Origin: Aquificota bacterium
GTDB taxonomy: Bacteria > Aquificota > Aquificia > Aquificales > Hydrogenothermaceae
Length of the DNA: 64,000 nucleotides
Reading direction: 5' to 3'
Assembly (NCBI GenBank): GCA_013153635.1
Contig: JAADDZ010000021.1
Coordinates: 35,905-99,904 of the forward strand
Position numbers and translations under genes: made by a program. The notes under the pieces are model-generated. The model saw only the letters and a list, made by a program, of their open reading frames with translations. It had not been told where the DNA came from and searched no databases. Below are positions 1-64,000 of this stretch, piece after piece. Each line of letters opens with the position of its first letter. The stretch's first letter is position 1.

Positions 1-250
1 CTCATCTCCTTCTCCAAATCTCACTAAAAGCTCCTTTGTAGATTTTCCTCTAACTTCTACAAGGAGTGTGACGCTACCTTTGGTTTTGTCATAGTTAAAA
101 ACTGTAAGAGGTATTATCTCCCCTCCTTTTTTGGAGAGAATCATAACGAACTGACCATGTTTAAATTTTTTTAGCACATGGGGAGCGTGAACTTCCAAGA
201 GATAAAATCTGTCATTTAACACTTCTTTTTTTAGTATTGGAAATCCCACG
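1..250 (-). CDS. Sulfide dehydrogenase / ferredoxin-NADP reductase-like FAD/NAD-binding subunit (partial)
   Basis: Only the first 83 or so residues lie in the window; the gene runs off the left edge. The start is a GTG preceded by a CGGAGG Shine-Dalgarno seven bases upstream. The N-terminus (MGFPILKKEVLND, then HVLKKFKHGQFVMI and IIPLTVFNYDK) matches the FAD-binding beginning of the SudB/GltA/PyrK-like flavoprotein family. These proteins pass electrons between NAD(P)H, ferredoxin, or sulfide and polysulfide. The gene starts 16 bases after argF on the same strand, so the two are probably cotranscribed. The precise substrate cannot be told from this fragment; a PyrK-type subunit is the main alternative. 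Confidence 0.75.
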
Positions 251-265
251 GCAAAACCTCCGTTT

Positions 266-1177
266 TTATTTATAAAGAAAACTCATCAGTGCTTTTTGAG
301 CGTGCAACCTGTTTTCTGCTTGGGTGAATATTATGTCTGAAAATTTTTCAAAAATATCTTCTGTTATCTCTTCACCTTTATGGGCTGGTAAACAATGCAT
401 AACTATAGTATCTTTCTTTCCTGTTTTTGAAAGTAAGTTAGAATCAATCTGAAAGCCTTCAAAATCTTTTATTTTATCTTTTTCTCCTTCTTGTCCCATG
501 CTTACCCAAACATCTGTATAGATTATGTCAGCGTCTTTTACCGCTTCTTCAGGATTATTAGTTATTTCAAGATGGGTGTTATACCTGTCAGCTAATTTTA
601 AGCCTTCAGCTACAGCTTTTCCATTTGGTTCATAACCTTGCGGGGTCGCTACGCTAAGGTTTAATTCAGACAGAGGCGCTCCTAAAAGCCACGAGTTTGC
701 CATATTGTTTCCGTCTCCAATGTAGGCAAGCTTTAATCCCTCTAGTTTTCCAAAATACTCTTTTATAGTCATTATGTCTGACAAGATTTGACATGGGTGG
801 TGAAGGTCTGTTAATGCATTTATTACAGGAATATCACTATAGTGAGCCATATCCTCTATCTCTTTGTGAGAGAATGTTCTTATAACTAAGCCATCTAAAT
901 ATCTAGACAGTACTCTTGCAGTATCTTTTATGTCCTCTCCTCTGCTTATCTGGGTAGAAGAACCTTGTATATAAATAGGTTGACCTCCCATTTGATATAT
1001 ACCTACTTCAAAAGAGATTCTCGTCCTTGTCGACGGTTTCATAAAAATCATACCTATAGATTTCTTGTCTAGAGTCCTATCAGAAAACTTATGCTCCTTT
1101 AGGTGCAAACCGTACTGAACTATCTCAAAAATTTCCTCTCTTTTCAAATCAGAAATTGACAGAAAATCTTTTTTCAC
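266..1177 (-). CDS. argF: Ornithine carbamoyltransferase
   Basis: Transfers the carbamoyl group of carbamoyl phosphate to ornithine to make citrulline in arginine synthesis (cytoplasm). The carbamoyl-phosphate motif STRTR is near residue 49. HPCQ near 127 and HCLP near 261 are the ornithine-specific signatures that separate it from aspartate carbamoyltransferase. The open frame extends to a GTG at 1189, but I chose the GTG at 1177: a GGAGG lies five bases before it and would otherwise be inside the coding sequence. That gives about 303 residues, normal for the family. A good promoter lies at 1206-1234. It heads a short operon with the flavoprotein subunit that leaves the window. Confidence 0.95.
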   Translation of the reverse strand: MKKDFLSISDLKREEIFEIVQYGLHLKEHKFSDRTLDKKSIGMIFMKPSTRTRISFEVGIYQMGGQPIYIQGSSTQISRGEDIKDTARVLSRYLDGLVIRTFSHKEIEDMAHYSDIPVINALTDLHHPCQILSDIMTIKEYFGKLEGLKLAYIGDGNNMANSWLLGAPLSELNLSVATPQGYEPNGKAVAEGLKLADRYNTHLEITNNPEEAVKDADIIYTDVWVSMGQEGEKDKIKDFEGFQIDSNLLSKTGKKDTIVMHCLPAHKGEEITEDIFEKFSDIIFTQAENRLHAQKALMSFLYK

Positions 1178-1205
1178 AACAACCTCCACTTTTTAGAGAC
1201 ATAAA

Positions 1206-1234
1206 AATATAACATTGTTTTATTTTTTGTTCAA
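1206..1234 (-). promoter_or_regulatory. Sigma70-type promoter for argF
   Basis: On the minus strand, TTGAAC (1229-1234) and TATATT (1206-1211) are separated by exactly 17 bases. The predicted transcription start is close to 1199, about 20 bases before the chosen argF start. No operator-like repeat was seen here. Confidence 0.6.
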
Positions 1235-1305
1235 TCATTTCTCTAAAGAACTGTAAAACAGTACCGAAATAAAAATGAAACCTCATTCGCTAGAGGAATT
1301 TTCTC

Positions 1306-1596
1306 ATGAAAATTAAGTACTTAGCATATATATCTTTATCTTTGATGTTTATGTACACTGTGGCTACTATACATCACCTTGTATTTTTTAGGAAGATAGA
1401 GATTGAATTTTTTATATTTCCATTACTAAGTGCTGTTATATTCAGTACCGTTATCATTTTACTGTTAAAACAGTACGAACAGCTAAAAGAAAGAGAACTA
1501 AGGATAAAAAAACTAAACGAGAATCTAAAAAGGGAGATTCATCAAAAAAAATATAGAGCTAGAAAACATAGAGATAATAACAACAGAAATCTTTAA
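1306..1596 (+). CDS. Membrane/coiled-coil N-terminal part of a split GGDEF-EAL protein
   Basis: Encodes 96 residues: two predicted membrane segments (about residues 5-24 and 32-53), then a charged coiled-coil-like stretch. An AGAGGA ribosome site lies eight bases before the ATG. The last 20 or so residues are Arg/Lys/Asn-rich and look out of frame. The reading frame one base on, entered at an A8 run (1544-1551), continues the helix as NIELENIEIITTEIF and runs straight into the downstream PAS-GGDEF-EAL frame. I therefore read this as the sensor and linker half of a single protein with the next gene, not an independent gene. Whether the split is real, programmed or a sequencing error cannot be decided here. 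Confidence 0.7.
   Translation: MKIKYLAYISLSLMFMYTVATIHHLVFFRKIEIEFFIFPLLSAVIFSTVIILLLKQYEQLKERELRIKKLNENLKREIHQKKYRARKHRDNNNRNL
1544..1551 (+). other. A8 homopolymer at the frameshift point
   Basis: Eight consecutive A bases lie where the reading frame of the membrane segment must shift to join the PAS-GGDEF-EAL frame. Seven A bases would give one continuous protein. Runs of this length are known sites of polymerase slippage and of sequencing indels. Confidence 0.7.
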
Positions 1597-1609
1597 TAAC
1601 CAGCCTACT

Positions 1610-3232
1610 TTGACGATAGTTACCAATGGAAGTGAGATAAAGATGGTAAACAAAACATTTTTTAAGTACTTTAGCCAGTACTCTTCTTTGGAAGAATTTA
1701 AGAGGTTTCACAAAAGTATAGCCGAATTTTTCCAAGAGAAAAAAGGCTATCTAAAACCAACAAAAGAAGACAAAATCTGGATAGAACAGGTATGCAAAGA
1801 TAGTGGAAAAACTCACAAAGTATTCTTAAATATAAACGGACACAGATATATAATGTCTGTAAAAGCTTCTTCCTTTTATCTAAACAAGGAAAAACTCTTT
1901 GTAGTTGTATTTTCAGATATAACAGAGCTAGAAAAGATAAACAAAAAACTCGAATTTATGCTCTACCATGATGAGCTTACAATGCTCCCAAACCGAAGAG
2001 CCCTCATTAGGGATATAAAAAACGGCAAAAACAAAGAAGGGTTATGCTTGATAAACATAGATAATTTCAAATCTATAAACGATGTTTATGGAGTAAGGAT
2101 AGGAGACCAGATACTAAAAGAAGTATCTAAAAGGTTAATCTTATGCCTAGAAAGGCAGAACAAAAAGGATAGTAAAGTTTACAAACTACACGCAGATGAA
2201 TTTGCAATCCTATATTTCCACAACAACAAATCTATAAAAGAGTATCAGACAATTATATCCCTAATCATATACGAACTTACAGAAAAACCCTATGTTTTTG
2301 GAGATTACGAAATATTTATAAGTGTTTCTGTAGGTGTTTCTCTATCTGAATGGATAGAAAATATCGATGAACTCCTTCCAACAGCTGATGTAGCATTAAA
2401 AACCGCCAAAAAAGAAAAAAAACATTTCGTCTTTTACAAAGATGTAGAAAAAGAGAAAAAAGATTATGCAGAAAACATATATTGGACAAAAAAATTGGTA
2501 AAAGCTCTAAAACATGACCAGATAAAAGTGTTTTATCAACCTATATATTCTATAAAAGAAAACAAGATAACGAAATTCGAATGTCTAGTTAGAATGATAG
2601 ACGAACACAAAAATGTAATTACCCCGTATAAATTTCTTGAAATAGCAAAAATATCAAAAATCTATCCAGAATTAACAAAAAGAGTTATAAGAGAAAGTTT
2701 TTCTTACTGTAGAAATTGTGAACATGAGTTTTCGATAAATATCGACATTCAAGATATACTAAATGAAGATGTAGTTGAGTTTATTGTGGAATATATCAAA
2801 AAGTACAACGTAGGAGAGAAACTAGTATTCGAATTCTTAGAAACAGAAAGTATAGGAAACTACGAAATAATAAAAGATTTTATCAATGATATGAAAAAAT
2901 TTGGGTGTAAATTTGCAATTGACGATTTTGGTTCTGGTTACTCAAACTTTGAAAGACTGATGGAGCTAAATATAAGTTATATAAAAATAGATTCATCATT
3001 TATCAAAAAACTTCCATACGACCGAGACAGCCACAAAATAGTAAAGCTTATCAATGAGTTTGCCCACACAATTGGAGCAGAAACAGTAGCAGAATTTGTA
3101 TCTTCAAAAGATATTTTTGACAAAGTAGTAGAGCTAGGTATAGACCACGCCCAAGGATTCTATATTGGAGAGCCAAAACCAAAAATAGACAAAACAATGC
3201 TGTTAGATGTTTTTGATAGATTTATAACCTAA
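1610..3232 (+). CDS. PAS-GGDEF-EAL c-di-GMP signalling protein (split from its membrane segment)
   Basis: A PAS-like region spans about residues 1-110, a GGDEF domain 118-275 and an EAL domain 290-535. The GGDEF signature is degenerate (HADEF at 194-198), so diguanylate cyclase activity is unlikely. The EAL signature reads ECL (324-326) but keeps the metal-binding Glu. DDFG (438-441) and the IKID stretch are intact, so phosphodiesterase activity is plausible. The listed TTG start has no convincing ribosome site; the open frame reaches back to the A8 run at 1544-1551 and reads on from the upstream membrane gene. The natural product is probably an inner-membrane protein of about 650 residues. 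The end overlaps the convergent exchanger gene by 11 bases. Confidence 0.85.
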   Translation: MTIVTNGSEIKMVNKTFFKYFSQYSSLEEFKRFHKSIAEFFQEKKGYLKPTKEDKIWIEQVCKDSGKTHKVFLNINGHRYIMSVKASSFYLNKEKLFVVVFSDITELEKINKKLEFMLYHDELTMLPNRRALIRDIKNGKNKEGLCLINIDNFKSINDVYGVRIGDQILKEVSKRLILCLERQNKKDSKVYKLHADEFAILYFHNNKSIKEYQTIISLIIYELTEKPYVFGDYEIFISVSVGVSLSEWIENIDELLPTADVALKTAKKEKKHFVFYKDVEKEKKDYAENIYWTKKLVKALKHDQIKVFYQPIYSIKENKITKFECLVRMIDEHKNVITPYKFLEIAKISKIYPELTKRVIRESFSYCRNCEHEFSINIDIQDILNEDVVEFIVEYIKKYNVGEKLVFEFLETESIGNYEIIKDFINDMKKFGCKFAIDDFGSGYSNFERLMELNISYIKIDSSFIKKLPYDRDSHKIVKLINEFAHTIGAETVAEFVSSKDIFDKVVELGIDHAQGFYIGEPKPKIDKTMLLDVFDRFIT

Positions 3233-4223
3233 GGTGATAGGTAAGATATATACCTAACACATACAAAATTGCAAGGAGTATAGACTCATTACCAATAAAG
3301 AAATATTTGCGTTCTACTTTGTATATAAGACCAATGATAACCACACATGTCATAATAACAGCGAACAAAGCAGGAATCACAGAAGACAGACTCATATAAC
3401 TATAAACAGACCCTTTCAAAAAGAAAAAATCAGAAACAGCCATAATAAAAACATTAAAAATATTACTCCCCAAAAGATTCGCTACAGCTATTTGGACTAA
3501 ACCTAACTTTATAGAGGCTATAGATACTGCAAGTTCAGGCAAAGAGGTAGTAACAGCGATAAAAAAACTACCAAAAAACGTTTCAGATAAACCAAACGCC
3601 TGTATGATTTTTTCTCCTCTTTCAGGAAGTAAGGTTGCCGCAAAAATTATAAAAACAGAGTTAAGAGCATACTTAAAAACCACATCTTTTAACGGAATCT
3701 GTTCATATTTCAATTTTTGAGCTATCTCATGGGTAGCCTTTTTCAGCAATCTCCTCTCATAAGAAGTAGATACTTTAAGAGCAAAAATGTATATAACGAT
3801 TATTATCAGCGAACTAAGACTAACCCACTTGATAGAAAAGATATACTTACTCATAAGTATAGACAAAACAGCAACAACAATAAGAACAATCCCAAAAGAA
3901 GCTGTAAGAGTAAAACCGTGATGAACCTTTGTGGTAAGTGGTTGCTGTTTTATAAAAGCATCAAGAATAACCAGCATAAAAAGATTTGCCATACAGCTTC
4001 CAAATATATCTCCAGCTAATAAATCAGCAGACTCTACAATAGCTACAGAACTTATACCTGTTATAAGCTCCGGAAGAGAAGTTATAGAAGCAATAAAAAT
4101 CAGACCGATAATAGTTTTCCCTAGATTTAACTTTTCAGCTAAAATATCCCCATACTTTACAAGGTTCTTTCCAGAAAAAAGTACAATAAGCATCAAAACA
4201 AAAAATTCAACCCATAAAATCAT
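3222..4223 (-). CDS. Sodium/calcium exchanger family (CaCA) membrane protein
   Basis: An inner-membrane cation antiporter of 333 residues with about ten hydrophobic segments. It carries the two inverted alpha-repeat signatures of the Ca2+:cation antiporter family. The first holds ITSLPELITG followed by GDIFGSCMANLF; the second holds TTSLPELAVSIAS followed by ANLLGSNIFNVF. The paired acidic residue in each SLPE motif is the expected cation ligand. It resembles YrbG-type exchangers. The ion actually moved (Ca2+, Na+ or K+) cannot be told from sequence. It is transcribed alone and divergently from pyrB, with only a weak ribosome site. Confidence 0.88.
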   Translation of the reverse strand: MILWVEFFVLMLIVLFSGKNLVKYGDILAEKLNLGKTIIGLIFIASITSLPELITGISSVAIVESADLLAGDIFGSCMANLFMLVILDAFIKQQPLTTKVHHGFTLTASFGIVLIVVAVLSILMSKYIFSIKWVSLSSLIIIVIYIFALKVSTSYERRLLKKATHEIAQKLKYEQIPLKDVVFKYALNSVFIIFAATLLPERGEKIIQAFGLSETFFGSFFIAVTTSLPELAVSIASIKLGLVQIAVANLLGSNIFNVFIMAVSDFFFLKGSVYSYMSLSSVIPALFAVIMTCVVIIGLIYKVERKYFFIGNESILLAILYVLGIYLTYHLRL

Positions 4224-4247
4224 TCTATTGCGCCTACAAAAATAAAC

Positions 4248-4277
4248 TTGTTAAGATTAATTTTAATCTGTTAATAT
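4248..4277 (+). promoter_or_regulatory. pyrB promoter region with a perfect palindrome in the spacer
   Basis: TTGTTA (4248-4253) and TAATAT (4272-4277) are 18 bases apart. Between them lies the 16-base perfect palindrome AGATTAATTTTAATCT (4254-4269). A palindrome between the -35 and -10 boxes is a classic operator position, but AT-rich DNA produces such dyads by chance and no regulator is identified. Confidence 0.4.
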
Positions 4278-4310
4278 TTTTTTTACCTGAAAATTTTTCG
4301 AGGACTTAGA

Positions 4311-5228
4311 TTGAAAGATTTACTAAGCATCAACCAACTTTCAGAAGAAGATATAACACATATATACGAAATAGCCAAAGACTACAAAAAAAAGTACAAA
4401 AACAATCAAAAAAAATTTACAGACCTAAAAGGATACTCTGTACTACTTCCATTCTTTGAAAACTCAACCAGAACAAGAACATCTTTTGAGCTTGCAGGAA
4501 AGATACTTTCAGCAGACACGATAAACATAAACTCCTCCCAAAGCTCTGTCAAAAAAGGAGAGAATCTATACGACACTATTAAAACCTTAGAAGCTATGAA
4601 CAGTGATTTTATCGTGATAAGGCATTACATGTCAGGAGCTCCTCACATTGTAGCAAAAGAAATAAAATCAAGGATAATAAATGCAGGAGACGGAATGAAC
4701 GAACACCCTTCCCAAGCGCTAATCGACGGGTTCACCATTCTAGAAGAAAAAGGAGAAATAAAAAACCTAAAAATAGTGATAATAGGAGATATACTACACA
4801 GTAGAGTAGCTCGTTCAGACATAAAACTCTTCAAAAAGCTAGGAGCAGAAGTAACTCTATGCGCACCTATAACGATGATACCTAGATACGCCCAAACACT
4901 AGGAGCAGACTACATAACAACAAATATTGAAGATGCCCTAAAAGATAAAGATGTAGCTATATTCTTAAGAATCCAGCTAGAAAGACAATCAAAAGTATAT
5001 TTCACCTCATTAAACGAATACTCTATAAAATACGGTTTAAATCAGGAAAGATTAAACCTCCTAAAAGAAGATGCAGTTATAATGCACCCGGGACCAGTAA
5101 ACAGAGGAATAGAAATCCAAAGTGAGTTAGTATATGGAAACAGAAGCTTAATCTTAGAACAAGTGGAAAATGGTCTTTTTATAAGAAAGGCTATTTACAA
5201 ATTTTTACTTGAAAAAACAGGAGGATAG
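4311..5228 (+). CDS. pyrB: Aspartate carbamoyltransferase catalytic subunit
   Basis: Makes N-carbamoyl-aspartate from carbamoyl phosphate and aspartate, the committed step of pyrimidine synthesis. The 305-residue protein shows STRTR (phosphate binding), HPSQ (NEHPSQALIDG) and the pyrimidine-type MHPGPVNRG near the C-terminus, which separates it from ArgF nearby. The start is TTG, with GAGGA upstream. It lies two bases before the Deg-type protease gene, so the two may be cotranscribed. No regulatory subunit gene (pyrI) is seen in the window, as expected for many bacteria. Confidence 0.95.
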   Translation: MKDLLSINQLSEEDITHIYEIAKDYKKKYKNNQKKFTDLKGYSVLLPFFENSTRTRTSFELAGKILSADTININSSQSSVKKGENLYDTIKTLEAMNSDFIVIRHYMSGAPHIVAKEIKSRIINAGDGMNEHPSQALIDGFTILEEKGEIKNLKIVIIGDILHSRVARSDIKLFKKLGAEVTLCAPITMIPRYAQTLGADYITTNIEDALKDKDVAIFLRIQLERQSKVYFTSLNEYSIKYGLNQERLNLLKEDAVIMHPGPVNRGIEIQSELVYGNRSLILEQVENGLFIRKAIYKFLLEKTGG

Positions 5229-5230
5229 AT

Positions 5231-6628
5231 ATGAACAGAAAATTTTTATCCATATTTTTCGTTCTTCTCACCATAGGATATTCATATGCAGGTCTCATGC
5301 TTAAACAGTTCGATAGAGAAATCGTAGACATCGTAGAAGATGTATCTCCAGCAGTGGTTACTATCTTTACTATAAGAGAAGTAAAAGTTCCTAACCCTTT
5401 TAGAGACCTACCATTTGGAGAATTCTTTGGATTCCCACCAGATAGAGATTTTACCCAAAGAGTAGAAGGTCTTGGTTCAGGATTTATCGTCAAAGTAGAC
5501 GAAAAGAAAAAGTTAGTCTATATCATAACCAACAACCATGTCATAGAAAACGCAACAAACATACAAGTAAAATTCAAAAACAAAAAAGTCCTAGACGCAA
5601 AAGTGATAGGAAAAGACAAATTAAGCGACATCGCTATAATAGCAGTACCTTTCAAAAAAGGAATAGAAAACTACGCAAAAAAACATATCCTAAAATTTGG
5701 AAATTCTGACAAACTAAAACAAGGAAATCTCGTTATAGCGATTGGAAACCCGTTAGGACTAGACGGAACTGTTACTATGGGGATAATCTCCGCTTTAGAC
5801 AGGTCTATCGAAGGACACCCGGGAGAAGGGTTTATCCAGACAGACGCCGCAATAAATCCGGGAAACTCTGGAGGTCCCTTAGTAAACATAGATGGAGAAG
5901 TAGTAGGTATCAATACAGCTATAATAGCAGGCGCCCAAGGGTTAGGATTTGCAGTACCAGCAAACCAAGCAAAATGGGTAATGGAACATATACTAAAATA
6001 CGGAAAAGTAAAAAGAGGAAAAATAGGAGTAATAATCCAACCCCTAACCCCAGACCTTGCAGAACATTTTAACGTAGAACACGGAGTAGTAGTATCAAAG
6101 GTAATAAAAGGAGGACCTGCAGACAAAGCAGGTATAAAACCCGGAGATGTCATAGTTGCAGTAAACGGTAACCCTGTAGAAGACCCTAACGATGTACAAA
6201 AATACGTAATGAGAACAGAACCGGGTAAATATGTAACTCTTACCATAATAAGAGATGGAAAAAAACTAAACATAAAAGTCAAAACAGTACCATGGGAAGA
6301 AGAAATAGATGTTAGTAATCTAAGAGACTTAGAAATAAAATATGGAATAATCGTTAGAGATATAACACCAGAGATAAGACAAAGGTACGGTCTACCAAAG
6401 ATACCTCATGGAGTTCTAGTTATAGATGTAAAACCCGGTTCACCTGCAGACGAAGCAGGATTAAGAACAGGAGACATAATAATCTCGGTAAACAAAAAAC
6501 CTATAAAAACAGCAGAAGAGTTTTGGAAAGAAATACAAAAAGCCAAAGCACAAGGCAAAAAAAGTGTGCTTTTATATGTACAAAGAGGATACACAAGCAT
6601 ATGGACAACTCTACCAATCATAAAATAA
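5231..6628 (+). CDS. Deg/HtrA-type periplasmic serine protease with two PDZ domains
   Basis: A 465-residue envelope quality-control protease. An N-terminal hydrophobic segment (residues 4-20, ending near YAG) is a probable signal peptide. The trypsin-like domain has the full triad: His103 (NNHV), Asp133 (SDIA) and Ser213 in GNSGGP. Two PDZ domains follow, at about 260-350 and 370-460, both with the GDVIV/GDIII-type ligand loop. This is the DegP/DegQ architecture; the Q-linker found in DegP is short (residues 65-79), so a DegQ-like enzyme is possible. It follows pyrB closely and is followed by a hairpin and nadD. Confidence 0.93.
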   Translation: MNRKFLSIFFVLLTIGYSYAGLMLKQFDREIVDIVEDVSPAVVTIFTIREVKVPNPFRDLPFGEFFGFPPDRDFTQRVEGLGSGFIVKVDEKKKLVYIITNNHVIENATNIQVKFKNKKVLDAKVIGKDKLSDIAIIAVPFKKGIENYAKKHILKFGNSDKLKQGNLVIAIGNPLGLDGTVTMGIISALDRSIEGHPGEGFIQTDAAINPGNSGGPLVNIDGEVVGINTAIIAGAQGLGFAVPANQAKWVMEHILKYGKVKRGKIGVIIQPLTPDLAEHFNVEHGVVVSKVIKGGPADKAGIKPGDVIVAVNGNPVEDPNDVQKYVMRTEPGKYVTLTIIRDGKKLNIKVKTVPWEEEIDVSNLRDLEIKYGIIVRDITPEIRQRYGLPKIPHGVLVIDVKPGSPADEAGLRTGDIIISVNKKPIKTAEEFWKEIQKAKAQGKKSVLLYVQRGYTSIWTTLPIIK

Positions 6629-6634
6629 AAGAAG

Positions 6635-6652
6635 GGGGCTTTTTTAAGCCCC
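6635..6652 (+). terminator. Hairpin between the protease gene and nadD
   Basis: A stem of seven pairs (GGGGCTT/AAGCCCC) with a TTTT loop. It is not followed by a T run (the next bases are TATATAAG), and nadD starts ten bases later. It may be a weak terminator, a processing site or an mRNA-protecting hairpin that lowers nadD expression. Confidence 0.45.
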
Positions 6653-6662
6653 TATATAAGTC

Positions 6663-7292
6663 ATGATTGGACTATTTGGCGGTAGTTTTGACCCAGTTCA
6701 TATAGGACATCTTAGAATAGGAGAAGATATAAGAGAATATTTCTCCTTAGAAGAGATAATATTCATACCAGCCTACCAATCCCCATTGAAACCAGAGACT
6801 AGAGCTTCAGCAGAAGATAGACTGTACATGTTAAAAGAGTCCATAAAATACAACCCAAAATTTAAAGTAAGCGATTTTGAGCTAAGAAGAAAAGAAAAAT
6901 CATATACGATATACACCGCCAAGTATTTCGTAAAAAAACTCGGATACTTTCCAGCGTTTATTGTAGGCACAGATGCCTTTTTAACACTACATAAATGGAA
7001 AGAAGCAGAAAAAATTGTAAAACTTCTAAACTTTATTGTGGTTGGAAGAAACGATTTTAATATTGAAATTTTAAAAAAGTATCTACAAACACACTTTCCT
7101 AATATAGAACTACTCATAGACAAAACATCTATAGATAAAAACAAAACAGCTGTCTACTTCTTCGGCAAAAGAAGGATAGATGTCTCCTCCTCCGAAATCA
7201 GACAGCGAATAAAAGAGAACAAAACTATAACCTACCTTGTATTACCAGAAGTTGAGTATTATATTATTAAGAAAAAATTGTACAGAGGATAA
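6663..7292 (+). CDS. nadD: Nicotinate-nucleotide adenylyltransferase
   Basis: Adenylates nicotinate mononucleotide to deamido-NAD in NAD synthesis. The 209-residue protein begins with the nucleotidyltransferase motif GGSFDPVHIGHL, including the catalytic HxGH, and ends with the VSSSEIRQRI signature. The start ATG lies only ten bases after a GC hairpin and has no evident Shine-Dalgarno, so translation could depend on readthrough of that hairpin or on coupling. clpS follows two bases after its stop, implying an operon. Confidence 0.93.
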   Translation: MIGLFGGSFDPVHIGHLRIGEDIREYFSLEEIIFIPAYQSPLKPETRASAEDRLYMLKESIKYNPKFKVSDFELRRKEKSYTIYTAKYFVKKLGYFPAFIVGTDAFLTLHKWKEAEKIVKLLNFIVVGRNDFNIEILKKYLQTHFPNIELLIDKTSIDKNKTAVYFFGKRRIDVSSSEIRQRIKENKTITYLVLPEVEYYIIKKKLYRG

Positions 7293-7294
7293 AC

Positions 7295-7573
7295 ATGTCA
7301 ATAGGATTTGAAAGAGAAGAAAAATCCTCTGTTGATACATTAACAAGTATCCCTGCAAAAGTCGTACTGTATAACGACGATTGGCATACTTTTGAAGAAG
7401 TTATATATCAGATTATAAAAGCTATAAAATGTGACTTAAAAACTGCAGAACAGCTTACATGGGAAGTCCATAGTAAAGGCAAAGCGGTAGTGTTTGAAGG
7501 AGATTTAGAAGAAGCAATAAAAGTAGCGAACATACTAGAAGAGATAGATTTATCCGTAGAAATATACCTTTAA
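7295..7573 (+). CDS. clpS: ATP-dependent Clp protease adaptor ClpS
   Basis: Delivers N-degron substrates to the ClpA/ClpC-ClpP protease. The 92-residue protein has the family core LYNDDWHTFEEV, in which the Asn-Asp pair forms the N-terminal residue pocket, followed by the helical TAEQLTWEVHSKGKAVV region. It has an AGAGGAT ribosome site overlapping the end of nadD, and overlaps the convergent DUF3108 gene by four bases. No clpA or clpP gene is in the window. Confidence 0.92.
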   Translation: MSIGFEREEKSSVDTLTSIPAKVVLYNDDWHTFEEVIYQIIKAIKCDLKTAEQLTWEVHSKGKAVVFEGDLEEAIKVANILEEIDLSVEIYL

Positions 7574-8271
7574 ATTTTGTTTAAAACAATAACCCCTTTA
7601 TCAAAAACAGCCCTTATCTTAACGGGAAAACCAGTTCTCTCATCGACCCAAATTTTCCACTTCCCCTTTGTTTTTATCAAACCTTCACCTTGTAATCTCG
7701 GCTCTAAAACCAAAACGTAACATCTATAAGACTTGGAACCAACTCTTATCTCTTCTCTCTTAGAAAATTTGTAAGGAATCTTATACTTTTCCCCATCAAA
7801 GAAGATACTCAAAAAACCTTCTTTCTCATATCTAAAGGTCTTAAAAAGCAAAACAGTAGCAGTAAAAGGGTCTAGATAACCTTCCTCGTTAGGAACAACT
7901 TTAGAAAATCTCCTTATCACACTTCCCCTTTTTATACTCTTCTTGGTTAGTATTAGCGCATCTTTAAACTCATACCAGTACTCCACAGAAAAATCCTTTT
8001 CCCTTTGAACAAAAAAGAACTTTTTACTTTTGTCATTTATCGAAAGGGCAAAACCTCTGTATTTTATATCTTTAAAGGCTTTTAATATACCGATAGTTTC
8101 TACAGTAGCAGTGAACCTACCTTCTCCTTCTTTCTCTACGTAAGAAATACAGTTTTTAATAACAGGGATAAAAAAATAGTAACCCTTATAACACGAAGAA
8201 AAAGTAATATCTTTACCAAAAGCACCTATATAAAATAAAAATAAACTCAACAAAACATAATTCATAAACAT
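7570..8271 (-). CDS. DUF3108-type exported protein
   Basis: About 233 residues beginning with a hydrophobic signal-like segment (NYVLLSLFLFYIGAFG) and then an all-beta region resembling DUF3108 proteins, including the C-terminal KIWVDERTGFPVKI hallmark. These proteins are secreted or outer-envelope proteins of unknown function. The frame stays open to 8391, but that extension would overlap the divergent groES promoter and lacks a signal peptide. I chose the ATG pair at 8271 and 8265. A TATAAT (8275-8280) lies just before them, which would place the transcript start almost on the ATG, so a leaderless message is possible. Confidence 0.75.
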   Translation of the reverse strand: MFMNYVLLSLFLFYIGAFGKDITFSSCYKGYYFFIPVIKNCISYVEKEGEGRFTATVETIGILKAFKDIKYRGFALSINDKSKKFFFVQREKDFSVEYWYEFKDALILTKKSIKRGSVIRRFSKVVPNEEGYLDPFTATVLLFKTFRYEKEGFLSIFFDGEKYKIPYKFSKREEIRVGSKSYRCYVLVLEPRLQGEGLIKTKGKWKIWVDERTGFPVKIRAVFDKGVIVLNKI

Positions 8272-8371
8272 AAAATTATATCCAAGGAAACATTTATCTA
8301 GTATAATAATATTATTAAAGCTTAATAAGATTTTCTTAGTTATATTAAATAAGATTTTATAAACAAAGGTC

Positions 8372-8400
8372 TTGCAAAAATTAAAATTCATCTCTATAAT
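8372..8400 (+). promoter_or_regulatory. Sigma70-type promoter for groES-groEL
   Basis: TTGCAA (8372-8377), a 17-base spacer, then a consensus TATAAT (8395-8400). No CIRCE inverted repeat (TTAGCACTC with its complement) was found near it, so control by HrcA is not supported by this sequence. Confidence 0.7.
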
Positions 8401-8447
8401 ATTTAATAATTAAATCCTCTACCAAAGATACAAAGGAGGGTAAAAAA

Positions 8448-8483
8448 TTGGTAAAAAACATAGGAGGTAGGAAAGATGGCTAA
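8448..8483 (+). CDS. Possible 11-codon leader ORF overlapping the groES start
   Basis: A TTG eight bases after a near-perfect Shine-Dalgarno (AAAGGAGG, 8432-8439) opens an 11-codon frame ([11 protein letters not shown]). Its stop codon overlaps the groES ATG region by eight bases, in a different frame. The groES gene has its own GGAGG inside this frame. It could couple or regulate groES translation, or be a chance frame next to a duplicated ribosome site. Confidence 0.35.
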
Positions 8484-8772
8484 CATTAAACCTCTCTACG
8501 ATAGAGTAGTTATAAAACCTATTGAAGAGGGAGAAGAAAAAACTCCGTCAGGAATTATCATTCCAGACACAGCTAAAGAAAAACCAACCGAAGGTGAAGT
8601 AGTAGCGGTAGGAGAAGGTAGACTCACAGAAAAAGGAGAAATCGTACCGTTAAAAGTCAAAGTCGGTGACAAAGTAATCTACAGCAGATACGCCGGAAAT
8701 GAAATCGTCTTGAATGGGGAAGACCTTATCATTCTTAGAGAAGATGACATTTTAGCTATTTTAGAAAAATAA
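8476..8772 (+). CDS. groES: Co-chaperonin GroES
   Basis: The 98-residue, 10-kDa lid of the GroEL folding chamber. It begins [23 protein letters not shown] and contains the mobile-loop region [15 protein letters not shown] and the conserved [15 protein letters not shown] stretch. A GGAGG lies eight bases before the ATG. groEL follows 21 bases downstream behind its own AAAGGAGG, forming the usual two-gene operon driven by the promoter at 8372-8400 and ended by the terminator after groEL. Confidence 0.97.
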
Positions 8773-8778
8773 AAATAA

Positions 8779-10434
<1,656 letters not shown>

Positions 10435-10461
10435 ATTAAACATTTACCAAACCCTGTTTTT

Positions 10462-10490
10462 AAGCCCCCTTTTAAAAGGGGGCTTTTTTA
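10462..10490 (+). terminator. Rho-independent terminator of groES-groEL
   Basis: A 12-pair hairpin formed by AAGCCCCCTTTT (10462-10473) and its complement (10474-10485), followed by a T run. It is the clearest forward terminator in the window. Confidence 0.88.
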
Positions 10491-10491
10491 T

Positions 10492-10520
10492 TTGCTAAAA
10501 TAAAGCGTTTCCCTTATAAT
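10492..10520 (+). promoter_or_regulatory. Sigma70-type promoter for rpsU-yqeY-cvpA
   Basis: TTGCTA (10492-10497) and TATAAT (10515-10520) separated by 17 bases, immediately after the groEL terminator and about 33 bases before the rpsU start. Confidence 0.65.
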
Positions 10521-10552
10521 GTTTTAGATTAACACAAAAGGAGGTCATCGTA

Positions 10553-10753
10553 TTGGCAGTAGTATATGTAAAAGAAGACGAGCCTTTTGAGAAGGCTTTG
10601 AAAAGGTTCAAAAAGATAATAGAAAAAGAAGGTGTTCTAACAGAATATAAGAGAAGAGAGTATTACGAAAAACCATCTGTAAAGAGAAAAAGAAAACAAA
10701 GAGCCGCAAGAAAAAGACTTATAAAAGCATTAAAGAAAAAAGGTCTTTTGTAA
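10553..10753 (+). CDS. rpsU: 30S ribosomal protein S21
   Basis: A 66-residue, very basic ribosomal protein ([20 protein letters not shown]) typical of S21, which helps the 30S subunit engage mRNA at initiation. It starts at TTG behind a strong AAAGGAGGT. Its stop codon overlaps the ATG of the next gene by one base, so translation of the two is probably coupled. The rpsU-yqeY pairing is common in bacteria. Confidence 0.95.
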
Positions 10754-11193
10754 TGCTTCTTGAAAAACTTCAAGAAGAAATGAAGAAAGCCTTAAAATCT
10801 GCAGATAAAGATAGATTATCTGTGATTCGTATGCTTATATCAGAGATAAAGAAAGCTCAAATAGACCAAAAAAAAGAGCTTTCTGATGAAGAAATGATAC
10901 AGATTCTTCAAAGATACGCCAAACAAAGAAAAGAATCGATACATCAGTACAAACAAGCGAATAGAGAAGACCTAGCAGAGAAAGAAGAAAAAGAGTTAAA
11001 AATCGTTAGTGAGTTTTTACCAGAACCTATGTCAAGAGAAGAGATAGAAAAAATCGTAGAAGATGTAATAAAAGAAGTGAATGCTACATCTATGAAAGAC
11101 ATGGGAAAAGTTATGAAATTAGTTATGGAAAAAGTAAAGGGTAAAGCAGAAGGTTCTACTGTAAGTGAAATAGTAAAACAAAAACTTTCGTAA
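10753..11193 (+). CDS. GatB/YqeY domain-containing protein
   Basis: A 146-residue protein of the YqeY family (LLEKLQEEMKKALKSADK, then LPEPMSREEIEKIV). The family is related to the tail domain of the amidotransferase GatB that contacts tRNA, but its own role is not established. It overlaps rpsU by one base and is followed by cvpA 35 bases later, as part of a three-gene operon. Length is normal and nothing is missing. Confidence 0.9.
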   Translation: MLLEKLQEEMKKALKSADKDRLSVIRMLISEIKKAQIDQKKELSDEEMIQILQRYAKQRKESIHQYKQANREDLAEKEEKELKIVSEFLPEPMSREEIEKIVEDVIKEVNATSMKDMGKVMKLVMEKVKGKAEGSTVSEIVKQKLS

Positions 11194-11228
11194 AGTTAGC
11201 TGTTAATAAAATTTATTGAGTATATATT

Positions 11229-11732
11229 ATGCTAGATATAATATTTGCCCTTATTTTTTTATATCTAATAATAATTGGGTTATACAAAGGTTTTGTAGAC
11301 CTGTTTTTTAAATTTCTTGGTATAGGGCTTGGATTCTTTATAGCTATTTTGTGGCATAAAGAACTATCAAATTATCTATCTAAATATTTCAAAGGAAATG
11401 AAGTTCTTATCGATTTTCTATCTTTTGCTTTTTTGTTTTTGTTAATATTTAGTTTTTTTATGGTTCTAAATACAGTTTTATCTAGATATGTTAACCGAAT
11501 AACATTTTTCGCATTTTTGGATAGGATTTTAGGTGTGTTTCTAGGAATTCTCGTGTTCTTTTTGATAATGTATTCTATCTATGTACTTTCTCTTTCTAAC
11601 GAAGCGGTTTATGAGCTGATGCAGAGTTCTAAACTATACAAGCATTTTGAAAAGTTTATCCAAAATTATAACCTTGCCAGTGTGTATATCTTCGCACAAA
11701 ATTCTAAATCAGAGCAGAGCTTTAAAGCATAA
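11229..11732 (+). CDS. CvpA family membrane protein
   Basis: A 167-residue inner-membrane protein with four predicted membrane segments and the family start (LDIIFALIFLYLIIIGLYKGFVD). CvpA was named for colicin V production; its real role is unclear, with links to envelope stress and purine-linked loci. The last 67 bases overlap the 3' end of the convergent aldolase gene, which is a long overlap. The C-terminal 20 or so residues are therefore constrained on both strands. Confidence 0.82.
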   Translation: MLDIIFALIFLYLIIIGLYKGFVDLFFKFLGIGLGFFIAILWHKELSNYLSKYFKGNEVLIDFLSFAFLFLLIFSFFMVLNTVLSRYVNRITFFAFLDRILGVFLGILVFFLIMYSIYVLSLSNEAVYELMQSSKLYKHFEKFIQNYNLASVYIFAQNSKSEQSFKA

Positions 11733-12259
11733 TTTAAACTATCAGCTTTAACGAAAACTCCGTGGGTTTTAACTAAACAAAGGTTATACTCCTTCAGTAC
11801 AGAGGATACCTCCTGTGCAAGCTCTAAAGAAGCGGTAGCTTTTTCAACATCTACTATAGGAACTGTACCTATGAAAAGTTTCCCTTCATTGTCTATAGGC
11901 TCAAAATATCTTTCCATCTTAAAGGTAAGAGAGGTGGCATAGATTGGGTGAGCATGGATTATTGCTTTTGCATCAGTTTTTTTATAGATTTCTCTATGAA
12001 CTATCAGCTCGCTTGATGCTTCTTTGTCCTTTTCTTGAGGTTTATCTATACTCACAGTAATTAGGTCTTCTTTTTTTAAAAACCCTAACATTCGTCCTGT
12101 TTTTGTGATGATGATACTGTCTTTGTGTTTTACGCTTATATTCCCAGCATGGCTTGTAACTAATCCTTCTTTATACAAGACTTTTCCTGTAAAAATTATA
12201 TCTTTTGATATAAAATCTAACTCATCTTTGTAACACTTTATATAGGATTTGTAACTCAT
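11666..12259 (-). CDS. Class II aldolase/adducin family protein
   Basis: A 197-residue cytoplasmic zinc enzyme of the fuculose-phosphate aldolase/methylthioribulose-phosphate dehydratase group. Visible features are HAGNISVK (substrate phosphate site), SSELIVH (catalytic acidic residue), the zinc motif HAHP and a third His in KTHGVFVK. The exact substrate cannot be told; L-fuculose-1-phosphate aldolase-like and MtnB-like activities are both possible. It is the last gene of the proA-panB-tsaC-methyltransferase operon and starts inside the preceding gene (four-base overlap). Confidence 0.85.
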   Translation of the reverse strand: MSYKSYIKCYKDELDFISKDIIFTGKVLYKEGLVTSHAGNISVKHKDSIIITKTGRMLGFLKKEDLITVSIDKPQEKDKEASSELIVHREIYKKTDAKAIIHAHPIYATSLTFKMERYFEPIDNEGKLFIGTVPIVDVEKATASLELAQEVSSVLKEYNLCLVKTHGVFVKADSLNYALKLCSDLEFCAKIYTLARL

Positions 12260-12891
12260 TTTTTCTTTGCCCTTATCACTACAAAAGAGCCTTTTCCATA
12301 ACCTTCTTTTATAGGTTCTATCTGTTCTATGTTTTCTAAATCTTTAAATATAGTTTGAACTATATCGAACTGTTTAAAACCTACTTCACTTAAAACAGAG
12401 ATTAGCTCTTTTGGAGTTACGAAATTTGCTTCTTTATAGAATGGATTTTCTTCTTTTATGCTTTGATAATATCTTCCTAGTTTTGAGTTTTTATCTATAA
12501 ATCCTATTACTATGTACCCTTCCTCTGTCAAAACTCTATAGGCTTCTTCTAAAGATTTTTTAACGTCATCTACAAAGCAGATTGTAGTTACTATCAAAAT
12601 ACAGTCAAAGGTTTTGTCTCCAAAAGGTAGGTCTTCAGCTACTCCTTTGTAAACAGTTAACCCTCTTTTTTTTGCTAATTTTGTCATTTTGGGAGAAGGT
12701 TCTAGACCGTATTTTATACCTAAAGGTTTAGCGAATCTTCCTGTACCAACTCCTATCTCTATACATTTTTCTCTATCTTTAGGTAGAAGTCTATCTACCG
12801 CTTTTAGTTGGGATAGATACGCATATTTATGTTTTTTAAACCAGATGTCATACCTATTTGTAAATCTTTCAAAGGGTTCTATCTTTGGCAT
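12256..12891 (-). CDS. SAM-dependent methyltransferase, class I
   Basis: A 211-residue protein with a Rossmann methyltransferase core: the SAM-binding loop CIEIGVGTGRFAKPLG near residue 40, the acidic and DLPFGDKTFDCILIV segment, and VLTEEGYIVIGF. It fits the UbiE/Methyltransf_11 group, which acts on small molecules or lipids; the substrate is unknown. It overlaps tsaC by one base and the aldolase by four, so it is translationally coupled within the operon. Confidence 0.8.
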   Translation of the reverse strand: MPKIEPFERFTNRYDIWFKKHKYAYLSQLKAVDRLLPKDREKCIEIGVGTGRFAKPLGIKYGLEPSPKMTKLAKKRGLTVYKGVAEDLPFGDKTFDCILIVTTICFVDDVKKSLEEAYRVLTEEGYIVIGFIDKNSKLGRYYQSIKEENPFYKEANFVTPKELISVLSEVGFKQFDIVQTIFKDLENIEQIEPIKEGYGKGSFVVIRAKKK

Positions 12892-13454
12892 TATTTTCTT
12901 ATATAGATTATTTCGTTATTTTTTATCTTTACTATAGGTGAGGGTTTTTTTTCTGCTTTTCCTTCATCTACATAAATATCGATAAGATTCCCAAAATAAT
13001 CTACAGCTTCTTGTACCGTCTTTGCTGGTTCTTTTCCTTCAGGGTTAGCACTAGGAGCTATTAAGGGAGTTTCTAATCTTTGGATAAAATCTTTTAGATT
13101 TTGCTTTGCTGGAATTCTAAACGCAAGAGTATTAGTCCCTCTGTGGAGATACTCTAACTGTTTTGGGGTGTTTAGATTAAGTATCACTGTTATTCCCTCT
13201 TTTTGTAATATCTCCTTTTCTTTTTGGGAAATTTGAACATCAAAATGTTTTTTTATAAATTCTACCGAAGGAACAAGCATCAAAAAGGGTTTTGACGGTG
13301 TTCTTCCCTTTATTTCATAAACCCTTTCTACCGCTTTTTTATCAAGAGCATTAGCAACTACGCCGTAAAGAGTGTCTGTTTTTATCACTGCTGTTTTTCC
13401 ATTTTTTAAAACGTCAAAAGCTTTGCCTAAATCTTTTGTTATTGTTGGCATCAT
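12891..13454 (-). CDS. tsaC: L-threonylcarbamoyladenylate synthase (YrdC/Sua5 domain)
   Basis: Makes threonylcarbamoyl-AMP from threonine, bicarbonate and ATP for the t6A modification of tRNAs reading ANN codons. The 187-residue protein shows KTDTLYGVVANAL, the KGRTPSKPFLMLV binding motif and the APSANPEGKEPAKT segment. The length fits the short TsaC form without the extra Sua5 domain. ATG codons at 13454 and 13451 both overlap or abut the stop of panB. Other t6A genes are not in the window. Confidence 0.9.
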   Translation of the reverse strand: MMPTITKDLGKAFDVLKNGKTAVIKTDTLYGVVANALDKKAVERVYEIKGRTPSKPFLMLVPSVEFIKKHFDVQISQKEKEILQKEGITVILNLNTPKQLEYLHRGTNTLAFRIPAKQNLKDFIQRLETPLIAPSANPEGKEPAKTVQEAVDYFGNLIDIYVDEGKAEKKPSPIVKIKNNEIIYIRK

Positions 13455-14242
13455 TCGTATGTGTAATTTTCATCTGGAAATATACCTTCTTGTACTTCTT
13501 CTTTAAATTTTTCAAGGGATTCTACTATCATTTTCCCTGCTTCCATGTATCTTTTTACGAATTTAGGGGTTTTTTCGAATATTCCTATTAGGTCATGTAA
13601 TACTAAGACTTGACCATCTGTTTTGTTCCCTGCTCCAATCCCAATAGTAGGAATTTCTAAAAAATCTGTTATCTCTTGGGCTAATTTAGAAGGAACAGCT
13701 TCTAAAACTATAGAAAAAACTCCTGCCTGCTCTAGAATTTTTGCGTCTTTTATTATTTTTTTCTGCTGTTCTAGGGTTCTTCCTTGTACTTTATAGCCTC
13801 CTAAGGCGTGAACAGATTGAGGTGTAAGTCCTAAATGTCCCATAACAGGTATCCCTATTGATACTAATTTTTCTACTGTTTTGGCTATCTCTTCTCCACC
13901 TTCTAGTTTTACTGCGTTGGCTCCGGTCTCTTTTAGTATCCTTCCTGCATTTTTGGTAGCTTCATCTTTGTTTACCTGATAGCTTAAAAACGGCATATCT
14001 ACCACTATAAATGTGTTAGGCGCTCCTCTTCTTACAGCTTTTGCGTGATATATCATCTCTTCGAGAGTAACTGGTAAAGTAGTATTTCTTCCTTGGATAA
14101 CCATTCCAAGAGAATCCCCAACTAAAATCGTATCTATGCCTGCCTTTTCACATAGCATCGCAGACCAATAGTCGTATGTAGAAATCATTGTGATTTTTCT
14201 TTTTTCTTTTTTTGCTTTTAAAAAATCTATTATTGTTTTCAT
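13451..14242 (-). CDS. panB: Ketopantoate hydroxymethyltransferase
   Basis: Adds a hydroxymethyl group from methylene-tetrahydrofolate to ketoisovalerate, the first committed step of pantothenate synthesis. The 263 residues show STYDYWSAMLCEKAG, VGDSLGMVIQG (metal-binding Asp), the LEGG substrate loop, HLGLTPQSVHALGGYKVQGR and GIGAGNKTDGQVLV with the catalytic acidic region. It starts two bases after proA and overlaps tsaC by four, so it sits in the middle of a five-gene operon. Confidence 0.96.
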   Translation of the reverse strand: MKTIIDFLKAKKEKRKITMISTYDYWSAMLCEKAGIDTILVGDSLGMVIQGRNTTLPVTLEEMIYHAKAVRRGAPNTFIVVDMPFLSYQVNKDEATKNAGRILKETGANAVKLEGGEEIAKTVEKLVSIGIPVMGHLGLTPQSVHALGGYKVQGRTLEQQKKIIKDAKILEQAGVFSIVLEAVPSKLAQEITDFLEIPTIGIGAGNKTDGQVLVLHDLIGIFEKTPKFVKRYMEAGKMIVESLEKFKEEVQEGIFPDENYTYE

Positions 14243-14244
14243 CT

Positions 14245-15591
14245 TTATCCTTGGTTACATGCTGTTTCATCTATCTCGGGTGTTTGCTCTTTTTCTTTTG
14301 GTATACCAAAGTTATCTCTTATCTGACCGTTACCAAAAATGATATATTTTGGTATGGTTAGGTCTTTTAATCCCATTGGTCCTCTTACATGTATCTTATC
14401 TGTGGATATACCCATCTCTGCACCTAGACCAAACTCATTACCATCTGTAAACCTTGTAGAGGCGTTTATATAAACTGCGGCACTGTCTATCTCGTTTATA
14501 AATCTCATGCCTTTTGTATAGTTTTCTGTAACGATAGAGTCAGAATGTCCTGAACCATATTTATTAATAAAATCTATAGCCTCATCAAAGGTATCTACCA
14601 CTTTTACTGCAATTATAAGGTCTAGGAATTCTTCATAATAATCTTCTTCTGTAGCTGGCACAATCTCTACATCTTGGGCTTCTGGAGCATCTTGTAAGAT
14701 TTTTAGGCTTTTTTCGTCACATCTCATCTCTACTCCCGCTTTTCCGTAGTAGTAAGCTATTTTTGGTAAAAATTCTTCTGCTATATCTGCATGTACTACA
14801 AGGTTCTCTATAGCGTTACACACAGAGGGTCTTTGAACTTTTGCATTGTACGCTATGTTTAACGCTTTTTCCATATCTGCTTCACTGTCTACATACAGGT
14901 TACAAACTCCTTTGTAATGTTTTATAACTGGCATTTTTGCTTTTTCTACTACTGTTTTTATAAGTCCCTCTCCTCCTCTTGGAATAGCTACATCTATATA
15001 GTTATCCATTTTTAATAACAGGTTTACAGCCTCCCTATCTGTTGTGTCTACGAACTCAACCGCTGTTTCTGGAAATCCTGTTTCTTTTGATGCTTGCTTT
15101 ATAATGTCTACTAAGATTCTGTTCGAATTTATAGTCTCACTGCCTCCTTTCAATATAACAGCGTTAGACGACTTTATACAAAGAGCCGCCGCTTCAATAG
15201 TAACATTTGGTCTTGATTCGTATATGATTAAAATAGTACCAAGTGGAACTCGCATCTGTCCTACTCTTAAACCATTGGGTCTTGTCCACATATGGATAAC
15301 TTCTCCTACTGGGTCTGGAAGAGATGCTACATCTTGAAGTACTTTTACCATTCCTTCTATTCTTTTTTCATTCAAGGTAAGCCTATCCAAAAGAGCTTTG
15401 GAGTATCCTTTTCTTCTTGCTTTTTCTAAATCTTTCTTGTTTTCTTCTATAATTTCATTTTTTCTCTCTATCAAGAGCTGTGCAGTCTTCAATAGAGTAT
15501 CATCTTTAGTTTTTGTATTTAATTTAAGAAGTTTCTTTTGAGATTTTTTAGCATTTTGAGCTATGTACTCTATATATTTTTTTAACTCCAT
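14245..15591 (-). CDS. proA: Glutamate-5-semialdehyde dehydrogenase
   Basis: Reduces glutamyl-5-phosphate to glutamate semialdehyde with NADPH in proline synthesis. It is an aldehyde-dehydrogenase-fold enzyme; the catalytic Cys lies in QRPSVCNAIEN, and ESRPNVT, KGGSE and the C-terminal HVRGPMGL motif are present. The frame stays open to 15648, but I chose the ATG at 15591 (MELKKYIEYIAQNAKK), which has AGGTGAG upstream and gives a normal length of about 448. It leads the reverse operon through panB, tsaC, a methyltransferase and an aldolase. No proB is nearby. Confidence 0.95.
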   Translation of the reverse strand: MELKKYIEYIAQNAKKSQKKLLKLNTKTKDDTLLKTAQLLIERKNEIIEENKKDLEKARRKGYSKALLDRLTLNEKRIEGMVKVLQDVASLPDPVGEVIHMWTRPNGLRVGQMRVPLGTILIIYESRPNVTIEAAALCIKSSNAVILKGGSETINSNRILVDIIKQASKETGFPETAVEFVDTTDREAVNLLLKMDNYIDVAIPRGGEGLIKTVVEKAKMPVIKHYKGVCNLYVDSEADMEKALNIAYNAKVQRPSVCNAIENLVVHADIAEEFLPKIAYYYGKAGVEMRCDEKSLKILQDAPEAQDVEIVPATEEDYYEEFLDLIIAVKVVDTFDEAIDFINKYGSGHSDSIVTENYTKGMRFINEIDSAAVYINASTRFTDGNEFGLGAEMGISTDKIHVRGPMGLKDLTIPKYIIFGNGQIRDNFGIPKEKEQTPEIDETACNQG

Positions 15592-15703
15592 AAGCTCACC
15601 TCGATTTTTGTATATTCTACTTACTATAAAAATGTCTATTAGATACAAATTTTCAAACTTTGATTATAATTATATCAAAGGCTTTTTATAAAAAGGTAAT
15701 AAT

Positions 15704-16153
15704 ATGAAAGAATTTATACTCACAATCCATATCTTGATAGCCTCTTTTTGGATAGGTGGTATGCTGTTCATGGTTTTGGTTTTATCTCCTTACATAAAAA
15801 ATCTTCCAAACAGTACAAAACTCTACAAAGCGGTAGGAAAAAGATACAGTATTATTGGAACAGTTTTTGGTCTACCTGCTTTATTTGTAACAGGCATTCT
15901 AAATATGAAAAATATAGGATTTCCTATCAGTGAGCTTATCAATCCTGCAAATATTTATACAGTAGTTCTCCAGCATAAATTTTTCTTGTTTTTGGTCACT
16001 TCTTTATTAGCTGTAGTTCATGATTTTTATCTTGGAGAGAGAGCCAATAAAAGCGAAAAATTAAGAAAAACTACAAGATTCGTGGGAATCGCAAATCTGT
16101 TAATAGGTATAGCTATCATTTACTTAGCTACCAAGTTAAGATTTGGTGGATAG
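15704..16153 (+). CDS. Four-helix membrane protein, CopD/HemJ-like
   Basis: A 149-residue integral membrane protein with four hydrophobic segments. It has a His in the first (TIHILIASFWIGGMLF) and further His residues in the middle helices (LQHKFFLF, VVHDFYLG). This spacing resembles CopD-domain and related heme- or copper-associated membrane proteins, but family membership is not certain and no function is claimed. It is transcribed alone, and its 3' end overlaps obg by 18 bases on the opposite strand. Confidence 0.6.
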   Translation: MKEFILTIHILIASFWIGGMLFMVLVLSPYIKNLPNSTKLYKAVGKRYSIIGTVFGLPALFVTGILNMKNIGFPISELINPANIYTVVLQHKFFLFLVTSLLAVVHDFYLGERANKSEKLRKTTRFVGIANLLIGIAIIYLATKLRFGG

Positions 16154-17164
16154 CTCTTTTTCTTTCATTTTTTCGTAGGTGTCTTTAATAGTATTGATTA
16201 AAGTGTCTATTCCTTCTTTTGTTACCAAAGAAATAGGGATAAAAGGATAATTTTTTTCTTTAAAGTACTTTTTCAATTTTTCTATTCGAGATTTATCTGA
16301 TAACATATCTATCTTATTCCCTACTACTATCTGGGGTTTTTCTAAAAGTTTTGGAGAGTAGTTTTTTAGCTCTGTGTTTATGAGTTCAAATGCTTCTATA
16401 GGGTCTTTTTGGCTAAAGTCTGAAATGTCTAACATATGTATCAAAAATTTGGTTCTTTCTATATGTTTTAAAAATTCATGTCCTAGACCTGCTCCTTGGG
16501 AAGCTCCTTCTATAAGTCCCGGAATATCCGCAAGCACTATTGATTTTCCCCTATCTAACTGCAAAACTCCTAACACAGGACTCAAAGTTGTAAAAGGATA
16601 ATCTGCGATTTTTGGTTTGGCATGAGATAAGGTAGAAATCAATGTAGATTTTCCAACATTAGGAAGACCTATAATCCCTGCATCTGCAAGTAATTTTAAT
16701 TCTAGTTCTATCCAACGTTCTTGACCTTTTTCTCCTTCTTCTGAATAATCTGGAGTTTGGTTTGTAGGAGATTTAAAAGATGCGTTTCCTCTTCCTCCTT
16801 TTCCACCTTTTGCCACTATTACAGATTGACCATCTTTCGTCAAATCTGCTAAAACTTCACCTGTTTGAGCATCTTTTACTACCGTTCCTACTGGAACTCT
16901 CAATACAAGGTCTTCCGCTGATTTTCCATGTTTATTAGAACCAGAACCAGCTTGACCACTTTTTGCTTTGTAATGTCTTTTGTATTTGTAATCCATAAGA
17001 GTTCGCAGTCTTTTGTCTGCTTTTATAACTACATCTCCACCTTTACCACCACTTCCACCAGAAGGTCCTCCAAATGGGACAAATTTTTCTCTACGAAATG
17101 CAACGCAACCTCTTCCTCCACTTCCACCTTTTACAAAAATTTTTGCCTTATCTATAAATTTCAT
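16136..17164 (-). CDS. obg: GTPase Obg/CgtA
   Basis: A ribosome-associated GTPase involved in 50S maturation and stress response. The 342 residues comprise the glycine-rich Obg fold (residues 1-158, KGGSGGRGCVAFRREKF onward) and the G domain (159 to the end): GLPNVGKST (P-loop), DIPGLIEGASQGAGLG (switch/G3) and NKIDML (G4). The variable C-terminal domain found in some species is absent. A GAAGG lies a few bases before the ATG. It is usually linked to ribosomal L21/L27 genes, but here stands alone. Confidence 0.95.
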   Translation of the reverse strand: MKFIDKAKIFVKGGSGGRGCVAFRREKFVPFGGPSGGSGGKGGDVVIKADKRLRTLMDYKYKRHYKAKSGQAGSGSNKHGKSAEDLVLRVPVGTVVKDAQTGEVLADLTKDGQSVIVAKGGKGGRGNASFKSPTNQTPDYSEEGEKGQERWIELELKLLADAGIIGLPNVGKSTLISTLSHAKPKIADYPFTTLSPVLGVLQLDRGKSIVLADIPGLIEGASQGAGLGHEFLKHIERTKFLIHMLDISDFSQKDPIEAFELINTELKNYSPKLLEKPQIVVGNKIDMLSDKSRIEKLKKYFKEKNYPFIPISLVTKEGIDTLINTIKDTYEKMKEKELSTKS

Positions 17165-17275
17165 CTTTTCCTTCTGTCTGGTGGTTTAGCCCCAATAATT
17201 TATATCACAGTTAATAGATTTCAATCTAAAGTTTATGTATATTTAAAATTAAGTACAGCAAAATAAGGATAAAAA

Positions 17276-17617
17276 ATGAAAGAAAAAAAAGAAGCTTTAC
17301 TTCTTAGGGTATTCATTGGAGAAAAAGATAGAGACAAAAAAACAAAAAAACTCCTCTATAAAAGAATTGTTGAAATCTTAAAAGAAAACAATATAGCAGG
17401 CGCTACCGTTTTACGGGGCATTTTAGGGTATGGAGCTTCTTCAAAGATTCACGAATTTTCGATTCTCTCTATATCTGAAGACCTCCCTGTTGTGATAGAA
17501 GCGGTTGATGAAGAAGATAAAATCAAAAAGGTCATTCCAAAAATAGAAGAGATTCTCTCTAGCGGGCTTATAACTACCGAAAAAGTTAATGTGGTGGTTT
17601 ATGTTAGTGAAAATTAA
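17276..17617 (+). CDS. DUF190 family protein
   Basis: A small 113-residue alpha/beta protein (LLLRVFIGEKDRD, GATVLRGILGYGASSKIHEFSI, DLPVVIEAVDEEDKI). It matches DUF190, whose fold resembles the PII signalling protein. Family members often neighbour crcB fluoride exporter genes, but no crcB and no recognisable fluoride riboswitch lie next to it here. An AAGGAT ribosome site is present. Two bases after its stop lies the 3' end of a tRNA gene on the other strand. Confidence 0.82.
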   Translation: MKEKKEALLLRVFIGEKDRDKKTKKLLYKRIVEILKENNIAGATVLRGILGYGASSKIHEFSILSISEDLPVVIEAVDEEDKIKKVIPKIEEILSSGLITTEKVNVVVYVSEN

Positions 17618-17618
17618 A

Positions 17619-17694
17619 TGGCTCCGGAGGAGGGATTCGAACCCCCGACCCGGCGGTTAACAGCCGCCTGCTCTGCCAGCTGAGCTACTCCGGA
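17619..17694 (-). tRNA. tRNA-Asn (anticodon GTT)
   Basis: A 76-base cloverleaf on the minus strand. The seven-pair acceptor stem is TCCGGAG/CTCCGGA, the anticodon loop CTGTTAA gives anticodon GTT, and the T loop is GGTTCGAATCC. The discriminator base is G and CCA is encoded. It is the only tRNA recognised in the window. Confidence 0.95.
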
Positions 17695-17741
17695 GCAGTT
17701 AGATAAATAATATATCAAACGATATGAATTTTTTCAAGTGC

Positions 17742-18818
17742 TTATGTGGTAGAGCCTTCTTCGTCTAAGTACAGTTCTCTAAATACTTCGTCTTTTATCT
17801 GTACATTCTCTCCTTTGAATCCCGGTAGTGCTTCTATTCTGTACCATGCTGACCTATACCATATATCTGTAGGGGACTTTTTAACAGGTGATATTTGTGC
17901 GGCTTTCGTTTGGTCGTGATATTCCCAATTCATGTATGCATTAAAGTCTTGGATAATGTCTGTTATGACCATTCCATAGTCATTTATTAAGGCTCTTTGG
18001 AATTGTTGCCATCTGTTTATTGATGAATCTCTAAGTGTTAATCCAAAATACCCAGCAGAACCTTCGCCTTTTAAGGCTGATATTCCTCTGGCTATAAAGG
18101 CTTTGAATGCTTTAACTGTCTCTGGAGGGTCTGTGATAAATACGTCAAATGCTCCTATCCATTCTTCTGGAAATGGGTTTCTAAGGTCAAATACTCTTGC
18201 TTCAGCGTTGTTGATACCTAGTTCTTTGAATATCTTGTTATCAAACTCTATCGCTCTTTCGTCTATGTCAAGTATCAATACTTTTTTTGCTAATCCTGTA
18301 AGAGCTACTGCTAGTCCTGTTAGGTCGTCTTCTGCTCCCATTACTAGTATTTCTCTATCTCTAAGGTCTTCTCGTGAGTCTAAAAATAGTACTCTAGAGA
18401 CTGTTGTTTCTGGAGTTACGCTTCCTTGGTCGTATTCTTGAACAGCTTTGGGTCTATCTTTTGTCAGCTGAACGAATGCTCTGTACCAGTCTATATTTGC
18501 GTAAAATGGAATTCCTCTTCCTTCACACGCTTGACATGTATAGTCTACGTATGGAGGAATTCCTAGTTCTTTTACTAATTCTAGTCCTTTTTCTGTAAGA
18601 TATAGTTCTTCATTCTCTACAGTTACGTAACCTTCTTTTATTAGAAGTTTTATTATCTCTGACGCGGCGGGTACTGGTTGGTCTGCATAATCAACGATTT
18701 TCCAAAAATCTGAAGTTACCTGTAGTGCAGATAGTATCCTTTCTACACTTCTTCTGTAGAGTTTTATGTTTGTTTTTTCAGAAGCTTCTTTGGCGATTTT
18801 TTCAAGGATTTCTATCAT
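17742..18818 (-). CDS. bpsA: Branched-chain polyamine synthase (N4-bis(aminopropyl)spermidine synthase)
   Basis: Adds aminopropyl groups to the internal nitrogen of spermidine, giving quaternary branched polyamines that stabilise nucleic acids in hyperthermophiles. The 358 residues show an N-terminal winged-helix-like region (KLLIKEGYVTVENEELYLT), a small Cys pair (YTCQACEGRGI) and the catalytic Rossmann domain with MGAEDDLTGLA and the family-specific FITDPPETVKAF. It starts four bases after speE, whose product would supply its spermidine. This is good evidence for a thermophile. Confidence 0.9.
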   Translation of the reverse strand: MIEILEKIAKEASEKTNIKLYRRSVERILSALQVTSDFWKIVDYADQPVPAASEIIKLLIKEGYVTVENEELYLTEKGLELVKELGIPPYVDYTCQACEGRGIPFYANIDWYRAFVQLTKDRPKAVQEYDQGSVTPETTVSRVLFLDSREDLRDREILVMGAEDDLTGLAVALTGLAKKVLILDIDERAIEFDNKIFKELGINNAEARVFDLRNPFPEEWIGAFDVFITDPPETVKAFKAFIARGISALKGEGSAGYFGLTLRDSSINRWQQFQRALINDYGMVITDIIQDFNAYMNWEYHDQTKAAQISPVKKSPTDIWYRSAWYRIEALPGFKGENVQIKDEVFRELYLDEEGSTT

Positions 18819-18821
18819 TTA

Positions 18822-19661
18822 TCACACCTCGCTGATTAGTTTTTTGATAAATTCAGGAATGTTGAATAAACAGCTATAAAGTTTATCAGAAAAATATTTG
18901 GTGTTCAAATCTTCGAATCTGTCTGGTGGAGGGTTTATTTTGGTAAAGTCTATGTGGTCTGATGCTATTGTATAGCTCCAAGTTCCTGAAGGATAAGATG
19001 GTACACTTCCTATATAGACTTGGGTATGGTTGAACACTTTTTTTATGTTTTTAACTGCATTTTTAAAGTATTCTTCTTGGAGTATTGGAGATTCTGTTTG
19101 GGCTACTAGTATTCCATTTTCTTTTAGGGCGTTTTTTGCTTTTTGGTAGAACTGCTCTTGGAAGAGTACTTTTGACTCACTTATTGGGTCTGAAGAGTCT
19201 ATAATTATTACGTCATAGTGGTTTTGGCTTTCTCTTTCTTCTAAGAATTTGTTTCCGTCCTCTATGAAGATTTTTACTCTTGGGTCTTTTAGCTTTGATG
19301 AGATTTGGGGAAAGTATTTTTCTGCGGTGATTATCACTTCTTCATCTATTTCACATAGGTGAACTTCTTGTATATGTTTATGTTTTAGGGCTTCTTTTAC
19401 GCTTCCTCCATCTCCTCCACCTATGATTAGGATTTTTTGGGGGTTTGGGTGTGAAACTAGAGCTGGGTGTACTAATAGCTCGTGATACATGAATTCGTCT
19501 TTTTCTGTGGTTTGGATAAGACCGTCTAATACTAGTACTTTTCCAAATTCATAAGTATCTAAAACTAGAATTTCTTGATATTTTGATTTTATTCGTTTTA
19601 TCTCTTTTGCTCTAATTGTGAGTCCTATGTTTTCTGTCCAGTATTCTGTAAACCAAACCAA
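18822..19661 (-). CDS. speE: Polyamine aminopropyltransferase (spermidine synthase)
   Basis: Transfers aminopropyl from decarboxylated SAM to putrescine or agmatine. The 279-residue protein has the N-terminal strand WFTEYWTENIGLTI, the QTTEKDEFMYHE active-site segment, IIGGGDGGSVKEA (nucleoside binding) and the catalytic DSSDPI. The TTG start lies seven bases after a GGAGG that is inside the end of trpE. Its stop overlaps the ribosome site of bpsA. It is the middle gene of trpE-speE-bpsA. The speD and speA genes are not in the window. Confidence 0.93.
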   Translation of the reverse strand: MVWFTEYWTENIGLTIRAKEIKRIKSKYQEILVLDTYEFGKVLVLDGLIQTTEKDEFMYHELLVHPALVSHPNPQKILIIGGGDGGSVKEALKHKHIQEVHLCEIDEEVIITAEKYFPQISSKLKDPRVKIFIEDGNKFLEERESQNHYDVIIIDSSDPISESKVLFQEQFYQKAKNALKENGILVAQTESPILQEEYFKNAVKNIKKVFNHTQVYIGSVPSYPSGTWSYTIASDHIDFTKINPPPDRFEDLNTKYFSDKLYSCLFNIPEFIKKLISEV

Positions 19662-19663
19662 TA

Positions 19664-21166
19664 TTATTCCTCCAATTTTTTTGTTGATTTTTCTGCTATT
19701 TCTACCGCTTTTATCAAAGCTTTTGCTTTGTTTAGGGTTTCTTCGTATTCTTTTTGGGGTTTTGAGTCTGCCACTATACCGGCTCCTGCTTGTACGTATA
19801 TCTCGTCATCTTTTATTACTGCTGTTCTTATTGCTATTGCTGTGTCAAGGTTTCCATTGAAGGATATGTATCCTACTGCTCCTGCGTATATGCCTCTTTT
19901 TTCTGGTTCTAGTTCTTCTATTATTTGCATTGCTCTAACTTTTGGAGCTCCGCTAACTGTACCTACTGGAAAGACTGATTTTAAGACATCTATCGGGTGA
20001 AGGTTTTTCTTTATCTCTCCTGATACGTCTGAAACTATATGTATAACATGTGAATATTTTTCTATGTACATAAATTTGTCAACTTTTACTTTTCCTGTTT
20101 TGGATACTTTTCCTACATCGTTTCTTGCAAGGTCTACTAACATAAGATGCTCTGCTTTTTCTTTTTCATCTTTTAGAAGTTCTTTTTGCAGAAGTTCGTC
20201 TTCTTCGGGGGTTTTGCCTCGTGGTCTTGTTCCTGCTATAGGTTTTGTTAGTATTTTTTTATCTTTTACTGTTACTAGTATTTCTGGTGATGAACCGATG
20301 AGTTTAATTTCTCCAAAGTCAAGGTAGAATAGATATGGAGATGGATTTATAACTCTTATGGCTCTGTATACATTGATAGGCTCTGTGTTTAATTTTTTTG
20401 AGAATCTTTGGGATAAGACTACCTGTATTATGTCTCCTTCTTTTATGTAATTTTTTGCTTTTTTTACTGCGTTTATAAATTCTTCTTTTTTAAAGTTTGA
20501 TTTCCATTTGGAGAGGTTTATCTGGGTTATGTTTTCTAGAGACATTCTAGGGAGTTCTTTTTTTGTGTACAGTTTTTTTTCTATGGTGTTTATTCTGTCT
20601 AAAACTCTTGTGTATTCTTGTTCTAAGTTGTTATCTTTGATTATTGCAGATATTATTATCTTTATTTTGTTGTTTACATTGTCAAAAGCTATAACTTCAT
20701 CACTTAAAAAGAAGTATACCTCTGGTAGCTGTAGTATATCAGGTTTTTCATCTGGAATTGGCTCATAAAAATGGACAATGTCGTAACCTACATACCCTAC
20801 GAAACCTCCCCAAAAGGGTGGAAGGTCTGGAAGCTGTGCTGGCTTGAAGTTTTTTAGGAGTTTTTTTAGTTCTCCTAGAGGGTCTTTTGTGGATTTTATT
20901 TTTATTTTTCCTTTGTCGTAGATTTCGGCATATTTTCCTTTTGTTCTTATGTATACTGGTTGAGACGAACCTATAAAAGAGTATCTTCCTATGTTTTCTC
21001 CCTTTTCTACACTTTCTAGTAGATAGTTAAATCTATTTTGGGAAGATATTTTTGAGAATACTGACAAAGGGGTATCTATATCTGCAAGTATCTCTTTGTA
21101 TATGGGAATTACATTAAATTTTTTTGCGAGTTTTTTAAACTGCTCTAGTGATAAGTTAACTTCCAT
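19664..21166 (-). CDS. trpE: Anthranilate synthase component I
   Basis: Converts chorismate to anthranilate, the first step of tryptophan synthesis. The 500 residues carry the chorismate-binding signatures KPIAGTRPRGKTPEEDELL, MLVDLARNDVGKVSK and VFPVGTVSGAPKVRAM. Ala in PIAGT separates it from PabB, which has Lys there. The regulatory LESVEKGENIGRYSFIG motif for tryptophan feedback is present near residue 47. It leads a polyamine operon rather than a trp operon, and the TrpG partner is not in the window. The promoter must lie in the 43 bases after the hsp20 terminator. Confidence 0.95.
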   Translation of the reverse strand: MEVNLSLEQFKKLAKKFNVIPIYKEILADIDTPLSVFSKISSQNRFNYLLESVEKGENIGRYSFIGSSQPVYIRTKGKYAEIYDKGKIKIKSTKDPLGELKKLLKNFKPAQLPDLPPFWGGFVGYVGYDIVHFYEPIPDEKPDILQLPEVYFFLSDEVIAFDNVNNKIKIIISAIIKDNNLEQEYTRVLDRINTIEKKLYTKKELPRMSLENITQINLSKWKSNFKKEEFINAVKKAKNYIKEGDIIQVVLSQRFSKKLNTEPINVYRAIRVINPSPYLFYLDFGEIKLIGSSPEILVTVKDKKILTKPIAGTRPRGKTPEEDELLQKELLKDEKEKAEHLMLVDLARNDVGKVSKTGKVKVDKFMYIEKYSHVIHIVSDVSGEIKKNLHPIDVLKSVFPVGTVSGAPKVRAMQIIEELEPEKRGIYAGAVGYISFNGNLDTAIAIRTAVIKDDEIYVQAGAGIVADSKPQKEYEETLNKAKALIKAVEIAEKSTKKLEE

Positions 21167-21208
21167 CTAAAACCTATGATGTTTTTGAACAATATTTTAT
21201 CACAATGA

Positions 21209-21239
21209 TAAAAAAAACCCGCCGTTATTAGGCGGGCTT
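21209..21239 (-). terminator. Rho-independent terminator of hsp20
   Basis: On the minus strand, AAGCCCGCC and GGCGGG form a stem with a TAATAAC loop, followed by seven T. It lies 20 bases after the hsp20 stop and 43 bases before trpE. Confidence 0.85.
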
Positions 21240-21258
21240 GGGGAGGACTGCCAATGGA

Positions 21259-21708
21259 TTATTTTACTTCAATTTTGACTTCGTGTTCTTGGTTTGCTTT
21301 TGGTAAAATCAATTTTAGGATACCGTCTTTGAATTCTGCTTTTGCTTCTTCTGCTTTTACTTCTGTAGGTAAGGGGATTATTCTTTCGAAAGTTCCATAA
21401 AATCTTTCTTTTTTGTAGTAATTCCCCTCTTTTTTTTCTTCTTCTTTTTTCACTTCTCCTCTTATGATTACTGCGTTGTCTTTTATTTTTACTTCTATGT
21501 CTTCTTTTTTGGCTCCGGGTATCTCTGCTTCTATTATTATGTTGTTGTCTTGTTCGTAAACATCTACTCTAGGAGACCAAGCTACCAATTGTGTATCTTC
21601 TTTTGTGGGTATAAATTCAGAAAAAAGTTTGTTTAACTCGCTTTCTATTCTTGCTAGTTCTTTTAGTGGATTCCACCCTATTCTAGAAGGTACATCTCTT
21701 CTCTCCAT
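21259..21708 (-). CDS. Hsp20/alpha-crystallin small heat shock protein
   Basis: A 149-residue ATP-independent holdase. The alpha-crystallin domain runs from about residue 45 (SPRVDVYEQDNNIIIEAEIPG) through ERFYGTFERIIPLP to the A-x-x-x-n-G-v-L type motif (AEAKAEFKDGILKLILPK). There is no C-terminal IXI motif beyond EVKIEVK, which may serve instead. It has a strong AGGAGGGG ribosome site, its own promoter at 21747-21774, and a strong terminator, so it is monocistronic. Confidence 0.94.
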   Translation of the reverse strand: MERRDVPSRIGWNPLKELARIESELNKLFSEFIPTKEDTQLVAWSPRVDVYEQDNNIIIEAEIPGAKKEDIEVKIKDNAVIIRGEVKKEEEKKEGNYYKKERFYGTFERIIPLPTEVKAEEAKAEFKDGILKLILPKANQEHEVKIEVK

Positions 21709-21746
21709 TGTAAAACCCCTCCTTTAGTAAAATTTTTATATAAAAT

Positions 21747-21774
21747 ATAATATTATTATACTCAAATTTTGCAA
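21747..21774 (-). promoter_or_regulatory. Promoter for hsp20
   Basis: Minus-strand TTGCAA (21769-21774), a 16-base spacer and TATTAT (21747-21752). The -35 box with its following A bases is the same as in the groES promoter. No other operator sequence was recognised. Confidence 0.5.
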
Positions 21775-21778
21775 GGGT

Positions 21779-23029
21779 TTATTTGGTAGTTTTCTTTAAA
21801 ATTAGTAGATATTCGTAATTTATACCGTTTGGGTTTTTATTGTTTCTTTTTGTAGCTAGTTTTTTGGCGATTATTGGGTCTACATAAAGTTGTTCTAGGG
21901 TGTAACCTTTTTCTAAGAAAAAGTCTGTTATAATTTCCCACAGGTTGATATGGTATCCTTTGAATGTGGGAGTCCCAACAAATATACATAACTTACCATC
22001 TTTTTTTAGATAATGTGTGTATTTTAATAGGGTTTGTAATGTGTAGAAAAAGTATGAATCAAAAATGGTCTGATATTTTTTATCAAATGAATCGAAGTTT
22101 ATTTTCTTTTTAATGTCTGTTAGGAGCTTAGAATGTAGTTCGTAATTTTTAGGAAGATTCCTATAGGGAATCTCCAGTTTAGATATGTTTCTTATATCTG
22201 TATCATTATAACCTAACCAATATAGGTCTAGTTTTGTAGACCTAATGTATTCTTGAGCTTGTAGGTAGGGAGGCGATGTCAATATACAATCGATTTCTAA
22301 AGATTTATTTTCTAGCTGATAGTTAAAGCTATCATTTATAATAGTTATAGGTCTTGGTAACTGTCTTGATTTTGTTATTTTTCTCAACTCTTCAATAGCT
22401 TCGGTTATGGTAAACACTCGTTGAATGAATTTTTCTTTTATGAGATTTTCTATTTGCTGACTAGCTACAAGATTATCTATCTTTTTTATTTTGTTTTTTG
22501 ATTTATATAGTTTTGGAATGTTATTATCTGTGTACGAAAAATATCTACTTATATAAAGTAAAGCAAATTTTATTATCAAAGGATAAGCAAGCTCTTTTTG
22601 GTAGAAATTCCCCCAGAGTTTTGCTATCTTTTCTAAGATTTCATCGTGATACCAATGATTGATATTATCCCATCTTGGAATGAAGAGGTATGGATTTTTC
22701 TCTAGTATATAGTTTATATCTTTTTCTAGTTTTTGTTTTTGTATTGATTCATTAAAAGTTTTAATAGCAACTATATCTTTTAGTAAAGGATTTATGTCTA
22801 TCAATATAGACCTTCTATTGGAAATAAAACTCTCTATCCCTACTGTCCCTCCACCTGCGAACATATCTAAAACAGTATCTAAGGGTTTGGTATAAGTGTC
22901 TAAAATAAATCTTACTACTTGGGGAATAAAAGCCGCAGGGTAATAATAGATTTTATGGGTGGCATATTTTGTAGTTATATGAGGATACTCTTCTCTAAAA
23001 GATTTATAAAACGGTGTCAGTGTTTGCAT
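21779..23029 (-). CDS. DNA methyltransferase of a restriction-modification pair
   Basis: A 416-residue SAM-dependent DNA amino-methyltransferase. SAM motif I is VLDMFAGGGTVGIES near residue 55 and catalytic motif IV is TSPPY near residue 250, followed by a C-terminal GKLCIFVGTPTF strand. TSPPY favours N4-cytosine, although N6-adenine enzymes also occur. The roughly 190-residue gap between the motifs probably holds the target-recognition region. It starts one base after the endonuclease-like gene, so the two are cotranscribed with the nuclease first. It should protect the host from that nuclease. Confidence 0.85.
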   Translation of the reverse strand: MQTLTPFYKSFREEYPHITTKYATHKIYYYPAAFIPQVVRFILDTYTKPLDTVLDMFAGGGTVGIESFISNRRSILIDINPLLKDIVAIKTFNESIQKQKLEKDINYILEKNPYLFIPRWDNINHWYHDEILEKIAKLWGNFYQKELAYPLIIKFALLYISRYFSYTDNNIPKLYKSKNKIKKIDNLVASQQIENLIKEKFIQRVFTITEAIEELRKITKSRQLPRPITIINDSFNYQLENKSLEIDCILTSPPYLQAQEYIRSTKLDLYWLGYNDTDIRNISKLEIPYRNLPKNYELHSKLLTDIKKKINFDSFDKKYQTIFDSYFFYTLQTLLKYTHYLKKDGKLCIFVGTPTFKGYHINLWEIITDFFLEKGYTLEQLYVDPIIAKKLATKRNNKNPNGINYEYLLILKKTTK

Positions 23030-23030
23030 T

Positions 23031-24149
23031 TTAGATTTTTCTCTTGTAATAGATAAATATTATAAGTATCAAATCTCTTATATAGATATAACTATCTTTA
23101 CCATTTCTAAAGGGTAAATCTATATCTTTTTTTAGAACTTCAGAAGTCAACTTATCTGCGAGTAATATGTATTCATCTAACGATGAAATTTTTTTAATCG
23201 TATTTCTTAGGTCTTTTGTTATTCCAAGTTCTTTTATTAAATAATGAATATAGGAAAATTTATGTAATTTGAGTCTTTCATACTCTAGACCTATATATTG
23301 ATAAGCCATCCAAAAGTCGTCCCAATCAGATATTAGTTGTAGAAGTTTTATTAAATTCTTTTTTAAATTTTCGGACAAGATTAATTTCTCTGACAGTAAA
23401 TCTACAAAATCATCTTGACCATAGACTAAATATAAATTTAATTTATTTTTTCCAAACTCAAAATCTACACCTTCTTTATTTACGCTTACCAATCTACGGA
23501 AAAATTCTTCTTTATTTAAAGAGGTTTTACCTTTTAAATAATCATAAAATTTTTCTTTTGTTGTTCCTTGCTGTTGTTCCCCTAAACCTTCCCACACAAA
23601 AGCTATATACTCTATATTATTTATACTTCCCTTATAGAATTCCTCTATGTACTTAATACCTTCTACCAAAGAAGTTTTTGCTGTTGTTCCCCCAGTATCA
23701 TCTCTTGACCTTATCTGTATAATAACTAATCTATCATTAGATTTTAGAAATATATCATAATCTGGTAAATTTTTCTTACTAGTATCAAATTCCTTTTTTT
23801 GTTCAATTTTATTTAAAATGGCAAAATCTTTCTCTTTCATTAATATACTCTTGATAATTTCTTCTAAAACTTTTCCCTGCCTAGCTCTAAAAGAGCTATG
23901 AACATACTGATGAAATGCAAAGTAATAAGGATACATACTAGCTATTACATAATTTTTGCCTCTTTTAGTAGCACTATCTATCCCAGCCACAAATCCCTTA
24001 ATCTTATCTAAATTTTCTCTTAACATATCTAAATTGTTTTCTATAAAATCTGATATAAGTCTAAAAGATAAATCTAAAGGGGATTTCAAAATTTCTTTAA
24101 TTTCAGCTATTTCTGTATCATTTATCAATAAAAGCAACCTTCTATCCAT
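23031..24149 (-). CDS. Probable type II restriction endonuclease
   Basis: A 372-residue protein with a PD-(D/E)XK-like core near residue 130: LPDYDIFLKSNDR followed by VIIQIRSRDDTGGTTAK. The second acidic and Lys positions appear as Gln and Arg, a QxR variant that I believe occurs in some type II enzymes but cannot confirm here. The upstream helical region contains RARQGKVLEEIIKSILM, similar to the glycine-x-x-Glu helix found before such cores. The adjacent methyltransferase supports the call. The recognition sequence is unknown. No controller protein gene is seen beside it. Confidence 0.72.
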   Translation of the reverse strand: MDRRLLLLINDTEIAEIKEILKSPLDLSFRLISDFIENNLDMLRENLDKIKGFVAGIDSATKRGKNYVIASMYPYYFAFHQYVHSSFRARQGKVLEEIIKSILMKEKDFAILNKIEQKKEFDTSKKNLPDYDIFLKSNDRLVIIQIRSRDDTGGTTAKTSLVEGIKYIEEFYKGSINNIEYIAFVWEGLGEQQQGTTKEKFYDYLKGKTSLNKEEFFRRLVSVNKEGVDFEFGKNKLNLYLVYGQDDFVDLLSEKLILSENLKKNLIKLLQLISDWDDFWMAYQYIGLEYERLKLHKFSYIHYLIKELGITKDLRNTIKKISSLDEYILLADKLTSEVLKKDIDLPFRNGKDSYIYIRDLILIIFIYYKRKI

Positions 24150-24210
24150 TTTAATTATGTTTTCCCTTTGATATATCTTTATTTAAATTTTTATTATCAT
24201 ACCATTAATA

Positions 24211-24232
24211 GTTGATTAATAGAAAAATCAAC
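24211..24232. promoter_or_regulatory. Inverted repeat between the R-M genes and a divergent gene
   Basis: Seven-base arms GTTGATT (24211-24217) and AATCAAC (24226-24232) with an eight-base spacer, in the 128-base intergenic region. The position suits an operator for either or both divergent units. No regulator gene is identified. Confidence 0.35.
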
Positions 24233-24277
24233 ACAATTTGTAAAATAATTAAGATTATTATTTCAAAGGATAATTCT

Positions 24278-25414
24278 ATGGATAAATTTCTGGATTTCTT
24301 AAAGATAGAATCTAAAGAAATTCTTGAAAAGAGTCTTTTAAATAAAATGTTTTATGGTGATGTGTTTGAAAAATACAAACAGGATAACGATAACGACTCT
24401 ATTATTATTGATTGGATAGGTGCAGAAGCAGATGTTTTTGAAAAGATTGACCTGTATGAGAATATTTCTGAAACGCTAAAGAGAATAAAAAGACTCCAGT
24501 CTAAGGGAAAATATGAGTACATACACGACAGCTACTTTCATCTGATTAAGTCTCTTTATAATTTTGGAGATAAAAAAGCGTTTGAACATTCTATATCTGA
24601 ATTTTTACTGTTTATTGATAATATCAAATATGTATCCCAAAGTTCTTACTTTGAAAAGAGAATTTCTGAACTTTTTGTCTCTCTTTATCTAAACTTCCTC
24701 GATAATAGTGCCAAAAAAGAAAATCTTCTAGAGATGTTTTATAGATTTGTACTTCAGTCTAGTTACTTGGACATAAATTCTATATATACTATGCTCTCAA
24801 TGGAGTACCAAAATGAATCAAAAGCACAGCAGTATTATAAAATACTAGAGGTTGTATCTGACAGAATCCAAAATCAAAAGATTGAGATTTTAGACAAGAT
24901 TCAGCTTGAAAACATAATGATAATGGCTACTGAAGAGAATCTTATTGATGAGGCTTTTAAGATTGCTGATAAACTAAACCAAGAGTATGGTTACAGTCCA
25001 AATATTGAATTTGTAAGGGTGAGAAAGATTCTAAATGAGTATATGGATAGTAAAATCACTAAAGATGAGGCGGAAAAAAAGGTTAATGAGATTTTAGACT
25101 TTATAAAGAGTTATTCCTCTAATCTTTCTGATGAGGAAAATAGGTATATATATTTTCTCGCTAAGTTAGAGCTTATTAAAACGTTTGGAGAAGATGAAAA
25201 AATATCTAACCTTATAGAAGAGATAGAATCTTTTTTAGAGAAAGATAACGTAGAATGTGAACTGTGTATGATTATCTTACTTGAGTGCTATGTTCTTACT
25301 AATGATGTAGATAAGTTTAAAAAAGTGTACCAAAAGGTAAAAAATTCTGAAAAATTATCTCAACATAAGGATATTATGGATTTTATAGACTTTTTAAATG
25401 ATGAAATATCATAG
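24278..25414 (+). CDS. Uncharacterised helical-repeat protein
   Basis: I do not recognise a specific family. The 378-residue, acidic, almost all-helical protein has stretches spaced like TPR-type helical hairpins (for example EAFKIADKLNQEYGYSPN and FGDKKAFEHSISEFLL), with no signal peptide or membrane segment. The frame is open from 24212, but the ATG at 24278 has AAAGGAT nearby and avoids the inverted repeat, so I chose it. It is divergent from the R-M operon and overlaps pabB by six bases at its 3' end. A link to the R-M system is only positional. Confidence 0.6.
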   Translation: MDKFLDFLKIESKEILEKSLLNKMFYGDVFEKYKQDNDNDSIIIDWIGAEADVFEKIDLYENISETLKRIKRLQSKGKYEYIHDSYFHLIKSLYNFGDKKAFEHSISEFLLFIDNIKYVSQSSYFEKRISELFVSLYLNFLDNSAKKENLLEMFYRFVLQSSYLDINSIYTMLSMEYQNESKAQQYYKILEVVSDRIQNQKIEILDKIQLENIMIMATEENLIDEAFKIADKLNQEYGYSPNIEFVRVRKILNEYMDSKITKDEAEKKVNEILDFIKSYSSNLSDEENRYIYFLAKLELIKTFGEDEKISNLIEEIESFLEKDNVECELCMIILLECYVLTNDVDKFKKVYQKVKNSEKLSQHKDIMDFIDFLNDEIS

Positions 25415-26557
25415 GTGTAAAGCTTGCAAGTTCGCTTTGGCTTTTAGGAGAGTTTCTTCGTATTCTTTTTGAGGAACGGAATCTGTAACTATTCCACTTC
25501 CTACATATATAACCGCTTTTCCTTTTTGGAATATGATTTGTCTTATGGCTACACTCATAACAAAATCTAGATTTGGTTTTATTAGGATATTAGCCCCACA
25601 GTAAACAGAACGCTTATACTTTTCTAGCTGGGCTATTATTTCCATAGCTCTTTTTTTGGGAGTCCCTGTAACTGAACCCGGAGGAAAGGTAGCTTTTATG
25701 ATTTCTTTTAACGATATTTTATCTTTTAGATTTCCTACAACTGTAGAACTCATCTGGAATAGGGAAGAGTAAGTTTCTACTTCAAACAGGTTTTCAACTT
25801 TTATAGAACATATCTTTGAGATTTTTCCTAAATCATTCCTCATAAGGTCTGTTATCATCAGATTTTCTGCTCTCTCTTTTTCGCTGGTAAGTAGCTCTTT
25901 TTTTAGAAGTTCATCTTCTTTTGGGTTTTTGCCTCTTGGTCTTGTTCCTTTTATCGGTTTTGTGGTTATTTTGTTTTTTTCTTTTTTTAAAAAAAGCTCC
26001 ATAGAGCCAGAGATAAGACAAAAATCTTTTTCTTCTATGAGCATCAAAAAAGGGGTAGGCTGAATTTTGATAAGATTCCCAAATATAGTTCTTTTGTTAA
26101 AAAACCCTTCTACAATAACCGGTAAGGACAGGTTTATCTGATAGATGTCTCCTTCTTCTATGTAGTTTTTTGCTTTTTTTACTGCGTTTATAAATTCTTC
26201 TTTTGATACAGGGTGGATAATCTGTTTCACCGTTGATTTGGAATGTTTTTGAACAGAAGAAGGTTCAAATCTTCTAAAGAATGTTACATATATGTGGGGT
26301 AAGTTTACCAAATTTTTGTTTTTGTTTTCTATTCCTAAGAGTTTTTCTCCATATTCATAAGATATAAAACCACACGCGTACAGTCTGTATTTTTTTACTA
26401 ATGTTTCAATAAACAAGAGGGGATTTTGTGTGTAGAAAATTTTGTTATTTATTTTTAATATTTTATTTTTATAGATTAATTTTAGTACAGGTCTTGAAGA
26501 TTTGAACATTCCTTCTTTTTCTAGAAAACCTTCTTGTGTAGAAAAGATATGTATCAT
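25409..26557 (-). CDS. pabB: Aminodeoxychorismate synthase component I
   Basis: Converts chorismate to 4-amino-4-deoxychorismate for folate synthesis. The 382-residue chorismate-binding protein has KPIKGTRPRGKNPKEDELL; the Lys in PIKGT is the nucleophile diagnostic of PabB rather than TrpE. MITDLMRNDLGKISK and TFPPGSVTGTPKKRAM follow. The N-terminal region is shorter than in TrpE, as expected. No lyase domain (PabC) is fused and no glutaminase gene is adjacent. It overlaps the DUF4149 gene by four bases, so it probably shares the ndk transcript. Confidence 0.92.
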   Translation of the reverse strand: MIHIFSTQEGFLEKEGMFKSSRPVLKLIYKNKILKINNKIFYTQNPLLFIETLVKKYRLYACGFISYEYGEKLLGIENKNKNLVNLPHIYVTFFRRFEPSSVQKHSKSTVKQIIHPVSKEEFINAVKKAKNYIEEGDIYQINLSLPVIVEGFFNKRTIFGNLIKIQPTPFLMLIEEKDFCLISGSMELFLKKEKNKITTKPIKGTRPRGKNPKEDELLKKELLTSEKERAENLMITDLMRNDLGKISKICSIKVENLFEVETYSSLFQMSSTVVGNLKDKISLKEIIKATFPPGSVTGTPKKRAMEIIAQLEKYKRSVYCGANILIKPNLDFVMSVAIRQIIFQKGKAVIYVGSGIVTDSVPQKEYEETLLKAKANLQALHL

Positions 26558-27066
26558 ACAGAGTCTTTTTCTTCTTTTCGAGTGTATATGTAATTAAAAA
26601 AACTGTAAAACAGAAATATCTCAATCATAATGTTGCCTAGATTTAAACTACTAGAAATTATGTGGACTTTTGAGAATTTTTCTTTTATTTTTTGGGCTTC
26701 TTTTGGTTTTTTCTTGTCTATTAGGGCGTAGTACTGGTTATTTAGTGTTTGTCCTATTGGAAGTACAGCTTTGTGAAGAGCCATAAATGATATTATAAGA
26801 ACAGAGACCAGTATGATAAACCATTTTAACCTTTTTACTATGAATTTATCTTTTATAGACAAGACAGCTACTAATGTGTATATAACTAGTCCTATTATCC
26901 AACCTGACGCAAAATATATTGGAAATATTGTGTTTGTTATCTCTGCCGCTAGACGTGTATCAAAATGAGAAAATATAGAGGGAGCAACTATAAATGTGAA
27001 AAATACGCTTGCCCCCAACAAATATCCTGTCAAAAGTAAAATAGAAAATTGGATATATTTATTCAA
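26554..27066 (-). CDS. DUF4149 family membrane protein
   Basis: A 170-residue protein with four predicted membrane segments, beginning with the family-typical GYLLGASVFFTFIVAPSIFSHF. A short cytoplasmic or periplasmic charged loop (LIDKKKPKEAQKIKEKFSKVH) sits before the last helix. The family resembles eukaryotic TMEM205 and has no assigned role. It overlaps both neighbours (ndk by eight bases, pabB by four), which implies translational coupling but tells nothing about function. Confidence 0.75.
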   Translation of the reverse strand: MNKYIQFSILLLTGYLLGASVFFTFIVAPSIFSHFDTRLAAEITNTIFPIYFASGWIIGLVIYTLVAVLSIKDKFIVKRLKWFIILVSVLIISFMALHKAVLPIGQTLNNQYYALIDKKKPKEAQKIKEKFSKVHIISSSLNLGNIMIEIFLFYSFFNYIYTRKEEKDSV

Positions 27067-27481
27067 CTAATTCTAACCTGCTAAAGAAAAATGGTATCTC
27101 ATAGCTCGCTGATTGTGGTGAATCAGAACCGTGTACCGCATTTTCTCCAATGTTTGTACCGTATAGGTTTCTTATAGTTCCTTGTGATGCTTCCTCTGGG
27201 TTTGTAGCTCCCATTATATCTCTTATTCTTGATATAGCGTTTTCTCCTTCCCAAACGATAGCTACTATAGCTCCAGAAGACATAAATTCAGCAAGTTCAT
27301 CATAAAAAGGTCTATCTTTATGAACTATATAGAACTGTTTTGCTTGCTCTTTTGAAAGTTTTAACTTTTTTAAACCTATAAGCTTAAATCCTTGTTTTTG
27401 TACTAATGCGATGATTTCACCTTCTACATTTTTCTTTACTGCATCAGGTTTTATCAACATTAACGTTCTCTCTACAGCCAT
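27059..27481 (-). CDS. ndk: Nucleoside diphosphate kinase
   Basis: Phosphorylates NDPs using ATP through a phosphohistidine. The 140-residue protein begins ERTLMLIKPDAVKKN and contains the active-site motif NAVHGSDSPQSA with the catalytic His near residue 118. Length and motifs are normal. A strong AAGGAGG precedes the ATG. It leads the ndk-DUF4149-pabB transcript and is divergent from mfd, sharing an 83-base intergenic region. Confidence 0.97.
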   Translation of the reverse strand: MAVERTLMLIKPDAVKKNVEGEIIALVQKQGFKLIGLKKLKLSKEQAKQFYIVHKDRPFYDELAEFMSSGAIVAIVWEGENAISRIRDIMGATNPEEASQGTIRNLYGTNIGENAVHGSDSPQSASYEIPFFFSRLELVE

Positions 27482-27491
27482 AAAAGCCTCC

Positions 27492-27520
27492 TTGCAATAT
27501 TTTTAGAATATTATTATACT
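27492..27520 (+). promoter_or_regulatory. Sigma70-type promoter for mfd
   Basis: TTGCAA (27492-27497) and TATACT (27515-27520) are 17 bases apart, about 45 bases before the mfd ATG. Confidence 0.55.
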
Positions 27521-27564
27521 TGAAAACTATTAGATTTTTCACACTGTAGGCATAAATTTTTCTG

Positions 27565-30372
27565 ATGAAAAATTTAGAAATTATTGGTTCTTACCCAGAA
27601 TACTGGACTATAAAAAACTTTAAAGAAAGTCTATGTTTTATAACAGATTCAGAAAAAAGAGCTAAAGAAGCTGTAAATGATTTAAACTCTTACAAAGATT
27701 ACTTTCAAAAAGATATTAAAATATTCTATTTTCCATCTTCTCAAAATGTCCTAGATTTAGAACCCCAGATTAAGAGAAATCTTGCCATATTTAATCTTTT
27801 AAAGGGAGAAAAATCTATCATTGTTCTTTCTAAAGATGCTCTAAATATAAAAGTAAGAAAAAATTTCTTGAAAAATGTAATAAACCTAAAAGAAGGTATC
27901 CAAATCCCTAGAGATTTATTAATCAAACAACTTCTACAGGCAGGCTACATAAGAGAAGAGCTTATAGAGAATGAGGGGGAGTTTAGCGTAAAAGGAAATT
28001 ATCTCTCTGTATATGTACCTTTTGTAGGGATAATAGATATTGATTTTTTTGGAGATACTATTGAAAATCTCTTCCTTAGGTCAAAACTTGACACAAAGAA
28101 AAAGATAAAAAGTATAGATATTTTTCCTCTTTATGATTTACCTCTAAAGGAAAACGATGTTCCAGAATTTGATTTTGGATATAGCTGTTCTATAAAGGAA
28201 TTTATAAAAAAAGTAGTATCTGTAGATATACATGAGATATTAACACAAGACCAGATTTCCTTTTTTTCTTATAAAGAGCTTGAGGATTTGGCTTATAGCT
28301 ACGACAATCAGTACAAACTGATAAAACTTCCTTTAAAGAGAGAACTCTACCTAAAAAAAGAAAAAATCGCTTTTGTTTCTACCTATCAAGAAAAAAGAGA
28401 GCTTGAAGTAGAACCATTAAGAGAAGGAGACTATATAATACACGAAGATTATGGGATAGGTATATATAAAGGAATAGAAACAAGAGAGATTAGAGGAAAG
28501 ATATATGACTTTATGATTTTAGAGTATGCTAACAATGAAAGGATATATGTCTCCTATCTTCATTTTGACAAAATTCATAAATATAAAACAAAAGGCATAA
28601 TTCAGCTTGACAAAATAGGAGGTACTTCGTGGAAAAATCTAAAGAAAAAAGTGAAAACCTCCCTAAAGAATATAGCCAAAGATTTAGTAAAACTATACAC
28701 CCAAAGAAAAAACACCTATAGAGAACCTTTAGACACAGACAACGAACTTATCTTCCATTTTGAAAGAGAATTTCCATTTATTGAGACTCCAGACCAGCTA
28801 AAAGCCATAAAAGAGATAAAAAAAGACCTCTCTAGTCCTAGACCTATGGAACGAATACTGTGCGGAGATGTAGGCTTTGGGAAAACAGAAGTAGCCATTA
28901 GAGCTATTTTTATAAATGCTATTAACGGGAAACAGAGTATCGTTCTCGTACCTACTACTATACTTGCATTTCAGCATTACAAAAGATTAAAAGATAGGTT
29001 AGAACCTTATGGGATTATAGTAGAGAATCTATCTAGAACCAAAACCAAAAAACAGCAAAAAGAGATTTTACAAAGGCTAAAAGAAGGTAAGATAGATATC
29101 ATCGTTACAACTCATAAGATACTTCATACAGAACCAGAATTTAAAAGATTAGGACTGTTAATAATCGATGAAGAGCATCGCTTTGGAGTAAAGGCAAAAG
29201 AAAAAATCAAAAACCTAAAAAAAGATATTGACTGTCTGTACATAACAGCAACCCCCATACCCAGAACTCTTAATATGGCTCTAAGCGGTCTAAAAGATAT
29301 TTCTGTGATAAATACCCCTCCAGAAGGACGGATAGAGACCAAAACCTTTGTTACTGTATACAACGAAGAAGTTATAAAAAAAGCTATAAATTATGAACTA
29401 AACAGAAATGGACAAGTATTTTATCTACATAACAGTATAGAAACAATAGAGAAAAAAACAGACCAGCTAAAACAATGGTTCAAAGATAAAAAAATTGAGT
29501 TTGCTCATGGAAGAATGAGACCTTCACAGATAGAAAAAACCTTTTTAAAATTTATTAACAAAGAAATAGATATACTAGTGGCTACTTCTATTATCGAAAC
29601 AGGCATAGACATACCAACAGCAAACACCCTTATCATAGAAAGAGCCGACCTTTTTGGTTTAGCCCAGATGTACCATATAAGAGGAAGAATAGGTAGAGGC
29701 AACATTCAGGCTTACTGCTATCTACTTACAGATACAGAGATAACAGACAAAGCAGACAAAAGATTGTCTACGATTATGAAGTTAACTAGACCCGGCTCTG
29801 GCTTAAAAGTCTCTATAGAAGATATGCAGATAAGAGGTCCCGGAAACATTTTAGGAGTCGAGCAAAGCGGTTTTGTCAAATCTTTAGGGTTTGAAATGTA
29901 TGTAAAACTGTTAAAAGAAACGATAAATGAGATACAAGGAAAAACCGAAACACAGATTCAGCTCAAATTTGATGTATACATACCACAAGAGTTTGTACCT
30001 TCTGCCCAAGAAAGAATAAATCTGTATAGAGCAATATCTAACAGCTCATCAGCAGAAGAGTTAGAGAATATTAAACAGTACCTAGAAAGTTTCTATTCCC
30101 AGCTACCACAAGCTTTTAAGCTGTATTTAGAAGTGTACAAACTAAAAAAATTAGCTTCTAGCTTAGATATAGAAGAAATCGTACTAGATGAACCTATCTC
30201 TACAATTAGATTCTCTAAAACTACTCCTGTAGAACTCACAACTTACCTAATTGATAAACTAAATCCAACAAAGATAACTCCACAACAGATAGAGTTTCGC
30301 TTTGATAAAAAAGATATACAGAAATTAAATCTGTATCTATCTGACATAAAAAAGGAAGTTTTATTTAAGTAA
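27565..30372 (+). CDS. mfd: Transcription-repair coupling factor Mfd
   Basis: Removes stalled RNA polymerase and recruits UvrA to lesions. The 935-residue protein shows the RNA-polymerase-interaction region (REGDYIIHEDYGIGIYKGIETRE begins near residue 288), the SF2 translocase with Walker A GDVGFGKTE (about 433), DEEH (about 534) and TATPIPRTL, the TRG-type QIRGPGNILGVEQSG and a C-terminal D7 region. It is about 200 residues shorter than E. coli Mfd, with the N-terminal UvrB-like part reduced, which also occurs in some other thermophiles. No clear Shine-Dalgarno precedes the ATG. Confidence 0.95.
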   Translation: MKNLEIIGSYPEYWTIKNFKESLCFITDSEKRAKEAVNDLNSYKDYFQKDIKIFYFPSSQNVLDLEPQIKRNLAIFNLLKGEKSIIVLSKDALNIKVRKNFLKNVINLKEGIQIPRDLLIKQLLQAGYIREELIENEGEFSVKGNYLSVYVPFVGIIDIDFFGDTIENLFLRSKLDTKKKIKSIDIFPLYDLPLKENDVPEFDFGYSCSIKEFIKKVVSVDIHEILTQDQISFFSYKELEDLAYSYDNQYKLIKLPLKRELYLKKEKIAFVSTYQEKRELEVEPLREGDYIIHEDYGIGIYKGIETREIRGKIYDFMILEYANNERIYVSYLHFDKIHKYKTKGIIQLDKIGGTSWKNLKKKVKTSLKNIAKDLVKLYTQRKNTYREPLDTDNELIFHFEREFPFIETPDQLKAIKEIKKDLSSPRPMERILCGDVGFGKTEVAIRAIFINAINGKQSIVLVPTTILAFQHYKRLKDRLEPYGIIVENLSRTKTKKQQKEILQRLKEGKIDIIVTTHKILHTEPEFKRLGLLIIDEEHRFGVKAKEKIKNLKKDIDCLYITATPIPRTLNMALSGLKDISVINTPPEGRIETKTFVTVYNEEVIKKAINYELNRNGQVFYLHNSIETIEKKTDQLKQWFKDKKIEFAHGRMRPSQIEKTFLKFINKEIDILVATSIIETGIDIPTANTLIIERADLFGLAQMYHIRGRIGRGNIQAYCYLLTDTEITDKADKRLSTIMKLTRPGSGLKVSIEDMQIRGPGNILGVEQSGFVKSLGFEMYVKLLKETINEIQGKTETQIQLKFDVYIPQEFVPSAQERINLYRAISNSSSAEELENIKQYLESFYSQLPQAFKLYLEVYKLKKLASSLDIEEIVLDEPISTIRFSKTTPVELTTYLIDKLNPTKITPQQIEFRFDKKDIQKLNLYLSDIKKEVLFK

Positions 30373-30600
30373 TTCTATAAATTTGGCTATCCATAAAACC
30401 ACTACAACCACCAGCCAAAAAACAAAAATAAATATAATCCCAAACTTTATACCGATAAAAAACATCTTTAAAACAAGATATATCAGATAAGGTACTGCTA
30501 CCAACACAACGACAAATAAAATCCCTACCAAAATGAGAACAGCTAACGCTATTGCATAATTTTTAAAGCCTAATTTTTCTGTCCTATACAGGTTGTTCAT
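30361..30600 (-). CDS. Small hydrophobic membrane protein
   Basis: A 79-residue protein with two long hydrophobic segments (about residues 13-36 and 47-73). No family is recognised. Its start lies inside the 3' end of mqnE (17-base overlap) and its end overlaps mfd by 12 bases on the other strand. The coding potential rests mainly on membrane-like composition and tight coupling to mqnE; a chance hydrophobic frame is not excluded. Confidence 0.5.
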   Translation of the reverse strand: MNNLYRTEKLGFKNYAIALAVLILVGILFVVVLVAVPYLIYLVLKMFFIGIKFGIIFIFVFWLVVVVVLWIAKFIELLK

Positions 30601-31714
30601 CGTATATCTTTATTGGGTTATATAAAGTATCTCTCTCAACAGGTATCTTCCCAGCTTCTTTAATAAGTCTTACCAATTTCTCTTTTTGCTGGGCTGTAGG
30701 AGATTTTGCTCCTGCAAAATGAGCTATCTTCTCTTCCATAATTGTTCCATCTATATCATCTGCACCAAAATTTAGAGCGATTTGAGCTACTTTTTCTCCT
30801 ATCATCACCCAGTAAGCCTTTATGTGAGGTAGGTTATCTAAAAGAAGCCTAGAAACCGCTATCGTTTTAAGGTCATCTATTCCTGATGTATGTTCTTGTA
30901 TACCTAATTCATTATTTTCTGGTTGATAAGCCAAAGGGATAAAACATGTAAAACCACCTGTCTCATCTTGAGCTTCTCTTATCTTTAGGATATGGTCTAC
31001 CCTCTCTTCTACAGTCTCTATATGTCCATAAAGCATAGTAGCAGTAGAAAATATGCCAAGTCTGTGAGCTATTTTGTGAATCTGTAGATATTTTTTCCAA
31101 CCAATTTTTTCTGGAGCTATAACCCTCCTAGCTCTTGGAGAGAATATCTCTGCTCCTCCTCCGGGGATACTGTCTAACCCTACTTCTTTCAATCTTAAAA
31201 AAACCTCTTCATAAGACAAACCAGAAATACGAGATAGATAATCTATCTCAACAGCGGTAAAAGCTTTTATATGAACAGTAGGAAAATAATGCCTAATCTG
31301 TTTTACGATGTTTATATAATCCTCAAAAGACCAATCAGGGTGTAACCCTCCAACGATATGTACCTCTGATGCTCCATTTTCTACCGCATATCTTACTTTT
31401 TTTAATATCTCGTCTGTAGATAACTCATAAGCCTTTGGGTCATTTTTATCAATAGTAGCAAAAGCACAAAACTTACAATCCAAAGAACATACATTAGTAG
31501 GGTTTATCTGTCTATTTATAACAAAATACGCATAATTACCATTTTTCTTTTGGGTTACAAAATTTGCAAGAAGTCCAAGAGTATTCAAGTCATGGGTTTT
31601 AAACAGATTTATCCCATCTTCAAAAGATAGCCTTCTTTCATTTAATACTTTATCTATAACAGGAAACAGATTTTTATCTGTAGCAAGAGATAGTTTTTTT
31701 TCTATACTGACCAA
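30584..31714 (-). CDS. mqnE: Aminofutalosine synthase
   Basis: A radical SAM enzyme of the futalosine route to menaquinone; it joins SAM-derived adenosyl to carboxyvinyloxybenzoate. The radical cluster motif is CSLDCKFC near residue 70, with HIVGGLHP, IKAFTAVEI, DSIPGGGAEIF and TMLYGHIET following, the pattern that points to MqnE rather than MqnC. The frame reaches a TTG at 31729, but a GGAGG inside it sits eight bases before the TTG at 31714, so I chose the latter. Other mqn genes are not in the window. Confidence 0.88.
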   Translation of the reverse strand: MVSIEKKLSLATDKNLFPVIDKVLNERRLSFEDGINLFKTHDLNTLGLLANFVTQKKNGNYAYFVINRQINPTNVCSLDCKFCAFATIDKNDPKAYELSTDEILKKVRYAVENGASEVHIVGGLHPDWSFEDYINIVKQIRHYFPTVHIKAFTAVEIDYLSRISGLSYEEVFLRLKEVGLDSIPGGGAEIFSPRARRVIAPEKIGWKKYLQIHKIAHRLGIFSTATMLYGHIETVEERVDHILKIREAQDETGGFTCFIPLAYQPENNELGIQEHTSGIDDLKTIAVSRLLLDNLPHIKAYWVMIGEKVAQIALNFGADDIDGTIMEEKIAHFAGAKSPTAQQKEKLVRLIKEAGKIPVERDTLYNPIKIYDEQPV

Positions 31715-31794
31715 CGAAAATGCCTCCAAAATTTAGCTAAACTATAATTTAGCTCAAAATTTTGGTTATTTCTACCTCTAAAAAAAGATACAAC

Positions 31795-32961
31795 TTACCA
31801 AGTGATGCTTGCAGAAACTATGTATCTTCTATCTTCATCTTGCCCAGAATAAGCCCCTATCTCCTCTGCATAAGTAGTGAATCCTAACCTCAAAATAGTA
31901 AATCTAAAATCAAATCCACCACTTAAGTATCCCTGATAAAGTCCTGTCCTTACAGAAAAATCTGTTATTTTATTATCCCAAAGTTTTATCTGGGTACCTA
32001 TCCTTAATCTTTTTATGTTATCTTCATCTTGGTCAAAATTCTTGAGCAAATCCACATAATCAACAGCTATTGTCCAGCCATTTATAATCGGTATCTCTGG
32101 ATTTAAAGCTATACCTACATTCACAGTCATTGGTATTTTTCCTGCTTCTTCAAAATCCAAATCTCCAATATTTAAAACAGAAATCCCGACAGAAGGTCTT
32201 AAAACCTTTCCTTTTGGGAAAACCTCATCAAGTCTATATATCGCCCCAAAATCAAAACCAAATGCAGTATTCGAAACTGCAAGCTCTTGGGTGATGTATG
32301 TATCTAAATCATTTTCATGTTCTACTAACTCTCTCGCTGTAAAAGTATGCACCAACCCATTTCTGTATATATACTTTCCGCTTACCCCTAAGCTCAAAGC
32401 TCCATCAAAAAAATCATAAGACAGTCCAGTTACAATTCCCACCATAGAATTGTAATCAAGCTCCAAAATCCCCTCTGAACCAAAACCTTGATGAGTTTGA
32501 CCATCGGCTTTAATCGAAACAAGAAAACCTATAGTAAATGCCAGTTTGGAGAACTTGCGTGAAACAGATGAGTAATCATTCCCATAAAAATGGATATTTT
32601 TTCCATAATAAGCTTTTAAAACCTCATTAACAGCCTTTAACTTATCATCACCATCATCACCATCTTCGTCCAAATCTGGTGTATCTAAAGCATCTAAAAG
32701 GTCTGTCAAAAAGTCTGTAGCATTTTCATTTGTAGAGACATTTATATCAAAGAGGTTAACTGCAAAACCTTCAGATATAGGTATGTTTGAAAGTCCTGCC
32801 GGATTATAGAACACAGCATTTGGATAGCCTCCTACAGCAACAACAGCACCTCCCATACCTATCACTCTTGGGTCTTTAAAGAGGTACGGATACTCATAGG
32901 TTATACTATATGAATTAGCAACGAAACCTAAACTAAACAAAAGATAGCCTAATCTTTTCAT
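31795..32961 (-). CDS. Outer-membrane beta-barrel protein (TraF/FadL-like)
   Basis: A 388-residue protein with a signal peptide (KRLGYLLFSLGFVANSYS), an opening DPRVIGMGGAVVAVGGYPNAVFYNPAGL segment typical of TraF_2/OMPP1-type barrels, alternating strands, and a C-terminal aromatic residue (Trp) as in outer-membrane barrels. It carries an acidic insert near residue 97 (DTPDLDEDGDDGDD) that resembles a Ca2+-binding loop. It lies 13 bases after the lipoprotein gene on the same strand, so the two are probably expressed together. The transported or bound partner is unknown. Confidence 0.75.
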   Translation of the reverse strand: MKRLGYLLFSLGFVANSYSITYEYPYLFKDPRVIGMGGAVVAVGGYPNAVFYNPAGLSNIPISEGFAVNLFDINVSTNENATDFLTDLLDALDTPDLDEDGDDGDDKLKAVNEVLKAYYGKNIHFYGNDYSSVSRKFSKLAFTIGFLVSIKADGQTHQGFGSEGILELDYNSMVGIVTGLSYDFFDGALSLGVSGKYIYRNGLVHTFTARELVEHENDLDTYITQELAVSNTAFGFDFGAIYRLDEVFPKGKVLRPSVGISVLNIGDLDFEEAGKIPMTVNVGIALNPEIPIINGWTIAVDYVDLLKNFDQDEDNIKRLRIGTQIKLWDNKITDFSVRTGLYQGYLSGGFDFRFTILRLGFTTYAEEIGAYSGQDEDRRYIVSASITW

Positions 32962-32974
32962 ACTTTTCCCCCTT

Positions 32975-34111
32975 TTAATACATGAGATAATTAGCTAGAG
33001 CCTTCTGGGTTATTTCTAAAACAGATGCGGTTTGGACATGAAAAGCATCAGAACAAGGAATTCCATCACAGATACAATCAGAGGGAGCTACCAAGCATAT
33101 CTCTTCTTTAAACTCCCTCAAATTCTCTTCTACATCAGAATCTTGATAATCTGGAATAACAGTTAAAACAGCATCAATCCCATTGTTTATCGCATCAACC
33201 ACTGTATCTCCTACAGTAAGGTGAGAATCATTATCAATAACAGGACAAGGAAAACAAGATACTCCATCTGGCTTAGTACAACTTTCAAAAGCTGTATCAC
33301 AGTAACCATCGGTAATTACAACATCTGTATCTGATATTAGCTTATAGAAAGTGTTTGGATTTGAACTTTGGCATTGAGCATCTGGATTTATATCTATAGT
33401 GAGCAATGTATAACTGTATATCTTACCCTCTTTGTTAAACTCAACATCATCAAAACTCAAAGAAGAGTTATAAACATAACAGTTCCCTGTATTAGCGTAC
33501 TCTAATGCACAAGCGGTAGCCTCTAAGTCATCAGGAACATTATTCCCATTTATATCATATTCAGAACATATATAAACCCCGTTAAGCCAGTTTTCTATCG
33601 TCTCTGTTCTCTGTTCTGGATTTTCCTCCAAAACTAAAACAAAAGAAGTAGTACCCTTAGCAGTCTCTACTAAACCTTTCAAGAAACAAGCATCTTTCTG
33701 GAGTTGTGATAAGGTATCCAAATCTTCACAGGAAACATTATCCAAGATTTTAGAATATTTCTCTACTGCCTTATTTAAGTAAATCAAAGAAGAACCAGAA
33801 GCTTTTTTAGATATTGCCTGTGAAAAAACCTTAAAAGCATCACCCTCTATATCAGAATCTAGCACATCGTTTATGATAGAACTTATATCGTATCCAGCTT
33901 TTCCAATGTAGGCGGCGGCAAGATTGATATTCAACTCTTGAAAAGAAAAAGCCTTTTGATATTTATCTTCATTTTCCAGTAGTTGAATTACTGTATCGTA
34001 CTCCCCTCTATCTAAAGCTTTAAATACTTCATATCTATAGGCATTTGGCGAATCTTCATCTGTACACGACAAAAAACCAACAAAGACCAAACCGAAAACT
34101 AACTTTTTCAT
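32975..34111 (-). CDS. Cys-rich lipoprotein, function unknown
   Basis: A 378-residue protein with a lipoprotein signal (VFGLVFVGFLSC). It has two halves: an N-terminal helical part (about residues 25-165) with repeat-like spacing, and a C-terminal part rich in Cys (around a dozen, including GYCDTAFESCTK, CFPCP and CICDGIPC). The segment DINGNNVPDDLEA fits the D-x-N-x-N-x-x-x-D-x-x-E pattern of TSP3/dockerin-like Ca2+ loops. It is probably exported and disulfide-rich. It precedes the barrel gene in a two-gene unit. No known family was recognised. Confidence 0.65.
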   Translation of the reverse strand: MKKLVFGLVFVGFLSCTDEDSPNAYRYEVFKALDRGEYDTVIQLLENEDKYQKAFSFQELNINLAAAYIGKAGYDISSIINDVLDSDIEGDAFKVFSQAISKKASGSSLIYLNKAVEKYSKILDNVSCEDLDTLSQLQKDACFLKGLVETAKGTTSFVLVLEENPEQRTETIENWLNGVYICSEYDINGNNVPDDLEATACALEYANTGNCYVYNSSLSFDDVEFNKEGKIYSYTLLTIDINPDAQCQSSNPNTFYKLISDTDVVITDGYCDTAFESCTKPDGVSCFPCPVIDNDSHLTVGDTVVDAINNGIDAVLTVIPDYQDSDVEENLREFKEEICLVAPSDCICDGIPCSDAFHVQTASVLEITQKALANYLMY

Positions 34112-34202
34112 AACTTTCCCCCTTAAAGCTTTATGTATGAGATTTTCGACAAAAATTTAGTAATGCTAAAATGTTTTATAACACTTTATCTTGGAGATTA
34201 AG

Positions 34203-34766
34203 ATGGAAAAAATAATCAATATAGATAAAGCAAAACTTATCCTAAAAAAAGGAGATATAACCCAAGAAGACACACAAGCAATAGTAAACGCCGCAAACCC
34301 TACCCTTCTGGGAGGTGGTGGTGTAGATGGAGCTATTCATTCCAAAGGAGGCACACAAATCCTACAAGAATGCAAAAAAATAAGAGAGACCCTCTATCCA
34401 GAAGGACTTCCTACAGGAGAAGCGGTAATCACAACAGGAGGGAATCTAAAAGCAAACTATGTGATTCACACTGTAGGACCTATATGTGAAAAAGGACTGT
34501 TAGACAAGGACAAAGAGAACCTCCTAAGAAAAGCTTACCTTAACAGCCTCAAACTTGCGAAAGAAAAAGGAATCAAAACTATAGCATTTCCCTCTATAAG
34601 TACAGGAGCATACAGATGCCCTCTAAACGAAAGTGCAAAAACAGCTCTAAAAACGGTGATAGAATTTTTAAAAAAGGAAAATTACATACAAGAAGTTAGA
34701 TTTGTACTATTTACAGACGAAATATTCAAAGTATATGCCAAGGCATTAGAGGAAATAGATGTTTAA
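34203..34766 (+). CDS. Macro domain protein (ADP-ribose-binding/deacetylase type)
   Basis: A 187-residue single macro domain that binds ADP-ribose or O-acetyl-ADP-ribose. The ligand motifs are GDITQEDTQAIVNAAN, the glycine-rich LLGGGGVDGAIH with the catalytic Asp, and ISTGAYRCP. This matches the MacroD/YmdB subgroup. The frame is open from a TTG at 34191, but the ATG at 34203 has GGAG six bases before it. Its last eight bases overlap the next gene, implying coupling. No DarT-like toxin or ADP-ribosyltransferase gene is seen nearby. Confidence 0.88.
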   Translation: MEKIINIDKAKLILKKGDITQEDTQAIVNAANPTLLGGGGVDGAIHSKGGTQILQECKKIRETLYPEGLPTGEAVITTGGNLKANYVIHTVGPICEKGLLDKDKENLLRKAYLNSLKLAKEKGIKTIAFPSISTGAYRCPLNESAKTALKTVIEFLKKENYIQEVRFVLFTDEIFKVYAKALEEIDV

Positions 34767-35571
34767 TCTTATAGATACAGCCATTTTTGGCTTAATAGTA
34801 ATAATCATATCCTTATATGGATTATTGAGATACAAAGAAGAAAAGATAAAAGAAAATGAAAAAAAACTACCAGAGCTACTGAAACTAAAACAAAAATGGA
34901 TAGAAGAAAGAGATAGTTTTGAAAAAAAAGCCCAGTCCCTAAAAGAAAAGATAAAACAGAAAAATCAACAGATAAAAACCCTTAAAAGCAACCTCAAAAA
35001 CTTTAGATGGACAGAAGAAGATATAGAAAACTTCAAATTTATGAGAGGTACAGAACTACAGTACTACCTCTCCACTATATTTTTGTTAAAAGGGTACAAC
35101 GTATATGACCCTCCAATCTTCAAGGACTGTAACATAGACATAATAGTAGAAAAAAACAAAGAAAAGATATGTATAGCATTTGTAGACCGAGTCAAAATTC
35201 GTAAACTTGACTTTTCCTTTTTAAGAAGATTAAAAGAAGGAAAAGAAAAATATAACTGTAAAGAGATATGGATACTCACTAACAGCACAATAGAAAAAAC
35301 ATTAAAATCTTCAAAATTACTAAATATGGAATGGATTATACAAAACTTCCCACCACCAAAAGCCATAAAAGAGTACGAAGCCTTAACAACCCAGCTCCAC
35401 AACCTAGAACTGATGTATGAAGAAACCGTACACGAAGTAATAAGAAGAAACACATGGCTAAAAGAACTAGAACAGAAAATACAAAAAGAGATAGAAAAAA
35501 GACAGCTAGACCCAAAAAGAGTAACCTATGCCAAACCTACCAATCAAAAAATATCAAAAAATAGTGATTAA
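34759..35571 (+). CDS. Membrane-anchored coiled-coil protein with a degenerate Mrr-like nuclease domain
   Basis: A 270-residue protein: one N-terminal membrane segment (about residues 7-24), a coiled coil (26-85), a restriction-endonuclease-like fold (95-190) and a C-terminal coiled coil (205-255). The middle shows GTELQYYLSTIFLLKGYNV, then CNIDIIVEKNKEKICIAFV and EIWILTNSTI, the order seen in Mrr-type PD-(D/E)XK domains. The catalytic (E/Q)-x-K position reads AFVDR, so cleavage is unlikely. It starts inside the macro-domain gene. It may act as a DNA- or partner-binding membrane scaffold; that is inference. Confidence 0.65.
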   Translation: MFNLIDTAIFGLIVIIISLYGLLRYKEEKIKENEKKLPELLKLKQKWIEERDSFEKKAQSLKEKIKQKNQQIKTLKSNLKNFRWTEEDIENFKFMRGTELQYYLSTIFLLKGYNVYDPPIFKDCNIDIIVEKNKEKICIAFVDRVKIRKLDFSFLRRLKEGKEKYNCKEIWILTNSTIEKTLKSSKLLNMEWIIQNFPPPKAIKEYEALTTQLHNLELMYEETVHEVIRRNTWLKELEQKIQKEIEKRQLDPKRVTYAKPTNQKISKNSD

Positions 35572-35687
35572 TCTTTGCTGTTTTTTTCAAAAATTTTGTA
35601 AAAACTAAAAATATTAAGCCCAATAACTATACTCCACGACACAGCCATAAAAACAGCACCAAAAAAATTCAAAGTAGTATCTTCCAT
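35568..35687 (-). CDS. Small single-helix protein after the NSS transporter
   Basis: A 39-residue protein starting two bases after the transporter stop codon, with an AGAGGTAGG ribosome site within the end of that gene. It has one hydrophobic segment (FGAVFMAVSWSIVIGLNIF) and a charged tail (KIFEKNSKD). Size, position and topology match the small accessory subunits that follow NSS-family symporters in many bacteria, such as MetS beside MetP. The stop overlaps the convergent gene by four bases. Confidence 0.72.
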   Translation of the reverse strand: MEDTTLNFFGAVFMAVSWSIVIGLNIFSFYKIFEKNSKD

Positions 35688-35689
35688 AG

Positions 35690-37222
35690 CTACCTACCTC
35701 TCCTACTCCATGCTATCTTTACTAAAACCACCCCTAAAACGATAACAAAAATGATAAAACCTCTAGCCACCCATATAGAGATACCTGTTTTAGCCAAAGC
35801 AGAAGGTAGAGACTCAACAACCCAAGACACAAGAATAACTAATAAAAACAGCGGAGACACATATTTGAGAATGTAATAAAACACAGAAGGTACCCTTATA
35901 TCTGCGTACCTATTTAATTCCTCCCACGCTCTTTTAGAATCCAAAATCCACATAAAAAGTATCGCCTCCAAAAGAGCAAAAACAGCCAAAGCCAAAGTCC
36001 CTATCCAAAAATCAAGCTCATCTAAAGCACCTTTAAAGAAAATAGGGATATGGGCAGTCACAAATAAAAACATACCTAGATACATAACAGCTTTCTTTCT
36101 TGGAAGGTTAAACTCATCTTCAAGAAACGCTATAGCAGGTTGAGATAAAGCTATCGAAGAAGTAACCCCAGCAAAAAAGAGAAGCAAAAACCATAAAAAC
36201 CCAAAAAACTCCCCAAAAGGAGTATTGGCAAATATAGCAGGAAGAGCGATAAACCCAAGACTAAACGCCCCCTCCTGTGCTATCTGTTTAGTAGCAACAG
36301 CACCAAAAAAAATAACAGAAGCAGTAATAGCTATAGAAGCACCAAGTACCACCTCTGCAAACTCATTTACAGAAGCAGTAGCCAAAGCATTCAGCGCAAC
36401 ATCACTTTTTGGTTTTAAATAAGAAGCATACGTTAGGATAGCCCCAAAGCCTATACTAAGAGTAAAAAATATCTGTCCTGCCGCCGCTAGCCATACTTGG
36501 GGCTGTGTTAAAGCAGAAAAATCTGGATTCCACAAAAAACCAAAACCATCGAGAAAGTTCCGTCCGTCAGGAGAGGTCAAAGTGATAACCCTAACTAACA
36601 GAACTATAGCCAGAACAAATATTAAAGGAAGAGCAAATCTAGCAACTCTTTCGATACCAGCAGATATACCTCTAAAAAGAATATACAGATTTATAAAAAT
36701 AGTGACAACAAAAAACAGATAAGCCCAAACAGAAGGCTTCAAAAATACATCACTTTCAGACGTAACACCAATAAAAGAACTCAAAAACTCCTCAAAAGGT
36801 CTCAAATAGTCCTTAACAGAACTAGTTATCGTAGTATCAGGTAAACTCCCAAAGAGACTAAAAAAACTAAAAGCCAAAGTCCAAGACTCAACATACGTAT
36901 AATAGACCACCACCACTAGAGGAATAACAACCCCAAGGATACCTAAGTACTTAGCAATAGGGTTTTTCCATATATAATCAAAAACAGCAACAGCTGTACC
37001 ATGCCCTCTCTGTCCCCCATATCTACCAAGAGTCCACTCAACCCACAAAAGAGGTAACCCTAACACGATAAAAGAAATCATATAAGGTATCATAAAAGCT
37101 CCGCCACCATGTTCCGCCGCCTGAACAGGAAACCTTAAAAAATTCCCAAGACCTATAGCATTACCAGCAACAGCCAAAATAAGCCCTATCCTTGTACTCC
37201 AATATTCCCTTTTTGGTTGCAT
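35690..37222 (-). CDS. Sodium-dependent NSS/SLC6-type transporter
   Basis: A 510-residue inner-membrane symporter with about 11-12 membrane segments. The first segment carries the signature GLILAVAGNAIGLGNFLRFP, where the unwound helix binds Na+ and substrate. The later segments include FFTLSIGFGAILTYASYL and FLWFLLLFFAGVTSSIAL. The substrate is probably an amino acid, but its identity cannot be read from sequence. The 39-residue protein follows two bases after the stop. It is divergent from hemA. Confidence 0.93.
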   Translation of the reverse strand: MQPKREYWSTRIGLILAVAGNAIGLGNFLRFPVQAAEHGGGAFMIPYMISFIVLGLPLLWVEWTLGRYGGQRGHGTAVAVFDYIWKNPIAKYLGILGVVIPLVVVVYYTYVESWTLAFSFFSLFGSLPDTTITSSVKDYLRPFEEFLSSFIGVTSESDVFLKPSVWAYLFFVVTIFINLYILFRGISAGIERVARFALPLIFVLAIVLLVRVITLTSPDGRNFLDGFGFLWNPDFSALTQPQVWLAAAGQIFFTLSIGFGAILTYASYLKPKSDVALNALATASVNEFAEVVLGASIAITASVIFFGAVATKQIAQEGAFSLGFIALPAIFANTPFGEFFGFLWFLLLFFAGVTSSIALSQPAIAFLEDEFNLPRKKAVMYLGMFLFVTAHIPIFFKGALDELDFWIGTLALAVFALLEAILFMWILDSKRAWEELNRYADIRVPSVFYYILKYVSPLFLLVILVSWVVESLPSALAKTGISIWVARGFIIFVIVLGVVLVKIAWSRRGR

Positions 37223-37253
37223 TTATATATAAACCCTCTTATTATTTTTAAAA

Positions 37254-37284
37254 TTGACTAAATCAAAAATTTAAATACTATAAT
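37254..37284 (+). promoter_or_regulatory. Promoter for hemA
   Basis: TTGACT (37254-37259) and a consensus TATAAT (37279-37284) with a 19-base spacer, slightly long. A palindrome lies 22 bases downstream of the -10 box. Confidence 0.5.
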
Positions 37285-37305
37285 ATTCTATCAGAACAGC
37301 AAAAA

Positions 37306-37320
37306 TTAACCGTCGGTTAA
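37306..37320. promoter_or_regulatory. Perfect palindrome upstream of hemA
   Basis: TTAACCG-T-CGGTTAA, with the right arm also able to pair with the following AACCG (37314-37325). The arms contain more G/C than the surrounding DNA. It lies just after the predicted transcription start, where a bound repressor could block elongation. The cognate regulator is unknown. Confidence 0.5.
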
Positions 37321-37340
37321 AACCGATAAAAAGGTATATT

Positions 37341-38657
37341 ATGATTATTTTTGCGACAGGTTTAAACTACAAAACAGCACCGGTAGAAATAAGAGAAAAA
37401 CTAGCAGTATCAGAAGAACTCTACAGCGAACTACTAGAAAAGATATATTCCCTAGACAGTATCCTTGAAGTGTGCATACTCTCAACATGCAATAGAGTAG
37501 AAATATATGGAGTTACAGACAGTACTCAAGAGACAAAACAAGGAATCCTAGAAATATTTTCAAAACTATCTGGTTTAAAACCAAAAGAGATAGAAAAACA
37601 TATCTTCTTCTATACAGACCACCAAGCGATAAAACATATATTTAGAGTTTCTGCTAGTTTAGACTCTATGGTAATAGGAGAACCCCAGATAGTATGTCAG
37701 TTTAAAGATTCTTTTACAAAAGCAAAAGAATCAAAAGCGGTAAGACATATCCTAACCAGACTGTTTGACAAAGCGATGAATGTATCCAAAAAAATAAGAA
37801 CCCAAACAGGAATTAGTAAAAGAGCAGTCTCTATCAGTTATGCGGCAATAGAGCTTGCAAAAAAAATATTTGAAGACCTAAAAGACAAAAATGTACTGTT
37901 AATAGGTGCTGGAGAAATGGCAGAACTCTCTGCAAAACATCTATCTGCAACAGGAGTAAAACATATATTCGTTTCTAACCGAACATTTGAAAAAGCGGTA
38001 GAATTAGCAGAAAGTTTTGACGGAAGTGCTATAAGATTTGAAAAACTCATAGAATTCTTACCAGAAGCAGACATAATAATAGTATCCACAGGAGCAAAAG
38101 AACCAATATTAAAAAAAGACAACCTAAAACAAGTCATAAAGAAAAGAAAAGGTAACCCAATCTTCATCATAGACATATCTGTACCAAGGAATGTAGCCGA
38201 AGACGTCAACGATATAGAAAACGTGTTTTTATACAACATAGATGACCTAAAAGCAGTAGTAGATGAGAATCTCAAAGAGAGAAAACTACAAGCCCAAATG
38301 GCAGAGATACTTCTAGACGACGAAGTAAGAAAATTCGAAAGGTGGCTTAGACAGTTAAAAGTAACACCAACAATAACTTACATAAGAGATTTTGCAAATG
38401 AAATCAGAGAATACCAATTAGAAAAACTGTTCAATACAATGCCCTATCTAAACGAAAAAGAAAGGGAAAATATAGACCTAGCTGTAAGAGCCATAATAAA
38501 CAAGATTCTACACAGACCCACTATGTACATAAAGGACATAGCCCACAAAGAGAACAACGAAAAGCTGTTAAAAACAGTAGAAGAGCTATTTCACCCGAAA
38601 TGGGACAAAAGAAAAGCAAAATATGAAATAAAAAGCAAGAAAAGAGAAGAAGATTGA
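37341..38657 (+). CDS. hemA: Glutamyl-tRNA reductase
   Basis: Reduces Glu-tRNA(Glu) to glutamate-1-semialdehyde, the start of the C5 heme route. The 438 residues show Cys50 in LSTCNRVE (thioester nucleophile), [25 protein letters not shown] and the NADPH-binding [17 protein letters not shown]. Length is normal. A palindrome precedes the gene and may control it. It is followed by two LPS-transport-like genes, the first overlapping its stop, so they share an mRNA although the pathways differ. Confidence 0.96.
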
Positions 38658-39187
38658 AACAGATTTTCAAAAACTCTAAATATACATTACTAGTAATAAT
38701 CGTTTTTGTATCTATAGCTTATATACTTAGCGAAATCACAAAGATACTCCAAAAAAAACAGATAGCCGGACTAATATACAAAGAATCAGTAATCAAAGAC
38801 TTTGTTATGGCTGGAGTTGGAGAAGACAACTTCTTACTAAAAGGAAAACTAATAATAGACAAAGGAAATACAGTAGAGATGGAAGAGATAGAGTTCGTCT
38901 ACAAAATCCCACCCTCAAACATAAAGATAAACTCAAGGCGTGCAGTTGTTTTCCTAGAAAAAAAATTAGTAAAACTAAGAGAAAATCTACTTATTCAGCT
39001 AAACAGTATTCTTATAGAAACCCAATCATTAGACATATTTCTAAACAAAAAAATAGCAAAAAACGAAGATAAAGTTATAATAAAATCTAATGGAAACATG
39101 GTTACAAAAGGAAAAAACCTATACATAGATATAAATGTGAATATCCTAAAATTAAAAGATGTTACTACAATAATCAGAGGTTCGTAA
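38654..39187 (+). CDS. LptC-like membrane-anchored protein
   Basis: A 177-residue protein with one N-terminal membrane anchor ([18 protein letters not shown]) and a periplasmic beta-rich domain. Sequence similarity to LptC is weak, but the anchor, the length and the immediately following LptA-like gene support a role in the LPS transport bridge. It starts at a TTG overlapping the hemA stop. Its stop codon is followed directly by the ATG of the next gene. Confidence 0.62.
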
Positions 39188-39649
39188 ATGGTTAAAAATC
39201 TCCTTACCCTTTTGAGCGTACTTATTTTGGTTTATATAAGTCACCCCGAGCAAAACAAAGAACCCCTCATAATAGAAGCAGAAGAATTTATCTTCACAGG
39301 AGAAGAAAATGTAGCCATATACAAAGGGAACGTAAAAGTAAAAAAAGGAAAATTCAAACTTACAGCCGAAGAAATAAAAGTATTCCTTAGCAAAAATGGA
39401 GAGCTAAAAAAATTAATAGCAAAAGGAAATGTAGAATTTAAACTATCTCAAGACATATGGGGTAAAGCGGAACATGTATCTATAGACAATATTAAACAAA
39501 AAGCAGTACTAAAAGGAAATGCAGAACTACACCATAAGAACACAATCCTCTCCGGAGAAGAAATCATCTTCTACATGAAAGAAAACCGAGTGTTAGTCTA
39601 CGGGGGAAAAGGAAAAAAAGTCCGCACAATAATAATCCCTTCAAAATAA
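39188..39649 (+). CDS. LptA/OstA-like periplasmic LPS transport protein
   Basis: A 153-residue secreted protein: signal peptide at residues 1-20, then the OstA fold with PLIIEAEEFIFTGEENVAIYKGNVKVKKGKFKLTAEEI, the repeated unmodified-strand pattern (YKGNV, AKGNV, LKGNA) seen in LptA. These proteins form the beta-jellyroll bridge that carries lipopolysaccharide from the inner to the outer membrane. It abuts the LptC-like gene with no gap. Other lpt genes are not seen here. Confidence 0.85.
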   Translation: MVKNLLTLLSVLILVYISHPEQNKEPLIIEAEEFIFTGEENVAIYKGNVKVKKGKFKLTAEEIKVFLSKNGELKKLIAKGNVEFKLSQDIWGKAEHVSIDNIKQKAVLKGNAELHHKNTILSGEEIIFYMKENRVLVYGGKGKKVRTIIIPSK

Positions 39650-39656
39650 CCTATAT

Positions 39657-39684
39657 TTGTTTTAAACATCTATTAATTTATAAT
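39657..39684 (+). promoter_or_regulatory. Possible promoter for aroA
   Basis: TTGTTT (39657-39662), a 16-base spacer and TATAAT (39679-39684), about 33 bases before the aroA ATG. Confidence 0.45.
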
Positions 39685-39716
39685 TGAAGATTACAAACTA
39701 GGTTTTTGGAGGATTA

Positions 39717-41021
39717 ATGGAAATCAAGATAGAAAAAGTAAAAAAAGTAGAAGGAGAACTAAGAGTCCCCTCTGACAAATCAATTTCCCATAGAACAGTA
39801 ATAATAGGCTCTTTAGCAAATGGTGTCTCTACGGTAAAACATTTTTTAAAAGCAGGAGACACATTAACAACGATAAACATATATAGAAAATTAGGAGTAC
39901 AGATAGACGAAAGTCAAGGTTTATTATTTATACACGGTATAAATCTTACAGGCTTTAAAGAGCCACAAGACGTATTAGATATGGGAAATTCAGGAACAAC
40001 CACTAGACTCACATTTGGAATACTCGCAGGACAGAGATTTTTCTCTTGTATAACAGGGGACGAGAGCCTGCGAAAAAGACCGATGAAAAGAGTCCTTAAC
40101 CCATTAAAACTGATGGGAGCGCATGTAGATGCTAGACAAAAAGGAGAATTCCTCCCTTCTGCTATAAGAGGAGGAAACCTTAGAGGAATCGAATACCTCA
40201 ACGAAAAATCAAGCGCCCAAGTAAAATCAGCCATTTTACTAGCAGGGCTGTACGCCCAAAGAAAAACAGCAGTGATTGAACCAATAATGTCTAGAAATCA
40301 TACAGAAAACATGCTGAAAATCATGGGAGCAAACATCAAAGAGAAGTTCACAGAAGGAGGATACACAGTAGAGATAAAAGGAGGAAACGAACTAAAACCC
40401 ATAGACATCAATGTCCCAGCAGACCCTTCCTCTGCCTCCTTCTTTGTAGCGGCGGCTGTTATCGTTCCTAACTCTGAAATATTACTAAAAGATGTACTTG
40501 TAAACCCCACAAGAGACGGATTTTTTAGAAAATTAAAACAGATGGGAGCAAACATAGAATATATAAATCACCGAGAAGAAGCAGGAGAACCAGTAGTCGA
40601 CATCATCGCAAAATACTCCCCAGACATGAAAGCCACAACTGTTACAAAAGAAGAAGTCCCCTCAATGATAGATGAAATACCTCTCTTAGCATTAGTAGCA
40701 ACTCAAGCACATGGAGAAACCATCATTCATGGAGCAAGAGAGTTAAGAGTAAAAGAAAGCGACAGGATAAAAGCAACTGTAGAAAACTTAAAAAGAATAG
40801 GTGTAGATACAGTAGAAGAGTTAGAAGATGGAATGATAATCAAAGGGAAAACCAAAATCAAAGGAGGAACTATTGATAGCTACAAAGACCACCGAATTGC
40901 AATGGGATTTAGTATTATCGGTCTTATCTGTGAAGAAGGGATAACGATAAAAGATGCTGACTGTGTATATATATCTTATCCAGAATTCTATGACCATCTA
41001 AAAAAAGTAACCAAATCCTAA
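39717..41021 (+). CDS. aroA: 3-Phosphoshikimate 1-carboxyvinyltransferase (EPSP synthase)
   Basis: Joins PEP to shikimate-3-phosphate in the chorismate pathway that feeds trpE, pabB and menaquinone synthesis. The 434 residues include VPSDKSISHRTVIIGSLANG, LDMGNSGTTTRLTFG (PEP region), SLRKRPMKRV and ELRVKESDRIKA, giving a class II-like pattern. GGAGG lies close to the ATG. Length is normal. It leads a run aroA, response regulator, GT-C protein and NuoE-like gene with small gaps. Confidence 0.96.
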   Translation: MEIKIEKVKKVEGELRVPSDKSISHRTVIIGSLANGVSTVKHFLKAGDTLTTINIYRKLGVQIDESQGLLFIHGINLTGFKEPQDVLDMGNSGTTTRLTFGILAGQRFFSCITGDESLRKRPMKRVLNPLKLMGAHVDARQKGEFLPSAIRGGNLRGIEYLNEKSSAQVKSAILLAGLYAQRKTAVIEPIMSRNHTENMLKIMGANIKEKFTEGGYTVEIKGGNELKPIDINVPADPSSASFFVAAAVIVPNSEILLKDVLVNPTRDGFFRKLKQMGANIEYINHREEAGEPVVDIIAKYSPDMKATTVTKEEVPSMIDEIPLLALVATQAHGETIIHGARELRVKESDRIKATVENLKRIGVDTVEELEDGMIIKGKTKIKGGTIDSYKDHRIAMGFSIIGLICEEGITIKDADCVYISYPEFYDHLKKVTKS

Positions 41022-41038
41022 CAGGAAGGAGAAGAATT

Positions 41039-41722
41039 TTGCACAAGCCTCTAGTCTTCATCATAGAAGATGATGAAGATATAAACGAACTTTTAGCGTA
41101 TAACTTAAAAAAAGAAGGATTCAATGTAAAATCCTTTCTACACGGAAAAGACGCCCTAAACAGTTTAGAAAAAGAAAAACCAGATATTATCCTCTTAGAT
41201 ATTATGTTACCAGACGTTGATGGTTTTGATATATGCAAAAATATCCGTTCAAACCCAAAACTAAACCAAATTCCCATAATTATGCTTACAGCAAAAGACA
41301 CAGAAATAGACAAAGTAGTTGGTCTAGAACTAGGAGCAGACGATTATATAACAAAACCTTTCTCCTTTAGAGAACTAATAGCACGAATAAAAGCGGTACT
41401 TAGAAGATACAAAACATCAGATAGCCTTCCTTACCAAAAAGAAACACAGATTTATCTAGATAAGGATTCCTTTTCTATAGTGGTAAAAGGGAACAAAATT
41501 CCATTAACCAAAAAAGAGTTTAAACTTCTAAACTTATTAATGTCCAACCCCCAAAGAGTATTTGAAAGAGAACAACTACTTGAAAAAGTCTGGGAAGAGA
41601 ACCAGTATGATATTTATGATAGAACTATAGATGTACATATAAGAAAATTAAGAGAAAAGCTAGGAGAATTTGGAGACAAAATCAAAACTGTAAGGGGAGT
41701 AGGATACAAATGGGAAGAATAA
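41039..41722 (+). CDS. OmpR/PhoB-family response regulator
   Basis: A 227-residue transcription factor. The receiver domain (about 1-115) has the acidic pair IIEDDED, the phosphoacceptor Asp in IILLDIMLPDVDG, a Thr in IIMLTAK and the Lys in DYITKPFSF. The C-terminal winged helix (about 130-225) contains LTKKEFKLLNLLMSNP and VRGVGYKWEE. The start is TTG behind AGGAGAAG. No sensor histidine kinase gene is adjacent, so its partner is elsewhere. It overlaps the next gene by 13 bases. Confidence 0.92.
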   Translation: MHKPLVFIIEDDEDINELLAYNLKKEGFNVKSFLHGKDALNSLEKEKPDIILLDIMLPDVDGFDICKNIRSNPKLNQIPIIMLTAKDTEIDKVVGLELGADDYITKPFSFRELIARIKAVLRRYKTSDSLPYQKETQIYLDKDSFSIVVKGNKIPLTKKEFKLLNLLMSNPQRVFEREQLLEKVWEENQYDIYDRTIDVHIRKLREKLGEFGDKIKTVRGVGYKWEE

Positions 41723-43152
41723 ATTCTTTTATAAAAGAATACAAACTAAGCCATACAGGAGCATTTTTAACACTTTTCATACTGTTTTTGATACTTCAGT
41801 TCCAAAGCCCTTGGCTCATTGGATTTGATGGATACTTCCATATAAAGTTTTCTTATCTACTAAGAGACTATTTCTTTATAGATAAACTCCCTTGGCTAAA
41901 ATACACTATCTACAGTGAATACTTTAGAGACCACCATCTCTTATTTCACTATCTTCTCATACCATTTACCTTTGGAGACCTTATGACTTGGGGAAAGATA
42001 GGAGCCGCCTTTTTTATGGCATTTGCCGGTTTTTCCCTTTATCTTATCTTCAAAAGGCTAAATGTACCTTATCCTTTTTTCTGGGCTGTTATCGGTTTTG
42101 CCTCTTCATCTGCCCTTCTCTTTAGATTAGAAATGCTTAGAATCCAAAGCTTATCTTTAGCTTTTTTACTGATTATCTTTCTTTTGAATGCAGAAAAAAG
42201 GTACAAACTACTATTCTTGTTCTCCATGTTATTTGTATACCTTTACGATGCTTTTCCTTTAGTCCTGATTATATCAGGAGCATTTTTTGTTGCAGAATTC
42301 TTTACAGAAAGGAAACTAGAATTTAGATACTTTTTGTACTCTATAGCAGGTATAATCACAGGTCTTATAATAAACCCTTACTTTCCCCAAAACATAACAT
42401 CGTTTTTCTTCAATATATACAGAACATTTTTCCTAAAAGTAGAAGGTATAAAACTAGGCTCTGAATGGTATCCTTATACCTCTTGGGGACTTATTGAAAA
42501 CATGCTTCTAGCCCTTATCATGTTTGGCTTACTTATCCTATTTTTACCTTTTGCAAAAAACATAAAAACAGAAGAGATAGCCGCTCTAGTATTAGCCCTC
42601 ATATTCTTAGTATTTACTATGAAATCTAGAAGGTTCGTAGAGTACAGCCCAGTATTTATAGCCCTAGCTGTTACTCTCATAGCTATGCGGAGAATAGACA
42701 AAAAATTTATAATCGCCTTTCTAGTTATGGCTGTACCTATAGGTATACTTAACTTTTACAAAGCTTCTCAAGAAATCAAAGGGTCTCCAAATCCAGAGAT
42801 ATACAAAAATGCGGCAATCTGGATTAAAAACCATTCAAAAGAGGGAGAAATCGTTTTTAACGCTGATTGGGACGACTTTCCATTTTTATTCTTCTACAAC
42901 CATAAGAATTACTACATAGTAGGTTTAGACCCTATGTACATGTACAAATATGACCCAAAGCTATACCGCCTCTACCAAAAAATAACAAAAGGAAAGATAA
43001 AAAAACCTGCAAAAATCATAAAAGAAAAGTTTAAAGCTTCTTACATCTTTACTGACAGGTATCACAAAAAACTTATAAAAAGACTAAAAGAAGACCCATA
43101 TGCCCAAAAAGTGTACCAAGATTTTTGGACAAAAGTTTACAAAGTAAAATAG
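41710..43152 (+). CDS. GT-C type multi-span membrane protein, possibly a glycosyltransferase
   Basis: A 480-residue protein with about 11-12 membrane segments and a C-terminal soluble part. An early luminal-type loop carries FDGYFHIKF, followed by FRDHHLLFHYLL; the soluble part has NADWDDFPFLFFYN. These positions recall the acidic metal-binding motifs and the WWDYG-like motif of STT3/AglB-type oligosaccharyltransferases, though the match is loose. A simpler lipid-linked sugar transferase, or another membrane protein, is possible. It starts inside the response-regulator gene. Confidence 0.58.
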   Translation: MGRINSFIKEYKLSHTGAFLTLFILFLILQFQSPWLIGFDGYFHIKFSYLLRDYFFIDKLPWLKYTIYSEYFRDHHLLFHYLLIPFTFGDLMTWGKIGAAFFMAFAGFSLYLIFKRLNVPYPFFWAVIGFASSSALLFRLEMLRIQSLSLAFLLIIFLLNAEKRYKLLFLFSMLFVYLYDAFPLVLIISGAFFVAEFFTERKLEFRYFLYSIAGIITGLIINPYFPQNITSFFFNIYRTFFLKVEGIKLGSEWYPYTSWGLIENMLLALIMFGLLILFLPFAKNIKTEEIAALVLALIFLVFTMKSRRFVEYSPVFIALAVTLIAMRRIDKKFIIAFLVMAVPIGILNFYKASQEIKGSPNPEIYKNAAIWIKNHSKEGEIVFNADWDDFPFLFFYNHKNYYIVGLDPMYMYKYDPKLYRLYQKITKGKIKKPAKIIKEKFKASYIFTDRYHKKLIKRLKEDPYAQKVYQDFWTKVYKVK

Positions 43153-43161
43153 ATAAGCCTT

Positions 43162-43686
43162 TTGCAAGGTAATCTCAAATCAGATAAAATAAACAAACTG
43201 ATGAAATATACATACCTCACAGATAGACTTATAAAGAAGATAGATTTTTATGTTCAAAAATACCCTGTAAAAGAGCAGGCGATTATCCCTTCTCTACATG
43301 AGATACTGTACGAATACAGAGACATTCCTCAAAAAGCAGTAGAAGAGTTAGCTGACTACCTAAAAATACCCCTAAACAATATAGAAGGCATCGTATCTTT
43401 TTATGATATGTTTAGACACAAAAAACATGGAGCTAAAAATCATATAAGAGTGTGTAGGAATCTCCCTTGTCACTTAGGAAACTACAAAAACCTACTAACC
43501 ATGCTAGAAAAACTCACAGGGGCAGAGGTAGGTGGTGTCAGCCCTGACAAGAACTGGTACATAGAGTTAGTAGAATGTATCGGCTCTTGTGCTATAGCCC
43601 CAGCTTTTCTCATAAACGATGACCTGTATGACGGAACAAAAATCAAAACAGAAAAAGATTTAGAAAAAATTTTACAAAAATACTAA
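43162..43686 (+). CDS. NuoE-like [2Fe-2S] thioredoxin-fold protein
   Basis: A 174-residue protein matching the 24-kDa subunit of NADH dehydrogenase and related hydrogenases. The four cluster Cys are in RVCRNLPCHLG (C-x4-C) and VECIGSCAIAP (C-x3-C); the helical N-terminal part (IPSLHEILYEYRDIP, then NNIEGIVSFYDMF) is typical. The listed start is a TTG with no clear ribosome site; the ATG at 43201 is an alternative. No NuoF or NuoG gene is beside it, so it may serve another NAD(P)-linked flavoenzyme or hydrogenase. Confidence 0.85.
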   Translation: MQGNLKSDKINKLMKYTYLTDRLIKKIDFYVQKYPVKEQAIIPSLHEILYEYRDIPQKAVEELADYLKIPLNNIEGIVSFYDMFRHKKHGAKNHIRVCRNLPCHLGNYKNLLTMLEKLTGAEVGGVSPDKNWYIELVECIGSCAIAPAFLINDDLYDGTKIKTEKDLEKILQKY

Positions 43687-43689
43687 AGT

Positions 43690-44301
43690 CTACTTCTGTG
43701 GCTCTGGAACATCATGTATCACTATAGGTTTGCCAGCCCACTCTTCCATAATGTTACACGCCACTTGTGTACCTGAACCTGAAGCTGTAGCAAACATAGA
43801 ACTAACCCCTGCAAGAAGACCAGCAACATAAAGACCCTCTTTTACTTTAAAATCTCTATCAGTCTTAATCATCACCTTTCCGGGTCTAGGAGCTTTTTTA
43901 TTTGGAACAACCTCCACATCTAACCCTAAGATATTAAATTCATGGAATCCAGTAGCTAAAACAAGATAATCTCCTACAAACTTTAAGCTACCTTGGGTCT
44001 CTATAACAAAATTACCTTTCTCTCCAGTAGCAGATAAAACCCTATCATTAACAAAATCAACACAACCGTAAAAATCTATCTGCTTCTTTATATACTCTAA
44101 AACCTCTCTTCCTAAAGAACCTTGTTTTACACCGGGAACATTATTTAGCATAGCTTTTAAAAGGTCAGAAGATTGGTTATCAATGACAAGGTATCTTTTG
44201 TTATCAGCCCAAGAGAATTTACCCTTAGCCGAAGCCAATGTTAAAGCACAAGAAAGACCAGAAACACCACCTCCTACTATGAGTACATCATATCTATTCA
44301 T
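43690..44301 (-). CDS. Small FAD/NAD(P)-dependent oxidoreductase, thioredoxin reductase-like
   Basis: A 203-residue flavoprotein. The FAD dinucleotide motif VLIVGGGVSGLSCAL starts at residue 6, and the later LVLATGFHE and GLYVAGLLAG motifs fit the thioredoxin reductase group. There is no CxxC redox pair and the protein is much shorter than thioredoxin reductase (about 310): the central NAD-binding domain appears to be missing, leaving one Rossmann domain. Similar short forms exist. The final GSGTQVACNIMEEW is the FAD-binding end. The substrate is unknown. Confidence 0.75.
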   Translation of the reverse strand: MNRYDVLIVGGGVSGLSCALTLASAKGKFSWADNKRYLVIDNQSSDLLKAMLNNVPGVKQGSLGREVLEYIKKQIDFYGCVDFVNDRVLSATGEKGNFVIETQGSLKFVGDYLVLATGFHEFNILGLDVEVVPNKKAPRPGKVMIKTDRDFKVKEGLYVAGLLAGVSSMFATASGSGTQVACNIMEEWAGKPIVIHDVPEPQK

Positions 44302-44383
44302 TTTCTCCTCCTTTTAAGCGAAATTTTATGTAGAATATTATTTTAAGATGTTAAAAATTTTTACAATCGGATTTGTATATGCT

Positions 44384-44394
44384 TATATTATAAT
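44384..44394 (+). promoter_or_regulatory. -10 region touching the transglycosylase start
   Basis: TATATT (44384-44389) and TATAAT (44389-44394) lie immediately before the ATG at 44395, with TTTACA (44360-44365) 18 bases upstream of the first. Transcription would start on or just after the ATG, suggesting a leaderless message or use of the ATG at 44404. Confidence 0.4.
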
Positions 44395-45987
44395 ATGGCA
44401 AAGATGAAAAATTTACTAAAACAACAGCTTTTTATAGGTTTTTTCGTTTTTCTACTGTTCACAAAAATCAGCACAGCTGAAGAATCTACAAAAGAGTACC
44501 TTGATACTCTTGATGAGAAAGATATAGGTATCGTTATCGGGATAACCACCTCCTCTTCTAAAGTAATATCCACTCTAGACCAACAAAAAGAAAACCTAAA
44601 TCTCAAACTAAAATTAGACATAAAAGAAAAAGCCCAAATCCAACCATGGCTTAGATATTACAAAAAGCGTGCATACCATTCAGTAAAGATATATGTAAAT
44701 AGAGGAAAACCTTATATCCCAGTAATAAAACAGATTTTCCAAAAATATCAGATTCCTGACGATTTCGTCTTTTTACCTATTATAGAGAGTCACTTTAATA
44801 TAAAAGCTAAATCTCCCGCTGGAGCGGCTGGTCTATGGCAGTTTATTCCCCAAACTGGAAAGATGTACGGACTACTGATAAACAAATGGGTTGATGAAAG
44901 ACTAGACCCTGTAGAATCTACAAAAGCGGCGGCACTATACCTAAAAGACCTTTATAACATTTTTGATGATTGGATGCTAGCCCTTGCAAGTTACAATACT
45001 GGAGAAGGTTTAATCATTAGAAAAATAAACAAATACGGTGGAACAAACTTTTGGGACATTCATGAATATCTGTCAAAAGAAACGAGAAACTATGTCCCCT
45101 CCTTTTTAGCAGTAGTACAAGTAGTAAAAGAGATGCTCAAAAAAGAAGATTTTAACTATGAGGATATATCTTTTGAGACAGTCAAAACAAAAGCTCCCCT
45201 CTCCCTAAAATTTATATCACAAACAGTAGGAATACCCTATAAAACATTAGAAGAGCTAAACCCTCACCTAAAAAAAGGAATAACACCTCCCAACATAGAA
45301 CACTATCACATATATGTACCAAAAGGATTTAAACTAGCAGTAGAAACTGTACTAGAAAAGACCCCCCTACAAAAATATAGAGTTCTAAAAGAGTACAGTG
45401 TAAAAAAGGGAGACAGTCTACTAGGCATCGCAAAAAAGTTTGGCACTACAGTAAAATACCTAAAAAAGATAAACAACATAAAATCAAACATACTCATAGC
45501 TGACTCTTTTATAAAAGTTCCGTCATACATACAGGCATACCCTCTCTACACTGATAAAATACTAGACCTAAGTGAAGACATCGTTTACACCTCAAAAGGC
45601 ATTATATACAAAGTAAAAAAAGGAGATACTTTAGCATCAATATCAAAGAAGTTTAGAGTTTCTATAAAACAGCTAAAAAGATGGAATAAAATAGACAAAT
45701 ATATATATCCAAACCAAAAAATCGTTATATACAGAAAGATACACAGGCATCTTGGAGGAAAAAAGATAGTAAAGAGGAACATAAAATACCTAAAAAAAAT
45801 CGTTAAAAAACGGAAACCTACATTCAAATATATATACTACAAAGTAAAAAAAGGAGATTCTCTCTCTCTTATATCCAAAAAATTCGGTGTTCCTATTTCT
45901 GACATAAAAAAATGGAATAACATAAAAGGTAACATCATAGTAATAGGAGAAACATTAACAATAATAAAAAGAGTAGCCTCAAAATGA
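44395..45987 (+). CDS. Lytic murein transglycosylase MltD-like with three LysM domains
   Basis: Cleaves the glycan strands of peptidoglycan in the periplasm. The 530 residues comprise an N-terminal signal segment (QQLFIGFFVFLLFTKISTA), an SLT domain with the catalytic Glu131 (IIESHFN) and SPAGAAGLWQFIPQTG, then LALASYNTGEGL. Three LysM motifs follow, each opening with V-K-K-G-D-(S/T)-L. The domain order matches MltD, though no lipobox is seen. It overlaps the PsiE gene by four bases, so the two are coupled. The ATG at 44404 is an alternative start. Confidence 0.9.
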   Translation: MAKMKNLLKQQLFIGFFVFLLFTKISTAEESTKEYLDTLDEKDIGIVIGITTSSSKVISTLDQQKENLNLKLKLDIKEKAQIQPWLRYYKKRAYHSVKIYVNRGKPYIPVIKQIFQKYQIPDDFVFLPIIESHFNIKAKSPAGAAGLWQFIPQTGKMYGLLINKWVDERLDPVESTKAAALYLKDLYNIFDDWMLALASYNTGEGLIIRKINKYGGTNFWDIHEYLSKETRNYVPSFLAVVQVVKEMLKKEDFNYEDISFETVKTKAPLSLKFISQTVGIPYKTLEELNPHLKKGITPPNIEHYHIYVPKGFKLAVETVLEKTPLQKYRVLKEYSVKKGDSLLGIAKKFGTTVKYLKKINNIKSNILIADSFIKVPSYIQAYPLYTDKILDLSEDIVYTSKGIIYKVKKGDTLASISKKFRVSIKQLKRWNKIDKYIYPNQKIVIYRKIHRHLGGKKIVKRNIKYLKKIVKKRKPTFKYIYYKVKKGDSLSLISKKFGVPISDIKKWNNIKGNIIVIGETLTIIKRVASK

Positions 45988-46463
45988 AACGAAAGATAAA
46001 GAAGTTAGTAGAGCCTCACCAGATACATTCAAAATTAGGGGACACTTTCGAATTTATCGGAGACTTGTTTATAGTATTTCTGATAATACTCCTGTTCTAT
46101 CTAGGATTTCTCGCCCTTATTGACATAGGAGAAGACCTAGTAGCCAGAACCGTTCCTTTTGAAGAACTGATAGCCAAATTTATATACGTCTTTATTCTCA
46201 CTGAACTGTTTAGATTAATGATTATCTACCTTAGAGAAAGAAGAGTAGATGTCCCAACAGTGATAAAAACCACACTTATAGCTATACTTAGAGAAGTTAT
46301 AATAAAAGCTCCTCACTACAAATTTATGGATTTTATAGGTATAGGATTTTTACTTCTCGTTTTGGGAATACTTCTATATGTACCAGAAATCTTTTTAAAA
46401 AGAGAATCAAAAACAAGAAAAAAATATATTAAAAGATACAAAATTAAAGCTAGCCGAAAGTAA
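45984..46463 (+). CDS. PsiE-like membrane protein
   Basis: A 159-residue protein with four hydrophobic segments and the family-like cytoplasmic motif YLRERRVDVPTVIKTTLIAILREVII, resembling phosphate-starvation-inducible PsiE. It ends in a strongly basic tail (RESKTRKKYIKRYKIKASRK). The function of the family is unknown. It is translationally coupled to the transglycosylase and overlaps the convergent ZIP gene by 14 bases. Confidence 0.75.
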   Translation: MKRKIKKLVEPHQIHSKLGDTFEFIGDLFIVFLIILLFYLGFLALIDIGEDLVARTVPFEELIAKFIYVFILTELFRLMIIYLRERRVDVPTVIKTTLIAILREVIIKAPHYKFMDFIGIGFLLLVLGILLYVPEIFLKRESKTRKKYIKRYKIKASRK

Positions 46464-47226
46464 CATCTAATACCATCATAACGATAAACCCTATCAAAAG
46501 CCCTATCGTAGCTTCCATCTCATACCCTTTTTTATGAGTTTGAGGAATAATCTCTTTACTTATCACAAATATCATAGCTCCCGCCGCAAACGCCAAACCA
46601 ATAGGCAAAACTACATAACTAAAACCGAATACCAAAACACCCACCACTCCACCTATCGGCTCTACAATACTAGATAGAAAAGTTACCCAAAAAATACGAG
46701 AAACACGATAACCTTTTGCAACAAGTGTTAAAGCAACCGCTAACCCTTCTGGAATATTCTGGATTCCAATACCAACTGCAAGAGTCAATCCTTTTGAAAT
46801 ATCTCCTGTCATAAAACCTATAGCGGAAGACATTCCTTCTGGAAAATTGTGAACTGTTATAGCAAGTATAAAAATCCATACACTTTTAATCTCTTTTGAG
46901 TTTTTATTATCTATACCTACAAAATAATCTTCTGGTATAAATCTATCAGCCAAGAAAAATATAAAGGCCCCTAAAGAAAGACCAAATGCAACAATCACCG
47001 CTGTTAAAAATCTATTCTCATAGCTTGATAAAGCCAATTCAACAGATGGATTCAAAAGAGAAAAAAAGGAGGCGGCTAACATGACACCGGCACTAAAACC
47101 AAGTAATATATCTTCTACTTTAGGAGATACTCTTTTACCAAAAACAACAGGAAAAGCCCCGATTAGCGTCATAAGTCCAGCGATAGAACTAGCTAATATC
47201 CCGTAAAACGCTAATTCTACATTCAA
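46450..47226 (-). CDS. ZIP family metal transporter
   Basis: A 258-residue inner-membrane permease with eight predicted segments. The metal-binding helices IV and V carry HNFPEGMSSAIGF and GIQNIPEGLAVAL, the ZIP signatures for Zn2+ or similar divalent metals. It resembles ZupT. It lies 12 bases after the RHH-PAS-GGDEF-EAL gene on the same strand, but a shared function is not evident. The substrate range cannot be told from sequence. Confidence 0.92.
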   Translation of the reverse strand: MNVELAFYGILASSIAGLMTLIGAFPVVFGKRVSPKVEDILLGFSAGVMLAASFFSLLNPSVELALSSYENRFLTAVIVAFGLSLGAFIFFLADRFIPEDYFVGIDNKNSKEIKSVWIFILAITVHNFPEGMSSAIGFMTGDISKGLTLAVGIGIQNIPEGLAVALTLVAKGYRVSRIFWVTFLSSIVEPIGGVVGVLVFGFSYVVLPIGLAFAAGAMIFVISKEIIPQTHKKGYEMEATIGLLIGFIVMMVLDVTFG

Positions 47227-47237
47227 CTGAACTCTCT

Positions 47238-49058
47238 TTAGGCGGCAATAATCTCTTTAAGGTCTCTAGGAACTTCTAAAAAGTAACCTTGACAGTAATC
47301 AATGTCCAAGGCTTTTACCTTCTCATATAGCTTCTTATCTTCTACTCCCATAGCAACAGTTTTTATCCCAAACTCCTTTGACAACTCAACAATCGTTTTA
47401 ACGAGAGATTCATTCTTTTTGTCATCAGCGATACTTTTGATAAGATGTTTATCGAACTTTAACATAGAAACAATCTTATCATTGTACAAATCAATCATAA
47501 GTTTTATGGGACAATGTTTTTCTCCAAAGTTATCAAAAACCATATCAAGATTGTATCTGTTTGCTACATCTTTTATAACTTTTAGATTTTCTAAAAAGTC
47601 TGATTCAGGAATCTCAAAACTCGTGTTCTCTCTTAAGTCTATAAGAAGGTCTACAAAATCTTTAGAAGACGTTTCACACTGATAAACTGTTAAATAACTA
47701 AGATTAACGAATAATCTTGTACTTATCTTATGTTTTATCTGATTTATCTCTCTCAAAATCGCTTTATCTATAAACAAAATAAGCCCTGTAGCATATGCAG
47801 TAAAAATAAAATCCTTAGCTTCTATTATCTTTTTATTGTGTTTCACTCTGAAAAAAACTTCGTATCCTAAAAGGTGTTTATTTTTCAAAGAATATATCCC
47901 CTGTAGGTAAGGAACTATATTCTTATTTTGTATCGCATTATACAAAAGCCTCTCATTCTCTAAACCCTTAGTTATCATACCTTGGGAAACAATCAACGGC
48001 TCCTTGTGAACAGTATTTTTCCGCTTAGACAGTTCCACCTCCAACTGTATCAAAAGATTTTCTGCATCTATATCTCCGTTAGGACTTAGTTTGCAACCTA
48101 TCAATGATATAGAAGGAATCCTTATAGTATTTCCTGTGGAATCCTTTAGATATACATGCTGAAGGAGATTTTTCATCTGTTTAACTACCGTTTTAATATT
48201 AATATTACCCTCTATCAAAACAGAAAATTCGTCTTCCCCTGTTTTGCCAAGAATGTACTTGATATTCTTCCTTTTAAAGAAGTATTGCAACTCTTTTGCC
48301 GCTTTCCTAAGATACAGGTTGCCCATCTCAATACCGTATATCTTATTGAAATATTTAAAGTTATAAATATCTATCAAAACTATGTATCCATTTAAGTTTA
48401 GTTTACGAATCTCTGGAAGCCTCTTTGATATTATCTCAAGGAAACCAGCTCTATTTGGAAGCTGGGTAACACAATCGATATTACAGGCGGAAGAACTCTC
48501 CTTTAGAAGACTGTTTAGTTTATCTTGAGTCTCTTTTAGTTTTTCTTTTATGTATATCTCTTGGGTTGTATCTCTTGCGATACCAAGTATCCCGATTATG
48601 TCCCCTTTCTCATCTTTAATAGGTACCTTTGTAACCTCCAAATAATACTTATCCCCGTTTTTATCAAAAATCTCTATGCTAGTGTACGGTTCTTTGGTAT
48701 TTATGGCTCTCATATCTCCATATATACATGTTTTTGCCATCTCTTCATCAAGAAAATCTATGTTAGGTTTATCCAAAATATCAGTGATAGAGTCAATCCC
48801 AAAAAACTCTAAAAATCTCTTATTTGCGTACTTGTACTTTAGAGAGTTATCTTTTATCCATATCAATTCTGGAAAGAGATTTAAAATAGACAAACTTATA
48901 TTCTCAAGCAGTCCTTTCTCTTCACATTCTATCCCTTTCTGTATAAAGTATGAAGCTATCTTAGAAAGAGAAACTTTCCTCTCTTTTGCATATTTCTTTA
49001 GTTTATTTTTAAGCCTTTTTTCTACTATTACACTTAAAATAGGTTTATTTGTAGCCAT
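47238..49058 (-). CDS. Ribbon-helix-helix/PAS/degenerate GGDEF/degenerate EAL fusion
   Basis: A 606-residue protein. An N-terminal RHH-like unit (residues 4-44: ILSVIVEKRLKNKLKKYAK, then VSLSKIASYFIQKG) precedes a PAS domain (about 65-175), a GGDEF domain (190-350) and an EAL domain (370-605). GGDEF reads GEDEF; the EAL motif reads EVF; DDFG reads DNFG, removing a metal-binding Asp. Enzyme activity is thus doubtful, while the LKFD, MGVE and YCQGY surroundings remain. It may sense c-di-GMP and act on DNA, which would be unusual; this is inference. An AGAGGGTGG precedes the ATG. Confidence 0.8.
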   Translation of the reverse strand: MATNKPILSVIVEKRLKNKLKKYAKERKVSLSKIASYFIQKGIECEEKGLLENISLSILNLFPELIWIKDNSLKYKYANKRFLEFFGIDSITDILDKPNIDFLDEEMAKTCIYGDMRAINTKEPYTSIEIFDKNGDKYYLEVTKVPIKDEKGDIIGILGIARDTTQEIYIKEKLKETQDKLNSLLKESSSACNIDCVTQLPNRAGFLEIISKRLPEIRKLNLNGYIVLIDIYNFKYFNKIYGIEMGNLYLRKAAKELQYFFKRKNIKYILGKTGEDEFSVLIEGNINIKTVVKQMKNLLQHVYLKDSTGNTIRIPSISLIGCKLSPNGDIDAENLLIQLEVELSKRKNTVHKEPLIVSQGMITKGLENERLLYNAIQNKNIVPYLQGIYSLKNKHLLGYEVFFRVKHNKKIIEAKDFIFTAYATGLILFIDKAILREINQIKHKISTRLFVNLSYLTVYQCETSSKDFVDLLIDLRENTSFEIPESDFLENLKVIKDVANRYNLDMVFDNFGEKHCPIKLMIDLYNDKIVSMLKFDKHLIKSIADDKKNESLVKTIVELSKEFGIKTVAMGVEDKKLYEKVKALDIDYCQGYFLEVPRDLKEIIAA

Positions 49059-49089
49059 ATTTATACCACCCTCTTACCCTTTCCATTCC

Positions 49090-49117
49090 TTGAAGATTGA
49101 TTAAGACCTATTATAAT
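49090..49117 (+). promoter_or_regulatory. Promoter for ribD with a very short leader
   Basis: TTGAAG (49090-49095), 16 bases, then TATAAT (49112-49117). The ATG at 49127 is ten bases after the -10 box, so the untranslated leader would be only a few bases. There is no room for an FMN riboswitch. Confidence 0.5.
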
Positions 49118-49126
49118 ATATATCCT

Positions 49127-50227
49127 ATGAAAAACGACAATTTTTACATGAATCTTGCTTTGGAGCTTGCCAAAAGAGAAAAAGGAATAACCCACCCTAA
49201 TCCTACAGTAGCGGCTGTCCTTGTAAAAAATGGAAAAATCATAGGGAAAGGTGTTCACAAAGGCGCAGGTAAACCTCATGCTGAAATAGAAGCAATAAAC
49301 GACGCCCAAAAAAAAGGAGCATCTCCAAAAGGTGCAACGATGTACGTAACTCTAGAGCCTTGCTGTCATTATGGCAGAACCCCTCCATGTACTAACGCTA
49401 TTATAGAGCATAATATTAAAAGGGTCGTAATAGGAACAAAAGACCCAAACCCAACAGTGGCAGGAAAGGGAATAAAACTCCTCCAAGAAAAAGGAATAAC
49501 AGTAAAAACAGGTGTCTTAGAAGAATACGCAAAACAGCTCAATGAAGATTTTTTTACCTACATAACCCAAAAACGCCCATTCGTTCACCTAAAAATAGCC
49601 CAAACCTTAGATGGAAAAATAGCATCTTATACAGGTAGCTCAAAATGGATAACAAATGAAAAATCTCGAAAGTACGCTCACAAGCTAAGAAAGGAAGCTG
49701 GTGCTGTTTTAGTTGGAATAAACACTGTACTAAAAGACAACTCTAAACTCACTGTAAGACATGTAGAAACAGACAAACAGCCAAAGAAAATAATCATAGA
49801 TAAAGAACTAAAGATACCCCTTCAAGCAGACTTGCTGTCCACAGAGGGAGAAAGCATAATAATAACATCTGAATATGCTGATAAAGAAAAGATAAAAAAA
49901 CTAAAAGACAAAGGTATAAAGATAGAAAAACTTCCAGTCAAAGAAGGTCTCTTTGAGATAGAAGATTTGCTAAACCTACTATTTGAATTAGAAATCGTAC
50001 AAATCCTCGTAGAAGGAGGAGCTAAAACGATAACAAAATTCTTAAAATCTGGTTTTGTAGATAGATTTTCTATATTCATAGCTCCAAAAATATTAGGAGA
50101 AGAAGGACTATCCTCTATTGGTAAACTAGATATAGAAGACATAAAAGACAGCTACAAGTTTTACGTAGAGAAGCTAAAGAGATTCGACGACGATATATAT
50201 CTTTCTTTAAAACCTTCTAAAAGATAA
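49127..50227 (+). CDS. ribD: Bifunctional riboflavin deaminase/reductase
   Basis: Deaminates and then reduces the pyrimidine intermediate of riboflavin synthesis. The N-terminal deaminase (about 1-145) has the zinc motifs HAEIEA and PCCHYGRTPPC; the C-terminal reductase (about 150-366) has LKIAQTLDGKIAS and LVEGGAKT. The frame is open upstream to 49097, but the ATG at 49127 matches the family start (NFYMNLALELAKREKG) and the promoter position. ribBA lies about 1 kb downstream, separated by a Nudix gene and a cytochrome. Confidence 0.95.
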   Translation: MKNDNFYMNLALELAKREKGITHPNPTVAAVLVKNGKIIGKGVHKGAGKPHAEIEAINDAQKKGASPKGATMYVTLEPCCHYGRTPPCTNAIIEHNIKRVVIGTKDPNPTVAGKGIKLLQEKGITVKTGVLEEYAKQLNEDFFTYITQKRPFVHLKIAQTLDGKIASYTGSSKWITNEKSRKYAHKLRKEAGAVLVGINTVLKDNSKLTVRHVETDKQPKKIIIDKELKIPLQADLLSTEGESIIITSEYADKEKIKKLKDKGIKIEKLPVKEGLFEIEDLLNLLFELEIVQILVEGGAKTITKFLKSGFVDRFSIFIAPKILGEEGLSSIGKLDIEDIKDSYKFYVEKLKRFDDDIYLSLKPSKR

Positions 50228-50270
50228 CATTATAATAATGTTATTATTTTAAAATAACGAAAGGTGAAAT

Positions 50271-50681
50271 ATGGCTGTTAAAACCCCTTTCTTAGCAACT
50301 GACGGTATAGTTCAGATTTTTGATGAAAAAGACAACTTTAAAGGGATAGTTCTCATAGAGAGAAAAAATTTTCCGCTAGGTTTCGCTATTCCCGGAGGTT
50401 TTGTAGATATTGGAGAGACAGTAGAACAGGCAGTTAAAAGAGAGATGAAAGAAGAGATAAACCTTGATGTACAGATTATAAACCAACTTGGGGTATATTC
50501 AGACCCATCAAGAGACCCAAGATTCCATGTAGTTTCTGTTGTTTTTGTATGCAAAGCATACGGCACACCAAAAAGTGGAAGTGACGCTAAACAAGCATAC
50601 ATCTATAAACTAGAAGAGATTCCTTTTGATAAGCTTGTATTTGACCATGCTAAAATACTAAAAGATTATATAAACAGATAA
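50271..50681 (+). CDS. Nudix hydrolase
   Basis: A 136-residue pyrophosphohydrolase. The Nudix box at about residues 42-64 reads [20 protein letters not shown] and continues INLDV; Asn replaces the usual Gly late in the box, while the catalytic REXXEE is intact. The substrate is unknown; ADP-ribose and nucleotide analogues are common for this size. A good AAAGGTGA precedes the ATG. It lies 43 bases after ribD and 12 before a cytochrome gene. Confidence 0.9.
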
Positions 50682-50693
50682 AAGGAGGGTATT

Positions 50694-51092
50694 ATGAAAA
50701 AAATATTACTAACATTACTACTAGTAAGCTCTATCACCTTTGCCGCAGACAAAAAAGAATACAACCTAGCAGAAGTGATGAAAACTCTAGAAGAGGCAAC
50801 TATTAAAATCCTTAAAGGATTCCTATGGGACAACGACCAATGGATTATCGAAGGAGCCCACATCATAGCAAACCACCCAGAACCAGAGGGAGGAATGTTA
50901 AAATATGTAAGACCAGAAAGAAGAACACAAGCCTTTGGAAAATACCTAGAGAGACTAGACAAATTAGTTAGAGAAACTGCTCAAGACATAGAAACCCTAA
51001 CAAAACACAAGAAAAAAGGACTTGCAGCTGACAGATTTAACGATATGTTAAAAGCTTGTAATTCTTGTCATGCTGTATTTAGAGGTTGGTAA
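50694..51092 (+). CDS. Class II cytochrome c (cytochrome c'-like)
   Basis: A 132-residue secreted protein: signal peptide at residues 1-18 (cut near FAA), then a helical bundle with a single heme site CNSCHAVFRG at the C-terminus, the position diagnostic of c'-type cytochromes. A central Met-containing stretch (GGMLKYVRPE) could be an axial ligand region, but this is uncertain. Such proteins bind NO or carry electrons in the periplasm. A strong AAAGGAGGG precedes the ATG. Confidence 0.88.
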   Translation: MKKILLTLLLVSSITFAADKKEYNLAEVMKTLEEATIKILKGFLWDNDQWIIEGAHIIANHPEPEGGMLKYVRPERRTQAFGKYLERLDKLVRETAQDIETLTKHKKKGLAADRFNDMLKACNSCHAVFRGW

Positions 51093-51156
51093 TTTGAAAA
51101 ATAAGATTTTTGGGAAATCTTATATAAACCTTTAACAAAAATCAAGAGGCAGATAT

Positions 51157-52404
51157 ATGGATATAGTTTTCAATACAATCGAAGAAGCTATAGAAGACAT
51201 AAAACAAGGGAAAATGGTAATAGTCGTTGACGACCCTGATAGGGAAAACGAAGGAGACCTTGTAATAGCCGCAGAGAAAGTAACCCCAGAAGCTATAAAC
51301 TTTATGGCAAAAGAAGCTAGAGGGTTAATCTGCTTATCTTTACTACCTCAAAGATTAGAAGAACTAGACATACCCCTTATGACCACAAATAATACAGACC
51401 CAAAAGGAACCGCTTTTTGTGTATCTATAGATGCACACCCAAAACACGGCACAACTACAGGAATTTCTGCATATGATAGAGCCACTACTATAAAACTTGC
51501 GGTTAGTCCTGATGCAAGACCTCAAGATTTCGTAAAACCGGGACATATCTTTCCACTTATGTCTAAAAAGGGAGGGGTTTTAGAGAGAACAGGACATACA
51601 GAAGCATCTGTAGACCTTGCAAGGCTAGCTGGTTTATATCCTGCAGGGGTTATATGCGAAATAATGAAAGAAGATGGAACTATGGCGAGACTACCAGAAC
51701 TGATAGAATTTGCAAAGAAACACAACTTAAAAATCATAACTATAGCAGACCTAGTCAAATACAGGCTAAAAAAAGAAAAATTTGTGGTACAAAAAGCACA
51801 AGCATACCTTCCTACAAGGTATGGAACATTTAAGATATACGGATACGAAAATACATTAGACGGTCTAGAACATATAGCATTAGTGATGGGGGATATAAAG
51901 CCAGAAGAACCTGTACTAGTAAGAGTACATTCAGAATGTCTCACTGGTGATGTTTTTGGCTCTCTTAGATGTGACTGTCAGTCCCAGCTCCACTCTGCCC
52001 TAGAGAAGATAGCAAAAGAAGGAAAAGGAGTCCTTATCTACATGAGAGGTCACGAAGGAAGAGGTATAGGTATAATAAACAAAATAAAAGCTTATGCTCT
52101 TCAAGAGAAAGGGTACGATACAGTAGAGGCAAACCACAAACTAGGATTTCAAACAGACCTTAGAGATTTTGGAACAGGCGCCCAGATACTTAGAGACATA
52201 GGTGTTAGAAAGATGAAGCTTATGACAAACAACCCAAGAAAGATAGTAGCTCTAAAAGGTTTTGGTCTGGAAGTAGTAGAAAGAGTACCTCTAATAACGA
52301 ACCCAAATCCTCACAATAAACAGTACCTAACAGCTAAAAAAGAAAAATGCGGTCACCTGTTAGAGGAACTTCAGGGGGAATTTTGTCCTATAGACGAAAA
52401 CTAG
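51157..52404 (+). CDS. ribBA: Bifunctional DHBP synthase/GTP cyclohydrolase II
   Basis: Supplies both precursors of riboflavin: 3,4-dihydroxy-2-butanone 4-phosphate (N-terminal half, with [12 protein letters not shown] and the HTEASVDL motif) and the pyrimidine from GTP (C-terminal half, zinc site C-x10-C-x-C in [17 protein letters not shown], and RGHEGRGIG). The 415-residue length is typical. It has an AGAGG ribosome site. It is downstream of ribD with two unrelated genes between; ribE and ribH are not in the window. Confidence 0.96.
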
Positions 52405-52453
52405 TATAAATATTATTTTAAATTCTAAAACAATCTAAATATTGAATGGTTTT

Positions 52454-53386
52454 ATGAAAAAAGTTATATTTTTAGGTGTATTTTTTCTCTTTTTTTCGTG
52501 TGAAAATACACAAAAACTTGCATACAAACTCTTTTTGGAAGAAGACCTTCTAAAAAGACCAAAATCAAAAAGATGTGCTGACTGCCATCAAAATATCTAT
52601 AATCAATGGAAAAACTCTAGACATAGTGTATCTTGGGTAAGTGACGACTTTAAAAAATCTTCTAACCGCTACTCAAAAATCAAATGTCTCTCTTGCCATG
52701 CACCACTAGAGATAGAGCCTCTAAAAGAACCAAAACTTAGAGATTTTCACAGAGAAGAGGGTATAAACTGTGTTTCATGTCATTTTAAAGAAAAGACAAA
52801 CTCTATGCATGGACCTTATGAAGTTTTTTCTCCTCCTCACTACTCAACCAAAGACCCAAACTACACAAAATCAAAAATTTGTGCAGGTTGCCACAGAGAA
52901 ACTTACAAACAGTGGAAAACTGCAAATACTCAAAAAAACTGTCAAAATTGCCACATGCCCTCTAAAAAAGATAACCTTATCCAAAAATTTCCATTTTATC
53001 TACTCCACAAAAAGAAAGAAGTACATAACCATTCATCTCCACCACTTATAGCATCAAAAGAAGATATAAAATTAAAAATAAAGGTACTAAAGGACGAAAT
53101 AAAAGTTTTAATAAAAAATACAGGGATTCCTCACAAGCTACCAACAGCTGACCAAGGAAAACCCAAACTATACATAAAAGCAGAATTTTTCCTAAATGGG
53201 GAAAAAGTAGATGAAGATAGTAATATGATTACCCACAAACAGGGGATAGAGTATAACAAGGAGAAGGAGTTCACCTTTTATAGTTTTGAAAATTTTGATT
53301 TAGTAAAAATCTCTGTAAGTAGGAAACTTTCATGGAAAAAGAAAGCAGAACCAATAACATCTATATCGCTAGACATAGAAAAATGA
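52454..53386 (+). CDS. Five-heme cytochrome c lipoprotein
   Basis: About 310 residues. The signal ends in a lipobox-like LFFSC, so the protein is probably membrane-tethered outside the cytoplasm. Five CxxCH heme motifs (CADCH, CLSCH, CVSCH, CAGCH, CQNCH) lie within the first 170 residues, with extra His (HREEG, HGPYEV) that may be axial ligands. The rest is beta-rich. The pattern resembles c554/NrfB-like multiheme cytochromes. The frame is open to a TTG at 52442; ATG at 52454 is preferred for the signal peptide. Its stop overlaps the rimI start. The electron partner is unknown. Confidence 0.85.
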   Translation: MKKVIFLGVFFLFFSCENTQKLAYKLFLEEDLLKRPKSKRCADCHQNIYNQWKNSRHSVSWVSDDFKKSSNRYSKIKCLSCHAPLEIEPLKEPKLRDFHREEGINCVSCHFKEKTNSMHGPYEVFSPPHYSTKDPNYTKSKICAGCHRETYKQWKTANTQKNCQNCHMPSKKDNLIQKFPFYLLHKKKEVHNHSSPPLIASKEDIKLKIKVLKDEIKVLIKNTGIPHKLPTADQGKPKLYIKAEFFLNGEKVDEDSNMITHKQGIEYNKEKEFTFYSFENFDLVKISVSRKLSWKKKAEPITSISLDIEK

Positions 53387-53850
53387 ACTTTGTAATAGAA
53401 AACTTTTCAGAAAAATATTTTAAACAGGTTAAACAGATAATCTGTTCTAACTTTCAAAACCCTTGGAAGGACAGTAATATCCTCTTCAAAGCAGAAAATT
53501 CTATCAAAAAAGTGGTAGTAGAGATAAACAGCTGTAAAGTTTTAGGGTATATAGATGGATACACTCTTTTAAATGAAGCAGACCTTTTACTGATAGTAGT
53601 TAGAAAAGAGTACCAAAATAGAGGTATAGGTTCTGCCCTTTTAAAGTACTTTTTAGACCATATAAAACAAAAAAATATACAAAGAGTCTATCTTGAAGTT
53701 TCTGAAAAAAATCAAACCGCTATAAATTTATATAAAAAATTTGGATTTGAGATATACGGAAGGAGAGAAAACTACTATGGAAATGGGGAAGATGCTATAC
53801 TAATGAAGTTAGAACTAAACGGTTTAGAGAAAAATGCAGATAAAAGGTAA
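53383..53850 (+). CDS. GNAT acetyltransferase, RimI-like
   Basis: A 155-residue N-acetyltransferase. The acetyl-CoA loop lies in VRKEYQNRGIGSALLKYF, and the following LEVSEKNQTAINLYKKFGFEIYGRRENYY is typical of ribosomal-protein S18 alanine acetyltransferases. I chose the ATG at 53383, which overlaps the preceding stop (ATGA). The longer frame from 53332 would overlap the cytochrome gene by 55 bases. It is coupled to hpt by a 17-base overlap. Confidence 0.85.
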   Translation: MNFVIENFSEKYFKQVKQIICSNFQNPWKDSNILFKAENSIKKVVVEINSCKVLGYIDGYTLLNEADLLLIVVRKEYQNRGIGSALLKYFLDHIKQKNIQRVYLEVSEKNQTAINLYKKFGFEIYGRRENYYGNGEDAILMKLELNGLEKNADKR

Positions 53851-54364
53851 AAAGCTAATAAAACTTATACCTCAAGAACAGATAAAACAAAAAGTAAAAC
53901 AGATAGCCCATGAGATAAACACAGATTTCAAAGGAAAAGAGATATTAGTAGTAGGAATATTAAAAGGCTCTTTTATGTTTGTAGCAGATTTAGTAAGGGA
54001 ACTAGAAGGTAAAGTTTTGATAGATTTTATGCAGGTATCTTCTTATCATACAAACATGGAAAGCTTTGGAGATGTGATTTTTATCAAAGATTTAGGAACA
54101 GATATAAAAGGAAAACATGTTCTTATCGTTGATGACATTATAGATACTGGCAAGACCTTGAAAGCTCTAACCGAAGCTCTATCTCTTAGAGAGCCTGCCA
54201 CCTTAAAAACCTGTGTTTTTTTAGATAAAAAAGAAAGAAGAGAAGTAGATTACAACGCAGATTATACAGGTTTTGTAATCCCAGATAGGTTTGTGGTAGG
54301 ATACGGTCTTGATTGGGCAGAAGAAGGAAGAAATTTAAAGGATATATATTATGTGGAAGTATAG
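53834..54364 (+). CDS. hpt: Hypoxanthine phosphoribosyltransferase
   Basis: Salvages hypoxanthine or guanine with PRPP. The 176-residue protein has the PRPP motif VLIVDDIIDTGKTLKAL near residue 96, an early LVVGILKGSFMFVADL-type loop and the substrate-facing KKERREVDY and FVVGYGLDWAEEGRNL segments. Length is normal. It begins inside rimI and its end overlaps the next gene by 14 bases, so the four genes from the cytochrome onward are tightly packed. Confidence 0.94.
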   Translation: MQIKGKKLIKLIPQEQIKQKVKQIAHEINTDFKGKEILVVGILKGSFMFVADLVRELEGKVLIDFMQVSSYHTNMESFGDVIFIKDLGTDIKGKHVLIVDDIIDTGKTLKALTEALSLREPATLKTCVFLDKKERREVDYNADYTGFVIPDRFVVGYGLDWAEEGRNLKDIYYVEV

Positions 54365-54644
54365 AGTTTTACTTTTGTTAGTTATTCCTTTTGTGATTTC
54401 TTGTGAAAGGTTCGAAACAAAAGTAACAAAAACGATAGCAAAGTATACAGGTGGAGAGTTTACTGTAAAGATTTATAACGGGGGACAGCTGATAGCTACA
54501 TACAAAGGGGAAGGTTATGTATGGTTTGAACGAGATGAAAACGACAAAGGCAGACATTCTGGGGTAGTTTCCTTTAAAACGGAAGATGGAAAGTTTGTTA
54601 GAGTTGGTTCTTGGGGTGGAGTAATCATAGTAGAGTACAAATGA
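54351..54644 (+). CDS. Small lipoprotein, function unknown
   Basis: A 97-residue protein with a lipoprotein signal (VLLLVIPFVISC) and a short beta-rich exported domain (GGEFTVKIYNGGQLIATYKG, then VRVGSWGGVIIVEYK). No family is recognised. It starts inside hpt, so it is cotranslated with that gene. Its end is three bases from the convergent ligA stop. Confidence 0.72.
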   Translation: MWKYRVLLLLVIPFVISCERFETKVTKTIAKYTGGEFTVKIYNGGQLIATYKGEGYVWFERDENDKGRHSGVVSFKTEDGKFVRVGSWGGVIIVEYK

Positions 54645-54646
54645 AT

Positions 54647-59427
<4,781 letters not shown>

Positions 59428-59434
59428 TAGACTC

Positions 59435-60109
59435 CTATTTTTTATTTAAATTTAGTATTTCCTCCATAATTTTTATGCTGTTGCTAGTGCCTAATCTATC
59501 TGCTCCGGCTTGTATCATTTCTAAGGCTGTTTTGTAGTCTTTTATGCCCCCTGATGCCTTTACCTTAATTTTCCCTTTCGACAATTTTTTAAATAACTTT
59601 ATATCTTCTATAGTTGCTCCTTTTGGTGCAAATCCAGTGCTTGTTTTTATGTAGTCTGCTCCAGAGTTTATAACTATTTCTACCGCTTTTATCTTTTCTT
59701 CTTGGGTTAGATATGCTGTTTCTACTATTATTTTGTGTACACAACCTTGGGTATAACAGATGATAGTCTTTATCTCTTCTTCTACATAGGTGTAATCTTT
59801 TGATTTAAAGGCACTTATGTTCCAAACGATGTCTAGCTCTTTTGCTCCTTCGGAGCAAGCTGTCGTAGCTTCTACTAGTTTTGTTTTTAAGGTGTTTGCT
59901 CCTAGGGGAAATCCTACCACGCTACAGACTTTTATATCTGTGTCTTTTAATAGCTGATATGCTTTTCTAACAAAAAAGGGATTCACACATACAGCGTAGA
60001 ATTTGTACTTTTGGGCTTCTTTACATGCTTGTTCTATGTCGTCGTAAGTTAGATAGGGTTTTAGTGCTGAATGGTCTATGTATCTATTTATGTTGGATAA
60101 CAAATCCAT
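59435..60109 (-). CDS. deoC: Deoxyribose-phosphate aldolase
   Basis: Splits deoxyribose-5-phosphate into glyceraldehyde-3-phosphate and acetaldehyde. The 224 residues show RYIDHSALKP, VCSVVGFPLG, ELDIVWNIS, KIIVETAYL and the Schiff-base Lys in IKTSTGFAPKGAT, followed by VKASGGIKDYKTAL. The frame stays open to 60157, but the ATG at 60109 has AGAGGT upstream and gives the usual length. Its start lies inside the end of prmA (26-base overlap). Confidence 0.94.
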   Translation of the reverse strand: MDLLSNINRYIDHSALKPYLTYDDIEQACKEAQKYKFYAVCVNPFFVRKAYQLLKDTDIKVCSVVGFPLGANTLKTKLVEATTACSEGAKELDIVWNISAFKSKDYTYVEEEIKTIICYTQGCVHKIIVETAYLTQEEKIKAVEIVINSGADYIKTSTGFAPKGATIEDIKLFKKLSKGKIKVKASGGIKDYKTALEMIQAGADRLGTSNSIKIMEEILNLNKK

Positions 60110-60917
60110 ACCATTTAACCTCTGGCTTATTTTGTTCTTCCATTGATAGTATATCAATTACTTTTAGATTATTTTTATCTAAAAGTTCTAAGAACCTATT
60201 TTTCTCTTGGTGGAAGATGCCAGAGGCTAAAAGATAGCTATCAAATATAGATGATATGTGGCTGATATATTTTTCAAATATTTCTATCTGCAAGTTTGCT
60301 ATAGCTACATCATATATATTTTTTATCTGTTCTATAGATGTTTGGATACAGTTTATATCTACTTCGTTTTCCCAGCTGTTTAGTTCGCACTCTTCTATAG
60401 CATGCTTATCTATATCTATAGCTATTACTGACTCTGCTCCTAATTTTTTTGAAGCTATAGCAAGGATACCTGAACCTGTCCCTATGTCTATTACTGTGTT
60501 TCCCTTTTTTATGTATTTTGGAAGTAGTTTTAGTATTATCTGGGTAGACTGATGGAGTCCTGTACCAAAGGCTTTTCCTATATGTATTTTTATTGGGATA
60601 TACTTCCTTCCTGTGTATATCTCCCACTCGGGAATTATTATGAAAGGTGGGATTTTTATAGGTTTAAAGTTCTCTTTCCATATATTCTCCCAATCTTCTT
60701 CTTTTATCGTTTCTATCTGGAGTATATTTCCGTCGTTAAGGTCTTTGAAAACGCATTCTACCATCTCTTTTGTATTCTCAAAGTCTGTCTCATCAGCATA
60801 AATTGCAAACTTTATCTTTGTGTTTTCTCTGTCGAGAATCTCAAAACCGTATCCGTTTAGTTCTATTAGGAAATCCTCAAATTTAGGCTCTTGTATCTCA
60901 CATATAAGTTTTTTCAT
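60084..60917 (-). CDS. prmA: Ribosomal protein L11 methyltransferase
   Basis: Trimethylates ribosomal protein L11. The 277-residue protein has an N-terminal substrate-recognition region and a SAM domain with GKAFGTGLHQST, VIDIGTGSGILAIAS and a degenerate IANLQIEIF in place of the usual N-I-L-A. The alignment otherwise fits PrmA. It is followed by the overlapping deoC and preceded by hspR (about ten bases), so the dnaJ-hspR-prmA-deoC group may form one transcript. Confidence 0.87.
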   Translation of the reverse strand: MKKLICEIQEPKFEDFLIELNGYGFEILDRENTKIKFAIYADETDFENTKEMVECVFKDLNDGNILQIETIKEEDWENIWKENFKPIKIPPFIIIPEWEIYTGRKYIPIKIHIGKAFGTGLHQSTQIILKLLPKYIKKGNTVIDIGTGSGILAIASKKLGAESVIAIDIDKHAIEECELNSWENEVDINCIQTSIEQIKNIYDVAIANLQIEIFEKYISHISSIFDSYLLASGIFHQEKNRFLELLDKNNLKVIDILSMEEQNKPEVKWYGFVIQHK

Positions 60918-60927
60918 TTATGTACCT

Positions 60928-61380
60928 TTACTCTTCTTGGTCTTTGGCTCTATATTTGTTATACATATACTCGTCTACTTTTATCAGCTCTACTTTTGAT
61001 AGTTTTACTAAGGCGTTTTTCTGTTTTTCTGTGTCTCCTTCGTATTTTTTCTGTAGCTCTTCTTGTATAAAGTTTAGGAGGTAATCTATCTGGGTTTGCA
61101 ACTGTTCTATCTGCTCTTTCATTCTTAGTATAGCATCTACTCCAGCTAAGTTTACTCCTAGTTCTCTAGTTAAGAACAGTATAAATTCTAACTTTTCTAT
61201 ATCTTCTTGAGAGTAAAGCCTTGTTTTTCCTTCTGTTCTAGAAGGCGTTAAAAGTCCCTCCCTCTCATAAAGTCTCAATGTTTGGGGGTGAATGTTAAAC
61301 ATTCTAGATACAGCCCCTATCATATATATAGGCTCTTTTTTGCTGTATTTTTCTTCTTTTCTTTTTCTCATTAATTTCAC
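60928..61380 (-). CDS. MerR-family heat shock regulator HspR-like
   Basis: A 150-residue MerR-type DNA-binding protein: winged helix at about residues 18-85 (YMIGAVSRMFNIHPQTLRLYE, then TRLYSQEDIEKLEFI), followed by a coiled-coil effector region with MKEQIEQLQTQIDYLLNF. Adjacency to dnaJ (six-base gap) matches HspR, the repressor of dnaK-type operons. HspR normally acts at HAIR elements; no clear one was seen here. It may also use a different inducer. Confidence 0.82.
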   Translation of the reverse strand: MKLMRKRKEEKYSKKEPIYMIGAVSRMFNIHPQTLRLYEREGLLTPSRTEGKTRLYSQEDIEKLEFILFLTRELGVNLAGVDAILRMKEQIEQLQTQIDYLLNFIQEELQKKYEGDTEKQKNALVKLSKVELIKVDEYMYNKYRAKDQEE

Positions 61381-61386
61381 CTCTCT

Positions 61387-62547
61387 TTAGGGTTTTTCGT
61401 ATCTCTTTGTTACCGGAGGAAGCTCTTTATCTAACTCATCAACTAATTTTTTAGCTTTTTTGTTTAGCTCTTTTATTGATGGTATTTCTACGTTGACTAC
61501 TACTATCAAATCTCCATATCCTTTTGATTTTAGTTTTGGCATACCTTTTCCTGACACTCTTATCTGCTGACCAGTTTGCGCACCAGCGGGTATTTTTACT
61601 TTTTCGGTCTTCCCATTTATAAGTGGAACTTCTATCTGGGTACCTTTTATAGCTTCTGTTACTTTTATATTTACTTTTATGTAAAGGTTATCCCCAACTC
61701 TTTTGTATAATGGGTGTTCTTTTATATTTATCACTACATAAAGGTCTCCACTAGTTCCTCCAAATCTTCCGCTATGTCCTTTTCCAGAAATTTTTAGCCT
61801 AGTTCCGTTGTCCACTCCCGGTGGAATCTTCACCTTTACTGTTTCTTTTGTCATAACTAAGCCTCTTCCATTACAGGCTTCGCAAGGCTCTTGTATAACA
61901 CCTGTACCTTTACATTCTGGACATGTTTGACTTATATGGATAAATCCAGAGGAGTAAGCTACCTGTCCAGAACCTCCACATTCAGAACATACTTTCTGCT
62001 CGCTTCCTGCTTTTACTCCTGTTCCTGCACATTTTTCACATACTACATATCTTGGAACTTCTAGACTTACTGTTTTGCCGTGATATGCATCTTCTAAGGA
62101 TATAGTTAAGGTTTGATATATGTCTTCTCCCTTTTCTGCTTGATATGCCTGTCTACTGCTCTCTCTTTTTGTTCTTCCTCCAAAAAATGTCCCAAATATA
62201 TCCTCTAAGTCATCAAATATATTTCCAAAGTCTCCTCTTCCTCTACTTCTACCTCCAAATCCAAATAAATCTTCAAAGTTTATACCTTCAAAACCTTCTG
62301 AACTAGTTCCAGCCCCAGCTCCGGCAAAAGCCGCATGTCCATATGTATCATACAGTTTTCTCTTTTCTGGGTCAGACAAAATCTGATAAGCTTCGCTTAT
62401 CTCTTTGAATTTTTCCTCTGCTTCTTTATTGTTTGGATTTAGGTCTGGGTGGTACTTCCTAGCTAGCTTTCTGTAAGCTTTTTTTATCTCCTCTTGGGTT
62501 GCATTTCTCCCAACACCAAGTATATCGTAATAATCTTTTTTTGCCAT
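61387..62547 (-). CDS. dnaJ: Chaperone DnaJ
   Basis: A DnaK co-chaperone of 386 residues. The J domain has HPD near residue 37; a Gly/Phe-rich linker follows; then four zinc-binding repeats ([32 protein letters not shown]) and the C-terminal substrate-binding domain. I chose the ATG at 62547 with AGGTGA upstream; the frame is open to 62559. Transcribed from the promoter at 62583-62611 and followed by hspR. No dnaK or grpE is in the window. Confidence 0.96.
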
Positions 62548-62559
62548 CTTTTCAATCAC

Positions 62560-63232
62560 CTAAAGTGTTTTTATTTATTGAAAATATATAATTTTAGTCG
62601 GATATTGTCAAGTTTTTGATTAATGTGATTAATATTTTTTGATACTATTTTTTAAAATTTTTAACAGCCGAATTGACTTACCTACATATATAGATGTGTT
62701 TAAAAATCCTAAAAGCAGATAAAATCATATATATGAAAGTGTAGAGAAAGTGGTTTATTTTTCTCTCTAATATTAGTAATCTATTTTTTATTGCCAAGTG
62801 TAATCCTTCATTTGAATTTGTTAAATCAAATTTGCTTTTTTCCTATAATTCTTATTTATTTTATATCCATTCCGTATAAACAGGCTTATATTTTGGCAAT
62901 TTATTCTCTGTTTCAAAAAATATATCCTAGTCTCTTTTTGATATATTATCTTTTTATCACAAACCATTATCCAAACCCAATAATCATTTGTTTTTTCTTA
63001 CACAACTATACTGATTCTATCAATAGTTAAATTTTCCACTTGTTTATTTTTAAATACTTCAATACAACCGCTTAATACATCAAAATAGTTAAATAAAAAC
63101 TCATGTATTTGTAAGTAAATGTATTACTAAAACTGAATTCTACGTTTTTTATCAAATTATGGTTCTATGGTAAACTTGCTTCTAAGTTTTATATTTAGTT
63201 TTATGGAAATTTACATTTAGTAAGGTGCTGTT
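62560..63232. other. Gene-poor AT-rich stretch
   Basis: About 670 bases with no credible gene. It holds the dnaJ promoter at its left end. The only longer frame (62791-63030) encodes a low-complexity, Ile/Tyr/Phe-rich product with no ribosome site and is not accepted. There is no tRNA, clear terminator or repeat array that I can see. It separates the core chromosome from a decaying mobile region. Confidence 0.6.
62583..62611 (-). promoter_or_regulatory. Sigma70-type promoter for dnaJ-hspR
   Basis: On the minus strand TTGACA (62606-62611), a 17-base spacer and TATATT (62583-62588), about 36 bases before the dnaJ start. No HAIR-type repeat was seen. Confidence 0.65.
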
Positions 63233-63442
63233 ATGGGAAAAGTTATAGTAGAAACAAAAGATGAAAGAGAACTAAAACTAAAAACATCATTAACATCACA
63301 GCAAGTAGAAAAACTTTTAAAAGAATTTGAAGAAAAAAGGAAAGCTAAGGCGGTTCTTGACAAACTTAGAGGAATATTGAAGACAGACAAGTCTGCAGAA
63401 GAACTTATTGTAGAAATTTATGAAGAAATTTATGGTAGATAG
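63233..63442 (+). CDS. Putative antitoxin partner of a PIN-domain toxin
   Basis: A 69-residue charged, helical protein (SQQVEKLLKEFEEKRKAKAV and KTDKSAEELIVEIYEEIYG), with an AAGGTG ribosome site. Its small size and its overlap of about 20 bases with a downstream PIN-domain gene match type II antitoxins (VapB-like). No DNA-binding motif is obvious, so the family cannot be named. It appears intact even though the toxin frame is broken. Confidence 0.6.
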   Translation: MGKVIVETKDERELKLKTSLTSQQVEKLLKEFEEKRKAKAVLDKLRGILKTDKSAEELIVEIYEEIYGR

Positions 63443-63892
63443 TAATGTAATCATTGAATACATGAAAAATAATCCTGAAGCCATAGACATTATCAACTTT
63501 ATAAAAAACAACGGGAGCAATGAATATTATTTAACTTTAGATACAATAGAAGAAATTCTGTATATTCTTGTTAAGCATTTTTCTCAAAAATCCTATTGGG
63601 ATTTGAAACACGATCCTGAGATAGCAAGAAATATATATAAAGAAGTTATTCCTTTAATTAAATCTATACTAAACTCTTTTTTTAAGGTTGCTTTACAGAC
63701 AAAAAACACTCATAAGATTTTTTTAGTGTCTGTGAAAAATATGGATTATTACCTAAAGATGCCTTACTCCTTGCCATCTGTATTGAGAATGATATAGATA
63801 ATCTAATTACTTTGGATAAAGACTTTTGTAATCTAAATTTAGAAGAAAATATTAACATTATCTCTACATATAAAGATTTGGAAAAAATATGA
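63420..63892 (+). pseudogene. PIN-domain (VapC-like) toxin gene with a -1 frameshift
   Basis: The N-terminal half reads FMVDSNVIIEYMKNNPEAID with the first active-site Asp. The frame stops at 63797. A one-base shift in the AAA at 63755-63757 restores DALLLAICIENDIDNL and TLDKDF, with the expected later acidic residues, up to a TGA at 63890. Together they would make a protein of about 157 residues. Adding one A at that point joins the two halves. The toxin is therefore probably inactive, unless this is an assembly error. Confidence 0.75.
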
Positions 63893-64000
63893 GCAAAACA
63901 TACGCTTATATCAGAATATCAACAGATAAGTAGGATTTACAAAAATTAAAGATTCGTTATAACGATTAGAATTGAAAAAGTTTGCACTAAAAAAATCTCT
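63889..64000 (+). pseudogene. Serine recombinase/resolvase remnant
   Basis: An ATG overlapping the PIN stop opens SKTYAYIRISTDK, the catalytic-Ser start of resolvase/invertase-type serine recombinases (the Ser lies in RIST). A TAG follows where Gln is normal (DKQ). Continuing past it gives DLQKLKI, and then another frame gives LELKKFALKKS, which resembles the next part of the same family. It is decayed or truncated by the window edge. Confidence 0.65.

Follow-up and report, generated by a model that had tools for sequence, protein, structure and literature searches.

A Candidate One-Component Transcription Regulator Joining a Ribbon-Helix-Helix Domain to PAS, Degenerate GGDEF and EAL Domains in One Family of Aquificota

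Organisation of the Locus

The window, that is, the whole stretch of 64,000 nucleotides of Aquificota DNA that was analysed, contains a gene whose product carries an N-terminal ribbon-helix-helix (RHH) domain followed by PAS, GGDEF and EAL domains (Table 1), and whose ATG start is preceded by the leader gagggtggtataaat. A co-directional gene for a ZIP metal transporter lies 11 bp downstream of its stop codon, forming with it a putative operon, and a ribD-like gene diverges from it on the other side. By sequence, this ribD-like gene (49127–50227, +) and a ribBA-like gene (51157–52404, +) are near the fusion gene, with a NUDIX-like ORF and a cytochrome-like ORF between them.

Table 1. Coordinates in the window of the fusion gene, its domains and motifs, and adjoining features.
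Feature	Position	Strand	Details and evidence
RHH-PAS-GGDEF-EAL gene	47238..49058	-	606 aa, ATG start
Ribbon-helix-helix domain, residues 1–47	48918..49058	-	Orthologue profile matches, structure model, fold matches, antitoxin homology
PAS domain, residues 58–170	48549..48887	-	Pfam PAS_4 (residues 60–167, E 2.3e-13, above cut-off), PAS_9
Degenerate GGDEF domain, residues 193–349	48012..48482	-	Pfam GGDEF (E 5.4e-18, above cut-off); GEDEF, no RxxD I-site
GEDEF replacing GGDEF, residues 274–278	48225..48239	-	Sequence motif
Partly degenerate EAL domain, residues 372–594	47277..47945	-	Pfam EAL (E 8.9e-36, above cut-off); 9/10 essential residues kept
DNFG replacing DDFG, residues 509–512; degenerate loop 6 (DNFGEKHCPI)	47523..47534	-	Essential-residue comparison
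ZIP metal transporter gene	46450..47226	-	TTG start; Pfam Zip 8.2e-30
Divergent intergenic region, RHH gene/ribD-like gene	49059..49126	.	68 bp

The full-length structure model has a mean pLDDT of 83.5, and both the GGDEF and the EAL fold are still recognisable in the protein. Its best whole-model structural match is PA0861 (RbdA; PDB 5xgb, 5xgd and 5xge), which has the same PAS-GGDEF-EAL order; however, the matched crystal structure lacks an RHH domain, and the window protein differs in its degenerate GGDEF domain and changed DDFG motif. The PAS domain that the original prediction had placed after the RHH domain and the GEDEF in place of GGDEF were both confirmed.

The N-Terminal Ribbon-Helix-Helix Domain

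In the window protein alone, the RHH_5 match at residues 16–44 lies below the curated Pfam cut-off (E 0.0037 for the whole protein), with E 6.8e-5 when only residues 1–50 are scanned. When the N-termini of 19 orthologues were scanned singly and matches with E below 1 were counted, RHH_5 was matched by 18, RHH_3 by 16 and RHH_1 by 14 of them, with best E-values of 6.8e-5, 2.8e-5 and 8.4e-4, respectively. Moreover, K5, S9, E26, S30, S32 and E46 are invariant in their alignment, in addition to M1. The conservation of the N-terminus in orthologues, most of which hit RHH families, indicates at the sequence level that the domain is not a chance match. In a profile search of solved structures, CopG ranks first with E 0.06, which is not significant by itself.

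The AlphaFold2 model of residues 1–50 (pLDDT 87) consists of an extended segment followed by helices at residues 14–27 and 31–47, the RHH strand corresponding approximately to residues 7–12. In neither monomer model, of the full-length protein or of residues 1–50, does this strand have a pairing partner, as expected of an obligate dimer. The Foldseek list for the short model is made up nearly entirely of RHH proteins to about rank 40, and re-alignment of the fold matches gave Z values of 5.6–7.4 in the rows listed, almost all of them RHH. The best matches are ORF56, CopASO, CopG, Arc, AmrZ, CdbA, NikR and PutA, together with antitoxins. Since Foldseek E-values for this short 50-residue query are above 0.05, the structural case is built on the uniformity of the fold matches and their agreement with the sequence profiles, and not on those E-values. 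Fold and sequence pattern together support the assignment of the N-terminal domain to the RHH superfamily. The original prediction had read a strand-helix-helix pattern of RHH repressors in residues 4–44, with which the orthologue profiles and fold matches agree, and structure prediction of residues 1–50, as a monomer, likewise gives RHH-type helices. In the alignment with CopG, the invariant S9 falls on Thr6, and S30 and S32 on Ser27 and Ser29, positions which we take to be DNA contacts in CopG.

Kinship with Antitoxins

Apart from the long ORFs and a short RHH-PAS gene described below, the strongest RHH matches in the scan of the phylum are short proteins of other families (G122 and G040). 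Counted from ATG, they are 77 and 75 aa long, and their genes overlap those of ParE-family toxins. These ParE-partnered antitoxins are the closest stand-alone relatives found of the fusion RHH, and the fusion N-termini align with them without gaps, with up to 24 identities in 48 positions and shuffle Z values of 5.5–16.9, which makes an antitoxin-type donor likely; we infer that the transfer went from antitoxin to fusion. Nevertheless, the antitoxins (75–77 aa) have a toxin-binding C-terminal tail and an overlapping toxin gene, whereas in the fusion protein the tail is replaced by the PAS domain. No toxin gene was found adjoining the fusion gene, its neighbours in the window being the ribD-like gene and ZIP. 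With neither an adjoining toxin gene nor a toxin-binding tail, a type II antitoxin of the ParE-partnered RHH kind is ruled out.

Genera g4 and g7 also have ORFs of about 175–220 aa that begin with an HNH/NUMOD-like sequence and end in an RHH-like segment (L080, L081, L082, L083 and L087, in G034, G015, G018, G020 and G024); these look like homing-endonuclease-type proteins with an RHH domain.

Distribution and Origin of the Fusion

The combination of RHH with GGDEF/EAL domains was searched across 136 genomes of the phylum and is confined to one family, f1, which probably comprises heat-loving bacteria. RHH-bearing long ORFs are carried by 22 genomes in six of its genera (g1, g2, g3, g4, g5 and g7) and range from 319 to 651 aa, the 319-aa one being cut by a contig end and a 428-aa one unexamined; not every genus or genome of the family has the gene. 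Outside f1, the RHH-PAS-GGDEF-EAL architecture was not found among the 136 genomes. The one long ORF matched by RHH outside the family, of 534 aa and at E 9e-4, resembles a metabolic enzyme, and the match was taken as chance.

In the GGDEF-EAL tree, which is rooted at the midpoint for drawing purposes only, a branch with support of 100/98 separates the RHH-bearing from the RHH-less proteins. This split fits one fusion and is consistent with the RHH domain having joined a PAS-GGDEF-EAL protein a single time. A wider contig search with the window protein returned a single locus, 22% identical and matching only from residue 173, and in a plasmid search the matches listed covered the PAS part only, with no record covering 80% of residues 1–170. 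Independent RHH fusions may exist elsewhere, beyond the sequences searched. The highest-scoring RHH-less relatives are three PAS-GGDEF-EAL proteins of genus g5 with no RHH detected (L016, L022 and L025, the last cut by a contig end), in which the EAL domain is intact (10/10 essential residues) and the GGDEF domain is degenerate.

Conserved and Eroded Domains

The RHH and PAS domains are the most conserved parts of the fusion protein, with mean pairwise identities of 0.60 and 0.64, compared with 0.37 for GGDEF and 0.36 for EAL. The GGDEF motif appears in the orthologues as GDDTF, GDDLF, GGSRF, SGNKF and other forms, with SGDEF present only in the G004 orthologue among the full-length set, and the RxxD I-site upstream of it is absent in all 18 proteins checked. 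With GEDEF, the window protein does not conform to the GG[D/E]EF pattern of active diguanylate cyclases, and it was rejected as one.

The EAL domain was compared against ten residues of ProE that cannot be exchanged without complete or almost complete loss of activity (PMC7290235). The window protein keeps nine of them, which is short of the full set expected of an active phosphodiesterase: Asn510 replaces the equivalent of D450, the second Asp of DDFG, so that one metal-binding Asp is lost, and loop 6 is degenerate. Residues E400, R404, N452, E482, K534, E573 and Q590 of the pocket are kept. The original prediction had called this domain inactive on account of its EVF (residues 400–402) and DNFG motifs; both motifs were confirmed, but by residue content the domain is only mildly degenerate. 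Relatives in g1, g3 and g4 keep 8–9 of the ten residues, whereas only 2–6 are left in g5 and g7, where the pocket residues are largely gone. Overall, RHH-bearing EAL domains have 2–9 essential residues, in contrast with 9–10 in sixteen RHH-less paralogues.

Two further GGDEF-EAL genes lie within the window, at 56803–58401 (−) and 1967–3178 (+), and keep 10/10 and 9/10 essential EAL residues, respectively. The genome also encodes PilZ proteins and other GGDEF/EAL proteins, which makes it likely, judging from gene content, that c-di-GMP signalling operates there.

One genome, G013, carries a complete gene for RHH-PAS alone, lacking GGDEF-EAL. Its 186-aa product is 47% identical to residues 1–166 of the window protein, and the gene is convergent with recG, as are the full-length genes of G019 and G023 of the same genus. 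Loss of GGDEF-EAL is a more parsimonious origin for this short form than an ancestral state, because other genomes, including those two, have the long form. RHH-PAS is probably the regulatory core, since it is all that G013 encodes of the protein, at a locus flanked by recG like that of the full-length genes in this genus. The gene divergent from it (L041:1771-3606, −) codes for a possible haem-based sensor cyclase, a GGEEF protein that has a membrane-like segment and the haem-type motif CLQCHK.

Proposed Function and Alternatives

The protein is probably a dimeric, PAS-gated one-component transcription regulator in which the degenerate GGDEF-EAL part serves dimerisation and, in this branch, possibly c-di-GMP binding. 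The RHH domain of ParE-antitoxin kind would form an intertwined DNA-binding dimer, and the PAS domain, as the main sensor, would shift the geometry of the dimer through its flanking helical segments. The phosphodiesterase-like GGDEF-EAL part could tune the regulator by dimerisation and, in this branch only, by binding c-di-GMP. The original idea of a one-protein transcription regulator stands as the best reading, with the RHH, PAS and degenerate GGDEF domains supported by profiles, models and comparison, and with DNA binding as a predicted property. Its c-di-GMP component fared less uniformly: the window protein and its g1, g3 and g4 relatives may respond to c-di-GMP, because most EAL pocket residues remain there, but such a response seems unlikely as the core function of the whole family, because these residues are largely gone in g5 and g7 and G013 does without GGDEF-EAL.

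A broader evolutionary account can be put forward only tentatively. The regulator class would have arisen once in family f1, when an antitoxin-type RHH was placed on a c-di-GMP phosphodiesterase-like protein, and would have passed through stages from a near-intact EAL domain (window protein and g3) to a dead one (g5 and g7) and to a protein that has lost GGDEF as well as EAL (G013). In this account the window protein would be an RHH repressor gated by c-di-GMP and PAS.

A trigger phosphodiesterase, in which the EAL domain slowly hydrolyses c-di-GMP and turnover gates DNA binding, as in Escherichia coli PdeL and in principle PutA, is unlikely. The nine essential residues retained, the conservative nature of the D to N change, the intact DDFG of the G004 orthologue and the precedent of PdeL as a DNA-binding EAL enzyme (PMC5052742) would all fit it; however, alanine exchange at the equivalent Asp of ProE leaves extremely low or no activity (PMC7290235), loop 6 is degenerate, and most catalytic residues are missing in g5 and g7.

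RHH domains can also serve mainly in dimerisation. That the RHH domain here binds no specific DNA and acts only in dimerisation or protein docking, for example with a c-di-GMP signalling scaffold or a ParE-like toxin, is quite improbable. Signalling between proteins often involves sensor and GGDEF-EAL domains, and an operator motif search, a k-mer search in the 100 bp upstream of 14 representatives, found no shared operator: it gave AT-rich words only, which were no more frequent than the top words of shuffled sequences, and the single 8-bp inverted repeat in the G004 promoter region is not common to the others. Nevertheless, all fusion proteins aligned share Ser9 in the strand and, where helix B begins, Ser30 and Ser32, which are positions of the DNA-contact type, PAS takes the place of the toxin-binding tail, and no toxin gene adjoins. 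A decaying gene without present function, in which GGDEF-EAL drifts since the whole protein is dispensable, would account for the strong divergence of these domains and for the patchy presence in f1, but is very hard to reconcile with a frame open in 22 genomes (two ORFs only partly seen), with the conserved RHH and PAS domains and with GGDEF and EAL folds that are still recognisable.

Relation to Known Systems

PutA and NikR set a precedent for controlling an RHH regulator through a domain fused to it, and the RHH domains of both match the model. The attached parts are proline-catabolic enzymes in PutA and a nickel-binding domain in NikR, unlike the PAS-GGDEF-EAL part of the window protein. 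CdbA of Myxococcus, among the fold matches, is likewise an RHH protein in c-di-GMP signalling, but a stand-alone, nucleoid-associated one that itself binds c-di-GMP and has homologues reported only in Myxococcales (PMC7156744), whereas the window protein is multi-domain. CdbA aside, every demonstrated case of an RHH protein under ligand control involves an additional domain to which the ligand binds (PMC7156744), and by analogy the window protein would be an RHH regulator with a ligand-binding extra domain.

PdeL (YahA) of E. coli, a c-di-GMP-controlled autoregulator (PMC5052742), also has a DNA-binding domain and EAL on one chain; however, that domain is a LuxR-type HTH, PAS and GGDEF are lacking, and its EAL is active. 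A PdeL-type trigger phosphodiesterase by architecture, with an N-terminal LuxR-type HTH, was rejected, the N-terminal domain here being RHH. The lokiarchaeal RHH-HisKA-REC protein (PMC5847659) shares an Arc-type RHH placed on a signal-transduction protein, but differs in its signalling domains and archaeal lineage. The original remark that the architecture is uncommon holds as far as tested: a full-text literature search, with most subscription papers outside its coverage, yielded RHH-HisKA-REC and CdbA and no RHH-GGDEF/EAL protein, so that RHH on PAS-GGDEF-EAL is a build not found described in the literature searched. If the proposed function is true, RHH would become one more of the DNA-binding domains that are fused directly to modules of c-di-GMP type, and the family would offer a graded natural series showing how a signalling enzyme becomes a transcription regulator and which domains then become dispensable.

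Neighbouring Genes and Candidate Targets

The likeliest target of the regulator would be its own promoter region, shared with the divergent gene, and in the window an autoregulatory operator would most likely lie in the 68-bp intergenic region. The adjacent ZIP gene, originally named as a possible target, is a weak candidate: it is co-directional rather than placed behind a divergent promoter, and as the next gene it occurs only in g1 (spacing of about 8–14 bp) and g3, while the loci examined in other genera lack it. No neighbour gene is common to all genera carrying the fusion. The divergent ribD-like gene is found in g1 and g2, whereas its place is taken in g3 and most g7 genomes by a gene for a PAS3-GGDEF protein of diguanylate-cyclase type, with AGDEF or GGDEF, and in G013 by one for another protein, with GGEEF. 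The PAS3-GGDEF gene was rejected as a universal partner, since none of the g1, g2, g4 and g5 genomes tested gave a match at E 1e-60. With cyclase-type genes adjoining it in two genera, the protein would provide a testable regulator for bacteria whose c-di-GMP circuits are poorly known. In g4, a PilZ-domain protein is encoded two genes downstream of the RHH gene; on the same strand, a 226-aa membrane-like protein (L044:7654-8331, +) is followed by this 478-aa PilZ-domain protein (L044:8466-9899, +).
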